Source of the DNA: Betaproteobacteria bacterium
Lineage (GTDB): Bacteria > Pseudomonadota > Gammaproteobacteria > Burkholderiales > Methylophilaceae
Direction: 5' to 3'
Assembly: GCA_016867975.1 (NCBI GenBank)
Contig: VGIC01000003.1
Coordinates: 1 to 64,000 of the forward strand
DNA length: 64,000 nucleotides
Within the stretch, counting starts at the first letter, position 1. Each line of letters starts with the position of its first letter. The notes beneath the pieces were generated by a model, which was given only the letters and a program-made list of their open reading frames with translations, was not told the DNA's origin and did not search any database. This document shows, piece after piece, positions 1 to 64,000 of this stretch. The position numbers and the translations under genes were made by a program.

Positions 1-84
1 TTCTTGAAAGAATGCGAGTTTAGGTTTAACTATGGAACACCAAAGCAACAACTTGCAACACTTAAAAAATGGTCTGATTTATAA
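1..84 (+). CDS. C-terminal end of IS1595-family (ISXO2-like) transposase, truncated by window edge
   Basis: Frame 1 reads FLKECEFRFNYGTPKQQLATLKKWSDL*, resembling the C-terminus of IS1595-type transposases; followed by an IS-end-like sequence. Confidence 0.65.
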   Translation, partial: FLKECEFRFNYGTPKQQLATLKKWSDL

Positions 85-101
85 TCAGTTTTTACTAACA
101 A

Positions 102-126
102 AATTCGGCTAATCTACTACAGCCCC
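102..126. mobile_element. Probable right terminal inverted repeat of the IS1595-like element
   Basis: attcggctaatctactacagcccc lies directly downstream of the transposase C-terminus; reverse complement starts GGGGCTGTAGTAGATTAGCCGAAT. Confidence 0.5.
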
Positions 127-191
127 ATTAAAAATGACAAGAAAAAACTTCGTTTAAATAAAAGCTCACTCGCGCCTTGTCTGACCTTTCG

Positions 192-227
192 CACCAATCT
201 CGCCGCTTTAGCGGCTTTAGATTGGTG
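192..227. other. Intergenic stem-loop (CACCAATCT...AGATTGGTG with inner GCCGCTTTAGCGGC)
   Basis: Direct inverted repeat in sequence. Confidence 0.55.
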
Positions 228-230
228 GTG

Positions 231-303
231 ATGCCCTTTCACACTTTGCTTGCCAGTTTACTGACTTAGCAAATTGGGAAAGCCAAGTACTGGCTTACGG
301 GTA
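231..303. repeat. REP-like intergenic repeat, copy 1
   Basis: atgccctttcacactttgcttgccagttt...aagccaagtactggcttacgggta, near identical to 2124-2195. Confidence 0.75.
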
Positions 304-454
304 GTAATTTGAATTGATAGAAATGCTCTGTAGATTAATGGCATTGTCGCGTTCGTGCGGCTAATACACTCAAGCTACGTTTTTGCACTCTTCAAATTTC
401 TTAAAACACCCTCGCATGGTATTATGGAAGCAATTGATTCATCGAAGGTATCTC

Positions 455-1654
455 ATGTTAATTGGAACCCCATTAAGTCCTAATGCTACGCGCGTCATGC
501 TACTGGGAAGTGGCGAACTGGGTAAAGAAGTCATCATTGCGCTACAGCGGCTAGGTGTTGAAGTGGTTGCGGTCGATCGTTATGCGAACGCACCGGGTCA
601 TCAGGTGGCGCATCGTGCCTATGTGATTGACATGACCAATGATCAAGCCCTGCGAGAGCTGATCGCCAAAGAAAAACCGCATCTCATTGTGCCCGAGATC
701 GAGGCCCTGAATACAGCAACATTGGCGGATATCGAGTCGACCGGCATTGCCACGGTCATCCCGACCGTTAAAGCGGTGCAACTGACGATGAACCGTGAGG
801 GTATTCGCCGTTTGGCGGCAGAAACACTCAAGCTGCCGACCTCACCTTATGCTTTTGCCAAGAGCGAGGCTGAGTTGCAGTCGGCGATTGACAGTGGTAT
901 AGGCTACCCTTGTTTCATTAAACCAACCATGTCTTCATCCGGAAAAGGACAGTCGCGGATCACGCAAGTGAGCGAAGTTAAGGCGGCTTGGGATTATGCC
1001 GCCTCTGCCGGCCGAGTGAACCAAGGGGTGGTGATTGTGGAGGGTCAAATCGATTTTGACTACGAAATCACCTTGCTCACGGTACGTGCGAAGAATGCGC
1101 AGGGCGAGGTGATGACCTATTTCTGTGAGCCGATAGGTCATGTACAGGAAAAAGGGGATTATGTCGAAAGCTGGCAGCCTCAGCCCATGACTTCCAAAGC
1201 CATGGAGGCGTCTAAACGTATTGCCAAGGCGGTAACGGATAGCCTGGGCGGCTTAGGTCTGTTTGGCGTGGAGTTGTTCATTAAGGGGGATCAGGTTTGG
1301 TTCAGCGAGGTTAGCCCTAGACCGCATGATACTGGCATGGTGACCATGGCCAGCCAGCGCTTCAGTGAGTTTGATCTACACGCCCGTGCCATTCTCGGCT
1401 TGCCGGTGGATGTGGCGTTGCGTGATGCGGCTGCTAGTGCCGTCATTTATGGCGGTCATGAAACCAATCAACTGGCATTTGAGGGGGTAGAGGCGGCATT
1501 GGCTGTGCCTAGCGCTGATATTCGATTGTTTGGTAAGCCGGTGTCTTTTGTGAAGCGTCGTATGGGCGTGGCGCTGGCGATCGGTCAAGATGTGAATGAA
1601 GCAAGAGGGCGTGCAAAGTTGGCTGCAACGCTTGTGAAACCTAAGGTGTGCTGA
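455..1654 (+). CDS. purT: Formate-dependent phosphoribosylglycinamide formyltransferase (ATP-grasp)
   Basis: [26 protein letters not shown]...[17 protein letters not shown]; start moved to Met25 of the ORF at 383. Confidence 0.93.
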
Positions 1655-1658
1655 TTCG

Positions 1659-2078
1659 ATGTTGGATAGAGTTGAAGAAGTTGGCAGTGACAAGCGCACT
1701 TTCTTTGAGCTGTTGGGGGGTGAAGCCGGTGGCATCGATAAGATTCGCCAGCTGGTCGAGATGTTTTATGACATCATGGATACGGATCCCAAGGCGGAAG
1801 GTATTCGCAAGATGCATCAAGCCGATTTAACCGCGGCACGTGAAAAGCTATTCATGTTTCTCACTGGCTGGACAGGGGGGCCGCAGCTGTATGTCGAGCG
1901 GTATGGTCACCCGATGTTGCGCAAGCGCCATTTGCCGTTTCCGATTGATGAGTCTGCCAGAGACCAGTGGATGTATTGCATCATCAAGGCGATGCATCAG
2001 TTAGATTACGATGAAGACTTGATGAAATCGTTAGCCACGCAGTTGTATGGAGTGGCTGATTTTATGCGCAACCAGTAG
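1659..2078 (+). CDS. Group II truncated hemoglobin
   Basis: Globin-like sequence with ...HQADLTAAREKLFMFLTGWTGGPQLYVERYGHPMLRKRHLPFPI... Confidence 0.88.
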   Translation: MLDRVEEVGSDKRTFFELLGGEAGGIDKIRQLVEMFYDIMDTDPKAEGIRKMHQADLTAAREKLFMFLTGWTGGPQLYVERYGHPMLRKRHLPFPIDESARDQWMYCIIKAMHQLDYDEDLMKSLATQLYGVADFMRNQ

Positions 2079-2123
2079 GGCGCTCTATAAAATGCGTTCT
2101 TTGAGCGCATATATTCCACGGAT

Positions 2124-2195
2124 ATGCCCTTTCACACTTTGCTTGCCAGTTACTGGCTTAGCAAATTGGGGAAGCCAAGTGCTGGCTTACGGGTA
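2124..2195. repeat. REP-like intergenic repeat, copy 2
   Basis: Near-identical to 231-303; contains GCCAGTTACTGGC palindrome. Confidence 0.75.
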
Positions 2196-2236
2196 ACACC
2201 GCATCTCAAATTCTACATTTATAGAAGCGCCCAGAG

Positions 2237-3604
2237 TTATTTGAACAAGCCACCTAGCAACGCTGCCACAGGTTTTTTCTTTTGGAGAGCAGTTTGAGGG
2301 AGCGGCTTGATTGTGCTGGCTGACATGCCGGAGGGTTCGTACGGTTTATAGAACCATGGGTCATCGGACATTCTTTTGGCTGGAGCACGTCTAGGCATGT
2401 TGTCTTCAGCTGTTTTGTCACCGTAACTTGTACCGCGCGCCCTTCTGATAGGTTTCTCAACAACTGCCACTTCTTTGTTGATTTGGCGCTTGATGAGTTT
2501 CTCAATTTCAGCCAGGTATTTTTCTTCCTCTTTACAGACCAAAGAGATTGCAATGCCCAATGCGCCAGCACGTCCGGTTCGACCAATGCGGTGCACATAA
2601 TCCTCTGGTGCCGTTGGAATTTCGTAATTGATCACCATCGGCAGTTCGCTGATATCCAAGCCGCGTGCGGCGACATCAGTGGCCACTAGGGCTGTGACTG
2701 TTCCCGCTTTGAAGGCATCCAAGGCTTTAATGCGCTCTTGCTGTGTCTTGTCGCCATGAATCGCATCTGCAGCAATGCCGGCGCGTGTTAGGCTACGACT
2801 CAGGCGGCTGGCAGCAAGCTTGGTTTTGGTAAAAATGATCACTTGCTTGGCATTTTCTTCGTGCAGCAGTTGGGTGAGAAATACTTCCTTGTCCGACTGC
2901 TCGACCGAGTAGACCTTCTGCGTCACGTTGTCATTGGTGGCGTTGCTGCGCGCTACTTCGATGAGTTGTGGTTTGGTTAAGAAATCATCCGCCAATTTCT
3001 TAATCTCGTTTGAGAATGTGGCCGAGAACATCAGGTTCTGACGCTGCTTAGGCAGCAGTGCCAGAATGCGCTTCAAGTCTGGCATGAATCCCATATCCAG
3101 CATCCTGTCGGCTTCATCCAATATCAGCATTTGAACCTGATTGAGTTGTAGCGTCTTTTGCTCAACATGATCCAATAGACGGCCTGGGGTTGCTACTAGT
3201 ACCTCAACCCCGGCTTTCAGACTGGGTGTCTGTGTCTTGATATCGACCCCTCCAAAAACCACCAGTGAGCGTAGCATGGTGTGTTTTGCATAAGTCTTGA
3301 CGCTTTCTTCCACCTGAATGGCTAATTCGCGTGTGGGCGTTAGAATCAATGCCCTGATAGAGTGTTTTGCCGGTGAGGTGCTGTTGTTGGACAGTGGTAA
3401 CAGTTTCTGCAGAATGGGTAATGAAAATGCCGCAGTTTTTCCGGTGCCTGTTTGCGCGCCGGCCATGAGATCCGCCCCCGACAAAGCAACAGGGATAGCC
3501 TGCGCTTGAATCGGAGTCGGTGTGGTATAACCAGACTCAGTGAGTGCGCGCAGGAGTTCGGGTGCGAGCCCCAAAGTGCTGAAGCTTGTTACAGTGTTGG
3601 TCAT
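2237..3604 (-). CDS. DEAD-box ATP-dependent RNA helicase (RhlE-like)
   Basis: Q motif, AQTGTGKTAAF, PTRELAIQ, DEAD, SAT, HRIGRTGRAG motifs. Confidence 0.93.
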   Translation of the reverse strand: MTNTVTSFSTLGLAPELLRALTESGYTTPTPIQAQAIPVALSGADLMAGAQTGTGKTAAFSLPILQKLLPLSNNSTSPAKHSIRALILTPTRELAIQVEESVKTYAKHTMLRSLVVFGGVDIKTQTPSLKAGVEVLVATPGRLLDHVEQKTLQLNQVQMLILDEADRMLDMGFMPDLKRILALLPKQRQNLMFSATFSNEIKKLADDFLTKPQLIEVARSNATNDNVTQKVYSVEQSDKEVFLTQLLHEENAKQVIIFTKTKLAASRLSRSLTRAGIAADAIHGDKTQQERIKALDAFKAGTVTALVATDVAARGLDISELPMVINYEIPTAPEDYVHRIGRTGRAGALGIAISLVCKEEEKYLAEIEKLIKRQINKEVAVVEKPIRRARGTSYGDKTAEDNMPRRAPAKRMSDDPWFYKPYEPSGMSASTIKPLPQTALQKKKPVAALLGGLFK

Positions 3605-3628
3605 GTGTCGGCGCTATCTCAAAATCAA

Positions 3629-5248
3629 TTAAGCAAAATTACGTGAGCGGCGAGGGGCACCGTGTCCCGCGCCATGATTTGCATTCGCAAAGTGGCGAGA
3701 GCGCTGATGTTGATCAGCTTGCCTAGGGGCGCGTCCTTCGCTACGGTTGTCGTGGCGATGAGTTGTTTTGCCATTGCCATTGCGGTTGCCACGACCTTCG
3801 CCGCGTTGATCTTCACGCATAAAAGGTTTTTTACCAAATGCCGCTTGTTCGCCAAAGCCTCCGCGTGTACGTTCGTTAAAGCCACGATCTGAACGGTTGA
3901 ACTCGGTACGTGGAACATAGCTCATAGAGTTGCCATTGACGTCCCGTGGGGTCTGCTCGCGGTTGCCGCGGTTATCTGCACGCGTATCAAATTTTTCGTT
4001 GCGGTTGCCATGACGCTCAGTATCCATGCGCTCGCTACGTGGTTTGAAACCGCTACGATTGCCGGGTTTATGTGCATCACGACGTCCGCTAGGGCCGTCC
4101 ATCTTGATAGCACGTTTTGGCTCGAAGCCCTCAATCACAATCGGCTCCATACGGTTACCGGTGAATTGCTCGATTTTGCGCAGTAGGTGTTTGTCCATAT
4201 TGGATGCGAACGAGATGGCAATTCCAGTGTTGCTGGCGCGACCAGTACGACCGATACGATGCACGTAGTCTTCTGCAAACTTAGGCAAGTCGTAGTTGAT
4301 GACATGGCTAATGCCATGAACATCAATGCCACGTGCGGCAACGTCTGTTGCTACTAACACTTTGACATCGCCATGACGCAGTTTTGTCAGAGTGCGATTG
4401 CGTGCACCTTGGGTCATGTCGCCATGTAGCGCGGCGGTTTTGTGACCGGCCGCATAAAGATCTTCAGCCAATACATCAGCATGACGCTTGGTGCTGGTGA
4501 AGATGATGGCCTGATTCACTTCAGGAGCAATCAATAGATGTTCCAGCAATTTGTTCTTGTGGGTCATGTCATCCACAAAGTGCAGACGTTGCTCAATGTT
4601 GGCGTGTTTTTCGCGTTGAGCGGCGATTTGTATGGTCTTTGGGTTTTTCAGGATCTTGCTGGCAATGCGTGCGATATCGCCATCCAGTGTTGCTGAGAAT
4701 AAAAGTGTTTGACGCTCTGTAGAGAGCTGCTCGCAAATGCGTTCAACATCTGGCAAGAAGCCCATGTCCAGCATGCGGTCTGCTTCATCCAGCACCAGCA
4801 TTTGCAGACGAGAAACATCAATACGGCCACGCTCAAGGTGATCGATGAAGCGGCCTGGCGTTGCGACTAGAATATCTAAAGGTTGTGACAACAGCTTGTT
4901 TTGCAGTGGGTAGGGCATGCCACCCACGATGCTGACTGTGCGGGCGCGGATAAATTTGCCGTATTTGCGTGCGGCATCGTTGACCTGAGTCGCCAGTTCG
5001 CGCGTAGGGACCAACACCAAAATGCGTGGGCCGCGACTTTTTAACTCATGTGGCTTTGCCAGTAGGTTCAATGCGGGCAACATGAAAGCGGCAGTTTTTC
5101 CGGTACCGGTTTGTGCCGACGCCATCAGGTCATGGCCTTCGGTTACGACCGGAATCGCTTGCGCTTGGATCGGTGTTGGGCTGGTGTAACCTGCTTCGGT
5201 TAAAGCACGTAGGATTGTAGGATGTAGGTTGAGTGATTCAAAAGACAT
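3629..5248 (-). CDS. DEAD-box ATP-dependent RNA helicase with long Arg/Gly/Asn-rich C-terminal tail
   Basis: AQTGTGKTAAF, VPTRELATQ, DEAD, HRIGRTGRA motifs; basic low-complexity tail. Confidence 0.93.
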   Translation of the reverse strand: MSFESLNLHPTILRALTEAGYTSPTPIQAQAIPVVTEGHDLMASAQTGTGKTAAFMLPALNLLAKPHELKSRGPRILVLVPTRELATQVNDAARKYGKFIRARTVSIVGGMPYPLQNKLLSQPLDILVATPGRFIDHLERGRIDVSRLQMLVLDEADRMLDMGFLPDVERICEQLSTERQTLLFSATLDGDIARIASKILKNPKTIQIAAQREKHANIEQRLHFVDDMTHKNKLLEHLLIAPEVNQAIIFTSTKRHADVLAEDLYAAGHKTAALHGDMTQGARNRTLTKLRHGDVKVLVATDVAARGIDVHGISHVINYDLPKFAEDYVHRIGRTGRASNTGIAISFASNMDKHLLRKIEQFTGNRMEPIVIEGFEPKRAIKMDGPSGRRDAHKPGNRSGFKPRSERMDTERHGNRNEKFDTRADNRGNREQTPRDVNGNSMSYVPRTEFNRSDRGFNERTRGGFGEQAAFGKKPFMREDQRGEGRGNRNGNGKTTHRHDNRSEGRAPRQADQHQRSRHFANANHGAGHGAPRRSRNFA

Positions 5249-5620
5249 GAAGTCCCTTTCAAAAACAGTTTCTTAAAAAGGGCGCGAGCAAATATATGTT
5301 TCAGCAATGGCGTACTGTAAAACAGTAACAAAGCAATGAATTAGACTTCCATTTACCAGCGCACGGGCAAAGCCGCTAACCAGTAAAGATAGATTGAACA
5401 AGCAATCTAAAAGAGTGTCACTACAAAACTTCACGAGTGACCAAGGGTCAGGGCAATGAATCTAAAACCTAGTGACCTGTATCAAGATCACATAAAGTTT
5501 TAACTTGCGCGCATTATAGGCATTAATTGAGCGTTGTCAAAGGTTTATTGTTAAAAGTTAAATTTTTATGATACCGAGTGTGTTAAAATCGCCGCCTTTC
5601 AATGAACCGGTAGCAACACA

Positions 5621-7429
5621 ATGTCACGCAATTTAAGAAATATCGCCATCATCGCTCACGTTGACCATGGTAAAACCACCATGGTGGATAAGCTGTTACA
5701 GCAATCAGGTACTTTTTCATCACACCAAGTCGTTTCTGAACGCGTGATGGACAGTGGTGATATTGAAAAAGAACGCGGTATTACTATTTTGGCTAAAAAC
5801 ACAGCGCTGACTTATGAGGGGACGCACATTAATATCGTGGATACCCCTGGCCACGCCGATTTTGGCGGTGAGGTAGAGCGCGTATTGGGGATGGTGGATG
5901 GTGTGGTGCTGCTGGTCGATGCGGTTGAAGGCCCAATGCCACAAACCCGATTTGTGACTAAGAAAGCCTTGGCTTTGGGACTGAAGCCGATTGTGGTGAT
6001 CAATAAGGTTGATCGTCCTGGTAGTCGCACGGATTGGGTGATTGATCAGACATTTGACCTGTTCGCCAACTTGGGGGCAACTGATGAACAATTAGATTTT
6101 CCTGTGGTGTATGCGTCTGCGTTGAATGGCTTTGCAACCTTGGACATGAAAGCGCCTAATGACAATATGCGGCCATTGTTCGAAACAATCTTGAGTCACG
6201 TAGAGCCACCCAAAGGCGACAGTAATGCCCCCCTGCAAATGCAGATTTCTGCACTGGATTATTCAACCTATACCGGCCGTTTGGGTGTAGGTCGTGTGCA
6301 TAACGGCCGTATCAAACCAGGTCAAGTGGTGGCGGTCATGAAAGAAGACCAGCAGATTGCTCAGGGTAGGATCAATCAGGTATTGGGATTTAAAGGCTTG
6401 GAGCGGGTTCCGGTAGATGAAGCGGAAGCGGGTGATATTGTGATTGTTTCCGGTCTTGAAGACATCGGTATCGGCTTTACTATTTGTGACCGTGACAATC
6501 CTAAAGGTCTGCCGCACCTTGGCGTGGATGAGCCCACCTTGACCATGGACTTTATGGTGAACACTTCACCATTGGCGGGTACGGAAGGCAAGTTTGTTAC
6601 ATCACGTCAGATTCGTGACCGCTTGACTAAAGAGTTGCTGGTAAACGTAGCGTTGCGTGTTGAAGATACGCAGGATGCGGATGTGTTCCGCGTTTCTGGT
6701 CGCGGTGAGTTGCATCTGACCATTCTTTTGGAAAATATGCGACGTGAAGGTTTTGAGTTGGCAGTGGGTAAACCGCGTGTGGTTTACCGCGAAATCGATG
6801 GTGAGAAATGTGAGCCTTATGAGGTTCTGACTGTGGATGTGGAAGATGAGAACCAAGGCGCTGTGATGGAGGAGTTAGGCCGTCGCCGTGGTGAGATGCA
6901 AAACATGGAGTCTGATGGTAATGGCCGTACCCGTTTAGAGTACAAGATTCCTGCCCGTGGTTTGATTGGTTTTCAGGGAGAGTTTTTGACGCTGACACGT
7001 GGTACTGGCTTGATGTCTCATATTTTTGATGAGTATGCTCCGGTGAAGTCTGATATGCCAGGTCGCCGTAATGGGGTGTTGATTTCAGCAGAGCATGGCG
7101 AAGCGGTTGCCTATGCTTTATGGAAATTACAGGATCGTGGCCGTATGTTTTCTGTGCCAGGAGACCGGTTATATGAGGGGATGATTATTGGTATTCATAG
7201 CCGAGATAATGATTTGGTGGTGAATCCGATCAAAGGTAAGCAGCTTACCAATGTGCGTGCTTCTGGTACCGATGAGGCTGTGCGCCTGATTCCACCCGTG
7301 GCACTATCGTTGGAATCCGCAGTCGAGTTTATCGATGATGATGAGCTGGTTGAAATTACGCCAAAAAACATCCGTATCCGTAAACGTTTCTTGTTGGAGC
7401 ACGAGCGCAAGCGAGCTGCTAAGGAATAA
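5621..7429 (+). CDS. typA: Ribosome-associated GTPase TypA/BipA
   Basis: [32 protein letters not shown]...; full-length translation GTPase architecture. Confidence 0.96.
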
Positions 7430-7582
7430 CCTATTGCGCAGCACGAATATGCAGGAACGCTTGAACGAGGAAATCAGAAGGCGCGAGCAAGTGTTCGCAA
7501 AAACAACAGCAGATGATGGCAAGGTGATCGCGATTAACGGCTGAGTGGAAAAAGATTTACTAAGTCGAATTTACAGCACATT

Positions 7583-8053
7583 TTGGACTTGATCTGTGTT
7601 GGACTTAAATATCTGTTGACATGGCCAATGGAAACTTGTATGAAAGCGGCTCTGAAAAAGCATCCGGGAGAAGTGCTTTCCGTAGAAGCGGAAATTGAAA
7701 AAGGTCGTGGCGCGATTTACGAATTTGATATTAAAGGCGCTGATGGTAAGGAGTGGGAAGTAGAATGCGAAGCTAAATCTGGTAAAGTTTACGAGGAAGA
7801 AGTTGACGTAGACGCCTCTAACGATGAATTTAAATCGAAAGCGAAAGTAACGCTAGAAGATGCGAAGAAAGCTGCATTAGCAAAATTTGCTGGTGAAGTT
7901 ATCAGCATTGAGTATGAATTAGAAAACGGCAACCCAGTATACGAATTTGATATTAAAACGGCGTCTGGCAAAGAAATGGAAGTTGAAGTTGACGCTGTGA
8001 CAGGTAAAGTGGGTGAAGCCGAAGAGGAAGTTTACGAAATCGGTAAAGACTAA
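7583..8053 (+). CDS. PepSY-domain protein (two PepSY-like repeats)
   Basis: Repeated AxxxxxGEVxSxExExExGxxxYEFDIKxxxGKExEVExxAxxGKV units; true start may be the downstream Met near 7640. Confidence 0.75.
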   Translation: MDLICVGLKYLLTWPMETCMKAALKKHPGEVLSVEAEIEKGRGAIYEFDIKGADGKEWEVECEAKSGKVYEEEVDVDASNDEFKSKAKVTLEDAKKAALAKFAGEVISIEYELENGNPVYEFDIKTASGKEMEVEVDAVTGKVGEAEEEVYEIGKD

Positions 8054-8095
8054 TTTCAATACCACCTAGAGTGCTTCTGGGTGAGTGAGAAATGA

Positions 8096-8127
8096 AAGGC
8101 AGACTTTGTAAAGAGTCTGCCTTTTTT
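8096..8127 (+). terminator. Rho-independent terminator after the PepSY gene
   Basis: aaggcagact-ttgtaaag-agtctgcctttttt hairpin followed by T-run. Confidence 0.8.
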
Positions 8128-8297
8128 ACATTCTAGCGCGACGAAACCAAACGTAATTTGCAATCAACAATAAGACGGCTATTTAGAGTAAATTGGGAGC
8201 CATTAAAAATAGTCAGTTAAATAGCGGTTGATCATTGTTTGCGTTCATCCTTTCATGGATTTAGCCTAAAACAGGTAGAATATTAAGCTATCTTTTT

Positions 8298-8332
8298 CCT
8301 AAGTTATTTTCCCCTAAGTTATTCCTAAGTTA
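8298..8332. repeat. Three copies of CCTAAGTTA directly upstream of mutL
   Basis: cctaagtta at 8298, 8313 and 8324. Confidence 0.8.
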
Positions 8333-8337
8333 AGTGT

Positions 8338-10143
8338 ATGTCGATTCATTTATTAACAGATCAACTTATCAGTCAGATCGCTGCAGGCGAGGTGGTGGAG
8401 CGACCAGCTTCGGCATTGAAGGAGTTGCTGGAGAATAGCCTGGATGCAGGCAGTACCGATGTGCAGGTGTCGTTGTTGCAAGGCGGCATCAAGCAACTGC
8501 GCGTTGCAGATAATGGGGCAGGAGTGGCAAAAGAGGAGCTGGTACTGGCGCTGACGCGACATGCGACCAGTAAAATTTCAAATCTGGAAGATTTGGAGTC
8601 GGTGGCCAGTTTAGGTTTTCGTGGCGAGGCGCTGGCAAGCATTGCTTCCATTTCCCGCACGCAACTACTAAGCCGCCAGGGGGGCAATAAACACGCATGG
8701 CGCATCGCGTCTGAGGGGGGCACAATGTCAGCGATTGGGCCAGCTGCATTGGATGCGGGCACGATTGTTGAAGTCACAGATTTGTATTTCAACACGCCTG
8801 CAAGGCGTAAATTTCTGAAAACAGAAGCAACCGAGTTTGGGCATTGCGAAGAAGCCTTTAACCGGATTGCGCTGTCACGACCTGATGTGGGTTTTATGCT
8901 ACAGCATAATGGGCGTGCATTGAGCCGATTTGTGGCAGGCCAGCCAGAGCGCAGATTTGTCGATGTGCTTGGCAGTGAGTTTTCGGCTGAGGCGTTGAGT
9001 GTAGATGAAACCAGTGCTGGCTTGCGTTTGTGGGGAATGGCGGCCAAGCCGACTTTTAACCGCAATACGCGCGACACGCAATATGTGTATGTGAACGGCC
9101 GCTTTGTGCGCGATAAACTTATTTCGCATGCGATTCGTCAGGCGTATCAGGATGTGTTACATCATGATCGTCATCCGGCATTTGTGCTGTTCTTGGAGTT
9201 GGATCCCACTTTGGTCGATGTGAATGTGCATCCGGCAAAAACAGAGGTGCGATTTAGGGATGCTCAGGCTATTCATCGTTTTATTTTTCATGCGCTTCAT
9301 AAAGCATTGGCGGCACCTACAGGTGCCTCTAATGCGGTAACCGCGGGGCAGGCGGGCTACAACCCATTTGCGCCATTGGTATCCAATGCGTCCATCAACT
9401 ATCCAACATATCAATCGCAAATCAATTTAAGTGCGAATGAAAGCCCAAATTTTTACCCAACGTTATTTGGAAACATTCAAAATACTACCGAAACCCATGC
9501 CCTGCAAGCCAATATTCATGCGCCTTCTGGCGATGCTGACTTTTCAGTGGAGAGGCATGCGCTTGGTTTCGCTGTGGCGCAGATTCATGGCATTTACGTG
9601 TTGGCGCAAAATGCACAAGGCTTGGTGGTGGTGGACATGCACGCCGCGCACGAGCGCATCATGTATGAAAAGCTTAAAAATGCGCTGGATAAGCAAAGCG
9701 TTTCCATGCAGCCTTTGCTGCTGCCGGTGAGTTTTAATGCGGATAAACTGGAAGTGGCAACAGTGAATGAAGCCGTTAAGGACGGCAACCTGCAGCAGTT
9801 AGGCTTTGATATCGCGGTGCTTTCACCCACCACACTTGCCGTGCGCGCTGTGCCTACGATGTTGCAACATGCCGATGCCGTCACGCTAGCGCGTGATGTG
9901 TTGCGTGATTTGCGTGAATATGGCGCTTCACGAGCGCTCACGGAGCGCCGTAATGAGCTATTAGGCACCATGGCCTGTCACGCCGCAGTGCGGGCGAATC
10001 GAAGCCTGACGATTCCTGAAATGAATGCTTTACTACGGGATATGGAAGCCACTGAGCGCTCCGGGCAATGCAACCATGGTCGTCCTACTTGGTTTCAGGT
10101 AAGCCTGAGCGATTTGGATAAGATGTTTATGCGGGGCAAGTGA
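8338..10143 (+). CDS. mutL: DNA mismatch repair protein MutL
   Basis: GHKL ATPase N-terminus IAAGEVVERPASALKELLENSLDAG; C-terminal AVRANRSLTIPEMNALLRDMEATERSGQCNHGRPT. Confidence 0.96.
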   Translation: MSIHLLTDQLISQIAAGEVVERPASALKELLENSLDAGSTDVQVSLLQGGIKQLRVADNGAGVAKEELVLALTRHATSKISNLEDLESVASLGFRGEALASIASISRTQLLSRQGGNKHAWRIASEGGTMSAIGPAALDAGTIVEVTDLYFNTPARRKFLKTEATEFGHCEEAFNRIALSRPDVGFMLQHNGRALSRFVAGQPERRFVDVLGSEFSAEALSVDETSAGLRLWGMAAKPTFNRNTRDTQYVYVNGRFVRDKLISHAIRQAYQDVLHHDRHPAFVLFLELDPTLVDVNVHPAKTEVRFRDAQAIHRFIFHALHKALAAPTGASNAVTAGQAGYNPFAPLVSNASINYPTYQSQINLSANESPNFYPTLFGNIQNTTETHALQANIHAPSGDADFSVERHALGFAVAQIHGIYVLAQNAQGLVVVDMHAAHERIMYEKLKNALDKQSVSMQPLLLPVSFNADKLEVATVNEAVKDGNLQQLGFDIAVLSPTTLAVRAVPTMLQHADAVTLARDVLRDLREYGASRALTERRNELLGTMACHAAVRANRSLTIPEMNALLRDMEATERSGQCNHGRPTWFQVSLSDLDKMFMRGK

Positions 10144-10307
10144 TGATGAGAGATAAGTGATGATGCCTTATCAAGGCAATGTGATTGAGTGGTGTTGCTC
10201 AATTACTTTTCAGCCAAGCTTCCCATGGCGCCGCAACGTCAGAAAGGGTTGAGTGGAGCGGACGCCGCTTTGAACAGGGAGGCTGTTTCTAGGGGAATAC
10301 AAGCCCC

Positions 10308-12065
10308 TTAAATTTTAGTCGTGATGCTTTTGAGCCAGCGCCAGACAAAGCTGTTAGGCATGTCAATGCCGTCTATGATGTAGCTAAGCGTTTTGTTGTT
10401 ATTCAAGGTATTGAATAGGGCAGACTTGGCTTCGGGCGTGGCACAAAGTAAGATCTGATCACCTTCCATCAGCGGGGTGTCCAGATTCGGGATCAGCGTA
10501 TTCTGATTGTTGCGGGAAAGCATCAGCGGAACAAGCGCGAGATGTTCATCACGGTTAGTCGGGTCTTGCGTCAGGTGTCTCAGTGTGACGATGACATTGC
10601 GTGCAGTCAATTCACTGATGGCATAAGTCTCTTCTTTACTCACCTTGATCGACCAAGTCTCAGGGACATTTTCGCCAACGATGGCTACCAGATGGCTGAT
10701 GAGATTATTTGACCATTCATTCGTCTGGCTGCGTACCAGCACCAGGAACTGTGCTAATAGCGGAGTGACCATGTGTGCCAGACATTCGTGGGCAATGATG
10801 TCGGTGGGCTGCATCGTGATGTTGGCATTAAAACGCTTGAACAATTCACCGTTATGCCGTTTGTTCTTTCTGATTACGACGAACAGGTTAGGATTTAGTT
10901 CGTAGGCGGTCATCACGATAGAGAGATTGTTAATGTCGTTATCAGTGCCAGCGACAAGCCCGGTGGCATTCATAATGTCAGCCTCTAGCAATGTTCTCGC
11001 TTCAGCACCGCTGCCGACAATGCAGTTGTCACAGCCAGTGAGTTCGGGGTCGGCCTCAATGATGGTTGTGGTGATCTGCTCTCGCGTTAAATTATCGACC
11101 ACCGACTTTCCAAATCGACCATATCCACAAACAATCCATCTGCCCCTTGGAGGGTACTCCGGTGGAGGGAGCTGATCGCCGGGGGTATCCGTGAGCCATT
11201 CATGCAGAATAAAACTGCCGATGGCATGTACGCGCATGACCAATTGCTCACCAAACAAAGTATAGGGGTTGATGATATGGTCGGTTCCGAAAGAGGCCAT
11301 GTTGGCAGCGATATCGTTACGCTCTGCGCGGGCAAGCACCGGTAGATCAGGCGCCATCAACTTCACTGCAACGGCAATGGCAAGGTTAGCCTCATCATTA
11401 TCCGTCAGCGTCACTACACCACTGCAGAAGCGGTGCAGGATACCCGCACGAATCAGGTTTTCTGGCAATTTGGCATCAGCGCAAAGGTGGGGAATGGCAT
11501 TGTGGCTGTTGCTGAGTTCTAGCTGATCGATACGTTCTTGCAGCGTTTCGATTACCACGACACGCATGCCTTTCTCATCGAGCGCTTTGGTTAATAGGCT
11601 GGCTGATTCGCCATAACTACATAAAATATAAAAAGGTTCTTGCAGTGCTTGGACTACATTCGCAAATCGATTGGTAATGATGGCGCGACGTAAGCCATCA
11701 TCCTGCAACAGGGCGATAATGCGCCCAATCGCATAGAACCAGGCGGTGACCGTCATGAAAATCGAAAAAATCATCCACAACCGCTGAGCATGGTTGAATG
11801 CGTAGGGAATCTCGCCAAAACCGATGGTGGTGGCGGTGTAGCTTACCACGTAAAAAGCATCAAAGACGCTCATTTGCCAAGGGTTTCCCTCAGCGTCAAC
11901 ACCAGGTATTAGGGTAAAGCCTAAAACGGATATGGCAAAACTGATAATAATCAGATTGATTGGCAAGCGCAGACGGCGCAGGATCAGAAAGAGAATGCTA
12001 TCCATGTGTACCGAGAAGGTAGGGCATGCAGGGCGTTTATCTACGCTGACTGATGGTCTCAGCAA
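10308..12065 (-). CDS. Ion channel protein with tandem TrkA-N/RCK domains (potassium-channel-like)
   Basis: Pore-like TATTIGFGEIPY, then GRWIVCGYGRFGKSVVDNL Rossmann motif; start likely Met at 12005 (MDSILFLILRRLRL). Confidence 0.8.
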   Translation of the reverse strand: MLRPSVSVDKRPACPTFSVHMDSILFLILRRLRLPINLIIISFAISVLGFTLIPGVDAEGNPWQMSVFDAFYVVSYTATTIGFGEIPYAFNHAQRLWMIFSIFMTVTAWFYAIGRIIALLQDDGLRRAIITNRFANVVQALQEPFYILCSYGESASLLTKALDEKGMRVVVIETLQERIDQLELSNSHNAIPHLCADAKLPENLIRAGILHRFCSGVVTLTDNDEANLAIAVAVKLMAPDLPVLARAERNDIAANMASFGTDHIINPYTLFGEQLVMRVHAIGSFILHEWLTDTPGDQLPPPEYPPRGRWIVCGYGRFGKSVVDNLTREQITTTIIEADPELTGCDNCIVGSGAEARTLLEADIMNATGLVAGTDNDINNLSIVMTAYELNPNLFVVIRKNKRHNGELFKRFNANITMQPTDIIAHECLAHMVTPLLAQFLVLVRSQTNEWSNNLISHLVAIVGENVPETWSIKVSKEETYAISELTARNVIVTLRHLTQDPTNRDEHLALVPLMLSRNNQNTLIPNLDTPLMEGDQILLCATPEAKSALFNTLNNNKTLSYIIDGIDMPNSFVWRWLKSITTKI

Positions 12066-12411
12066 TCAGCAGAATGACGGACACGATATTGGCCATCAGC
12101 GCGCCACCGGATAAAGAAACAATGTAAGTAATCAGGTCTGCGTCAGTCATTGTGCCAGCCAGTGTTGCCCACATGATAGCGGCCGCAATCAACTGTAAAT
12201 CAGCTGCTAGGCTGGTGGAGAGTAATATTGCCCCAACATGGGTGCGGTCGCCGAATTTCAACACGGTTGCGATCAGGCTGACGACGATTGCAGCGTACAA
12301 CTCATAAACATGGTGATGGTTAGGATTATCAATGTCACCGACAAAAAAACCAAAATTCAGTGTCATTGCCAGCACGATAAAAAAACCAAAGATTACTTTT
12401 TCCAGATTCAT
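12037..12411 (-). CDS. Small integral membrane protein (DUF6394-like)
   Basis: MNLEKVIFGFFIVLAMTLNFGFFVGDIDNPNHHHVYELYAAIVVSLIATVLKFGDRTHVGAILLSTSLAADLQL; adjacent to the ion channel gene. Confidence 0.65.
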   Translation of the reverse strand: MNLEKVIFGFFIVLAMTLNFGFFVGDIDNPNHHHVYELYAAIVVSLIATVLKFGDRTHVGAILLSTSLAADLQLIAAAIMWATLAGTMTDADLITYIVSLSGGALMANIVSVILLIAETISQRR

Positions 12412-12507
12412 GTGTTTGCTCCAAACGGTGACCATTAACGGCGTTCAATGTCAATTAGCATAATAATTGCCTAATTACGGGTATTATACAAGCTACAAAT
12501 TTTGGTG

Positions 12508-12844
12508 TTAAGGAAGCACGGAACAAGTCTCCATGAACCACGTTGCAATAAATGAAGCGAAGCGTCATGCCAACAAATGGCAATTTGAGATGATTGCAAG
12601 GCGTGCGAGCAGAGCCTGCCCCCGAAAGTTTGAATCGGGGGGTGTAGTCATTCTACAAAGCCAAGGAGCACAACGAAGCAAGCGCGCAAATTTATTGCAA
12701 CCCTTATGGGCACAGGGTTTGCGGGCGGTCTGCTGTGTTAGACTTCTTGCGAAGGGAATGACCATTCGCTACAAAGTCTGCCGTACATCCCATCCCGCAA
12801 ACCTCATGTGCGTGGTCATGAGGACTTGTTCCGTGCTTCCTTAA
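12508..12844. mobile_element. MITE-like element with perfect 22-bp terminal inverted repeats
   Basis: ttaaggaagcacggaacaagtc at 12508-12529 and its exact reverse complement at 12823-12844; imperfect TIR extension (ccatgaaccacg / catgaccacg). Confidence 0.8.
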
Positions 12845-12846
12845 GT

Positions 12847-13812
12847 ATGCATCAACACCAATTACCGCCAGCGATTTTTTTGATGGGGCCGACTGCCAGT
12901 GGCAAGACAGGCCTTGCGGTTAAACTATACTCAGAGCTTCCATTGGACTCAAAGCTGTCGGTGGAGTTAATCAGTGTCGATTCTGCTTTGGTGTTTACCG
13001 AGATGAACATAGGCACTGCTAAGCCAGACAGCACAACCTTGGCGAATGCACCGCATCATTTAATCGATATTATTCCACCAACAGAAGCCTATTCTGCGGC
13101 GAATTTTAGAACGGACGCCTTACGTTTGATGGCTGATATCACGCAGCGCGGCAAGATCCCGCTGTTGGTGGGCGGCACCATGCTTTATTTCAAAGCGCTA
13201 CAGGATGGGTTGAGCAACTTGCCGGAAGCGAATCCTGCAATTCGCGAACAGATCGAGCACGAAGCTGCGCAGATAGGCTGGCCGGCGATGCATGCTAAGC
13301 TGGCTGTGGTTGATCCGCAAACGGCAGCACGCCTACAGCCTACGGATATGCAACGCATTGAACGGGCGCTGGAAGTTTACCAAATCAGCGGTAAAACGAT
13401 GACTGAATTACATCAGGCATCAACGGGGGAGGCGCTGCCATATCGTCTGTTGAAAATCGCTTTGCTCCCAGGTGACCGTCAAGTGCTGCATGCGCGAATT
13501 GCACAGCGGTTTGACCAAATGTTGGCAGACGGTTTTATTGATGAAGTGAAAGCGCTTAAAGCAAAATATCCGACACTGACACCTGATTCAACTGCTATGC
13601 GTTGTGTGGGCTATCGTCAGGCGTTAGAGCATCTGGCAGGAGCGTATGATTTAGCCGAACTCCGTGATAGAGGAATATTTGCCACACGGCAATTGGCAAA
13701 GCGACAGCTGACTTGGCTACGAGGAATGGATGATTTAGTCGAGGTGGATTGTCTAGATCCGGCCTTGCATGAAATGGTCAGGAATAAGATACTCGAGTTC
13801 ATGAGCGGGTGA
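12847..13812 (+). CDS. miaA: tRNA dimethylallyltransferase
   Basis: [34 protein letters not shown]; start at [11 protein letters not shown] just outside the element. Confidence 0.95.
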
Positions 13813-13857
13813 CAAGACGAAAAGCCGTGGACTCAAGCATGAAACGGTGTTGCGGTG

Positions 13858-15048
13858 TTAATAGTTTTGGCGGATACGATGCGCGGCTTCGATACACTCA
13901 TCGTAAGAGGCTACCAGTGCCATGCGCACAAAATTCTTGCCTGGATTAATGCCGTGCGCATCACGCGCAAGAAAGCTTCCTGGCAGAACGGTAATGTTCA
14001 AATCACGGTGTAGTTGCACTGCAAATTCGGTATCTGAAACATTCTGATTTTTGATTTTGGCCCAAAGGTAGAACGCGGCGTCTGGTAAGGCTACATCAAG
14101 CACATCGGTAAGTAGTGGCGTTACATCCTTAAACTTTTGTGTGTATAGTTTCCGGTTTTCTATCACATGTTGTTCGTCGTTCCATGCGGCGACTGAGGCA
14201 GCCTGCACCGCAGGATTCATCGCACAGCCATGATAAGTGCGGTAGAGCGCAAAGGCTTCGATGATGCGCTCATCGCCTGCGACAAAGCCGGAGCGCATGC
14301 CTGGCACATTGGAACGTTTCGACAGTGAGCTGAACACCACTAGGTTCTTGTAATCACGGCCCAGTTGATAAGCCGCTTGTAAGGCACCTAGTGGCGGATT
14401 CGATTCGTCGAAGTAGATTTCTGAGTAGCACTCATCCGCCGCGATCACAAAGCCGTACTTGTCTGATAACTCAAAAATGGTTTGCCACTGTGCCAGGCTC
14501 ATGACTTTGCCAGAGGGGTTGCCAGGACTGCATACGTAAGCCAGTTGCGTTCTCGCTAACACTTCTTCCGGTACGCTACTAAAGTCCATTTCATGGTTGT
14601 TTTGTGGTAGCGTGTTGATAAAATGAGGCGTGGCGCCAGCCAAGAGTGCTGCACCTTCGTAGATCTGGTAGAAGGGGTTGGGCGAGATGATTACAGGGTT
14701 GCTTTTGCTTTTATCGATGATGACCTGTGCAAATGCAAATAAGGCTTCACGACTCCCTGTTACGGGTAGAATGGCTTTCTCAGGATTCAATGCTGGTATT
14801 GCATAGCGGCGTGAAATCCACTGGGAAATGGCATTGCGCAATTCGCCAGAGCCAATTGTAGTGGGGTAATTGGCCAGCCCAGCCAGATTGTCCACTAGCG
14901 CATCCTTGATCAATTGCGGGGTTGCGTGCTTAGGCTCTCCGATGGAAAGGTTGATCGGTTTGTAGTCGGGGTTGGGCGTGATACCTTTAAATAGGTCGCG
15001 TAGACGCTGAAAAGGGTATGGCTGCAATAGAGTCAGATTAGGATTCAT
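13858..15048 (-). CDS. dapC: Succinyldiaminopimelate transaminase
   Basis: Class I aminotransferase: MNPNLTLLQPYPFQRLRDLFKGITPN...SLSKRSNVPGMRSGFVAGD. Confidence 0.9.
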   Translation of the reverse strand: MNPNLTLLQPYPFQRLRDLFKGITPNPDYKPINLSIGEPKHATPQLIKDALVDNLAGLANYPTTIGSGELRNAISQWISRRYAIPALNPEKAILPVTGSREALFAFAQVIIDKSKSNPVIISPNPFYQIYEGAALLAGATPHFINTLPQNNHEMDFSSVPEEVLARTQLAYVCSPGNPSGKVMSLAQWQTIFELSDKYGFVIAADECYSEIYFDESNPPLGALQAAYQLGRDYKNLVVFSSLSKRSNVPGMRSGFVAGDERIIEAFALYRTYHGCAMNPAVQAASVAAWNDEQHVIENRKLYTQKFKDVTPLLTDVLDVALPDAAFYLWAKIKNQNVSDTEFAVQLHRDLNITVLPGSFLARDAHGINPGKNFVRMALVASYDECIEAAHRIRQNY

Positions 15049-15074
15049 AGCCGCATATTATATTAGGAAGCAAT

Positions 15075-15959
15075 GTGAGCAACAGCAATAACAGAAATTT
15101 TTTTGCGGTTTTTGGAGTGCTCTTTGGTGCGGTGTGTTGGGGCGTGATATGGTATCCCTACCGTTTGCTGGCCGAAAGTGGCATCTCCGGCGTAACCTCT
15201 AGTTTGTACACTTACGTGATTGCCAGCGTACTCGGCATGTTGCTCTACGCAGGGCAGTGGCGGGGTGTGGCTAGGTTGCCTCTAAGTGTTGCTTGGCTTG
15301 CCTTGGCGGCTGGCTGGACCAATCTGAGTTACGTGCTTGCAATCATTGATGGTGAGGTGATGCGGGTGATGCTGCTATTCTACTTGTCTCCTGTTTGGAC
15401 ATTGATACTGGCGCACTTTTGGTTGAAAGAAAAAACCCAGATTTCTGGATATGTGACGATCATTGTGTCTTTATTGGGCGCTACGGTGATGTTGCATGAT
15501 CCACAGACTGGTAGCTGGCCATTGCCGAGAGAGATGTCCGAGTGGTTGGCGCTCGGGTCGGGGATGGGATTTTCGCTGACCAATGTCATCACACGCAAAT
15601 CCAGTCATTTGAGCTTGCAGGCTAAAACACTATCAGTTTGGCTGGGAGTGATGTTTGTTTCAATACTGTTTCTCGCTTTTGATTCCTCTTGGTTACCTAA
15701 GGTATCAGATTTTAGTCCCCAGAATGTGCTACTGATGTCGATGATTGCACTTTGCCTCATGGCGGCCACACTGTTTGTACAATACGGAGTTAGTAGAATC
15801 GCCGCTACGAGTGCCTCTGTTTTATTTTTGTTCGAATTGGTGATTGCGGCAGTTGCTTCTTATTATCTGGCCCATGAGTCCATGTCTGCGCATGAGTGGC
15901 TGGGCGGCGCCTTGATTGTTGCTGCCGCAGTCTATGCAGCAACCACGCATCGTGATTAG
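15075..15959 (+). CDS. EamA/DMT family transporter
   Basis: About 10 hydrophobic segments, EamA-type repeats; start codon uncertain. Confidence 0.82.
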   Translation: MSNSNNRNFFAVFGVLFGAVCWGVIWYPYRLLAESGISGVTSSLYTYVIASVLGMLLYAGQWRGVARLPLSVAWLALAAGWTNLSYVLAIIDGEVMRVMLLFYLSPVWTLILAHFWLKEKTQISGYVTIIVSLLGATVMLHDPQTGSWPLPREMSEWLALGSGMGFSLTNVITRKSSHLSLQAKTLSVWLGVMFVSILFLAFDSSWLPKVSDFSPQNVLLMSMIALCLMAATLFVQYGVSRIAATSASVLFLFELVIAAVASYYLAHESMSAHEWLGGALIVAAAVYAATTHRD

Positions 15960-16146
15960 CTTGAGAAAGTGCCGTTGGTGTTTGAGCCTTCAGCGGCAAA
16001 GCGAATCTTGAGCGACAGGTCATTGCGCGATCTGCATATGCTTGCACAAATTTTTCACGACATTTTTCAAAATTATGGTTGGAATAGAGTCATAGGAAGG
16101 ATATATGGATTTGAAACAGTGCCATGCCTCGTTCTTTTGTGCTGTA

Positions 16147-18867
16147 CTAATGTTTCCGATGTGTTGCTACTAATCGTTTAAGTTCTGGCACGCAAGAACC
16201 GCACTCGGTACCACATTTCAACTTGTTCTTTAAGGTTATCAAGTCTGCACCTAGTTGAATGTTTTCAATAATGTCGCTCTCAGCAACGTCCAGGCAGTTG
16301 CAGATTATTTTGCCACGACTGCGTTGACCGGTAGGTGGTGCACTCATCGGTGCAAGCGCCCAACGCCGTAGCTCTGAGCTAAATTCCCCTGTTACCATCA
16401 TTTCCTTGAGCCATGCAGTAGCGATGGTCTCTCCTACTAGGCGCACTCCAGTGACCTCTTGTTTTTCGGCAATATTTTCTACCCAAACGCGTTTGCAAAC
16501 ACCACGTTTAACATCATTGTAATGCAGTAAAGGGGTTTCTCCGGTAATTCCTAGTGCCTTGTCAATTTCCAAGATGAGCGATGAATCAGGGGCATGGGGA
16601 TGTGCTGCACGTAAAATGAGCATCCCAGCATGATGCTCGTTTGCCTTTCCGAATAATCCGCAACTTGCGTATTCAAAGTGATGCAAAAAGTCTCGGATTT
16701 TTTGTAGGGCATCGACATTGCTAAGTGTGCGCATGACGGTCATACGCCAAGGCAACGCTAGCTTTTCAATTTTAATGGTGGCATGTTTGAGTTCTGGTTG
16801 TTTAGAGCTTTTGTCAAAGCCTTCAGGCATGAGTGCATTGACCCCCAGACCATGCATAAATTGACTTCCCCAATGTATGGCCACAAACGTTTGAGAGGGG
16901 GGTATCTCTTTTGATGCTTGTACGGGCAATATCAGATGACCACGTTTATTGCTGATTTTCACGATGTCTCCATTGCTGATGGAGCGTCGCGCCATATCGT
17001 CGGCGTGCATGTAAATGACAGGTTCTTCAGCATGGTTGAACAGTTGCGCGACTGTGCCCGTGCGGCTCATGCCATGCCATTGGTCGCGTAGCCTTCCGGT
17101 GAGTAAATGCAGCGGATGACGGGCATCGGTTTTGTCAACGGTACCCTTGTATGCGGTGTTAATAAACTGCGCTTTTCCGTCAGGTTTCTGGAAAATGCCA
17201 TCAGTATATAGACGCGCCTTGCCAGTAGTGTTGCCGGTTACAAACGGCCATTGTTGCGGACCTTGTTTATCCAAGAGTGCGTAACTTAATCCTGTAATAT
17301 CTAAGTCTCGACCACGCGTAGTTTCGCGGTGCTCGTTAAAAATCTGCTCAGCACTGTTGTAAGGGAACAAGGTTTTAGCGACATCTTTTGCCAAACGTTT
17401 TTCTAGGCGCTGCGCGAAATCCACCATAATTGCCCAGTCATGGCGTGCTTCAGCAGGGGCTGTAATAGCAGGGAGTACGTGCGTAATCCGGCGCTCTGAA
17501 TTGGTCACTGTTCCTTCTTTTTCACCCCAGGTACTGGCGGGCAGAAGTACATCGGCATATTGGCAGGTATCTGTATTGGCGTAGGCGTCTTGCACAACTA
17601 CTAGCTCTGCGTGCTGCAAGGACGTTCTCACTTGATTCAAATTCGGCATGGAGTGTGCTGGGTTGGTGCAGGCGATCCAGATAGCTTTGATGCTGTCATT
17701 TTTCAAGGAATCAAACATCTCAACCGCAGTCTTGCCTGGAGTAGCGGGTACGCTTTCAACACCCCAGAATGTAGCGACTTCTTCCCGATGTTCTGGAATG
17801 GCTAAATCTCGGTGTGCTGAAAGTAAATTCGCCATGCCGCCTACTTCACGTCCGCCCATGGCATTGGTTTGGCCGGTGAGCGAGAAAGGCCCCGTGCCTG
17901 GTTTTCCGATTTGTCCGGTAGCCAAATGCAAGTTAATCAACGCGGAATTTTTCTCTGTACCATGAATGGATTGGTTAAGCCCTTGGCAGTACAAAGATAA
18001 GCTTGGTCCAGCGCCAAACCACTTGGCCGCGGTAATAATGTCAGATTCTTTGATGCCACAAATATCAGCTACCATTTTGGGCGTATATTCGCGGATGGTT
18101 TCTTTCAGTTCAGCAAATCCGTTGGTATGGGCGTTGATGTAGGCCATATCCAGCAAACCTTCCCATAATATGACGTGTAGCATGCCGTTAAATAGGGCGA
18201 CATCGGTGCCAGGCTGAATCGCTAGATGCAGATCGGCCGCCTCAGCCGTGTCAGTTCGTCTTGGGTCAACCACGATGATTTTTAGGTGGGGGTTCTTTTC
18301 TTTTGCAGCTTCGATGCGACGGAAGACAATTGGGTGTGCAAATGCGGTGTTACTGCCGGCGATGAACAAGCAATGGGTATGGTCGATATCTTCATAGCAG
18401 GCTGGCTGTGCGTCTGAGCCAAGTGTATCTTTGTAGCCAGTAACGGCTGAACTCATACATAACCTAGAGTTAGTGTCGATATTGTTGGTGCCAATTAGTC
18501 CTTTCGCCAGCTTGTTGAACACGTAATAATCTTCGGTCAATAACTGCCCAGAAATATAAAACGCAACAGAATCAGACCCATATTTTTCAATGGTCTGAGC
18601 GAATTTTTCAGTTAAATAATCGAGGCTCTCATCCCATGAAACTCGTTTACGAGGGGCTTCACGCGTGACACGCATCTCAGGGTAAAGTAGGCGATTATCG
18701 AGTTTAGCGGTGAGATGCAGGGTTGAGCCTTTGGTACATAAACGCCCAAAGTTGGCAGGGTGGTCGGGATCACCCTTTACATCAATGATTTTGTCGTTTT
18801 CAGTATGGATGATGACACCGCAGCCAACGCCGCAGTAACAACAGATGGATTTTATTTGGTTAAGCAA
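16147..18867 (-). CDS. nasA: Assimilatory nitrate reductase catalytic subunit (molybdopterin oxidoreductase with C-terminal BFD-like [2Fe-2S] segment)
   Basis: CCYCGVGCGVIIHTE, TGQTNAMGGREVGGMANLLSAHRDL, C-terminal CNCLDVAESDI...CGTECGSCVPEL. Confidence 0.93.
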   Translation of the reverse strand: MLNQIKSICCYCGVGCGVIIHTENDKIIDVKGDPDHPANFGRLCTKGSTLHLTAKLDNRLLYPEMRVTREAPRKRVSWDESLDYLTEKFAQTIEKYGSDSVAFYISGQLLTEDYYVFNKLAKGLIGTNNIDTNSRLCMSSAVTGYKDTLGSDAQPACYEDIDHTHCLFIAGSNTAFAHPIVFRRIEAAKEKNPHLKIIVVDPRRTDTAEAADLHLAIQPGTDVALFNGMLHVILWEGLLDMAYINAHTNGFAELKETIREYTPKMVADICGIKESDIITAAKWFGAGPSLSLYCQGLNQSIHGTEKNSALINLHLATGQIGKPGTGPFSLTGQTNAMGGREVGGMANLLSAHRDLAIPEHREEVATFWGVESVPATPGKTAVEMFDSLKNDSIKAIWIACTNPAHSMPNLNQVRTSLQHAELVVVQDAYANTDTCQYADVLLPASTWGEKEGTVTNSERRITHVLPAITAPAEARHDWAIMVDFAQRLEKRLAKDVAKTLFPYNSAEQIFNEHRETTRGRDLDITGLSYALLDKQGPQQWPFVTGNTTGKARLYTDGIFQKPDGKAQFINTAYKGTVDKTDARHPLHLLTGRLRDQWHGMSRTGTVAQLFNHAEEPVIYMHADDMARRSISNGDIVKISNKRGHLILPVQASKEIPPSQTFVAIHWGSQFMHGLGVNALMPEGFDKSSKQPELKHATIKIEKLALPWRMTVMRTLSNVDALQKIRDFLHHFEYASCGLFGKANEHHAGMLILRAAHPHAPDSSLILEIDKALGITGETPLLHYNDVKRGVCKRVWVENIAEKQEVTGVRLVGETIATAWLKEMMVTGEFSSELRRWALAPMSAPPTGQRSRGKIICNCLDVAESDIIENIQLGADLITLKNKLKCGTECGSCVPELKRLVATHRKH

Positions 18868-18872
18868 AACGA

Positions 18873-19196
18873 TTACTCTTTTAATTCTAGATACACGATG
18901 CCTTCTTCAACTTTTGTATTAAAGCAGGCGGTCTGACCAACATCAGGTTCTTCAGCCTTGCCGTCCACTAGGCTGATTTTCCAGCTATGCAGTGGGCAGG
19001 CCACTTTGTCACCGTAAACAATGCCTTGTGACAAAGGTCCGCCTTTGTGCGGACAGCTATTGTTGACAGCAAAAATGCGGTCGTCCTCGGTACGAAACAC
19101 CCCAATGTCTGTAGTTTTAGTGCGTACAACGCGTGCGCCTAATTTAGGGATTTCATTAAATGGCGCTACTTTTACCCAATTACTCATTCCAACCAC
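18873..19196 (-). CDS. nirD: Nitrite reductase small subunit (Rieske-like)
   Basis: NNSCPHKGGPLSQGIV..VACPLHSWKISLVDGKA; start probably MSNWVKV. Confidence 0.92.
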   Translation of the reverse strand: MVGMSNWVKVAPFNEIPKLGARVVRTKTTDIGVFRTEDDRIFAVNNSCPHKGGPLSQGIVYGDKVACPLHSWKISLVDGKAEEPDVGQTACFNTKVEEGIVYLELKE

Positions 19197-19202
19197 CTTT
19201 GT

Positions 19203-20897
19203 TTAAGAAACTACCAATAAATATATTAATAAGAAATTCAGAACCAGCGAGAAAATCGCAATCCACTGCCACTTTACCAGTCTTGCACGTGCAATCAGTG
19301 GTGTACGGGCTGGTGCTAGAATTGGCTTGAGCTCTCCGCGTTCTAGGGCGATTAGCATTTCCTCTGCTGTTTCAAATCTATGTTTTACATCACGCGCAAT
19401 GGCTTTGAGTATGATGTTCTCCACCCAATAGGGAATGTCTGGTCTGTATCGGGTGGGCGGAATCGGTTCGCCAAATTTAGGATGCTGGAATGGCTCAATC
19501 TCTCCATACGGATATTTACGTGTCAGTAAGTGATAGAGCGTGACCCCCGCCGCATAAATATCACTTTGTGATGTTGCAGATTGCCCTTCATATAGCTCGG
19601 GTGCCATAAAGCTAGGCGTACCCGGATTCTGCGCTGTGTCCACAACGGCGACACTGCTACTCAATGCGACACCTAAATCTAAAATACGCAGACGCTGGTC
19701 AGTTGCTTGGTGCAGATTGTCTGGCTTGATGTCGCGATGCACAATGTTCAGTCTATGCAATGCGCCTATGCCGCGCATCATGTCTATGCCAATTTTGGTC
19801 GCTTCCGATATGGTAAAGTGATGCCCGTTATTTAAGTGCTGTTGGAGGGTGGCGCCCTCATGCCAGCTCATTACGTAATAAAGCTTGCTACGTTTTTCTA
19901 CCGAAACAGGAAACACCTGTGGCAGATATTTCGAAACCACGCGCTTGGCCAGCCATTCTTCATTGAGTAAGCCATTACAACTTTCTACATCATCCGCGAG
20001 TTGTGGCTGTAATGTCTTCAGAACAAATAGCTGACGACTCGTCATATGGCGCACTTTGTAAAGTAAGCTGGCGCGAGATTCATACAGGACTTCAACAAGT
20101 TCAAAGTCGTCGATACTGTCACCGACGTTTAGTTTATTCGGCACACTGAGATGCTTCCCGCCTGCTAGCAGTTCAGATAGCGTGTCTTCGCCAATTTGCG
20201 TGATTTTCACCACAACTGCGGTGGCGTTGTCCTGACTGCCTTTTTCAATGGCAGTTTTAGTCAGATGATCGCAAATCATCTGCGGACTATCATAAAGCCC
20301 AAGCGTTTTATGGATGGCTTGTTCGCCTAATGTCTCCCATACGCCATCGCTCATCAGGGCGAACAAATCATTCGTGTGTAGCGCTCCATCAGAAAAATCC
20401 ACTTCCAGATGCGTATCAAGCCCTACGGCACGTTTTAATACATGCCGCATATCAGGTCTATCCCAGACATGGTCAGTTGTCAGTTGTTTTAATTGACCAT
20501 TGCGCAATAGATAAATGCGGGTGTCACCTACGTGCGCTGAATAATAGCGCTGTCCGCGCAATACCAGCAACGATAGTGTCGTGGCCATGCCAGCCATATC
20601 GCGGTTGGCATTTGCCTGAGCAATTAGCCAGCGGTTAGCTGCAGTGAGTACTTTGTCGAGAGAAGTAAGCGGCTCCCAAGTATCCGGTGTGGCATAGTAG
20701 TCAGACGTTACTGTGCGCATGATCATTTCAGAAGCTTCGCCTCCGCCTGCATTGCCACTTACGCCATCTGCTACAGCAACCATGGCACCTTTAATGCTCA
20801 GTTGCTCGCTTACCGGGGTGACCACGCCTACATAATCTTCATTACGTGTACGTGGCCCGGTTAGGCTGGATTGACCGACTATGAATTGAAGTGACAT
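19203..20897 (-). CDS. Bifunctional PP2C-type phosphatase / Ser-Thr protein kinase with C-terminal TM helix
   Basis: PP2C: GPRTRNEDYVGV, VADGVSGNAGG; kinase: HRLNIVHRDIKPDNLH, PGTPSFMAPELYEG. Confidence 0.93.
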   Translation of the reverse strand: MSLQFIVGQSSLTGPRTRNEDYVGVVTPVSEQLSIKGAMVAVADGVSGNAGGGEASEMIMRTVTSDYYATPDTWEPLTSLDKVLTAANRWLIAQANANRDMAGMATTLSLLVLRGQRYYSAHVGDTRIYLLRNGQLKQLTTDHVWDRPDMRHVLKRAVGLDTHLEVDFSDGALHTNDLFALMSDGVWETLGEQAIHKTLGLYDSPQMICDHLTKTAIEKGSQDNATAVVVKITQIGEDTLSELLAGGKHLSVPNKLNVGDSIDDFELVEVLYESRASLLYKVRHMTSRQLFVLKTLQPQLADDVESCNGLLNEEWLAKRVVSKYLPQVFPVSVEKRSKLYYVMSWHEGATLQQHLNNGHHFTISEATKIGIDMMRGIGALHRLNIVHRDIKPDNLHQATDQRLRILDLGVALSSSVAVVDTAQNPGTPSFMAPELYEGQSATSQSDIYAAGVTLYHLLTRKYPYGEIEPFQHPKFGEPIPPTRYRPDIPYWVENIILKAIARDVKHRFETAEEMLIALERGELKPILAPARTPLIARARLVKWQWIAIFSLVLNFLLIYLLVVS

Positions 20898-20923
20898 ACG
20901 ATATTATATGCTGTGCCTTACAA

Positions 20924-22129
20924 CTAGACTTTAGCCGATGTTGCTACACCCCAAGTTGTACGCCAGCGGGTTTTAACCCCAGTCAGGCCTACCATGGCAA
21001 GCACTGCCAAGCCTGCAAAAATTATCAAGCCGATTTGATAACTTCCAGTGGCCTGCTTGAAATACCCCAAGCTTGCAGCTAGGTAGAATCCACCCACGCC
21101 ACCCGCCATGCCCACTAGACCTGTCATTACGCCAATCTCTTTACGGAAGCGTTGTGGTACCAGTTGGAATACCGCACCGTTCCCCATGCCTAATACCGCC
21201 ATGACAGGGATGATGATTGAGAGGGCCAGTTGATAAGTAGGTTGACCGAAGCTCATGACCAATAGCAGGGCAGCAGCAATGGCATACATCACGAGCAACG
21301 TGCGCACGCCACCAATGCGGTCTGCCACCATACCGCCAATAGGTCGTACCAGTGAACCTGCAAATACGGCCGCCGCGGTGCAATAGCCAGCTTTGACCGG
21401 ACCTAAGCTATATAAGTCATTAAAATAAATCGTGAGTGAAGAAGCTAAGCCGACAAAGCCGCCAAAAGTCACGCTATAGAAAAACATGAACCACCATGCA
21501 TCTTTGTCTTTCAGAATGGAAAGATATTGACTTAGCGATTTGGCTGGTGTGGCATCAGGGCTATCTTTAGCAAAGATCATATAGACAGCGAGTGCGATGC
21601 CCAACGGAATTAACGCTAGGCCAAAGACATTATTCCAGCCGTATGCAACAGCCAAGGCCGGCGCAAACAAAGCTGCAAAGACTGTACCTGAGTTACCTGC
21701 ACCGGCAATACCCAGCGCGGTACCTTGATGTTCAGGCGGATACCAGCGGCTGGCTAACGGTAAAGCGACAGCAAAAGCTGCGCCAGCAAATCCCAAACCG
21801 ATACCCAACATTAAAGACTGCTGGAAAGTTTCTATGCCATGTAACCAGGCAGTGAGTAGGCTGATAATAACAATCAACTGACCAATTAAACCTGCCATTT
21901 TTGGTTTAATCAGATCTACCAGTACGCCCATCACCATACGTAGTAGAGCACCTGCCAACACTGGTGTGGCGACCATTAAACCTTTCTGTGCCGGGGTCAG
22001 TTGCAAGTCGGTTGCAATTTGAACGGCTAGCGGGCCAAGTAAGACCCAGACCATAAAACTTAAATCAAAATACAAAAACGCAGAGAGTAGCGTGGGGGTA
22101 TGGCCTGCTTTCCAAAAACTAGATTTCAT
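20924..22129 (-). CDS. MFS nitrate/nitrite transporter (NarK/NasA type)
   Basis: FDLSFMVWVLLGPL, GxGNSGT, nitrate porter signature-like segments; operon context. Confidence 0.9.
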   Translation of the reverse strand: MKSSFWKAGHTPTLLSAFLYFDLSFMVWVLLGPLAVQIATDLQLTPAQKGLMVATPVLAGALLRMVMGVLVDLIKPKMAGLIGQLIVIISLLTAWLHGIETFQQSLMLGIGLGFAGAAFAVALPLASRWYPPEHQGTALGIAGAGNSGTVFAALFAPALAVAYGWNNVFGLALIPLGIALAVYMIFAKDSPDATPAKSLSQYLSILKDKDAWWFMFFYSVTFGGFVGLASSLTIYFNDLYSLGPVKAGYCTAAAVFAGSLVRPIGGMVADRIGGVRTLLVMYAIAAALLLVMSFGQPTYQLALSIIIPVMAVLGMGNGAVFQLVPQRFRKEIGVMTGLVGMAGGVGGFYLAASLGYFKQATGSYQIGLIIFAGLAVLAMVGLTGVKTRWRTTWGVATSAKV

Positions 22130-22176
22130 TTGATTTCCTAAATTTAATTTGGGTTAATTAGGGTGTTCCTAAAAAT

Positions 22177-24615
22177 TTACACTGTGATCGTCTCGAACTC
22201 TTTGTGCTGATTACGTTTATGTACGCGGTCACTCCATGGGTCAACTGAACCTTGCAATGCATACAGTAGGCGCTCATAGGCGGCCTTGCGACCTTCAGCA
22301 TCTTCTAAAATGCGTTGTTTCACATATTCCAAACCGACACGTTCTACCCAATGCACAGTGCGATCTAAGTAGCGTGCCTCTTCTCGGTAGATTTGAATGA
22401 ATGCACCAGAATATTCCAGCACTTCTTCTGCCGTTTTTACCTTACAGAGAAATTGTGCGGCTTCGGTTTTGATGCCACCGTTACCTGCCACATAGATTTC
22501 CCAGCCAGAATCCACACCGATAATGCCAACGTCCTTAATGCCCGCTTCTGCACAATTGCGTGGACAGCCAGAAACTGCAAATTTCACTTTGTGCGGCGCC
22601 CACATATGATCAAAGGCTTTTTCAATATCAATGCCCATCTGCGTAGAGTTCTGCGTACCAAAACGACAGAACTCTGACCCAACACAGGTTTTCACAGTAC
22701 GAATGCTCTTGCCGTAGGCGTAACCGGAAGGCATATCCAAGTCGGCCCACATGTTAACTAGGTCTTCTTTCTTTACCCCGAATAAGTCAATACGCTGACC
22801 ACCTGTGACCTTTACCATGGGTACGGCATATTTATCCGCCACATCGGCAATCTTGCGTAACTGGTCTGGTGTAGTTACACCGCCGTACATACGTGGAACC
22901 ACAGAGTAGGTGCCATCTTTTTGGATGTTGGCGTGCACGCGTTCGTTAATAAAGCGTGATTGCGGGTCATCTTTAGCCTCATGCGGCCAAGTTGAAATCA
23001 GGTAATAGTTCAACGCAGGGCGACAGGTCGCGCAGCCGTTAGGCGTGCGCCAACCCATACCTTTCATCGCATCTGGGATATTCAGGTATTTGTGTGTGCG
23101 GATTTCAGCGCGGACTTCCTCATGATTTTTCTCAGTACAGCCACATACCGCTTTGCTGGTAGAAGGAGGGGCATATCCGCCACCCAAAGTTGAAGCCAGA
23201 ATCTGCTCTACCAAGCCCACACATGAGCCACAGCTGGAGCCAGCTTTGGTTTGCTTTTTTACATCATCAATGGTGAATAAGCCTTGATCCTGAATGGCTT
23301 TGACAATAGTACCCTTGCATACACCATTGCAACCGCACACTTCCATTTCATTGGTCATGACGGCGGCCTTGTTTTGTCCGGCATGACCTGTGTTACCAAG
23401 CGAGTCCTGTCCAAACATCAAGTGGTCACGGATTTCGTGAATCGCTTTACCATCCCTAAGCATTTGAAAATACCACGAACCATCCGTGGTATCCCCATAA
23501 AGCACGCTGCCAATGATTTTGTCATTTTTGATGACGAGCTTTTTGTAAACCCCGCCAACTGCATCGTGTAAAACTATTTCTTCGCGGTCGTCATCCACAT
23601 CACTGGTAAAGTCGCCTGCGCTGAACAAATCAATGCCGGTTACTTTCAGTTTGGTTGAAGTGACAGAGCCTTTATACAAACCAATGCCAAAGTTAGCTAA
23701 ATGTGTTGCACATACTTTCGCCATTTCAAATAATGGTGCGACTAGCCCATAAGAAATGCCTCGGTGCGCAACGCATTCACCCACCGCATAAATTCGCGGG
23801 TCATAGGTTTGCATGGTGTCATTCACCACTATGCCCTTATTGCAGTGGATACCAGCTGATTCAGCCAGTGCGAAATTGGGGCGTATGCCCACCGCCATCA
23901 CGAGTAAGTCTGCGGAAATTTCCAAGCCATCGGTAAAGCGCACCGCTTTGACACGACCGGCTCCATTGCCAATGATCAACTCCGTATTTTTCTTGAGCAG
24001 GAAGTTAAGGCCTTTAGCTTCCAGATTCTTCTGTAGCATCTTACCTGCGGTTTTATCCAACTGCTTATCTAACAACCACTCGTTTTTATGCACCACGGTT
24101 ACTTCCATGCCTTGAATTCTTAAGCCATTTGCGGCTTCTAGGCCCAGTAAACCGCCGCCAATCACCACCGCATGTTTATATTTCTTGGAGGCCGCTATCA
24201 TGTCATTGGTGTCTTTAATGTCGCGATAACCTAACACGCCATCTAATTCCTTGCCTGGAATTGACGGTATGAAAGGTTTAGAGCCCGTTGCGATTAATAG
24301 GCGGTCATATTCTGCACTGGTGCCATCTTCGGCATAGACTACACGGTTTTTGCGGTCAATTTTATTGATGCGCGCACTGGTGCAGAGCTTGATATTATTT
24401 GCCGCATACCACTCGCGGCTATTTAAGATGATGTCGTCAATGGTTTGCTCATTGGCTAAAACCGGAGACAGCATAATCCGGTTGTAGTTGGGGTAGGGCT
24501 CGTCACCAAAGATGGTAATGTCATAAATGTCGGGAGCAATCTTTAATAGCTCCTCGACGGTACGCATGCCTGCCATGCCGTTACCCACTACTACTAATTT
24601 CATTTTTTGCATCAT
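22177..24615 (-). CDS. nirB: Nitrite reductase [NAD(P)H] large subunit
   Basis: VVVGNGMAGMRTVEELL, two BFD-like CGCN..CGSC segments, siroheme-type CVGSEFCRFGTQNST..CPRNCAEAGIKDVG. Confidence 0.96.
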   Translation of the reverse strand: MMQKMKLVVVGNGMAGMRTVEELLKIAPDIYDITIFGDEPYPNYNRIMLSPVLANEQTIDDIILNSREWYAANNIKLCTSARINKIDRKNRVVYAEDGTSAEYDRLLIATGSKPFIPSIPGKELDGVLGYRDIKDTNDMIAASKKYKHAVVIGGGLLGLEAANGLRIQGMEVTVVHKNEWLLDKQLDKTAGKMLQKNLEAKGLNFLLKKNTELIIGNGAGRVKAVRFTDGLEISADLLVMAVGIRPNFALAESAGIHCNKGIVVNDTMQTYDPRIYAVGECVAHRGISYGLVAPLFEMAKVCATHLANFGIGLYKGSVTSTKLKVTGIDLFSAGDFTSDVDDDREEIVLHDAVGGVYKKLVIKNDKIIGSVLYGDTTDGSWYFQMLRDGKAIHEIRDHLMFGQDSLGNTGHAGQNKAAVMTNEMEVCGCNGVCKGTIVKAIQDQGLFTIDDVKKQTKAGSSCGSCVGLVEQILASTLGGGYAPPSTSKAVCGCTEKNHEEVRAEIRTHKYLNIPDAMKGMGWRTPNGCATCRPALNYYLISTWPHEAKDDPQSRFINERVHANIQKDGTYSVVPRMYGGVTTPDQLRKIADVADKYAVPMVKVTGGQRIDLFGVKKEDLVNMWADLDMPSGYAYGKSIRTVKTCVGSEFCRFGTQNSTQMGIDIEKAFDHMWAPHKVKFAVSGCPRNCAEAGIKDVGIIGVDSGWEIYVAGNGGIKTEAAQFLCKVKTAEEVLEYSGAFIQIYREEARYLDRTVHWVERVGLEYVKQRILEDAEGRKAAYERLLYALQGSVDPWSDRVHKRNQHKEFETITV

Positions 24616-24672
24616 TCAATCATCCCTAAGTTGGATTATTTGTTAACCTTAATTTCAATGCTATGGTTATAA

Positions 24673-24687
24673 GCAACAAATGTGCCA
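24673..24687 (-). promoter_or_regulatory. Sigma-54 (-24/-12) promoter for nirB operon
   Basis: Minus strand TGGCAC-ATTTG-TTGC, exact match to TGGCAC-N5-TTGC; about 58 bp upstream of the nirB start. Confidence 0.75.
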
Positions 24688-24769
24688 TGTAAATAGTTGA
24701 TTTAAATTCAAACAGTTATTGAATGTTTTATACTTTTGGTGGAGGTGTATGCGCACTGATAAAGTGATC

Positions 24770-24801
24770 ATGCACCATAATGGCTATCCACGATGGTGCA
24801 T
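24770..24801. promoter_or_regulatory. NtrC-like palindrome (TGCACCA-N16-TGGTGCA)
   Basis: ATGCACCAT at 24770-24778 and ATGGTGCAT at 24793-24801, about 100 bp upstream of the sigma-54 promoter. Confidence 0.5.
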
Positions 24802-24869
24802 GTCTAATCATGTGTATTGATGATGCTATTGGTTACAATAGTGGCCTCGATTACAAAAAGAGGTAGCTT

Positions 24870-25484
24870 ATGACGCTCATATCAAATTCAGCCATATTTC
24901 AGCAAGCACTATCACGTTTTGATGCATTAAACGCGCAGGATCCAAACTCAGAGATGGTTGATGGAGCATCGTTACCCAAAGAGTTGCTATATGCACAGCG
25001 CATGAGTGATATGCTGCAACGTTATGCACCTCAAGCTTCTGAAGCACTGCGCTTGGCAGCGCGTTGTCAGCATGTCCAACGCTGGAAGATTCCACGACAT
25101 GATTATCCAATGACCAAGCCTGGCTATTATCAATGGCGTAACGCGCTCAAGAAATTACATGCAGAAATCGCAAGATCGGTGCTGACGGAGGTGGGTTATG
25201 AGGAGGCGCTGGTCAATCATGTCTGCGCCTTGGTGGGCAAGGCTTCCATGCATGCTGATGCAGAGGCGCAAATTTTGGAAGATGTCGTGGTGTTGGTGTT
25301 TTTGGAGAGCTACTTAGGTGACTTTGTGGCCAGTCATGCGGATTACAGCTTGGCCAAGTTCGAAGATATCTTGATCAAGACCCTCAGAAAAACATCTCCA
25401 CATGCGCGTGCTACTATGGCGACGCTGATTCATTTGCCCGCAGGGCTTGAGGACATAGTTCAAGGCGTTATGCAGAAAGCTTAG
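24870..25484 (+). CDS. DUF4202 domain-containing protein
   Basis: AARCQHVQRWKIPRHDYPMTKPGYYQWRNALKKLHAE; divergent from nas operon. Confidence 0.85.
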   Translation: MTLISNSAIFQQALSRFDALNAQDPNSEMVDGASLPKELLYAQRMSDMLQRYAPQASEALRLAARCQHVQRWKIPRHDYPMTKPGYYQWRNALKKLHAEIARSVLTEVGYEEALVNHVCALVGKASMHADAEAQILEDVVVLVFLESYLGDFVASHADYSLAKFEDILIKTLRKTSPHARATMATLIHLPAGLEDIVQGVMQKA

Positions 25485-27334
25485 CGGTCTCGATCGGTAT
25501 CCAGCATCTGCATGTAGATCTGCTCCAGATCTTGAGTGAAGCGTGCCGTGTCAAATAATGCCGAATTCCTTCTTTCGTTGAGTAATTGTTGTTTCAGCGA
25601 CATCAGCAGCTCAGGATTTTTGGCCAGATGAAGTGCTTGTTGTGTATAGGCATCCAAGCTGTGAGTGACCAGTTGCGGCAGTCCAGCAGCCTTTAGCAGA
25701 CTGCCTGCGACGCGAGCAGAAAAAGTACTTCCCGCACACGTCAGTACGGGGACCCCCATCCATAGGGCGTCACTGCATGTGGTGTGTGCATTGTAGGGTT
25801 GCGTGTCCAAGAACAAATCGGCATGCACGTGTCGTGCTAAATGCTCTGCAAGGTTGACCCGAGGTGCGAAAATGAGGCGGTGAGCCGAGATGCCGAGCGT
25901 TTCTGCCTTGCGAATTAAGTTTTGTTTAGCCCACGGATTACAGTCCAGCAGCCATAGTACGCTTTCAGGGATGATCTGTAGCAGGTGCATCCAAGCGGAG
26001 AATATTTCAGGCGTGATTTTGAATGACTGATTAAAACAGCAAAATACCAAGCCGTTATCGGGTAGCGCACAATCTCGGCGCGATGGTGTTTTGCCGATAG
26101 GACGTTGACGGTCATTGGGCTGATAAGCATGGGGTAATCGAGCCATTTTTTCAGCAATGTCGTGCGCAGAATCAGGCGGTGTGATGAATTCATCCGTCAG
26201 GATATAGTCGAACAAAGAGGTGTTAGCATCGCCGCCCATGGTGCCGGGAAACCCAAGCCAGTTGATGCTCACTGGGGTGGGGTGTAGGGCAGCGATGCCA
26301 CTGCGACTGGTTTGAGTGAAGCCGGTTAAATCCACTAATATGTCGATACCACAGGCATGAATCTTGTTGGCGGCATCCACTTCAGACAGCGTGCGGATAT
26401 CATGGAAGTGATCAAAAGCTTTTTCCAGCCTAGCTCTGGCGTTGGATTTGTCATTCACCCCGAATGAAAAGGCAACAATCTCAAATTTAGACCTGTCGTG
26501 CAGTTCTATCAGTTCGCTGATTAAAAAAGCCAATGGATGCAGGCGAAAATCGGAAGACAGATAGCCGATTCTGATTTTTTCACCGGCAGATTTTACTTGG
26601 TGATGGAACGGATGTGACTGGCCGTGTTCTATCAGTTTGGCATAGCGATTATGAACCCAGTTGTCCGCGCAGCGCTTTTGTTCTGCGGCGGTGGTGCCAG
26701 GCATGGCCAAAAAGGCAAAAGGTGAAATCTGTGCATCCGGCTTGGTGTTCACCCACTGGCGAATCTCATTCACATCGCTTTCCAGTGTGTCCCAGTCGCA
26801 GAGATGCTGCTGTTGGTGTACTAGATGCACTTTAGCATGATACAGCTGCGGGTTTAGCTTTAAGGCCTGCTGATAGTTTGCAATCGCTAAGTCCAGTTGG
26901 CCTAACTCACGTTGCACATTACCTAGATTATTGTAGGCGTCTGCGTCCTTGGGGTTAAGTTGGATCGCTTTTAGATAATGCTTTGCAGCTTCCGCTGGTT
27001 TGCCAAGCTCGCGCAGGGCATTGCCCTGATTGTACCAATACTCGGCATTATCGGGCTGGTATTGCAACGCTTCTGAGAAACAGGCCTCCGCCACGGCAAA
27101 GCGACCTAGGGCGTGGGCTTCATTCCCCAGTGCTTGCAGGGCATAACAAAGCGCATGAATAACGTCCTGATTGCCTTTAAGCACGCGCAGCAGGCGTCTG
27201 AAATAACCTGCGGCTTCTTCGTAACGTTTGAGTTCTACGCATAAATTGCCGCAGTTGATTTGTGCGCCCAAATCTTTGGGATTTTTTAGCAATATTTGCT
27301 GGAAATGTTTCAGATCATTTTCTAAGGTTTGCAT
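25481..27334 (-). CDS. TPR protein with SPINDLY/O-GlcNAc transferase-like C-terminal domain
   Basis: TPR repeats (NAEYWYNQGNALRELGKPAEAAKHYLKAIQLNPKDADAYNNLGN) plus IRIGYLSSDFRLHPLAFL..PVSINWLGFPGTMG. Confidence 0.9.
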   Translation of the reverse strand: MQTLENDLKHFQQILLKNPKDLGAQINCGNLCVELKRYEEAAGYFRRLLRVLKGNQDVIHALCYALQALGNEAHALGRFAVAEACFSEALQYQPDNAEYWYNQGNALRELGKPAEAAKHYLKAIQLNPKDADAYNNLGNVQRELGQLDLAIANYQQALKLNPQLYHAKVHLVHQQQHLCDWDTLESDVNEIRQWVNTKPDAQISPFAFLAMPGTTAAEQKRCADNWVHNRYAKLIEHGQSHPFHHQVKSAGEKIRIGYLSSDFRLHPLAFLISELIELHDRSKFEIVAFSFGVNDKSNARARLEKAFDHFHDIRTLSEVDAANKIHACGIDILVDLTGFTQTSRSGIAALHPTPVSINWLGFPGTMGGDANTSLFDYILTDEFITPPDSAHDIAEKMARLPHAYQPNDRQRPIGKTPSRRDCALPDNGLVFCCFNQSFKITPEIFSAWMHLLQIIPESVLWLLDCNPWAKQNLIRKAETLGISAHRLIFAPRVNLAEHLARHVHADLFLDTQPYNAHTTCSDALWMGVPVLTCAGSTFSARVAGSLLKAAGLPQLVTHSLDAYTQQALHLAKNPELLMSLKQQLLNERRNSALFDTARFTQDLEQIYMQMLDTDRDR

Positions 27335-27343
27335 GGTGTGATT

Positions 27344-28579
27344 TTAGCCTAATTTAGCTAAACGTTTTAACCCGAGGCTGCGTAGCAAAAAGCGATTAGG
27401 ATTCATTAAACCGGCTATTTCAGCGGGCATAGGCAGTGCTTCATTGCAAATTAACGTCGCTAATAGTTCAGCGCACAATGGCGCACTGGTGAAGCCTTTG
27501 CTACCGTGTGCGATGCTCATATACAGCCCCTTCACCCACGGCAGACTTTCAACAGGGGAGCCTGCGCGTACAGGTGCAGACCTCAGTGCTTCACCGTCGA
27601 GTAGCCATCCTGCAAGTGGCCAGTAATCCATGCTGCTGCATCTTAGAGAGACGCGTCCTGCTGCCACATGGGTGTGTAAAGCCTGATGTAGCTGCGGTGA
27701 GAGGTGGTTGAGTTTAGTAAGATTGGTTAAGTGGTCTGTTGCGGTGACCTCCAGTGTTTCGCCCGATGTGTTGGAGAAAGTAGCGCCCAAGCAATGATGG
27801 GGGGCTGACTGGTAGAGATAGTTTGCTGGGCTCAGGTAGCCATCACTGCATAGAATGACCTTGACTGACTGACTGGTTTGCGTGGCCTTGAGTAGCGTCA
27901 CTTGCCCGCGCACGGCCTGGGTGTGCAGTGGCAGATGGGGAAAAAATCGTTGTGCGTCATTCGCGTTGGCAATCACGGCTATATCTGCGGCTGCGATTAA
28001 ATGTTGGTCGGCATAGACCTCAAACAGCCCTTGCTTGTTGGTGAGGCTAGTCACCTCATGTGCTGTGGTGATTGAGATGTTGGGGTGTTGCGTCAGACGC
28101 AGGCAAAGTTTGTGCGGGTTGACCCAGCCCGCGTGAGGAAAATACAGGGCATCATGCGCCACTTCAATGCCTGCAAGCGTGCTTGCTTCTTTTGAGTCAA
28201 CATACCTGACTACGTCTGTACGATGATGGAGTGCTGCGACTTTTTGGATGCGCTTCTGTTCTCTTGGGGTAAAGCCAAGCTGCAGCATTCCGCAACTGCT
28301 AAAATCGGCTGGCGGTAGCTTGAGTGATTGATATAGCGCTAAACTGTGTAAGTAACTCGCTAGTGCAAATTGGCTACTGGCTTCTTCACCGCTTAGGCGC
28401 GGATAGAGCATGGCCAATGGGTTGCCGGAGGCCTCGCTGGCGATGGTTGGGTTTCGCTCTATGAGCGTGACTTTCAGGCCGCGTTTTGCTAGGCCGTGGG
28501 CTGTGCTACAACCGGCAATGCCACCACCAATGATGATGGCGGTTTTAGCTATCATTTTTTGCTCCGGCATATTGACCAC
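27344..28579 (-). CDS. FAD-dependent oxidoreductase, cmnm5U34 demodification domain of MnmC (stand-alone)
   Basis: IIIGGGIAGCSTAHGLAKRGLKVTLIER; DUF/TIGR03197-like; follows MnmD. Confidence 0.85.
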   Translation of the reverse strand: MVNMPEQKMIAKTAIIIGGGIAGCSTAHGLAKRGLKVTLIERNPTIASEASGNPLAMLYPRLSGEEASSQFALASYLHSLALYQSLKLPPADFSSCGMLQLGFTPREQKRIQKVAALHHRTDVVRYVDSKEASTLAGIEVAHDALYFPHAGWVNPHKLCLRLTQHPNISITTAHEVTSLTNKQGLFEVYADQHLIAAADIAVIANANDAQRFFPHLPLHTQAVRGQVTLLKATQTSQSVKVILCSDGYLSPANYLYQSAPHHCLGATFSNTSGETLEVTATDHLTNLTKLNHLSPQLHQALHTHVAAGRVSLRCSSMDYWPLAGWLLDGEALRSAPVRAGSPVESLPWVKGLYMSIAHGSKGFTSAPLCAELLATLICNEALPMPAEIAGLMNPNRFLLRSLGLKRLAKLG

Positions 28580-29291
28580 AGATCATTTCACGCTTTTTGC
28601 CAAACCCTGTGCGTTTTTTGACTAGAAAGCCCGCTACGGTGAGACCACGCCTGACGAAGCCGGCACTGGTGAAGGTTGCCAAGGTTGTGGCAGGGTGTGA
28701 CAGTCGTGCCATTTGCTCGAACAGAGCAGGTTGCCACATGTCAGGATTTTTGGCAGGTGAGAAGCCATCTAAGAACCAGGCATCTGCCCGATGTTGTGCC
28801 TGGGTTAATTGTTCAGTTGCATCGCCAATCAGTAATGATAAACGTACCCGATGGTTGTATAACGCAATGCATTTTCCGTCCAAAAGGCATGAGTACTGAG
28901 CGAGTAGCTCGGTGTTGTAATTACTTAGCTCTGGCCACAAGGTGAGTGCGCACGAGATGTCGTGCAAAGTGAGCGGGTGTTTTTCTGTGCTGATGAAATG
29001 CAATATTGCTTGTGGTGGTGCTGTGGCCAGCCATAACTTGAGTGTGCAAAGAAAATTCAGACCGGTGCCAAAGCCCGTTTCTATGATGGTGAAGCTTTGC
29101 AGGTCAGGCTGTTGCCAGCGTTGGCGCAAATCATTGCCCTGCAGGAATACGTACTCGGTTTCTAATAGGCCATTTTCAGTTGAAAAGTAAACGTCTTGAT
29201 ATTCTGCCGAGTATGGCTGTTGGTTTTGCCAATCCAATACGGCTGGTTGATTTGGTGCAGGGGCGTTGGTTGTGATGTTGTCATGAGACAT
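28545..29291 (-). CDS. mnmD: tRNA (5-methylaminomethyl-2-thiouridine) methyltransferase domain, stand-alone MnmD
   Basis: IIETGFGTGLNFLCTLKLW, DAWFLDGFSPAKNPDMWQPALF, GFVRRGLTVAGF. Confidence 0.92.
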   Translation of the reverse strand: MSHDNITTNAPAPNQPAVLDWQNQQPYSAEYQDVYFSTENGLLETEYVFLQGNDLRQRWQQPDLQSFTIIETGFGTGLNFLCTLKLWLATAPPQAILHFISTEKHPLTLHDISCALTLWPELSNYNTELLAQYSCLLDGKCIALYNHRVRLSLLIGDATEQLTQAQHRADAWFLDGFSPAKNPDMWQPALFEQMARLSHPATTLATFTSAGFVRRGLTVAGFLVKKRTGFGKKREMICGQYAGAKNDS

Positions 29292-29297
29292 ATGGGA

Positions 29298-30488
29298 TTA
29301 CTCTTTTGCATGACCAGTAATGCCTAGAAACAATCTGATCATGCCATAGGCGATCCATGATGCCATACGTTTGAAGATGCTGGCGTGTTCCCATTCTTGC
29401 ACCGTGATCTTAGTGGCACCTTCCTTTATCAGGGTGTCCAATTCTTTTTTGAGCTGTTGAGAGAAGGCGCGGTTTTTCACTATGATATTGGCTTCATGCG
29501 CCATCAACAGGCTGAAGGGGTCAATGTTGGATGAGCCAACCGTTGCCCAGTTGCTGTCAATTACTGCGACTTTGCTGTGCATAAAACTTTTGCGGTATTC
29601 GTAAAGCTCAATGTGTTGGCGTAAGAATTCGTTGTAAAACGCATGGGTGGCGAACATTAAAAAGTACTCTTTTCGCCCCTGTAGCAGCAATTTTACTGTG
29701 ACACCACGTTTTGCTGCATCAATCAGCGCCCTGCGGAATCTCCAGCCGGGCACGAAGTAGGCGTTGGCGATGATGATCTCGGAAACGGCGTTGGTGATAG
29801 CTGATAAGTATGCATTTTCAATATCGCGCCGATGCAGGACGTTATCTCTGATTACGAACGCTGCATCCATGTCGCCTTCTGTCCTGATGTTGTAGTGATA
29901 GTGCGTTTGTTTGACTACATGCCATAAGTGAGTGAGTGCGACACGCCGCCACAGGTTACGTACATTATTCTCCATGCTATGCATGAGTGGCCCTTTGATT
30001 TGTACCGCATAGTCGATACGTGGTGGCGTTTGGTGCGGCGTGTTTTGATCATCAATGATGTTAATGCCACCAATGAATCCAATATGTCCATCAATCACTG
30101 CGACCTTGCGATGCATGCGTCTTAGGCGGTTCTTTTGCAGCGACCATGGAGATATCTTGGGTCGGTAGAACATGACACGGATGCCAGACTGCTCCAGTTC
30201 GTTGACGTATGCCTTGCTCAAATGCTTGCTACCAAAACCGTCAATCAGCAGATTGACCGATACATTACGTTGCACCGCTTGTTTCAGCGCATTCCCGATT
30301 TGGAGGCCGACGTTGTCAATTGCATAGATGTAGAACTGTAAAAATATCTCGTGTTTCGCGTTTTTAATGGCCAATAGCAGAGAGGGGAAGTATTCACTGC
30401 CGTTGCGTAAAAGGGTGATGTGATTGCCGCGCGTGTAGTGCATTTTATTTGTCCGGGCTACGTACCAGTGTCGCGGACAGTACCGCAT
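29298..30488 (-). CDS. clsB: Cardiolipin synthase B-like phospholipase D superfamily protein
   Basis: Two HKD motifs: MHRKVAVIDGHIGFIGGINI and MHSKVAVIDSNWATVGSSNID; start likely Met at 30440. Confidence 0.9.
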   Translation of the reverse strand: MRYCPRHWYVARTNKMHYTRGNHITLLRNGSEYFPSLLLAIKNAKHEIFLQFYIYAIDNVGLQIGNALKQAVQRNVSVNLLIDGFGSKHLSKAYVNELEQSGIRVMFYRPKISPWSLQKNRLRRMHRKVAVIDGHIGFIGGINIIDDQNTPHQTPPRIDYAVQIKGPLMHSMENNVRNLWRRVALTHLWHVVKQTHYHYNIRTEGDMDAAFVIRDNVLHRRDIENAYLSAITNAVSEIIIANAYFVPGWRFRRALIDAAKRGVTVKLLLQGRKEYFLMFATHAFYNEFLRQHIELYEYRKSFMHSKVAVIDSNWATVGSSNIDPFSLLMAHEANIIVKNRAFSQQLKKELDTLIKEGATKITVQEWEHASIFKRMASWIAYGMIRLFLGITGHAKE

Positions 30489-31206
30489 GGTCGGATAGCT
30501 TGAAGAAATGGGTGCCTGAATTGACTGCTACATGCTTGATGTGAAAGCCGCGGGAATAGATGCGGTCTAGCCTTAATAGCGGTAGCCAGGATGGGAAGCT
30601 ACGTGCCGGCTTTCCGGTGTGCTGCTGAAATACTTCATGCAGATTTAATTGCTGGGCGAAACTCCTGCCGGAACGCAAGCTCCAGTCATTAAAATCGCCG
30701 GCAATGATCAGTGGTTCATTGGTTGGAATGTGGTTGTGAATGTAATTGGCTACATGGGAGAGCTGTTGGTGCCGCCAACGAGCGAATAAACCCAAGTGCA
30801 GGCAAATGGTGTGCAAAGGGCTATCCCAATTAGGTGGGCTGATGATGCTGTGCAGCATGCCTCGATCTTCGATACTGTGCGCTGAAATGTCGATATTGCT
30901 ATTTTTAATGATGGGGAATTTTGACAGCAGGGCATTGCCGTGATGACCGGCAGGGTAGATTGAATTTTTTACATAGGAATAATCTGTCCAAACTTGATCC
31001 GCCAGATATTCCATTTGACCGGCACTTGGCCATGCGTTGAAGCGTTTGCTATGCGTATGATGCACATTACGCACTTCCTGCAGGAATACGATATCGGCAT
31101 TGAGATTTCGCAGTAAATCACGTTGATGTTGCAGTGAAAAACTGGCATTAAAATGGGTCATGCCTTTGTGGATGTTGAATGTTGCAACGCGCAGGGTGTT
31201 ATGCAC
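30445..31206 (-). CDS. Endonuclease/exonuclease/phosphatase family protein (YbhP-like)
   Basis: RVATFNIHKGMTHFN, DIVFLQEVRN, IIAGDFNDW, KLSDHAVLSATL. Confidence 0.88.
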   Translation of the reverse strand: MHNTLRVATFNIHKGMTHFNASFSLQHQRDLLRNLNADIVFLQEVRNVHHTHSKRFNAWPSAGQMEYLADQVWTDYSYVKNSIYPAGHHGNALLSKFPIIKNSNIDISAHSIEDRGMLHSIISPPNWDSPLHTICLHLGLFARWRHQQLSHVANYIHNHIPTNEPLIIAGDFNDWSLRSGRSFAQQLNLHEVFQQHTGKPARSFPSWLPLLRLDRIYSRGFHIKHVAVNSGTHFFKLSDHAVLSATLVRSPDK

Positions 31207-31238
31207 AGTAACTTTACTTTAAACTATAGCGGAGGTTA

Positions 31239-31511
31239 ATGATAAAAAGAGTAATCTTCAGCGCCATTGGTGATATTGATGCTACCGATCCAGTACTGGT
31301 AGCACTCGCGAATCGCATACAGGAATACCTGCTTGTTTTTCTTGAGCTGGATGAATGGTCGTTGTCATATGGAAACTGGGTGTTTTGTTATACGAGTGCT
31401 GATGTCGATATCCTTTTTAACCAATTGTTTCATGTCATCACGAGTATTTCACCATTGCCCTTGTATGCGGCATCCCCAACAAAACGTCTTACGCGTTGGG
31501 CATTCAGTTGA
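31239..31511 (+). CDS. Hypothetical 90-aa protein, convergent with and overlapping fhcC
   Basis: ORF with good Shine-Dalgarno (ggagg ttaATG); no family recognised. Confidence 0.35.
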   Translation: MIKRVIFSAIGDIDATDPVLVALANRIQEYLLVFLELDEWSLSYGNWVFCYTSADVDILFNQLFHVITSISPLPLYAASPTKRLTRWAFS

Positions 31512-32236
31512 CTGAATGGTGTGTCGAGTCGAGAAAATGACTTGAACAGCAAGTTCAAGAAAGGCAATGTGTGCGTGCCGCAGTCTTGTATCGTCGCGTG
31601 CAAATGGGGTTGTTTTTTGAGTAGCAGCGTGCCGCGATGCATATTGAATGCAGTATAAGTGCCAAGATTGCCTAGCACGCCGATGGTGCCGGCAATCATA
31701 CGGCTGGCACAGTAATCGCCAGCATTGCCTTCAATGAGGATTAAGCCGCGGCGCATCTGGTCGCCCACGCGGTCACCTGCGTTTCCTTTTACAATCACTG
31801 TACCGCCTAACATCCCTTTGCGAGAGCCGTCTGTACCCGCGCCCAGGAAATCTCCAGTATTGCCATGAATCGTGATTAAGCCGCTACGCATTGAGCAGGC
31901 GACAAACGCTGCTGTATTGCCTTTGCAGTCGATTTTGCCGTTTTTGAGGTGATATCCTAAATATGCGCCGGCATCGCCCTCAACGGTAATCTGCCCGCTG
32001 GTCATGTTAGCGCCGATATAGTCGAGTTTGTCAGTAGCATTCTGAAAAATGATGTGCTCACAATCATTGCCGCTGATGTGAAATAACTCACCTGCTGTGA
32101 CGGAGCTGTTGCCGTATTCTAAGTTGATTTTCGCGATGTCTTGCGCCGACTTTCCTGCCAGTGTATTAGGTGTAAGCGGGCTGCAATTGACAGAGAATTG
32201 TGGCGTTTGTTTTAATTTAAAAGTGAGTGCGCTCAT
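31430..32236 (-). CDS. fhcC: Formyltransferase/hydrolase complex subunit C (formylmethanofuran dehydrogenase C homolog)
   Basis: GXXGDFLGAGTDGSRKGMLGGTVIVKGNAGDRVGDQMRRGLILIEGNAGDY beta-helix. Confidence 0.93.
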   Translation of the reverse strand: MSALTFKLKQTPQFSVNCSPLTPNTLAGKSAQDIAKINLEYGNSSVTAGELFHISGNDCEHIIFQNATDKLDYIGANMTSGQITVEGDAGAYLGYHLKNGKIDCKGNTAAFVACSMRSGLITIHGNTGDFLGAGTDGSRKGMLGGTVIVKGNAGDRVGDQMRRGLILIEGNAGDYCASRMIAGTIGVLGNLGTYTAFNMHRGTLLLKKQPHLHATIQDCGTHTLPFLNLLFKSFSRLDTPFSQLNAQRVRRFVGDAAYKGNGEILVMT

Positions 32237-33141
32237 GATTGGCTGCTATTCAAAATATCACGCAGTTTGAAAAGGTGTGGACCTAGCTTGCCGCCATAAT
32301 TACCAGCTGAGATGCGTTTTACCCCGCTCGCTTCACCCAATTGGCAAATGGCTTCTATCCCCACTTTCATGGAGCGCGCGATATCTTCAAAGGTTAAACC
32401 ATCAATCACGATTTCCATTACGCTTTCAATTTCGGGGGATAGTTCGCTATGGGTTACGCCCTTTAGGGTCGGGCAGAATGCATCGTTGGTGGATGCGAAC
32501 ATGGTTTTGTATTGACTGCCGACTTTTGAGCCAGAACGCACTACACCGCCTGGAAATGGCATGATGACATTGCGAATCTGCTTCATGGCCTCGATTGCGG
32601 TTTCGGCTGCAGCCAGTGCTTCTGGCTGTGAAGTCGCTAAAATCAAAAAGTTGCCACCACCAATGGCACGCACCATGCCCGTGGTTTCCTCTGTCAGAAA
32701 TTCACCATCCATCACAGGAATACGCCAGTAGCGTTTGCCATCAATCAGCTTTGAGGTTTGGAAGCCATCACCGAAATAGCGCAGATGTTTACCTAGGCTG
32801 ATTTTGTCCTCAGAATCAATGCCTGCAAAAGCCGCAGCTGTCGGGCAGGTGAGGATACATTGCCCCATGCGGGTTTCCAGTTGTTGCATCAACACTTTGC
32901 TGCCCATAGCGAACATCAGGATGCTGATGCCAGGTCTTCCATCTGGTGTCTCTTCTGCAGACATTTCGCGCTCGATGCCCGCTTCAACGCCACAACCAAT
33001 GACGGAAGTTGCAAAGCCGGTCATGGCATTAGCGGCGTTGTAAGCCCATTTGTGATTTTGAGCGGTAATAATGACCCTTGTGCCACGCATATTGAATGCT
33101 TCAGCAAAGGTATCGTCGATTTGTATGCCGTTAATGATCAT
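32233..33141 (-). CDS. fhcD: Formylmethanofuran--tetrahydromethanopterin formyltransferase
   Basis: MIINGIQIDDTFAEAFNMRGTRVIITA...GCGVEAGIEREMSAEETPDGRPG. Confidence 0.95.
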   Translation of the reverse strand: MIINGIQIDDTFAEAFNMRGTRVIITAQNHKWAYNAANAMTGFATSVIGCGVEAGIEREMSAEETPDGRPGISILMFAMGSKVLMQQLETRMGQCILTCPTAAAFAGIDSEDKISLGKHLRYFGDGFQTSKLIDGKRYWRIPVMDGEFLTEETTGMVRAIGGGNFLILATSQPEALAAAETAIEAMKQIRNVIMPFPGGVVRSGSKVGSQYKTMFASTNDAFCPTLKGVTHSELSPEIESVMEIVIDGLTFEDIARSMKVGIEAICQLGEASGVKRISAGNYGGKLGPHLFKLRDILNSSQS

Positions 33142-34820
33142 GATTTTTTCTGGTTTGTAATGATTTTTCCACGGCCGTCGTCACTGATTTCATCGTCAGC
33201 AATCTTAAAGTTGCCAACTTGCATGGTCAGGTATTTGTCGAAGTAGCTTTGCAGGTCTTTCTCTATGGTGGTGTCGAACGATGGTTTTGCCGTGTGTGTT
33301 GCGCCCCATACCACTTTGCTGACTTTGCCGTCTTTTACGACCAGTTCGCCATTTTTGAATACATAATCAGGTTTGGCAAACATGGCCTCGCGGTCCGGTT
33401 GATCTGTGTAAACGGTGATGTCCGCTTGAGCGCCAAATCCAAGATGTCCGCAGTCATTCAGGCCAATCAGTTTCGCAGCACCGGCGCGTGTCATGATGGC
33501 AATCTCGTATAGAGTATATTCACGTTCCAGGCTGGTGAGGTTGCTCATTGCCTGCGCATCTAAATTCAGCTTGGCGAAGGCATCGTTTCTGAAGGTCTTA
33601 TCCATTAACAGGCGGATCAGATGCGGATAGCTCGTGAATGGCGCACCGTTGGGGTGATCGGTGGTTAAGAAGATGCGCCATGGGTCTTCTACGCTTAAGA
33701 ATAGCTCAAGGCCAATCGCCCATTGCAATGCGTTCACGTAATTCTGGTCGCGATATTTGAATGGCACCACGCCACAGCCGGCATCGCACTCGATGTCCAT
33801 GATCACTGATTTTTTCGGGTTGGCATGTTTGGCATTGAGGTGCTGCATCATGGTATCACCGGAAGCCGTCACGGTCTGGTTGAACAGAATCTGGCCGACA
33901 TCTGCTGTGATATGTTTGTTCTTATTCAATGCTTCAGCGATCTGCGCCGCAGCAGATGAGAATTTCTTGTCACCCTCAGTGCCGTAACTGTGAAACTGAA
34001 TGTGTGTCAGGTGCATTGGCAAGCCGTCGCTTGCGCCCATGGTATTCAGCGTGGTTTCAAAGTTACCAGCGACGCCCAAATTGTTGCAGTGTACATGCAG
34101 GGGCTTTGCAATCCCCAGTTCGTGTACGGCACGGCTCAGACGTTGTAGAATCTCGCGTGGGGAGACTTGGTAATGCACGTTGTTCTCATCCAAATCCTGC
34201 TTGCGCTGATTGAATTTGAACGCGTTGATGCCGCCAGGATTGACCACTTTGATGCCAATCGCCTGAGTGGCATGCAGTATCCATGCGACATAGTCATTGA
34301 TGGTTTTTTGGTCTGCTTTCTGGCTAATCAGTCGCAGGAAATAGTCATCATTCCCCAGCATGGCGTAACCACCCTTATCAATCATGGGGGTGTCGCCCAT
34401 TTCCAAGTGCGCCTGACGTGCATTTGCCGGTAATATGGCAGGTTCGAATGCAGCGGTATAGCCCATTTCAATGTATCTAAATCCTGTATCGGTGGCGCTG
34501 GGCACTGCGTGATGGCTGCAATGTGGCGTGCAGATATGTACTTCATGATCGGTTGAATTCTTGATTTCCTGCAGCTGTTTCTGTTGATACTCTGGCAACA
34601 TCATTCGGGCGATGTTCATCTTGCCACCACCGATGTGGCTGTGCATATCAATCGCACCCGCCATCACGACCTTTCCTTTGAGGTCATAGGTCTGGCTGAT
34701 TTTTGCCTCATCCATTGGTTTGGGAACGATGCGCCCTTGATGGATGTAGATATCTTCCACCACGCCATCTTTGACATGGGCTGGGTCATAAATCCTGCCA
34801 TTTTTCAGTAGGGTAATCAT
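33138..34820 (-). CDS. fhcA: Formyltransferase/hydrolase complex subunit A
   Basis: AIDMHSHIGGGKMNIARMMLPE, LHVHCNNLGVAGNFETTL amidohydrolase family. Confidence 0.95.
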   Translation of the reverse strand: MITLLKNGRIYDPAHVKDGVVEDIYIHQGRIVPKPMDEAKISQTYDLKGKVVMAGAIDMHSHIGGGKMNIARMMLPEYQQKQLQEIKNSTDHEVHICTPHCSHHAVPSATDTGFRYIEMGYTAAFEPAILPANARQAHLEMGDTPMIDKGGYAMLGNDDYFLRLISQKADQKTINDYVAWILHATQAIGIKVVNPGGINAFKFNQRKQDLDENNVHYQVSPREILQRLSRAVHELGIAKPLHVHCNNLGVAGNFETTLNTMGASDGLPMHLTHIQFHSYGTEGDKKFSSAAAQIAEALNKNKHITADVGQILFNQTVTASGDTMMQHLNAKHANPKKSVIMDIECDAGCGVVPFKYRDQNYVNALQWAIGLELFLSVEDPWRIFLTTDHPNGAPFTSYPHLIRLLMDKTFRNDAFAKLNLDAQAMSNLTSLEREYTLYEIAIMTRAGAAKLIGLNDCGHLGFGAQADITVYTDQPDREAMFAKPDYVFKNGELVVKDGKVSKVVWGATHTAKPSFDTTIEKDLQSYFDKYLTMQVGNFKIADDEISDDGRGKIITNQKKS

Positions 34821-34866
34821 GCTTTATACATACTCACCTTAATCTAGGCTCACTTTAAATCAGCGC

Positions 34867-36159
34867 TTACTTTTCAACACTTGAAAGTGCCGCTTCAATT
34901 TGGTGAATTACATCGCTCAATTTAGGCAGTTGGCTATCACGTAACTTTTTCAATGGCAGCGTGATTGAGCTATCCAGTCGGAACATCAGTCCGATATGGT
35001 CAATGCCCGGAACACCCACCGGAATGAACACCTCCGGCTGGCGCTCAAATTTTGTAGCAGGGTGGCCAATGACAATGGTCGGCGCGGTTGTTGCAGGCGG
35101 TGAATGTGGATTAAAGGTGCTGACCCACAGCAAGGCATCGCTGCTACTTGCTAATTTGTCGGTTGATAAATGATAGGTGTCATATTCCGGCTTGCCATCT
35201 ACATAACGGTTTCTGGTTGGGTAGCCACTTAGCCAGGTGCTGGTGTTGTTGACAGAAGAGTCACCATCGCCGGAGTTAAGCGGTAGGCCAGCTGCGCGTG
35301 TGCTTTCGTTCAGCAGGTTAATGAGCTGAGTGATGCTTTGAATCGTTAATTCAGCATGTGAGAATTTAAAACTGCTGGCTGACCAAACAATCACGGCATA
35401 TTTTGCCGCTTTTAATTGATTTACCAAAGCCATTAGTGTGGCAACACTCACGCCACCCGCAGATTCTTCTTTGATTTTTTTGTTATTTAACTTGTTGTTT
35501 AATAGGGCATTAAGCGCGTTGATGATTTCGGGAAGTTTGTCTGCGTTCGCATCAATCACGGTGGGCGCTGTGCCGTTTGGTGAAGTGCCAGCTTTGGTTT
35601 TTTCTGCGGGAACACCCAGGTAAATGACTTCTGGCGTTGGTTTGTGGAACAGGCTTTCAGTGTTCCAAACCGCTTTCTCAAAAAAGCGGGGGTGGCTGGT
35701 GGCGATGTCAGTACCAATGGCCAGAATCACATCGGCGCGATTTTTTACTTCAGCTAGTGTGGTGGTGAGCCAACCGTCATTTTGCATGGTTAAGGTGTTG
35801 CGCACGGTCGAGTCGCTGTGCATGTGGTCTAGTGTGGCGTTGGTTTTTTCTGCCAAATGCATCAGCGAACGCATGCCTTGCACCTCGGTGCCCAATCCTG
35901 CAAATAGTGCTGATTTGCTATTACTTAGCAGGTGGGCGGCCGCCTTGATTGCGGTGTCCAGATTACATGGCTTGCCAGCTAGGGTGGGTGATGCACCAAT
36001 ATTGTCATTAAAAGACTGCTCAAAGAATTGAATCGCTTTGCTGCAGCCATTTTTCACATTAACAGCAGTCTCGGCGTTGGGTATTATGTCGTCGCATAAC
36101 AAGCCGCAAGCAGGGCAGGTGGTGGTGGTTGGTAGGGTGGAGTTTGAGAGATTACTCAT
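34867..36159 (-). CDS. fhcB: Formyltransferase/hydrolase complex subunit B
   Basis: CPACGLLCDDI..., operon context with fhcADC. Confidence 0.88.
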   Translation of the reverse strand: MSNLSNSTLPTTTTCPACGLLCDDIIPNAETAVNVKNGCSKAIQFFEQSFNDNIGASPTLAGKPCNLDTAIKAAAHLLSNSKSALFAGLGTEVQGMRSLMHLAEKTNATLDHMHSDSTVRNTLTMQNDGWLTTTLAEVKNRADVILAIGTDIATSHPRFFEKAVWNTESLFHKPTPEVIYLGVPAEKTKAGTSPNGTAPTVIDANADKLPEIINALNALLNNKLNNKKIKEESAGGVSVATLMALVNQLKAAKYAVIVWSASSFKFSHAELTIQSITQLINLLNESTRAAGLPLNSGDGDSSVNNTSTWLSGYPTRNRYVDGKPEYDTYHLSTDKLASSSDALLWVSTFNPHSPPATTAPTIVIGHPATKFERQPEVFIPVGVPGIDHIGLMFRLDSSITLPLKKLRDSQLPKLSDVIHQIEAALSSVEK

Positions 36160-36211
36160 GTGGATGTCAGTATGCGCTTTCAGCCATTCTAATCATAATT
36201 TACCGGTACCA

Positions 36212-36240
36212 TACCATAAAAAGCTGGTTTATTTTAAGCG
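36212..36240. repeat. Direct repeat A in fhcB/ndk divergent region
   Basis: taccataaaaagctggtttattttaagcg, similar to 36337-36364. Confidence 0.6.
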
Positions 36241-36336
36241 TTAAATAACGGAGTTTTTATACCTTTACCTAGAATTGCCGTAGGTCTTTATCATAAATTG
36301 GCGGTTTCTAGTAATAAACGCACTTATGTGCTGAGA

Positions 36337-36364
36337 TACCTTAAAAGTCGGTTTATTTTAAGTG
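36337..36364. repeat. Direct repeat B in fhcB/ndk divergent region
   Basis: taccttaaaagtcggtttattttaagtg. Confidence 0.6.
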
Positions 36365-36418
36365 CCAAAAATGGTATTTTATCGCCTTTTCAATGTGTTA
36401 ACTTTAAATGGAGTAATT

Positions 36419-36823
36419 ATGGCTGTTCAACGTACGCTTTCTATCATCAAACCTGATGCAGTTGCAAAAAATGTCATCGGGAAAATCTACACACGTTTTG
36501 AAAACGCTGGTTTGAAAATTGTGGCTGCAAAAATGGCGCAATTGACACAAGCTGAAGCTGAAGGTTTCTACGCTGTGCATAAAGAGCGTCCTTTCTTTGC
36601 TGATTTGGTTAAGTTCATGGTTTCTGGCCCAGTGATGATTCAGGCGTTAGAGGGCGAAAATGCGGTACAGGTTAACCGTGATTTGATGGGCGCAACTAAC
36701 CCTAAAGAGGCTGCTGCAGGGACTATCCGCGCTGACTTTGCTGAAAGCATTGACGCTAATGCAGTGCATGGTTCAGATTCAGCTGAGAATGCGGCGATCG
36801 AAATCAAATACTTCTTTGGTTAA
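36419..36823 (+). CDS. ndk: Nucleoside diphosphate kinase
   Basis: [28 protein letters not shown]...[19 protein letters not shown]. Confidence 0.96.
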
Positions 36824-37158
36824 TAATCCAATCTTCGTCATTATGCTTTGTTGCTTACAAAAAATGATTTCCTTACATACTATCTGTATGCCGCGTCATC
36901 ATTTTTTGTGCGCGCCTAGCCTAATTTAGAAGCTTGAATTATTTAGATGGGCTTACCGTATTTCTAAGAATACCTAAAAAATGCTTAATTCGAGATGCAA
37001 TGTCAGGCGCACGGAACACAGAAGCGAGAAAACCAACGTAGTGTTTCGGCGTAGGCTAATATCGCGAAGCGATGTTAAGCGTAGCGGCCAGAGCCACAGT
37101 ATGTGGTTATACGGCGAGGTTGCGAGTACCACGCAACGCAGCAGTGCGCTCAAAGTAA

Positions 37159-38280
37159 GTGTTTTGGAGGTGCTCTTTGGTTAATCTGCTCAACTTTAAT
37201 CAGCCCCAACTCGCTCAGTGGTTCGTGGAGCATGGCGAAAAGCCATTTCGCGCCAAGCAGTTGATGCGGTGGATGCACCATTTTGGGGTGCATGATTTTG
37301 AGCAGATGACCGATATTGCTAAAAGTCTGCGCGAGAAACTTGCAAAAGAGGCAGAGATTGTTCTGCCTATCGTGCAGCATGAACAAATATCCAATGATGG
37401 AACTCGCAAGTGGTTGATTGGCGCCGATGCTGCCAATAGCATCGAGACAGTGTTTATTCCTGAAGATGATCGTGGCACTTTGTGTGTTTCGAGTCAGGTG
37501 GGCTGTGCGCTGGAGTGTACGTTCTGTTCGACTGGGCGTCAGGGTTTTAACCGTAACCTGAGTGTCTCTGAAATCATTGGTCAGTTGGCCATTGCCGACA
37601 AGTCACTACGCCAGGAGGCGGGCTATGATATGCTGTCTGCCAATGACCGTATCATCAGTAATGTGGTGATGATGGGCATGGGTGAGCCCTTGGCTAATTA
37701 CGATAATGTTGTGACTGCCATGCAGATCATGTTGGATGACAGTGCGTATGGACTGAGTCGCCGCCGAGTGACGCTATCAACCAGCGGGCTGGTGCCAGCG
37801 ATGGATAGGCTGAAAGAAGATTGCCCTGTAGCATTGGCCGTATCGCTACATGCGCCCAATGATGCGCTACGTGATGTGATTGTGCCCATCAACAAAAAAT
37901 ATCCGCTTAAAGAATTGATGGCGGCATGTCATCGCTACCTTGAGAAAGCACCGCGTGATTTCGTCACGTTTGAATATGTGATGCTGGATGAGGTGAATGA
38001 TACCGTTGAGCATGCACATCAATTGCTGGAATTGGTCAAAAATGTTCCATGTAAATTTAATTTAATTCCGTTCAATCCTTTTCCTAATAGTGGTTACGAT
38101 GCATCGAGACCTAGTCATATACGCGTGTTTCGTGATATTTTGATGCAGGCGGGGCATGTGGTGACCATTCGCAAGACGCGAGGCGAGGATATTGATGCTG
38201 CTTGTGGTCAGTTGGCAGGTAAGGTGTTGGATAAAACAAAACGCAGCTCTAAATACATTGCAATTGAGGCTGTTGAATGA
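37159..38280 (+). CDS. rlmN: 23S rRNA/tRNA adenine C2-methyltransferase
   Basis: [19 protein letters not shown] radical SAM motif, [13 protein letters not shown]; start may be TTG/GTG or internal. Confidence 0.95.
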
Positions 38281-38378
38281 ATAAAACGAAAATGAGAGAC
38301 TTTTTCTTGGTTGTTCAAATTGAGCACGCAGTTGGCAATGACGGTGAGGTCTTGTTTGTAGGTCAGAGCGAGCGTTAG
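38277..38378 (+). CDS. Candidate 33-aa small protein between rlmN and rodZ
   Basis: [36 protein letters not shown] overlaps rlmN stop (ATGA) and TAG overlaps the next GTG (TAGTG). Confidence 0.4.
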
Positions 38379-39397
38379 TGATGGTGACGGCAGAGGATAG
38401 AGATGCAGCTGAGCAACCCATAGGTCAGGCGCAATCATTGGCGCCATTAGGCGAGGTGTTGTTGTCGGCGAGGCTGGCAAAAAAACTCTCGCTGAAAGAT
38501 GTTTCTGATAGCCTGCGTTATAGCGTACGTCAAATCGAGGCGCTGGAGAATAATGATTTTTCAACCTTGCCAGAACCGATGATCACGCGAGGTTTTATCA
38601 GAAATTATGCCCGCTATTTGGCTTTAGATGCGGAACCCCTATTGGCGAGCTACCGTGTTTGTGTGCCTGATGTTTTACATCATGAGGTTTCGGTTAAGTC
38701 CACGGTGAAAGGAGTGAGTTTCACTCGTGAAAGCCAGCCATGGATACGGTATATTTTATTAAGTAGTATCGTGGTGGTGTTTTTGATTGCATGGTTATTT
38801 TATGTAAACAATCCCCCTAAACCAGCCGATTCTGATGTTCCACAAGTGGCCCCACCTCCTAAAGCGATAGCTGAGCCGATGCCAGCCGCTGAAATGCAAC
38901 TGCCTGAACCGGCGCTACCGATGGCGGAGCGCATGGCTACAGAAGCAACGGTTGAAACAAATCAGGCGAACGCCCAGGGTGAGTCCGTGTCATCTAACGC
39001 TACAGAGGTTGTTTCTGAGGGCATTCAGCCAGTGGCATCGGCAGTAAGTAGAAAAGATACGCTCCCTGCTACTCAAACAGCGCAAATGCCAAGCCAATCT
39101 GCCCAGGAATCAGATATTTCGGCAGATCAGCCACCTTTAGATCTGGCTAGGGATGTGGTGAAAAAGAAAGTGAGCATTTCTGTTACGGAAAAGACCTGGG
39201 TTAGCGTTACAGATAGTTCAGGTAAAGTTGTGTTGGAAAAAATGCTTGTAGCTGGCTCGATGGAGAACTTTGACGCGACACCACCACTCAATGTGGTGGT
39301 GGGAAATGCAAAGGCGACAAAACTTACGTTTGCCACGCAGTCGGTTGATTTAACGACCCCAGCAGGAAGCAATGTTGCACGTTTGCGCTTGGAGTAG
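38378..39397 (+). CDS. rodZ: Helix-turn-helix RodZ-like cytoskeletal/membrane protein
   Basis: HTH (AKKLSLKDVSDSLRYSVRQIEALENNDFSTLPEPMITRGFIRNYARYL), TM helix, Pro-rich linker, DUF4115-like C-terminus. Confidence 0.88.
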   Translation: MMVTAEDRDAAEQPIGQAQSLAPLGEVLLSARLAKKLSLKDVSDSLRYSVRQIEALENNDFSTLPEPMITRGFIRNYARYLALDAEPLLASYRVCVPDVLHHEVSVKSTVKGVSFTRESQPWIRYILLSSIVVVFLIAWLFYVNNPPKPADSDVPQVAPPPKAIAEPMPAAEMQLPEPALPMAERMATEATVETNQANAQGESVSSNATEVVSEGIQPVASAVSRKDTLPATQTAQMPSQSAQESDISADQPPLDLARDVVKKKVSISVTEKTWVSVTDSSGKVVLEKMLVAGSMENFDATPPLNVVVGNAKATKLTFATQSVDLTTPAGSNVARLRLE

Positions 39398-39400
39398 AGG

Positions 39401-40702
39401 TTGAGTTTGTCTATCAAAAGTCATCCACGTCATACCCTTCAGGTGATGGTTGGTCATGTACCTGTGGGCGGGGGGCTTGCTGGTACACAGCCGGCGCCTG
39501 TGGTCGTGCAGAGCATGACGAATACCGATACAGCTGATGCGGAATCGACCATTAAGCAGGTTTATGAATTGTGGCAGGCGGGGTCTGAGGTAGTGCGTAT
39601 CACGGTCAATTCGCCAGAAGCGGCCGCACAAGTAGGTAAGATACGCCGTGGTTTGGATGCATTAGGTTGCAATGTGCCATTAGTGGGAGATTTCCATTTC
39701 AACGGGCATAAGTTGCTGGCTGCCTATCCTGATTGCGCGGAAGCCTTGGCAAAGTACCGTATTAACCCGGGCAACGTGGGTAAGGGCTCTAAGCGTGACG
39801 AGCAGTTTTTCGCCATGATTGAGGCGGCAATCCGTTATAAAAAAGCGGTGCGTATCGGGGTGAATTGGGGGAGTCTGGATCAGGCAAAAATGGCGCAAAT
39901 GATGGATGATAATGCTAAATCGGCTCATCCGTTGTCGGCCGATGCGCTCATGCGAGAAGCCCTAATTCAGTCTGCTTTAGAGAGCGCTCAGCAGGCCGTA
40001 GATATTGGTCTGTCGCCGAATCAGATTATTATTTCCTGCAAAGTTAGCGATGTGCAGGATTTAGTCAGCGTTTACTCTGATCTTGCAGATCGTTGCGATT
40101 ATCCACTTCATTTGGGGCTGACAGAGGCTGGAATGGGATCGAAAGGTATTGTGGCCTCTACCGCGGCATTGGCGATATTGTTGCAACAGGGAATTGGCAA
40201 TACCATACGCGTTTCATTGACCCCTGAGCCGAATGAGTCTCGAACTAAAGAGGTGGTAGTCGCACAAGAGATTTTGCAGACTATGGGGCTTCGTTCTTTC
40301 ACACCTTTAGTCACTGCTTGCCCAGGTTGTGGTCGTACAACTTCAACCTATTTCCAAGAGCTGGCGATGCAGATTCAGAGCTATCTGCGCCATCAGATGC
40401 CTGTCTGGCGCAATCAATATGCAGGAGTGGAGAATATGAGTGTGGCGGTGATGGGCTGTGTGGTCAATGGGCCCGGTGAGTCCAAGCTTGCCAATGTAGG
40501 CATCAGCCTTCCTGGAACCGGTGAAATTCCCGTTGCCCCAGTGTATGTCGATGGTGAGAAGACGGTGACCTTGAAAGGTGATCACGTCGCTCAAGAGTTT
40601 CAAGCGATTATCGAGGCGTATGTGCAAAAGAACTATGCTGAAGGTGGCAGGCTAAGGGTGGTTTCTGCTACAAAAACCATTTCAATTCAATCAGTTGGAT
40701 AG
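39401..40702 (+). CDS. ispG: 4-hydroxy-3-methylbut-2-enyl-diphosphate synthase
   Basis: [44 protein letters not shown]. Confidence 0.96.
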
Positions 40703-40715
40703 AATTTAAAATTTC

Positions 40716-41972
40716 ATGAGTAATAAATTTCAAAGTATTAAAGGCTTTTATGACATTTTGCCTGAAGCGACCCCACTTTGGTTCAAGTTGGAAGATACGG
40801 CACGGCGGGTGTTGGCCCAGTATGGGTATCAGAATATCCGCATGCCATTGGTTGAGCCGACTGAGCTCTATGTGCGTAGTGTGGGAGAGCACACCGACAT
40901 TGTAGAAAAAGAGATGTATGCGTGGGAGGATGCACTTAATGGCGATAAACTGGCCTTGCGTCCAGAGGGTACGGCGGGGTGTGTACGCGCTGTGGTGGAG
41001 CATAATTTGACCTACAATGGGCCGCAGCGGCTGTGGTATAGCGGCGCCATGTTCAGGCATGAGAACGTGCAAAAAGGCCGTCAGCGCCAGTTTCATCAGA
41101 TTGGCGTCGAAGCCTTCGGCTTCGATACACCAGAGGTGGATGCTGAGCAAATCGTAATGCTGTCTAGGCTATGGTCTGCATTGGGTATTGAAGACGTAGT
41201 GCTGCAAATTAACAGTATTGGTGATGCACATGAGCGTTTGGAGTATCGAAATCGACTGATTGCTTATTTTGAGCAGCATATGGACTTGTTGGATGAAGAT
41301 GCAAAACGTCGGCTACATTCTAATCCGCTTCGTATTTTGGATACTAAGAATCCTCGCATGCAAGCGATGTGTGAAGCAGCGCCGAAGTTGATCGATAGTC
41401 TGGGTGATGAAAGCCGATCACATTTTGAAGGCTTGTGTCAGTATCTGAGTGATGCAGGGGTTGGTTATCAAGTGAATCCACGTTTGGTGCGAGGACTAGA
41501 TTACTATAATCGAACCGTATTTGAATGGGTCACCACTAAGCTGGGTTCACAGGGTACGATTGCTGGGGGAGGTCGCTATGATGGGCTAGTCGAGCGCTTA
41601 GGTGGGAAGCCTACACCAGCCTGTGGTTTTGGCATTGGCTTAGAGCGTGTCTTTTTGTTGATGCAAGAGTACGGCGTAGTTGCGCAAGAGGTGCCCGATC
41701 TTTACCTGGTCAACGTTGGAGAACTTGCTGAGAAGCAGGCATTCGTGATTGCGGAGTCGCTACGCAAACATGGTTTGAGCGTGGTGTTGCATGCTGGTGG
41801 AGGTAGCTTTAAATCACAAATGAAAAAAGCGGACAGAAGTGGCGCACGTTATGCCGCCATTCTGGGAGATGATGAAGTGCAGGCGAATCAGATTGCCTTG
41901 AAGCCCTTGTTGCAGGCGGGTGAGCAGATAACGTGTAGCATAAATGATGCAGTGAAACTGGTAAAGACTTAA
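40716..41972 (+). CDS. hisS: Histidyl-tRNA synthetase
   Basis: IKGFYDILPE, LRPEGTAGCVRA, LVRGLDYYNRTVFEW. Confidence 0.97.
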   Translation: MSNKFQSIKGFYDILPEATPLWFKLEDTARRVLAQYGYQNIRMPLVEPTELYVRSVGEHTDIVEKEMYAWEDALNGDKLALRPEGTAGCVRAVVEHNLTYNGPQRLWYSGAMFRHENVQKGRQRQFHQIGVEAFGFDTPEVDAEQIVMLSRLWSALGIEDVVLQINSIGDAHERLEYRNRLIAYFEQHMDLLDEDAKRRLHSNPLRILDTKNPRMQAMCEAAPKLIDSLGDESRSHFEGLCQYLSDAGVGYQVNPRLVRGLDYYNRTVFEWVTTKLGSQGTIAGGGRYDGLVERLGGKPTPACGFGIGLERVFLLMQEYGVVAQEVPDLYLVNVGELAEKQAFVIAESLRKHGLSVVLHAGGGSFKSQMKKADRSGARYAAILGDDEVQANQIALKPLLQAGEQITCSINDAVKLVKT

Positions 41973-42024
41973 TGCATAAAGTTTGTGCTGAGCTTTTGAT
42001 GATCTCTGTGCCTTTAAAATAATC

Positions 42025-42852
42025 GTGACTGATATTCTTAACATTAATCATCTGGTCATTACGCCTAAAAAACAGCCGGAACGCTGTTTGGTGAAAGCGG
42101 TATCGTTTGCACTGAGAGCAGGACAAACCACATGTATTGTTGGAGAGTCGGGCAGTGGTAAGAGCCTGACTGCTTTGAGCATCATGGGCTTGCTGTCGGA
42201 GCAGTTGCAGGCAAGTGGAAGCATTCAGTTTCACGGGCAGGAGCTGATGTCTTTGGACAATCAGGCATTGCAGCATATCCGTGGTGCTAAGATCGGGATG
42301 ATCTTTCAAGAGCCGATGACTGCTTTGAACCCCGTTTTGACGGTAGGTTATCAGATCGGCGAAAGCCTCACTGCGCATCTAGGGCTCAAAGGCGATGCAT
42401 TGAGAGCCAAGGTTGCTCATTTGCTGGAAATGGTGGGCATTCCGGCAGGAAGGGCGAATAGTTATCCGGATGAGTTGTCTGGCGGGCAGCGTCAGCGGGT
42501 GATGATTGCAATGAGTATCGCTTGCGAGCCAAGCCTTCTGATTGCAGATGAACCAACAACGGCTCTGGATGTGACCGTGCAGGCACAGATATTGAAATTG
42601 CTGGATGAGTTGAAAGTTCGCATGAATATGGCGATGTTGTTCATTACACATGACTTTGGCGTAGTGGCGGATATCGCTGATCATGTGTTGGTGATGTTTA
42701 GGGGTGAGGTGGTTGAGACTGGTACCAAGGAAGAGGTGTTAGGTAATCCGAAGCATCCCTATACCCAAGCTTTGCTGGCCTGCGTGCCGGATGCCGAGGG
42801 GAGAAAAACACTGAAGCCCATCGATTATAGCTGGCTGGAGGCTAGTGCATGA
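42025..42852 (+). CDS. Peptide-type ABC transporter ATP-binding protein (OppD/DppD-like)
   Basis: Walker A GESGSGKSLTAL, signature LSGGQRQRVMIAM, Walker B LLIADEPTTALD. Confidence 0.92.
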   Translation: MTDILNINHLVITPKKQPERCLVKAVSFALRAGQTTCIVGESGSGKSLTALSIMGLLSEQLQASGSIQFHGQELMSLDNQALQHIRGAKIGMIFQEPMTALNPVLTVGYQIGESLTAHLGLKGDALRAKVAHLLEMVGIPAGRANSYPDELSGGQRQRVMIAMSIACEPSLLIADEPTTALDVTVQAQILKLLDELKVRMNMAMLFITHDFGVVADIADHVLVMFRGEVVETGTKEEVLGNPKHPYTQALLACVPDAEGRKTLKPIDYSWLEASA

Positions 42853-43658
42853 GCGAGTGGATCTTGCAAGCAAACCATCTAGTCAAGACTTATCAGCAGC
42901 GTAGCGGCAAGTTTGGATTTAGTACGACACGGGTGAGAGCGTTGGATGATGTGAGTGTCCGTTTGCAATCAGGGACGACGCTTGCCGTGGTAGGCGAATC
43001 TGGTAGTGGTAAATCCACCTTGGCACGTTGTCTGTTACAATTGCATCCCTTGGACGAAGGGGAGGTGCTATTTGCGGGCCAGGATTTGGCTAAGCTTGAT
43101 GCGGCCAGCTTGCGTTCGGTACGTAAAAATTTGCAGATGGTTTTTCAAGATCCCTTTGCTTCGTTGAATCCGCGCATGCGGGTGGGCGAGCTAGTGGGGG
43201 AGGGCTTGTTGATTCATGATATGGGAAGTCGTACCGAGCAGCAGCGCAAAGTTATCGCTATGCTTAAACGGGTAGGATTGGGCGAAGCTGATATGCAGAA
43301 GTATCCGCACGAGTTCTCAGGTGGTCAGCGGCAGCGTATTGGAATTGCCCGGGCACTTGTGTTGCATCCCCAAGTGGTCGTGTGTGATGAACCGGTGTCT
43401 GCATTGGATGTTTCTATACAAGCGCAGATATTGCTGTTGCTAAAAGAGTTACAGCAGGAAATGGCATTAAGTTATATATTTATCAGCCATGATTTGAGGG
43501 TGGTGAGACATATCGCAGACGATATTGTTGTTATGCACCATGGCAAGGTTGTTGAGCAGGGTAAAGTGGCTGAAATCTATGATCAGCCACAACATGATTA
43601 CACTAAGCAGCTACTAGCAGCCATTCCAGGAAAGGGCGCTGCGAATGGCTGTGCGTGA
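42849..43658 (+). CDS. Peptide-type ABC transporter ATP-binding protein (OppF/DppF-like)
   Basis: GESGSGKSTLARCLL, FSGGQRQRIGIARALVLHPQVVVCDEPVSALD. Confidence 0.92.
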   Translation: MSEWILQANHLVKTYQQRSGKFGFSTTRVRALDDVSVRLQSGTTLAVVGESGSGKSTLARCLLQLHPLDEGEVLFAGQDLAKLDAASLRSVRKNLQMVFQDPFASLNPRMRVGELVGEGLLIHDMGSRTEQQRKVIAMLKRVGLGEADMQKYPHEFSGGQRQRIGIARALVLHPQVVVCDEPVSALDVSIQAQILLLLKELQQEMALSYIFISHDLRVVRHIADDIVVMHHGKVVEQGKVAEIYDQPQHDYTKQLLAAIPGKGAANGCA

Positions 43659-43729
43659 ATGATTATGTTAGTGAGCGAGTTAGTGATTTTTAGAATTTAA
43701 GCAGTTGAATTGAACCAATAGGATAAAAC

Positions 43730-44353
43730 ATGGCATACGATTTAGAAGAACAAGAGCAGTTAGATGAATTAAAAGCATGGTGGAAGGCTAATGGCAAGTG
43801 GGTGACCAATGTCTTGGTGGGCGCGCTTGTGGCATTTGCAGCTTATCAAGGTTGGCATACCTATCAGAGTAAGCAATCCAATGAGGCTTCGACCGAATTC
43901 CAAGCATTGCAAGTCGTGGGTGAAAAAGACTTGAAGGCGATTCAGGCTAAGTCGGCTGTGTTGATGGATAAGTATTCGTCAACACCTTATGCCGCTCGTG
44001 CTGCGATTTTGGCTGCTAAGGCTAATTATCAGGCAAAAGAGGTTAAAAGTGCTAAAGCTCAACTGGAGTGGGCGGCCAAGAATGCCACAGAAAGTTCAGT
44101 GAGCGCGATTGCCACGCTTCAGTTAGCCAACATTCTGGCTGAAGAGAAAGATTATGAGGGCGCGTTAAAGCTACTTGATCATACGCATGATGCTGGGTTT
44201 GATGGTTTGTTTTCAGATTTGAAAGGTGACGTGTTGCTGGCACTAGGAAAGAAAGCAGAGGCGAAATCGGCCTACGAATACGCCTTGACTAAACTGGAGT
44301 CATCCGGCAAATATCGCGCATTGACTCAGCAGAAGCTGGATGCACTAGGTTAG
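43730..44353 (+). CDS. yfgM: YfgM/tetratricopeptide membrane protein (ancillary SecYEG translocon subunit)
   Basis: MAYDLEEQEQLDELKAWWKANGKWVTNVLVGALVAFAAYQGWHTYQ; hisS-bamB context. Confidence 0.88.
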   Translation: MAYDLEEQEQLDELKAWWKANGKWVTNVLVGALVAFAAYQGWHTYQSKQSNEASTEFQALQVVGEKDLKAIQAKSAVLMDKYSSTPYAARAAILAAKANYQAKEVKSAKAQLEWAAKNATESSVSAIATLQLANILAEEKDYEGALKLLDHTHDAGFDGLFSDLKGDVLLALGKKAEAKSAYEYALTKLESSGKYRALTQQKLDALG

Positions 44354-44426
44354 TGAGTGCAGGGCAGATTGAGAATCGGTTGTAGTGACCGTTTACCAGC
44401 CTTTATAGTGGATAGAACTCGCCAAG

Positions 44427-45623
44427 ATGACGTCATTTAAAACACTCTTTAGTACAGCACGATGCACATGGATGGCGTTGCTAGCCGTGTTTACACTATC
44501 GGCCTGCACTACTATCACCGATCTTCATAAAGATGTTTCTGAGCGCATCTTTGGGGCAGAGCCAGCTAATCCTCCTGAGGCGTTGACTGAGATTAAGCAA
44601 ACTGCCAGTGCTAAGCTACTGTGGCAATCCAAGGCTGGCGAGGCAGGCGCTTATGATTTTACTCCTGCACTCGAGGCTGGTTATGCTTACCTCACCAGTG
44701 CTGAGGGTGAGCTTGCCAAGTTGGATGTGAGCAGTGGTAGTCAGGTTTGGCGTGTCAGTGTGGGTGAGAAAGTAACGGGTGGGGTCGGTGTTGGCGGGAG
44801 TTTGGTGCTGGTCGGCACGCATCAGGGTGCTGTATATGCTTATGATGTTTCCGGTAAGCTACAGTGGAAGTCAAAACTCAATAGCGAAGTGTTGAGTGCG
44901 CCTAAATATTTTGATGGTATGATCATTGTGCGTACGGGTGATAGCCGTATTTATGGCATCAATGCTAATGATGGCAGCCGTAAATGGGTCTACGACAGAA
45001 CGACGCCAGCACTGACACTGCGTAGCAGCGCAGGGGTGGTGGTTGATGGGGGTGCTGTTTATGCCGGATTCGCTGGTGGAAAGTTGGCAGCGATTCGTGC
45101 TGATAATGGCAAGGTACTATGGGAAGCTTCGGTTGCTCAGCCCAAAGGCGTCACGGAAATCGAGCGTATCGCAGATATCACTAGCTTACCTTTTGTAGAC
45201 GGTCCATTGGTTTATGCGGTCGCTTATCAAGGTCGGGTGGCGGCAGTAGATCGTACGAATGGTCGTGTGGTGTGGAATCGTGATATTTCTAGTCTTACCG
45301 GTCTGAGCGCTGAAGATGCACGCATTTTTGTATCTCATGCTATGGGCTCAGTCTATGCGCTTGACTACACTACAGGTAAAACATTCTGGCGCCAAGGCGA
45401 CTTAAAGAATCGTCAGTTGACAGCACCAGTGCCGATGGGTAACTGGATCGCCGTTGGCGACTTAGAGGGGTATGTGCATTTCTTAAGTCGGGAAGATGGT
45501 TCTTTTTCGGCCAGAATTAAGGCTGCCGATAGTCCGATTTTGCCGCAAATGACGTTGGTAAGCGCTAATACGCTGCTAGCTCAATCTCGTCATGGCGGCA
45601 TTTACGCGATACAAATCAAATGA
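44427..45623 (+). CDS. bamB: Outer membrane protein assembly factor BamB
   Basis: Lipoprotein signal (LLAVFTLSACTT), PQQ-like beta-propeller repeats. Confidence 0.94.
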   Translation: MTSFKTLFSTARCTWMALLAVFTLSACTTITDLHKDVSERIFGAEPANPPEALTEIKQTASAKLLWQSKAGEAGAYDFTPALEAGYAYLTSAEGELAKLDVSSGSQVWRVSVGEKVTGGVGVGGSLVLVGTHQGAVYAYDVSGKLQWKSKLNSEVLSAPKYFDGMIIVRTGDSRIYGINANDGSRKWVYDRTTPALTLRSSAGVVVDGGAVYAGFAGGKLAAIRADNGKVLWEASVAQPKGVTEIERIADITSLPFVDGPLVYAVAYQGRVAAVDRTNGRVVWNRDISSLTGLSAEDARIFVSHAMGSVYALDYTTGKTFWRQGDLKNRQLTAPVPMGNWIAVGDLEGYVHFLSREDGSFSARIKAADSPILPQMTLVSANTLLAQSRHGGIYAIQIK

Positions 45624-45655
45624 TCGCCAGCCCAAGTGTTTTTTAGAAGGCTTAC

Positions 45656-47110
45656 ATGATACCCACCATTGTTTTGGTTGGCCGCCCTAATGTCGGCAAA
45701 TCAACCTTATTTAACCGTTTAACAAAAACCAGAGATGCTCTGGTAGCAGACTTCCCTGGATTAACGCGTGATCGTCACTATGGTCGTGGTATAGGGGCTA
45801 GCCAGCCTTATTTGGTCGTGGATACGGGCGGTTTCGAACCTAATACTGATAATGGCATCCTTAAAGCGATGGCCAAGCAGACGCTGCAGGCGATCGATGA
45901 AGCGGACGCGATCATTTTCTTGGTTGATGGTCGCCAAGGGGTGACGCCGCAAGATATGGAAATTGCGAATCGTTTGCGAAGAAGCAGTTGCCCCGTGTTG
46001 TTAGCCGTCAATAAGACTGAAGGTATGCAAAAGGCGGTGGTGAGTGCCGATTTTCATGAGTTGGGTTTGGGTTATCCTTTGTCTATTTCGTCAGCTCATG
46101 GAGAGGGCGTTCGCGACATCATAGAGCTTGCGCTGGAGCATTTTAATGTAGAAAAGGATGCGCCAGTAACGGATTACACGGGTGGCAAAATACCTAAGGT
46201 AGCGATTGTCGGGCGCCCAAATGTCGGCAAATCCACTTTGGTCAATGCCTTGCTAGGCGAGGAGCGTGTGATTGCTTTTGATGAGCCAGGGACCACGCGC
46301 GACTCTATTCATATCGATTTAGAGAAGAATGGAAAACACTATACGCTGATTGATACCGCAGGTGTGCGAAAACGTGGCCGGATATTTGAGGCGATTGAGA
46401 AGTTTTCAGTCATCAAAACGATTCAGGCCATCGAGGAAGCCAATGTGGTGATTCTGGTGGTGGATGCGCAAGAAGGCATCACCGAGCAGGATGCACACGT
46501 GGCGGCTTATATCTTGGACGCTGGTCGCGCGCTGGTCGTGGGCATCAATAAATGGGATGGTTTGAAAGAGGATGAACGAGACTGGATCAAGCGTGAGATT
46601 GATCGTAAGTTACAGTTTCTAGATTTTGCCGAATTCCATTACATCTCAGCGTTACGAAAAAAAGGCCTTCCAGAATTGTTTAAGTCGGTTGATATCGCCT
46701 ACAAGGCTGCATTTGCAAAACTGGCGACACCACAACTAACCCGCGTTCTGGCTGATGCGATACAGCAGCATCAGCCTCCTATCAGCAAAGGCATACGCCC
46801 TAAATTACGCTATGCCCACCAGGGAGGGAGCAATCCACCCGTTGTGGTAGTCCACGGGAGTCATGTGGATGGTGTAAAGGATTCTTACACGCGCTTCTTA
46901 GAAAAGACTTTTCGTCGAGCATTCCAGTTGTCTGGTACACCCTTACGTGTGCAGTATAAACAAGGCGACAACCCGTTTGCCGAGACCGAGGACAAACGTA
47001 AACCAGGCGAGGGTATTGTGAGCATGCGTAGACGCAAGACCGCGCAGCGAGCCGAGTTGAAAGCCAAAAAAGATGCTGAAGAAAAGGCGAGAAAGGCCAA
47101 GAAGCATTAG
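45656..47110 (+). CDS. der: Ribosome biogenesis GTPase Der
   Basis: Two G domains: [15 protein letters not shown] and [17 protein letters not shown]. Confidence 0.97.
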
Positions 47111-47154
47111 TGCCTTACATGACGCCTTGCTTCATAATCTAACTGTTCATGGAC

Positions 47155-47373
47155 TTAATTTACGCCAATCAGCTTATCTGTAGCGAAACCAAGTGACTTG
47201 CATGTGAGGTGGGCGTTGTTTAATCGGGTAGGCGGGCTGATGCGTGCGTAAAAGTATCCAAAGGTAGGATTGTCTAGACCGTCATATTGTCTGATGTCGC
47301 GCATAACGCTGCGAGCTAGATGTGCGGTTTCATACCAAGTGTCCAAGTATCGGTTGGCGTCAAAACTTTCAAT
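47155..47373 (-). pseudogene. Lipocalin (Blc-like) N-terminal remnant
   Basis: Open frame IESFDANRYLDTWYETAHLARS resembles lipocalin FDxxRYxGxWYExA motif; in-frame TAG directly upstream; total only about 72 codons. Confidence 0.4.
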
Positions 47374-47474
47374 CTAAAAAAGCAGTTGAAACAGCAAGCT
47401 AGGCGCCAAGGGAAGTCGAGCAAGGCTTTTTCCTCACACTAGCTGGCGGAATTTAAACAGAGAATGAGTGGTCC

Positions 47475-49046
47475 TTAAGCGATTTCACGCGTTTCTAGGA
47501 ATTTGATATCTGGATAGCGTTCTTGCGCCATTTGCAGATTTACGCGATTGGGTGCCAAATATACATAGTCATCAGCCCCATCAAGGGCCACGTTAAAGCC
47601 GTATTTGTCTGCAATCGCTTTTAGGTCGGAGTCATGGCCCCGTAGCCAGCGTGCGGTGTAGCAGTCGTATGGCTCAAATACCATGTCCACGCCGTACTCA
47701 TGCTCTAAACGGTGGGCGACCACTTCGAACTGCAGCATGCCGACTGCGCCTAGAATCAGGTCGTTTGAAAGCAATGGACGGAATAGCTGGGCAGCACCTT
47801 CTTCGGCCAGTTGTTTCAGACCGATTTGTAGCTGTTTCATCTTCATCGGGTTCTTGATGCGCGCACGGCGGAAAAACTCAGGGGCAAATGAAGGAATACC
47901 AGTAAATTTGAGATTTTCACCTTCGGTGAACGTGTCCCCCAGTTTGACCGTGCCGTGATTGGGGATGCCGATAATATCACCAGAATACGCCTCATCCATG
48001 GTGGTGCGGTCTTGTGCCATAAAGGTGATGGCATTATTGATGCTCAAAGTTTTTCCAGAGGCGACTTGTTTGATTTTCATGCCTCGCTCAAAACGGCCAG
48101 AACAGACGCGCAGAAATGCAATACGGTCGCGGTGTTTTGGATCCATGTTGGCTTGGATTTTGAACACAAAACCAGAGAATTTTTCTTCATCTGCTGCCAC
48201 AGGGCGGCTGGCCGTGTTGCGCGATTGAGGGGGTGGTGACAGATCCACCACGGCGTCCAGTAGAGATTGCACGCCAAAATTATTGATGGCAGAGCCAAAG
48301 AACACCGGTGTTTGTTTGCCGTCTAAGTAACGTGTTTTATCAAAGCTGTGTGATGCGCCGCGCACGAGCTCTACGTCAATACGTAAGTCATCAGCCTGAG
48401 TGCCTAATAGTTCGTCCAGACGTGGATTATCCAGACCTTTAATGGTTTCGGAAGTGCCTTTTTCTGCACGTGGGTCAAAGAATGAGACTTCATCGTTGTA
48501 AAGATGATAAACGCCGCGGAATGTTTTACCCATGCCGATGGGCCAAGTCATTGGCGCACATTCCATTCCGAGGGTGGTTTCAATTTCGTCTAATAGTTCG
48601 ATGGGGAGGCGGCTTTCACGATCCAGCTTGTTGATGAATGTGATAATGGGCGTGTCACGCATACGGCAAACGTTGAGTAGCTTAATGGTTTGCGTTTCTA
48701 CACCGTTCACCGAGTCAATCACCATCACCGCAGAGTCTACTGCTGTGAGCGTTCTGTAAGTGTCTTCGGAGAAGTCATCGTGGCCGGGTGTGTCGAGCAG
48801 GTTGATCATGTGCTCGCGATAAGGAAATTGCATCACGGATGAAGTCACCGAAATGCCGCGTTGTTTTTCCAGTTCCATCCAGTCCGAGGTGGCGTGGCGT
48901 GCTGCTTTGCGACCACGCACCTCACCGGCTACCTGAATGGCACCGCCAAACCAAAGCAGTTTTTCAGTCAGCGTGGTTTTGCCAGCATCCGGGTGGGAGA
49001 TAATGGCAAAGGTGCGCCGGTGGGATATTTCATCGTGTAATGACAT
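47475..49046 (-). CDS. prfC: Peptide chain release factor 3
   Basis: [33 protein letters not shown]3 GTPase. Confidence 0.96.
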
Positions 49047-49203
49047 GGGTGATAGCGAGTATTGAAAATACAAAGGCAGCATTCTACCCGAAAATATTTA
49101 GATCTCAGTAATGCATGTCCATCCCAGGGTATGCCATCACAAAAAAAAACACGCAAGGCGGTGATTCGCCATCTGCAGTAGTTTAACAAAGGTCTCTATG
49201 GGT

Positions 49204-49650
49204 TTAAAACATGCTACCCAGCACAAACCCGATGACAATACCGACAATCAGCGCAATGGTCACCGCACGATAAGTCAGTACGTCTTTAGAATAGCCACGC
49301 CTGATCGCCACATAGGCGACCAGATAACCAACGGCGTTGAGCAGCCAGATGATGGAAAGGCTTAGCACCTTGACCAGCAATGGCCCGATGACTGGTACCA
49401 GCATGATCATACCCAGTAGCCATGCAAAAGCGTGTGAAGCAAAGGCAATAATCACCGCGCCTGCGGTGACCGCTTCAGCATGCCAACCAAAATGCCATGA
49501 TACTGCAACTGCTAAACCCAGCAGCAGGGTGACTGGTAACATCCATTTCCAGGCGCCGCGTTTTGCTGGATCTTCGAGCACCTCTTCACTAAAAAGATGA
49601 TGTGTATCAATGTCACCCGCCTTGACATCATCCTCATGCAGAAGCTTCAT
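49204..49650 (-). CDS. Hypothetical integral membrane protein
   Basis: MKLLHEDDVKAGDIDTHHLFSEEVLEDPAKRGAWKWMLPVTLLLG, several TM segments. Confidence 0.65.
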   Translation of the reverse strand: MKLLHEDDVKAGDIDTHHLFSEEVLEDPAKRGAWKWMLPVTLLLGLAVAVSWHFGWHAEAVTAGAVIIAFASHAFAWLLGMIMLVPVIGPLLVKVLSLSIIWLLNAVGYLVAYVAIRRGYSKDVLTYRAVTIALIVGIVIGFVLGSMF

Positions 49651-49660
49651 CGGTGTTGCT

Positions 49661-52228
49661 TCAGACTGCTGCAATCGGGATGACTTTGCTCGCTCTTGCC
49701 ATGCTGTCCGCATAGTCGGCCATCTGATTGAAGTTGAGATATTGATAGATGTCCGCCGCATTGGTCAGCTTGTTGCCCACAGTTTCCAGATATTCTGCAT
49801 GCGTAGGCATACGACCTAGTTTTGCACAAACGGCCGCCAGCTCTGCCGAACCTAGATAAACGCGCGTATCTTTACCCATGCGATTATCAAAGTTACGGGT
49901 ACTGGTTGAGAATACCGTAGCCTTGTCCGCCACCCGCGCCTGATTGCCCATACAGAGAGAGCATCCGGGGATCTCCGTACGTGCGCCAGCCACGCCAAAG
50001 GTCGAATACACGCCTTCCTCACGTAGTTGCGCCTCATCCATGCGAGTTGGCGGTGCCACCCACAGGCGTGCAGGAATCCCACCTGCGCCTTCCAGCACTT
50101 TTGCTGCCGCACGATAGTGACCGATATTCGTCATGCAACTGCCGATGAACACTTCGTCGATCTTATCTCCCCCAACGGCAGACAGCGGTTTAATATCATC
50201 TGGATCATTTGGGCAAGCTACCAGTGGCTCTTTGATCTCGTTCAGGTTGATCTCAATGACATGCGCGTACTCCGCATCCGCATCGGGCTGTAGCAACTCC
50301 GGTTTCTCTAACCAAGCTTTCATGCTGGCGATACGGCGCTCCAAGGTGCGCGCGTCTTGATAGCCGTGATCAATCATATTTTGTAATAGCACAATGTTGG
50401 AATTCAGAAACTCGATTACCGGCGCTTTGTTCAATAACACTGTGCAACCATTGGCAGAGCGTTCGGCTGACGCATCCGCCAGCTCAAACGCCTGTTCTAC
50501 TTTCAGATCAGGCAAGCCTTCTATTTCCAGCACACGCCCGTTGAACACGTTCTTTTTACCTTGTTTGCCTACGGTCAAAGTGCCTTCTTGAATGGCTGCA
50601 TAAGGAATCGCATTCACGAGATCGCGCAGTGTGATGCCCGGCTGCATTTCACCTTTGAAACGTACCAGTACCGATTCCGGCATATCCAACGGCATCGCGC
50701 CTGTTGCGGCCGCAAACGCTACCAGACCTGATCCAGCAGGGAAAGAAATGCCGATTGGGAAACGCGTATGCGAATCCCCCCCAGTGCCAACTGTATCTGG
50801 CAGCACCATGCGATTCAACCATGAGTGGATTACGCCGTCACCCGGACGTAGGCTCACGCCGCCACGACTACTGATAAACTCAGGCAATGTATGCTGTAAC
50901 TTGATATCGACTGGCTTAGGATATGCCGCAGTATGACAGAAACTCTGCATCACTAAGTCACTGCTAAAACCCAAGCATGCCAGCTCTTTTAATTCATCAC
51001 GGGTCATACCGCCGGTGGTATCCTGAGAACCCACCGTGGTGGCTTTAGGCTCACAATAGGTCCCCGGGCGAACACCCGCCACACCACATGCACGCCCCAC
51101 CATTTTTTGTGCCAGCGTATAGCCCTTGCCTGTATCTTTAGCAGGGGTTGGCTTGATAAAGCATGTCGTTTCAGCCAGCCCAAGCGCCTTGCGTGCATTG
51201 GCAGTCAAGCCGCGACCGATAATCAGAGGGATACGTCCACCCGCGCGCACCTCGTCTGGCATGGTCGATGGTGTCAGATTAAACGTAGCAATCACTTCAC
51301 CCTGTGCATTCAACACTTCACCCGCATCTGGTTTAATGGTGATGATGTCACCCATTTGCATGTTTGAAACATCGCACTGAATGGGCAATGCCCCAGAATC
51401 TTCGGCAGTGTTAAAGAAGATAGGCGCAATCTTAGTGCCTAAAATTACCCCGCCCGTACGTTTATTGGGAATATTAGGAATATCCTCGCCCATGTGCCAC
51501 TGCACTGAGTTGATGGCCGATTTGCGTGATGATCCGGTACCGACTACATCGCCCACGTAAGCCAAAGGCAAACCTTTCTGCTTTAAGGTCTCGATCGTTT
51601 TCAGTCCATCTGGCATTTTGTTCACCAGCATCGCTTTAGCGTGCTGCGGAATATCTGGACGGCTCCAAGCCTCTTGCGCAGGACTTAAGTCATCGGTATT
51701 GGTTTCGCCATCCACCTTAAACACCACGACTTTGATCTCATTGGCTAGTTTAGGCGCGTTAGTAAACCACTCTGCCGCTGCCCAAGATTCCATCAACTTC
51801 TTGGCATGGGGATTACCAGCTTTCATTTTTTCATCAACATCATGAAACGCGTCGAACATCAAAATTGTGCGAGACAATGCCTGCACGGCAACATCTGCCA
51901 GCGGCGTGTCCAGCAAGGTCACAAGCGCCTGCACGTTGTAGCCACCCAACATGGTGCCCAGCAACTGCACCGCTCTTTCTGCACTCATTAAAGGGGTAGT
52001 CACCTTACCATTCGCCACGTCTGATAAAAATGCGGCTTTCACATAGGCAGCCTGATCCACGCCAGCAGGGATGCGATTTTCAAGCAGATTGATTAACACA
52101 GCCTCCTCACCGGCTGGCGGGGATTTTAGCAACTCTATCAGTTGAGCAACCTGCTCGGCGGATAATGGTAATGGGGGTAAATTTTGTGAAGCACGTTCTT
52201 GCACGTGCGCAGCATAGGCTATTAGCAT
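49661..52228 (-). CDS. acnB: Aconitate hydratase B
   Basis: [26 protein letters not shown]...[19 protein letters not shown]-like, [11 protein letters not shown]. Confidence 0.96.
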
Positions 52229-52262
52229 GGCAGTTTTTCTAGGTTAAAAAATAATGGATATT

Positions 52263-52341
52263 ATAAAGGAAGCGCGGAGTAAGTATCCATGAACCACGTT
52301 GCGATTGTTGCAGCCATGTGAATTATTCCGTGCTTTTTTAA
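52263..52341. mobile_element. Internally deleted mini-copy of the 12508-12844 element
   Basis: aaggaagcgcggagtaagtatccatgaaccacgttgcgat...aattattccgtgctttttta; same ends as the 337-bp element with about 260 bp missing. Confidence 0.65.
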
Positions 52342-52382
52342 CTGGTCAAATCGCTAACATGCTGACCCTAGAAAGGTATTCG

Positions 52383-52694
52383 CTAGTTAGTCACAAATAA
52401 CTTGTTAGCAAAAGGCGTGCCGCAACTGCTGCCTTTGACTGACGCCTCGAATTTCTCCAGCAATGCGCTCTCGTAACCTTTGCCATGTTTTAACTCTAAG
52501 AAAGCGCGCACTTCGCTCGCATCAGCAAAACCATTCTTGTCTGTATCCATCGAAGTGACGTTATCTTCTACTGTTGGCCCCGTGTATTTGCCTGTTGCAT
52601 CAACCAAGTAATCGAGCGCATCCTCTGCCTGTACCTGAGCAGTAAATAACGATCCAGCCAACAACATGAGTTTTAGTCGTTTTTGCATATCCAT
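52383..52694 (-). CDS. Small secreted EF-hand-like protein
   Basis: Signal peptide (MQKRLKLMLLAGSLFTAQVQA) and MDTDKNGFADASEVRAFLE EF-hand-like loop. Confidence 0.7.
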   Translation of the reverse strand: MDMQKRLKLMLLAGSLFTAQVQAEDALDYLVDATGKYTGPTVEDNVTSMDTDKNGFADASEVRAFLELKHGKGYESALLEKFEASVKGSSCGTPFANKLFVTN

Positions 52695-52821
52695 GCACCT
52701 TACTCCTTGCAATACTAGGGACTACAATACCTGTGATCAGTAGTAGAGTAAATAATTCAACTATTAAGACCTTTGCAAGAGTCTTCTAAAGTCGGAGTTT
52801 TAGTAAAAACCTCAAAAATCT

Positions 52822-52894
52822 GTCATTCTGAGCGTAGCGAATAATCCATGTAACTTGTTGATATTGATGGATTATTCGCTACGCTAAGAATGAC
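52822..52894. repeat. 28-bp inverted repeat forming a long hairpin
   Basis: GTCATTCTGAGCGTAGCGAATAATCCAT ... ATGGATTATTCGCTACGCTAAGAATGAC, 27/28 complementary, 17-nt loop. Confidence 0.85.
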
Positions 52895-52962
52895 GCTTCA
52901 TCGTGATTGCTGTTAAAGTAAGAATAAAAATGTTACCGTGCAAGGCTTTTCTGTTATGCGAC

Positions 52963-54468
52963 TTAACGCGCAATAGCGGTGATTTTTTTCCAATGTTGTG
53001 GCCCCAGTCGGTGTACGGATTCACCACGCGGCGTGACCGCTACAGTCACCGGCATATCGACTACCTCAAACTCGTAAATCGCCTCCATGCCCAAGTCTGC
53101 AAACGCCAGAACGCGGGATTTTTTAATGGCTTTACTCACCAAATATGCCGCACCGCCCACCGCAGTTAGATACACGGCCTGATGTTTCTGAATAGCGGCA
53201 ATTGCCTCATCGCCACGCTCGGCTTTACCCACCATGCCTATCAACCCCGTTTCTGACAGCATTAATTCAGTGTAGTCATCCATTCTGGTGGCAGTGGTCG
53301 GACCAGCCGGACCAACCGCTTCATCGCGCACCGCGTCCACAGGGCCCACATAGTAAATGAATCGGTTATTAAGGTCGACTGGTAACGGCTCACCTTTTTT
53401 CAACATGGTGGCCATACGTTTGTGTGAGGCATCGCGACCTGTGAGCAGTTTGCCGCTGAGCAACAGCGTTTCGCCCACTTGCCAGGTGGCGATTTCTTCA
53501 TGCGTGATAGCATCCAGATTGACCTGTCTTGACGAGCCACTTGCTTGCCACTGCACATCCGGATAGGCCGACCAATCCGGTGGAGCCAACTCCGCTACGC
53601 CTCGCCCATCCAGCTCGAAATGCACATGGCGTGTCGCTGCACAATTAGGAATAATCGCCACTGGTAAGCTCGCAGCATGTGTCGGATAGTCCAGGATCTT
53701 GACATCAAGCACGGTTGCTACCCCCCCCAATCCTTGCGCCCCGATGCCTAGATGATTCACTTTTTCAAATATCTCTAGACGCAGTTCTTCTAGCTTATTT
53801 TGTGCGCCTTTTGCTTTCAGCTCATGCATATCTATCGGTGCCATCAGGGATTCTTTCGCTAACAACATGGCTTTTTCTGCACTGCCTCCGATGCCGATGC
53901 CCAGTATTCCTGGAGGACACCAACCCGCCCCCATGGCGGGCACCACCTGCAATACCCAGTCTACGATGCTGTCATTGGGGTTCAACATGGCAAGCTGGGC
54001 TTTGTTTTCGCTGCCCCCTCCCTTGGCGGCAATACTGACCTCGACTTTATCACCAGCCACCAATGATACATGCACCACGGCGGGTGTATTGTCTTTGGTG
54101 TTGATACGCGTACCAGCCGGATCACTCACCATTGAGGCACGCAACTTGTTTTCTGGCAACAAATAGGCGCACCGCACCCCTTCATTGACCATCTGCTCGA
54201 CATCCAATTGGGCGTCCCAGCGCACATTCATGCCCACTTTCACAAATGCCACTACGATGCCCGTATCCTGACAGAGCGGGCGTTTGCCTTCAGCACACAT
54301 GCGGGAGTTAGTGAGAATCTGCGCTATCGCATCTTTGGCGGCTGGCGACTCTTCACGTTCATAGGCTGTTGCCAACGCATGGAGATAATCAGCAGGATGA
54401 TAGTAAGAAATATACTGCAAGGCATCTGCAATGCTTTGTATGAAATCTTCTTGTTTAATGATCGTCAT
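52963..54468 (-). CDS. fumA: Class I fumarate hydratase
   Basis: RPLCQDTGIVVAFVKVGM, WCPPGILGIGIGGSAEKAMLLAKESLM. Confidence 0.95.
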   Translation of the reverse strand: MTIIKQEDFIQSIADALQYISYYHPADYLHALATAYEREESPAAKDAIAQILTNSRMCAEGKRPLCQDTGIVVAFVKVGMNVRWDAQLDVEQMVNEGVRCAYLLPENKLRASMVSDPAGTRINTKDNTPAVVHVSLVAGDKVEVSIAAKGGGSENKAQLAMLNPNDSIVDWVLQVVPAMGAGWCPPGILGIGIGGSAEKAMLLAKESLMAPIDMHELKAKGAQNKLEELRLEIFEKVNHLGIGAQGLGGVATVLDVKILDYPTHAASLPVAIIPNCAATRHVHFELDGRGVAELAPPDWSAYPDVQWQASGSSRQVNLDAITHEEIATWQVGETLLLSGKLLTGRDASHKRMATMLKKGEPLPVDLNNRFIYYVGPVDAVRDEAVGPAGPTTATRMDDYTELMLSETGLIGMVGKAERGDEAIAAIQKHQAVYLTAVGGAAYLVSKAIKKSRVLAFADLGMEAIYEFEVVDMPVTVAVTPRGESVHRLGPQHWKKITAIAR

Positions 54469-54604
54469 ATGCGGGATTTTTGTGATGTATTCGTAGACGG
54501 CATTTTACGCTTTATTGCCGCCTTGGGTTAAAATAACGTTTTTATTCAATAAGGAAGCACCGAGCCTTGAGCCTGTGCCCCACAAGCCCTTTGTAGAAAG
54601 TTAA

Positions 54605-56572
<1,968 letters not shown>

Positions 56573-56573
<1 letters not shown>

Positions 56574-57304
56574 TGACACTGATGAACCTAGCGGCCGAAG
56601 CAAGAAGATTTCTACGCAGTACACACAGTGGTCTACTTTCTACCCTATCATCCAAATTTGATGGTTATCCATTTGGCTCCGTCGCGCCATTTGTGCTTGG
56701 ACATGACTGCCAGCCGGTCATCCTGATCAGCAGTATTGCCGAACATACCAAAAATATCGTCAGCAATGCTAAGGTTTCATTGCTCGTTTTTGCTGGCGCT
56801 GAAGATTTGCAAGCCAACGCGCGTTTAACACTACTTGGCGAAGCGATAAAAATCGAGAAAAACGATGCAGACCTAAAAGCAAGATATCTGCGCTATTTGC
56901 CGCAAGCAGCCAGCTACTTTGACATGCATGACTTTGCTTTTTACCGTATCAATATCAGTCAGGTACGCTATATTGGCGGTTTCGGCAAAATGAGCTGGAT
57001 GTCCTCCAGTGAGCTATTGAGCCTGCCACCAGCAGATAATAACTTACTGGCAGGTCAGGAAACCTCCATCATCGCACACATGAATGCAGACCATATCGAT
57101 AGCCTGATCGCTTATTGTCAATATTTCCACCAAATCAACGCCAGCACAGCCACCATGCTCGGCATTGATACCGATGGATTTGATGTTAGGGTCATTGATG
57201 CCGACACCACTAAAATCGTGCGCTTTGAATTTGACCGGCCCGTTCAGGATGCCCAATCTGCACGCGTGGCATTGGTGCAAATGTCTAAAGTAGCGAAGCG
57301 ATAA
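56573..57304 (+). CDS. Pyridoxamine 5'-phosphate oxidase-like / HugZ-type heme-binding family protein
   Basis: ARRFLRSTHSGLLSTLSSKFDGYPFGSVAPF; C-terminal DUF2470-like IIAHMNADHIDSLIAYCQ. Confidence 0.88.
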
Positions 57305-57305
57305 C

Positions 57306-57650
57306 ATGGTAAGACAGCTACAACTAGGCGCATCCATCAGTCTGCTGGCCTTGATTCTGCTGACACTTGCATGGGAAACAGCCCTTGCCCCACTCAGGCC
57401 AGGCGGATCTTTATTGATGCTAAAAACACTACCGCTCCTTCTCCCATTGTTTGGGGTCTTGCATGGAAAGCGTTATACCTACCAATGGGCCAGTATGTTC
57501 ATCTTGCTTTATTTCACAGAAGGGGCGGTACGTGCTTGGTCAGAACATGGTCTTTCGGCAAAGCTTGCCTTGGCAGAGTGTGCAATTGCGTTTATATTTT
57601 TCTTCTGTGCCATCTTCTACGCTCGACTGGCGCGCTACAAAACATTATAA
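57306..57650 (+). CDS. DUF2069 membrane protein
   Basis: LLPLFGVLHGKRYTYQWASMFILLYFTEGAVRAWSE. Confidence 0.85.
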   Translation: MVRQLQLGASISLLALILLTLAWETALAPLRPGGSLLMLKTLPLLLPLFGVLHGKRYTYQWASMFILLYFTEGAVRAWSEHGLSAKLALAECAIAFIFFFCAIFYARLARYKTL

Positions 57651-57701
57651 AATCGCCATTTCTCCCGCGCTAAACATTACTTCTTCCACTATAATCCTAG
57701 C

Positions 57702-58442
57702 ATGAGAATTTTACTTTCCAACGATGATGGCTATTTTGCTCCTGGCCTTAATATCCTCGCCGAACACATCAGCAGGATTGCAGAGATTACGGTCGTAGCC
57801 CCTGAAAGAAATCGTAGTGGCGCCAGCAATTCACTGACATTAGACCGGCCGCTGAGCGTCAAAAAAGCCCATAATGGCTTCTTTTATGTGAATGGTACGC
57901 CGACTGACTGCGTTCATATTGCGCTGACTGGACTGATGGACACCATGCCAGATATGGTCATCAGTGGTATCAATGATGGCGCCAACATGGGCGACGACAC
58001 TATTTACTCAGGCACCGTGGCTGCGGCAATGGAAGGTTATCTGCTGGGCATTCCATCGCTTGCAGTCTCCATGTCACAACACAACTCGACGCACTTTGAA
58101 ACCGCTGCCAGAGTTGCAGTTGAGCTGATTCAGCATTATCAGAAAAACAATTTCAAATCACCTACGCTGCTCAATGTCAACGTACCGAACATCCCTTACG
58201 ATGAGTTGCAAGGTCGCGCTGTCACGCGTCTAGGTAAGCGTCACAAGGCAGAACCTGTGGTGCAGCTCAAAACGCCGCGCAATGAGACCGTGTACTGGGT
58301 GGGGGCAGCTGGTCAGCCTAATGATGGTGGCGAAGGCACCGATTTTTATGCGGTTGATCGCAACCAAGTATCCATCTCGCCGATTCAGGTAGATTTAACC
58401 AGTCACACACAACTGAATGACATTAAAGACTGGCTCAAGTAG
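57702..58442 (+). CDS. surE: 5'/3'-nucleotidase SurE
   Basis: [42 protein letters not shown]. Confidence 0.97.
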
Positions 58443-58455
58443 GGAAAAATAAACT

Positions 58456-59130
58456 GTGGCTTTAGTAAAATCTTCACAAACGGGCATTGGCATGACGTCG
58501 CAGCGCACACGTGACCGCATGCTTAATCGCCTGCGTGAGCAAGGCATTAAAGATGAGGTCGTCCTTTCCGCCATTGCTGGCATTCCTCGTCACATCTTTG
58601 TCGATGAGGCCTTGTCTATCCGCGCTTACGAAGATGTCTCGTTGCCGATTGGTTTTGGGCAGACCATCTCGCAGCCCTACATCGTGGCTCGCATGTCTGA
58701 ATTACTCCGCAATGGTCAGCCGCTAGGCAAAGTACTCGAGATTGGCACTGGTTGCGGCTATCAAACAGCTGTGCTTTCGAGAATTTCCCAGGAAGTCTAT
58801 TCAGTAGAGCGCATCCGACCGCTGGTCATGAAAGCGCGTGGCCATCTGCGCGAGCTTAAATGTGTGAACGTCAAGCTGGACCATGCGGATGGCAACATGG
58901 GGTTGTCACAATTAGCCCCCTTTGATGCCATTATGGTCACGGCAGCGGCCAGCCACATTCCGCAAGAGCTGCTGAATCAGATGACCATTGGTGGCAGGTT
59001 GGTGATTCCCGTGGGAACGGATGAGCAGATTTTGTGTTTGGTTGAGCGTCTCTCAGCTTCTGAATATCGTCAAACCAAACTCGAAACAGTCAAATTTGTG
59101 CCCCTGCTCGGTGGTACGAGCGCAACATGA
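58456..59130 (+). CDS. pcm: Protein-L-isoaspartate O-methyltransferase
   Basis: [40 protein letters not shown]. Confidence 0.95.
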
Positions 59131-60146
59131 GGCTCGCCCACGCTGTATCCATCGCCACTTTAAGCTGCATATTGGCGGCCTGCAGCACTACTACCACTAC
59201 CGCTCCCATCATCGACCGGCCGCCAAGCAGCAAACCGGCCACCAGCAAAAACACCGCAACAAAAGCCTCCACCAAGATATCGGGCATTAAAAACAGCACT
59301 GATTGGCGCCCAGATAACTATACGGTTAAAAAGGGTGATACCTTATTCAGTATCGGACTTGAGCATGGCTATTACTATAAGGATATTGCTCAGGCTAATG
59401 ATATCAAATCACCGTACACCATCAAGGTGGGGCAAGTTCTGAAACTCATCTCATTAAAAGAGAAGCCAGCGACCTCCGAACCCAAGCAGGCTCAGGAACC
59501 CTCTGGCGATGTGACCACCTACCCGATGAGCAATGACGCAGAAGCGCCTGCTCCCAATACCGGTTTAGCAGAAGTGGTCTCCCTTTCCGAGCCTAAAGGG
59601 ATTCGCGAGCCCTACAGTGAGGAGGCATTCAAAAAAACCACGCTGGCCAGCAAGGCTGCAGACGAAAAACTCGTGAGCACTGAGAAACTGCCATCCGCTA
59701 GCACGGTGACTGATCCAAAAATAGAACCGAAGGCAGAGTCGAAATCTACCACTAAATCCAGTAGCGAATCAACCGATAATCTAGAGTGGTCTTGGCCTAC
59801 AAAAGGTAAGGTGATCGGTCACTTCAATGATGCCGGCAATAAAGGAATCGATATCGCAGGCAGCATGGGGCAAAGTGTTATGGCGGCCTCCACTGGTAAA
59901 GTCATCTATGCCGGCTCAGATTTACGCAGTTATGGCAAACTGGTGATTGTGAAGCACAATGCAAACTATCTCTCTGTGTACGCCCATAACAGCCAGATTC
60001 TGGTCAAGGAGGGGCAGCAGGTGAGTGCTGGACAAAAAATCGCTGAAATGGGCAATACTGATAGCAGTATAGTCAAGTTGCACTTTGAAATACGCCAGCA
60101 AGGGAAATCTGTAGATCCGGTTAAGTTCCTAGCCAGCAATGAATGA
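59127..60146 (+). CDS. nlpD: NlpD-like LysM/M23 peptidoglycan-associated lipoprotein
   Basis: Lipobox ([11 protein letters not shown]), LysM ([17 protein letters not shown]), M23 ([24 protein letters not shown]). Confidence 0.92.
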
Positions 60147-60208
60147 TACGCACGGTCGTCAAAGAAAACCCATCGTTGCCAAAATAGAGCCGAATAAATA
60201 TCCGTATT

Positions 60209-60258
60209 GCCCATAAGCCAGTACTTGGCTTATCCAACTTACTCCCCATAAAGGGCAT
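60209..60258. repeat. REP-like intergenic repeat, diverged inverted copy 3
   Basis: cccataagccagtacttggcttatccaactta...aaagggcat matches the reverse complement of copies 1 and 2 with an internal deletion. Confidence 0.6.
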
Positions 60259-60430
60259 CACTACCCATCTAAAGTCGCTACAATGGTTTCAGCGGCTATC
60301 CCGATAAGCAGAATCTGGCAGAAGGCGATGGGCGGGTCAACGTGAAAACTGAAAACGAAGAGACCGTTGCCGTTCAATCATTTTCAGTGAAATATGTACC
60401 CGCTCCTTCACAGCGGGTACAGCGAATGTA

Positions 60431-60976
60431 TTAGTGTTGATTGGTTGTCGAATGCGACATCAATTTGTCGATGTAGGCAATAGATACAGCTGATAACACA
60501 AAGGCCATGTGGATGATGGTTTGCCAGATCAATACTTTGTCTGACAAGTTTTCGGCATTGATGAATGTTTTGAGCAGATGAATTGATGAAATGCCGATGA
60601 TGGCGGTTGCCAGTTTTACTTTTAACAGATTGGCATTCACATGCGAGAGCCAATCGGGCTCATCAGGGTGGCCTTCAAGGTTAAGACGGGAAACGAAAGT
60701 TTCATAGCCGCCAACAATGACCATAATCAGCAGGTTTGAAATCATCACTACGTCAATCAGCCCAAGCACGATCAGCATAATGTCAGTTTCTGCTAGCGAC
60801 GTTGCTTTGCCAACCATGTGGACGAGTTCTACCCCAAAGAAGAATACATAGACGGCTTGGGCGACAATCAGGCCTAAATAAAGCGGCAGCTGTAGCCAGC
60901 GGCTACCAAATAGGATGTTGGTCATAATGCTACTTTGTTTGTATTCTGTAGCGTGTGGTGTGTGCTTTTGAGCCAT
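60431..60976 (-). CDS. UPF0114 (YqhA) family membrane protein
   Basis: SRWLQLPLYLGLIVAQAVYVFFFGVELVHMV, DVVMISNLLIMVIVGGYETFVSRL. Confidence 0.9.
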   Translation of the reverse strand: MAQKHTPHATEYKQSSIMTNILFGSRWLQLPLYLGLIVAQAVYVFFFGVELVHMVGKATSLAETDIMLIVLGLIDVVMISNLLIMVIVGGYETFVSRLNLEGHPDEPDWLSHVNANLLKVKLATAIIGISSIHLLKTFINAENLSDKVLIWQTIIHMAFVLSAVSIAYIDKLMSHSTTNQH

Positions 60977-61040
60977 TGCGTAAACCTTTTTTCAACGTCT
61001 GATAATGGTGGATATTGTACCAGCTAGAGGTGGATTTCTA

Positions 61041-61880
61041 TCAGGCAATGTTGTATTCCAACGAATAGTGAGCATCTTTATCCAATGCCAGTGTCTCGGT
61101 CAGCGCCGGCATTGCCTCTTCCAGAGTTTTAGGCAAGGTCCACGGTGGATTGATAATGAACATACCGCTACCGTGCATACCAAACCCTTCAGGAGAGGGG
61201 GTGTGGATACTCATGCTGACGTGTAACCAGTCAGTCATGTCTAAGTGCATGAGGTCATCTACCATCGCATCCGGCTCTGGGCGTTGCAGAATGGGGTACC
61301 ACACCAGATAGGTGCCAGTTGGGAAACGCTTCAGGCTATCCTTGAGCATGTGAAGCACATGCTGGTAATCTTGCTTGTCCTCATAAGGCGGATCAATCAA
61401 CACAACAGCCCGCCGTGGTGGTGGGGGCAGGCAGGATTTGATGCCAGAAAAGCCATTTTGCATCTCAACTTTCACCTGTTTTCTCGAGCCATCAAAATTT
61501 TGATTCAGCAGCTTGTAATCATTGGGATGCAATTCAAATAGACGCATTCTGTCATCGGCACGTAAATACTGCTGTGCCAGCATGGGAGAGCCGGGGTAGA
61601 ACGTCGCTCCTTGACTCAAGGCTTGGACATGGCTGACATAATCGGTCAGTGACTGCGGCAGGTGCTTGGCAGAATATAGCTTGGCAATGCCATCCTTGAA
61701 CTCTGCATTCTGAGTGGCATAACCTTCATCCAGACTGTATAAACCGGCACCGGCATGGGTGTCGATATACCAGAATGGTTTATCTTTCTTGACAGTGTGC
61801 TCCAGCACCAAACTGAGGATGTAATGCTTTAAAACATCGGCGTGGTTTCCAGCGTGAAAGGCGTGACGGTAACTCAGCAT
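61041..61880 (-). CDS. rlmJ: 23S rRNA (adenine(2030)-N6)-methyltransferase
   Basis: MLSYRHAFHAGNHADVLKHYILSLVL, DTHAGAGLYSL, LIDPPYEDKQDY. Confidence 0.96.
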   Translation of the reverse strand: MLSYRHAFHAGNHADVLKHYILSLVLEHTVKKDKPFWYIDTHAGAGLYSLDEGYATQNAEFKDGIAKLYSAKHLPQSLTDYVSHVQALSQGATFYPGSPMLAQQYLRADDRMRLFELHPNDYKLLNQNFDGSRKQVKVEMQNGFSGIKSCLPPPPRRAVVLIDPPYEDKQDYQHVLHMLKDSLKRFPTGTYLVWYPILQRPEPDAMVDDLMHLDMTDWLHVSMSIHTPSPEGFGMHGSGMFIINPPWTLPKTLEEAMPALTETLALDKDAHYSLEYNIA

Positions 61881-62010
61881 AAGTAAAGAAAGTGTGAAAA
61901 TACTTGCGCCTATTATACGTTCATCTTCTTCTGATATAAGCGCTGGGTACGGACTAATTTTAAGGAGAACTTTTTGCTCACAACAGCCTTTTCAGTTAGC
62001 ATAGCCGAGT

Positions 62011-62667
62011 ATGAGCACACCACACCATCATTCGCATGATCACGATGATCATGATCATTATTTCATTCCATTTACCCTGATCTTTGTTTTTGCCGTAGTC
62101 GAGGTCGTGGGCAGTTGGTATACCGGTTCTTTAGCCTTGCTGAGTGATGCAGGGCACATGTTCTCAGACGTTGCGGCACTTGGCATGGCTTGGATGGCTG
62201 TACGCATGAGCAAAAAGCCCAACGTAGCACGCCATCACTCCGGGGTCAGCTACGCAGAATTGGCGGTGTCCATCATCAATGCGGCAACCATGTTGCTGGT
62301 AATTGGGTTGGTAGTGGCCGAGGCCATCAGCCGACTCAGCCATCCACATGTGGTCAAGGGAGCGGGGCTTACCATCATTGCCACGCTGGGTTTGATCGTG
62401 AATCTCATTGTGGCAAGACAATTACATCATCAGGCCGAACATCACGCTGAAAGTCTGAATAACCGCGCAGCATTTTTACACGTAATGGGTGATTTGCTCG
62501 GCTCGGTTGCGGCTGTGCTGGCTGGGGTGGTGATTTACTTCACCGGATGGATGCTGATCGACCCCATCCTATCCTTGTTTATCTCGATTTTGCTGTTGGT
62601 GCTCACCATCAATTTGATACGTGAAATTTTGCGCACAGTTAAAGGCGGAGCACGTTCACTGCATTAA
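62011..62667 (+). CDS. Short cation diffusion facilitator (CDF) transporter lacking the C-terminal cytoplasmic domain
   Basis: His-rich N-terminus, VEVVGSWYTGSLALLSDAGHMFSDVAALGMAW, LHVMGDLLGSVAAVLAG; 218 aa. Confidence 0.88.
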   Translation: MSTPHHHSHDHDDHDHYFIPFTLIFVFAVVEVVGSWYTGSLALLSDAGHMFSDVAALGMAWMAVRMSKKPNVARHHSGVSYAELAVSIINAATMLLVIGLVVAEAISRLSHPHVVKGAGLTIIATLGLIVNLIVARQLHHQAEHHAESLNNRAAFLHVMGDLLGSVAAVLAGVVIYFTGWMLIDPILSLFISILLLVLTINLIREILRTVKGGARSLH

Positions 62668-62684
62668 CGAAATGGGTGCCATGC

Positions 62685-62747
62685 CTCAAAAGGCCATTGA
62701 TGCCTCTTCACCGTAGAGAATGAGTCGTTCGTGGATTTGTGCTGTCA
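62685..62747 (-). pseudogene. Truncated 20-codon cassette ORF
   Basis: MTAQIHERLILYGEEASMAF* preceded by AGGAACC and, 13 nt further, by GTTAGGCGC. Confidence 0.35.
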
Positions 62748-62763
62748 TGGTTCCTTTCTGTGC

Positions 62764-62812
62764 GCCTAACGTCTTGGCTGTAAGTCAGTCCCGCTTGATG
62801 GATGAATTAGGT
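62764..62812 (-). other. attC-like recombination site (degenerate)
   Basis: Minus strand ACCTAATTCATCCATCAAGCGGGACTGACTTACAGCCAAGACGTTAGGC: R''-like CCTAAT, L''-like ATCAAGCGGGAC, consensus R' GTTAGGC. Confidence 0.55.
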
Positions 62813-63058
62813 TTTAGAGCGCAAAGGAAATGCACTAGGGTTGCGAATAGACTCTACCGACAAGTCAATATCAAGTAAAGGCCAATAAAGATGATTAGAT
62901 GACTGCTTTTCAACAGTCGTGACTGCTTCAAGAGTAGCACGTTGAAACCATGGGAACTCAGTAAAGGGTACAAACAACTCCTCTTCGTCCAGCAACAGCC
63001 AGAAACCTTTATTTGACGCTAAAGAAACCTCAACTTCCGAAATGGGTACGCCAAGCAT
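62807..63058 (-). CDS. DUF2442 domain-containing protein
   Basis: MLGVPISEVEVSLASNKGFWLLLDEEELFVPFTEFPWFQRATLEAVTTVEKQSSNHLYWPLLDIDLSVESIRNP. Confidence 0.8.
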   Translation of the reverse strand: MLGVPISEVEVSLASNKGFWLLLDEEELFVPFTEFPWFQRATLEAVTTVEKQSSNHLYWPLLDIDLSVESIRNPSAFPLRSKT

Positions 63059-63074
63059 TTAGCATCTCCTTATG

Positions 63075-63228
63075 ATGCCCCTCAACTAATAATAGCGCTT
63101 CATTAAGTCTGAATTCACCGGACTGCGCGCTTTTGCGCAGCCCCACTTTCGCGTGTGAACAAAGTGCTTAAGCACTTATGTTTCACGGTGAAGCCCCTTG
63201 CGGTCTGAACGATGGGTTAGGGCAAAGC
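63075..63228 (-). other. Long attC-like / nested-palindrome region upstream of the DUF2442 ORF
   Basis: Minus strand GCCCTAACCCATCGTTCAGACCGC at the 5' end; nested palindromes TTCACCG/CGGTGAA, CTGCGC/GCGCAG, AAGTGCTTAAGCACTT; GTTGAGGGGC at the 3' end. Confidence 0.45.
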
Positions 63229-63249
63229 GTAACTTGAGAATGCAGGAAT

Positions 63250-63315
63250 CAATGGGGTTAGATAAAATAAATCGAGTCTGACCCCATTGATGTACTAACC
63301 CCATTGATGTACTAC
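63250..63315. repeat. RAYT/REP-type motif remnant plus short tandem repeat
   Basis: caatggggttagataaaataaatcgagtctgaccccattg (reverse complement includes GGGGTCAGACTCGATTTATTTTATC) followed by tandem accccattgatgtacta. Confidence 0.5.
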
Positions 63316-63410
63316 AAAAGATCAAATCATCAGGCACTCAAAACATCACTGTTCAGCACGTGCATGTGGAGGCAGGTGGTCAAGCCCTAGTGGGAAATGT
63401 GAATAAATGA
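63303..63410 (+). pseudogene. C-terminal fragment of a phage/plasmid-type protein (GGQAxVGNV motif)
   Basis: Frame reads IDVLQKIKSSGTQNITVQHVHVEAGGQALVGNVNK*, with no complete upstream gene. Confidence 0.4.
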
Positions 63411-63693
63411 GGGCATTTGGAAGTTGAATATGAACTCAGCTCCAATAAAAGGGACTCCTAGATATTTGCACGAGCAGAGGGAGCTTTTAAGGAAGGTGGA
63501 AAGTTAAGAGAAACAAAGAAAAGCAGACCTAAGTCGCATTAATTGGCTCGCTCAGTTTTGACACATATCACACAATTATTATAGAGTTAAGGCTAATCGC
63601 AAGATGATGAAGTTGGCTGTGTTAATCAATGCTCAATTGACAAGAGTCAACCTAAGCCTTCTCTTTTACTTGCAACATATAGGACTTTAATAC

Positions 63694-64000
63694 ATGAAGT
63701 TTCTTATTTTTATATTTTTTCTTTTACCTTTTTTAGCAAGAGCAGATCTTTCTGTAGAACAGATTTCACAACCGTCTGCCCCAAAAACTGTTTTAGACAT
63801 CAATATCACTGGGGAAATAAAAAAAAAATGATTTGGCTGATCTAAATGCCGCTCTTGCGAGATATACCACTCCTGAAGAATTTAACCCCGACAAATTATC
63901 TTTAGTAGTTAAACCCAATAGTACAGGAGGTAGTCTAGTAACTGCTATCGAAATAGGACGAGTGCTGAGGCGCTTCAATGCCATAGCCTTGCAGTTAGAA
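63694..64000 (+). CDS. Secreted ClpP/SppA-fold-like protein, apparent frameshift in A10 tract; truncated by window end
   Basis: MKFLIFIFFLLPFLARADLSVEQISQPSAPKTVLDINITGEIKKK* then, after a -1 change in A10 (63819-63828), NDLADLNAALARYTTPEEFNPDKLSLVVKPNSTGGSLVTAIEIGRVLRRFNAIALQLE. Confidence 0.5.

Follow-up and report, generated by a model that had tools for sequence, protein, structure and literature searches.

What is the palindrome-rich block that lies around a small DUF2442 ORF, next to a cation-transporter gene, in the genome of a freshwater bacterium living on methanol? The block is found in a Methylotenera-like MAG of the Methylophilaceae (G000; 1.56 Mb in 44 contigs, 92.7% complete), in a window of 64,000 nucleotides corresponding to positions 1-64000 of contig C3, and it has been compared with the genomes of its genus, 52 in total (G000 and 51 others). 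An earlier note on this DNA had proposed a degraded remnant of integron cassettes beside the transporter. The strings on which it relied (GCCCTAACCCATCGTTCAGACCGC, the palindromes, the DUF2442 ORF, CCTAATTCATCCATCAAGCGGGACTG...AAGACGTTAGGC and a 20-codon ORF) are all present where it had placed them, and the remnant is borne out by an attC model, by homologous cassettes in arrays, by a relic of intI and by the absence of the block from relatives. Very probably, what survives here is the left extremity of a chromosomal integron, now dead, of the kind found in the genus; one of its attC sites (attC-A) has been invaded by a repeat element, here named R2. The coordinates of its parts are collected in Table 1.

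Table 1. Features of the block and of its left border (positions in the window).
Feature	Position	Strand	Description
Cation-efflux (CDF) gene	62011..62667	+	PF01545 1.2e-38; host gene bordering the insertion on its left
Truncated ORF of the next (third) cassette, 20 codons	62686..62748	-	MTAQIHERLILYGEEASMAF-stop; starts 15 bp past the R' box of attC-B
attC-B	62764..62812	-	R'' CCTAAT, L'', R' GTTAGGC; CCTAATTCATCCATCAAGCGGGACTG...AAGACGTTAGGC; L' arm shortened by a deletion of ~12 bp
DUF2442 ORF, DhiA-like antitoxin	62807..63058	-	intact, 83 aa; PF10387 5.3e-13
DUF4160 remnant, DhiT-like toxin gene	63030..63107	-	last 25 codons, LNEALLLVEGHHKEMLNAWRTHFGS-stop; contains GTTGAGGGGC
attC-A, 3' part	63107..63145	-	TGGGGCTGCGCAAAAGCGCGCAGTCCGGTGAATTCAGAC; resembles the 3' arms GCGCAGTCCGGTGAATTCAAACG of the genus attC L123/L113/L115
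R2 element	63146..63208	-	63-bp two-hairpin repeat within attC-A at the L'' box; R2 covariance model 80.6 bits, E=4e-18
attC-A, 5' part	63195..63222	-	R'' CCCTAAC 63222-63216, spacer CCATC, L'' start TTCA; R1 model 11 bits

attC sites and the toxin-antitoxin cassette

Integrons are frequent in this genus. An IntI above the TIGR02249 cut-off is encoded in 30 of the 52 genomes, many of the intact intI copies adjoin ilvD (a name given from sequence), and the arrays hold attC sites of about 58-60 bp with the form GCCTAACCCATCATTCAAGCGGGACTGGCTAAAGCCAGCCCCTTAATTCAAACGTTAGGC. A longer site of 123 bp (GCCTAACCCATCGGTCAAGCGGGACTGGCCGATGG...GCCAGCCCCTTACCTCAAACGTTAGGC), whose internal structure is unlike R2, occurs in the L173 array of G011 at cassette-side position 422. 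A genus-specific covariance model (R1), trained on 28 attC sites from other genomes of the genus, detects attC in 38 of the 52 genomes and finds two weak ones in G000. When both strands of the 64-kb window are considered, the top match of this model is attC-B (18.8 bits, E = 0.0025) and the second best is the 5' half of attC-A, a half-site that at E ~1 is not significant alone and that is the same in form as the 5' ends of genus attC (GCCCTAACCCATCGTTCAGACCGC, at 63223-63200(-)). Both sites are on one strand, on either side of the same gene, and each of them lacks one box: the R' box of attC-A is deleted, the matching GTTAGGC being absent. Beside attC-A, in the stretch 63230-63310, TACATCAATGGGGT occurs twice as a direct repeat, together with CTAACCCCATTGAT in inverted orientation; similar stretches are found in G024, G026 and G033.

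In real arrays, DUF2442 comes second, after DUF4160, in a two-gene cassette of the dhiTA toxin-antitoxin type, and its homologues, which come from Methylotenera and other Methylophilaceae, are 84-89% identical to the ORF of the window. Alignment of five such loci (L030, L031, L032, L033 and L034) has shown DUF4160 coding sequence in front of DUF2442 in all of them. The L030 cassette, in which the two ORFs overlap by 29 bp and the full-length DUF4160 protein matches PF13711 (7.4e-17), lies between attC sites of 82.6 and 55.1 bits, and the L031 cassette is followed by one of 54.6 bits. The site behind DUF2442 that is homologous to attC-B is a full attC in both loci, and its alignment with attC-B places the deletion point at ...ACAGCC|AAGACGTTAGGC. 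In contrast to L030, which holds both genes, the window retains an intact antitoxin and a toxin cut to 25 codons. The dN/dS of the DUF2442 ORF against its cassette homologues is 0.11-0.14, a value that does not separate constraint before decay from constraint after it. No homologue of the third-cassette ORF was found in the loci examined or in plasmids.

The DUF4160/DUF2442 pair corresponds to dhiTA, which has been shown to be a functional toxin-antitoxin system in Dickeya, with the toxin gene first (PMC8198452). The cassette module resembles dhiTA of Dickeya dadantii in its domain pair, its gene order and the overlap of its genes, and differs from it in being borne by an integron cassette and in that only the antitoxin is intact in the window.

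The toxin remnant sits directly behind attC-A, at a junction that reads ...GGTGAATTCAGAC|TTAATGAAGC... and shares the dinucleotide AC between both partners; the counterparts at this point are TTCAGAC/TTCAAACGTTA in attC sites and GCAACTTAATGA in DUF4160 genes. This bears on the proposal of the earlier note that attC-like sites flank DUF2442, which holds for attC-B and for the 5' half of attC-A, but not for the R' box that it had recognized in GTTGAGGGGC, 14 nucleotides ahead of the ATG (63086-63077). The alignment of homologous cassettes assigns that string to the C-terminal coding sequence of DUF4160, which overlaps the start of DUF2442 by 29 bp, and its reading as R' was rejected.

Two alternatives depend on how these sites are judged. 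The first denies any integron and sees a remnant of a toxin-antitoxin operon next to intergenic palindromes that resemble attC by chance; it can draw on the facts that the palindromes belong to a dispersed repeat and that the alleged R' box is coding sequence. Since attC-B is the top match of the genus model in the window and aligns with full attC sites in homologous cassettes, and since an intI relic is present (see below), this explanation is already contradicted and scarcely credible. The second considers the block a live CALIN, in which both attC would still work with an integrase provided in trans and the antitoxin cassette would stay mobile. It is consistent with two attC-like sites around an intact ORF and with the frequency of CALINs (PMC9024848), but R' is gone from attC-A, attC-B is without its L' arm and folds no better than shuffles (z = 0.07), and no IntI is encoded in the G000 assembly, which makes this possibility very improbable. 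The whole attC-A segment folds mildly better than shuffles (z ~-1.8), a value that is uninformative because two structures are superposed in it. To judge from the parts that are missing, neither attC should recombine now. CALINs have been defined as attC clusters lacking an integrase and proposed to be degraded integrons (IntegronFinder 2.0, PMC9024848). G000 is like them in having attC without a working integrase, and differs in that an intI relic is still nearby and neither attC is complete, so a standard integron detector may miss the attC of the window.

The intI relic and the insertion site

The earlier note had reported no integrase in the window, which is true of the window itself, but a relic of intI lies just outside it, at C3:65584-65706(+), 1.6 kb beyond its end and about 2.5 kb from the cassette block. 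This relic encodes 41 residues that correspond to IntI residues 34-74 (59% identity, 4.6e-9) with one in-frame TAG, and at the DNA level it shares 75-81% identity with the intI genes of some 14 genomes of the genus (best E 2.5e-21). It is all that G000 retains of a functional IntI: no match in this genome exceeds the TIGR02249 cut-off (265), the best ones (87.9 bits) looking like other tyrosine recombinases, besides one fragment. The relic is encoded on the plus strand and the cassettes on the minus strand to its left, which is the canonical divergent layout of an integron.

Between attC-A and the relic there are a 376-codon ORF, for which no Pfam family was found, and an SNase gene (4.2e-25), both on the plus strand; neither has an attC beside it that would mark it as a possible cassette. 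G073 and G012 likewise contain an SNase-like stretch. From window position 63694-64000 to L144:3964, a gene for a secreted-looking protein (MKFLIFIFFLLPFLARADLS...) is apparently frameshifted into ORFs of 45 and 376 codons; the apparent frameshift falls at an A run near position 2830 of L144 and may be an assembly error or mark a slippage-prone tract. No attI was identified on reading the region beside the relic. Because of the two opposite-strand genes and the lack of an identified attI, the single ancestral integron is a reconstruction and not something directly seen.

The gene order rlmJ-CDF-tautomerase-uvrC-pgsA (the tautomerase being named from sequence) is kept in relatives. In L155 and L158, the tautomerase gene begins about 100 bp past the end of the CDF gene, without an insert and with both junctions readable, whereas in G000 about 3.1 kb separate the two genes, bounded on the left by the truncated third cassette and on the right by the intI relic. 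No attC was found in the CDF-uvrC region of 16 relatives. The conserved order, the readable junctions and the absence of attC there indicate that the G000 lineage acquired the block by insertion at this site; the same absence indicates that CDF-uvrC is not a genus-wide cassette site. The earlier note had named three outcomes that would speak against its reading (no match to an attC model, no insertion or deletion polymorphism across relatives, and homology of the palindromes to an ordinary coding gene), and none of them was observed.

It could also be argued that a whole integron was never present here, and that cassettes entered singly at a secondary, non-attI site through an IntI encoded elsewhere in the genome, the intI fragment having arrived separately. 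Most genus integrons with a visible flank are indeed beside ilvD and not at this locus, and the ilvD flank of G000 holds no trace of intI or attC. Against this, the intI relic and the cassette remnants share the same 3.1-kb insert in the canonical relative orientation, and separate insertions appear quite unlikely. Judged by its sequence, the block is a degraded integron, with parts homologous to those of integrons in the right order and orientation, and with a loss of function deduced from the missing parts.

The R2 repeat and RAYT genes

The nested palindromes, which the earlier note had taken for the stem structure of an attC, belong to an inserted repeat, R2. Its aligned copies form a pair of hairpins, of which the second has two bulges of one base each, and 94% of the cells are paired. 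Double-sided changes amount to 55, whereas shuffles give 12.9 and slid versions of the alignment no more than 8, and the covariation score is 0.314 compared with 0.100 in shuffles; one more basal pair (columns 22-62) likewise goes from C-G to G-C. The R2 covariance model finds the element in 48 of the 52 genus genomes and in 10 of 299 others of the order. It is a multi-copy extragenic palindrome, with 28 copies in G000 and 43 in G073, the maximum in the genus. Against Rfam, the window stretch gave nothing at E<=1, and in eight other loci no match overlapped R2. R2 looks like an undescribed repeat family. The window also holds two weak R2-like matches, at 186-268(-) and 2129-2189(-), with 19.6 and 18.9 bits (E ~0.01).

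Copies of R2 are found in terminator-like stems, in CATTCCG-type repeats, in MITE-like repeats, in tandem groups, in other R2 copies (L272, L290, L271) and in attC. Their flanks form a stem of at least 7 bp around the element in 18 of 86 copies, with 1.6 expected and a maximum of 6 in 300 flank permutations. The 3' junction is usually AAAG, and every insertion in an attC is at TTCA|AG. Copies inside or beside other R2 (one has entered the apical loop of a second) and clusters in tandem or inverted arrangement can be seen at L272:444-506, L290:409-550, L271:468-611 and L275:169-427. In G000, G070, G072 and others, many R2 form the core of a longer MITE-looking repeat (GGGCACTTCTATAAATGCAGAGTTTGGGATGCAG...R2...GCGCACGGAACGCAGnAACCGAGATAGTATGCGGTATACAGCGAGGTT), for example at L234, L245, L247, L249, L266 and L270.

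The attC sites that carry R2 are that of the window, those of contigs C58 and C90 of G071, and that of C28 of G033. All four copies belong to one subtype (AACATAAGTGCTTAAGCACTTTGTT) and occupy one position, and the R2-bearing attC of G071 retain both R boxes. These features would fit an R2 that is the native apical structure of a long, VCR-like attC, or a functional RNA travelling with cassettes. Nevertheless, the majority of R2 copies have no integron around them but occupy terminator-like stems, REP-like hairpins or other R2, and nearly all genus attC lack the element, so a native origin is considered unlikely.

R2 as a mobile element finds support in its association with transposase genes. 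R2 matches at E<0.001 lie within a few hundred bases of a RAYT-type Y1 transposase in 3 of 12 loci, against about 0.1 expected from copy number and genome size. At locus L329 of G020, a genome with four R2 in total, two inverted copies surround a RAYT gene, each within about 60 bp of one of its ends and each inside a hairpin of the GTAGGTCGG or CCCGAC type. A GTAG/CGTC tag is not seen in R2 itself, and the enclosing hairpin at L329 begins GTAGGTCGG. On the other side, R2 is clear in no more than 3 of the 12 RAYT loci, and in G000 itself the only Y1 transposase gene is broken and belongs to another type. REPtrons and TIRtrons are recognised by the inverted repeats that surround their RAYT genes (PMC3733652), and RAYT proteins act on folded single-stranded DNA, an action that the RAYT literature itself likens to that of IntI on attC (PMC8266576). 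The inverted copies at a RAYT gene and the action of these enzymes on folded single strands lead us to propose that R2 is mobilised by RAYT with attC as a target; R2 is probably a REP-like element of this kind that also invades attC.

R2 shares with REP/RAYT and TIR/TIRYT repeats (PMC2817692, PMC3733652) its dispersed palindromes, its bulged imperfect hairpin and its inverted copies flanking a Y1 (HUH) RAYT gene. REPs consist of one palindrome of 20-40 bp, whereas R2 measures 63 bp and has two covarying hairpins, with no GTAG/CGTC tag seen in the element itself; it further differs from both kinds of repeat in sitting in the loops of other hairpins and within attC. No report of REP-like elements inside attC was found in the open-licence literature searched.

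Decay of the probable integron and its meaning

Taking the preferred reading of the block as a dead chromosomal integron, a plausible history can be reconstructed. An integron with intI, attI and cassettes would have arrived between the cation-efflux gene on one side and the tautomerase and uvrC genes on the other, with three cassettes or more in its array: one that ended in attC-A, one of the dhiTA type with attC-B, and a third. During its decay, intI would have shrunk to some 41 codons, a nonsense codon among them; through a deletion at the 2-bp match, attC-A, without R', would have been joined to the last 25 toxin codons; attC-B would have lost its L' arm; and the third cassette would have been cut off beside the cation-efflux gene, leaving the antitoxin ORF alone intact. 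Independently, R2 would have inserted at TTCA|AG in the L'' box of attC-A. We infer that R2 most likely spreads as single-stranded DNA, through a RAYT/HUH Y1 transposase, into hairpin loops and unpaired parts, those of attC included.

Neither the decay of integrons nor the existence of intI pseudogenes is new. A chromosomal integron has been described in Methylobacillus flagellatus KT, and about one third of the surveyed intI genes are pseudogenes (PMC2426708). G000 resembles the M. flagellatus integron and the pseudo-integrons of that study in IntI family, cassette layout and bacterial family, and differs from them in a decay that has gone far further, with 41 intI codons left and both attC mutilated, one of them by an inserted palindrome. 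Across the genus, the number of attC drops with genome size, from at least 105 in G001 (2.5 Mb) to mostly none in the genomes of 1.2-1.6 Mb (R1 survey), which suggests that the integron is lost as genomes streamline. The attC survey and the lack of an IntI over the cut-off place G000 with those members of small genome size that lack a working integron.

The integron relic itself is ordinary; its distinguishing features are the R2 inside an attC and the orphaned antitoxin. An integron in late decay hints at what is lost and what is kept, as integrase and attC are broken and the toxin is gone while the antitoxin is retained. It is also a place where two systems based on folded single strands meet, namely attC recombination by integrons and RAYT-type palindromes. 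Tentatively, R2 may represent a new two-hairpin family mobilised by RAYT/HUH enzymes, with structure-specific insertion into folded single-stranded hairpins (terminators, REPs and its own copies) and with the folded strand of attC at TTCA|AG among its targets, which would constitute a natural route to modify or silence chromosomal integrons. If R2 truly targets folded hairpins, attC sites would be natural landing pads for it, and its effect on cassette mobility would be directly measurable.
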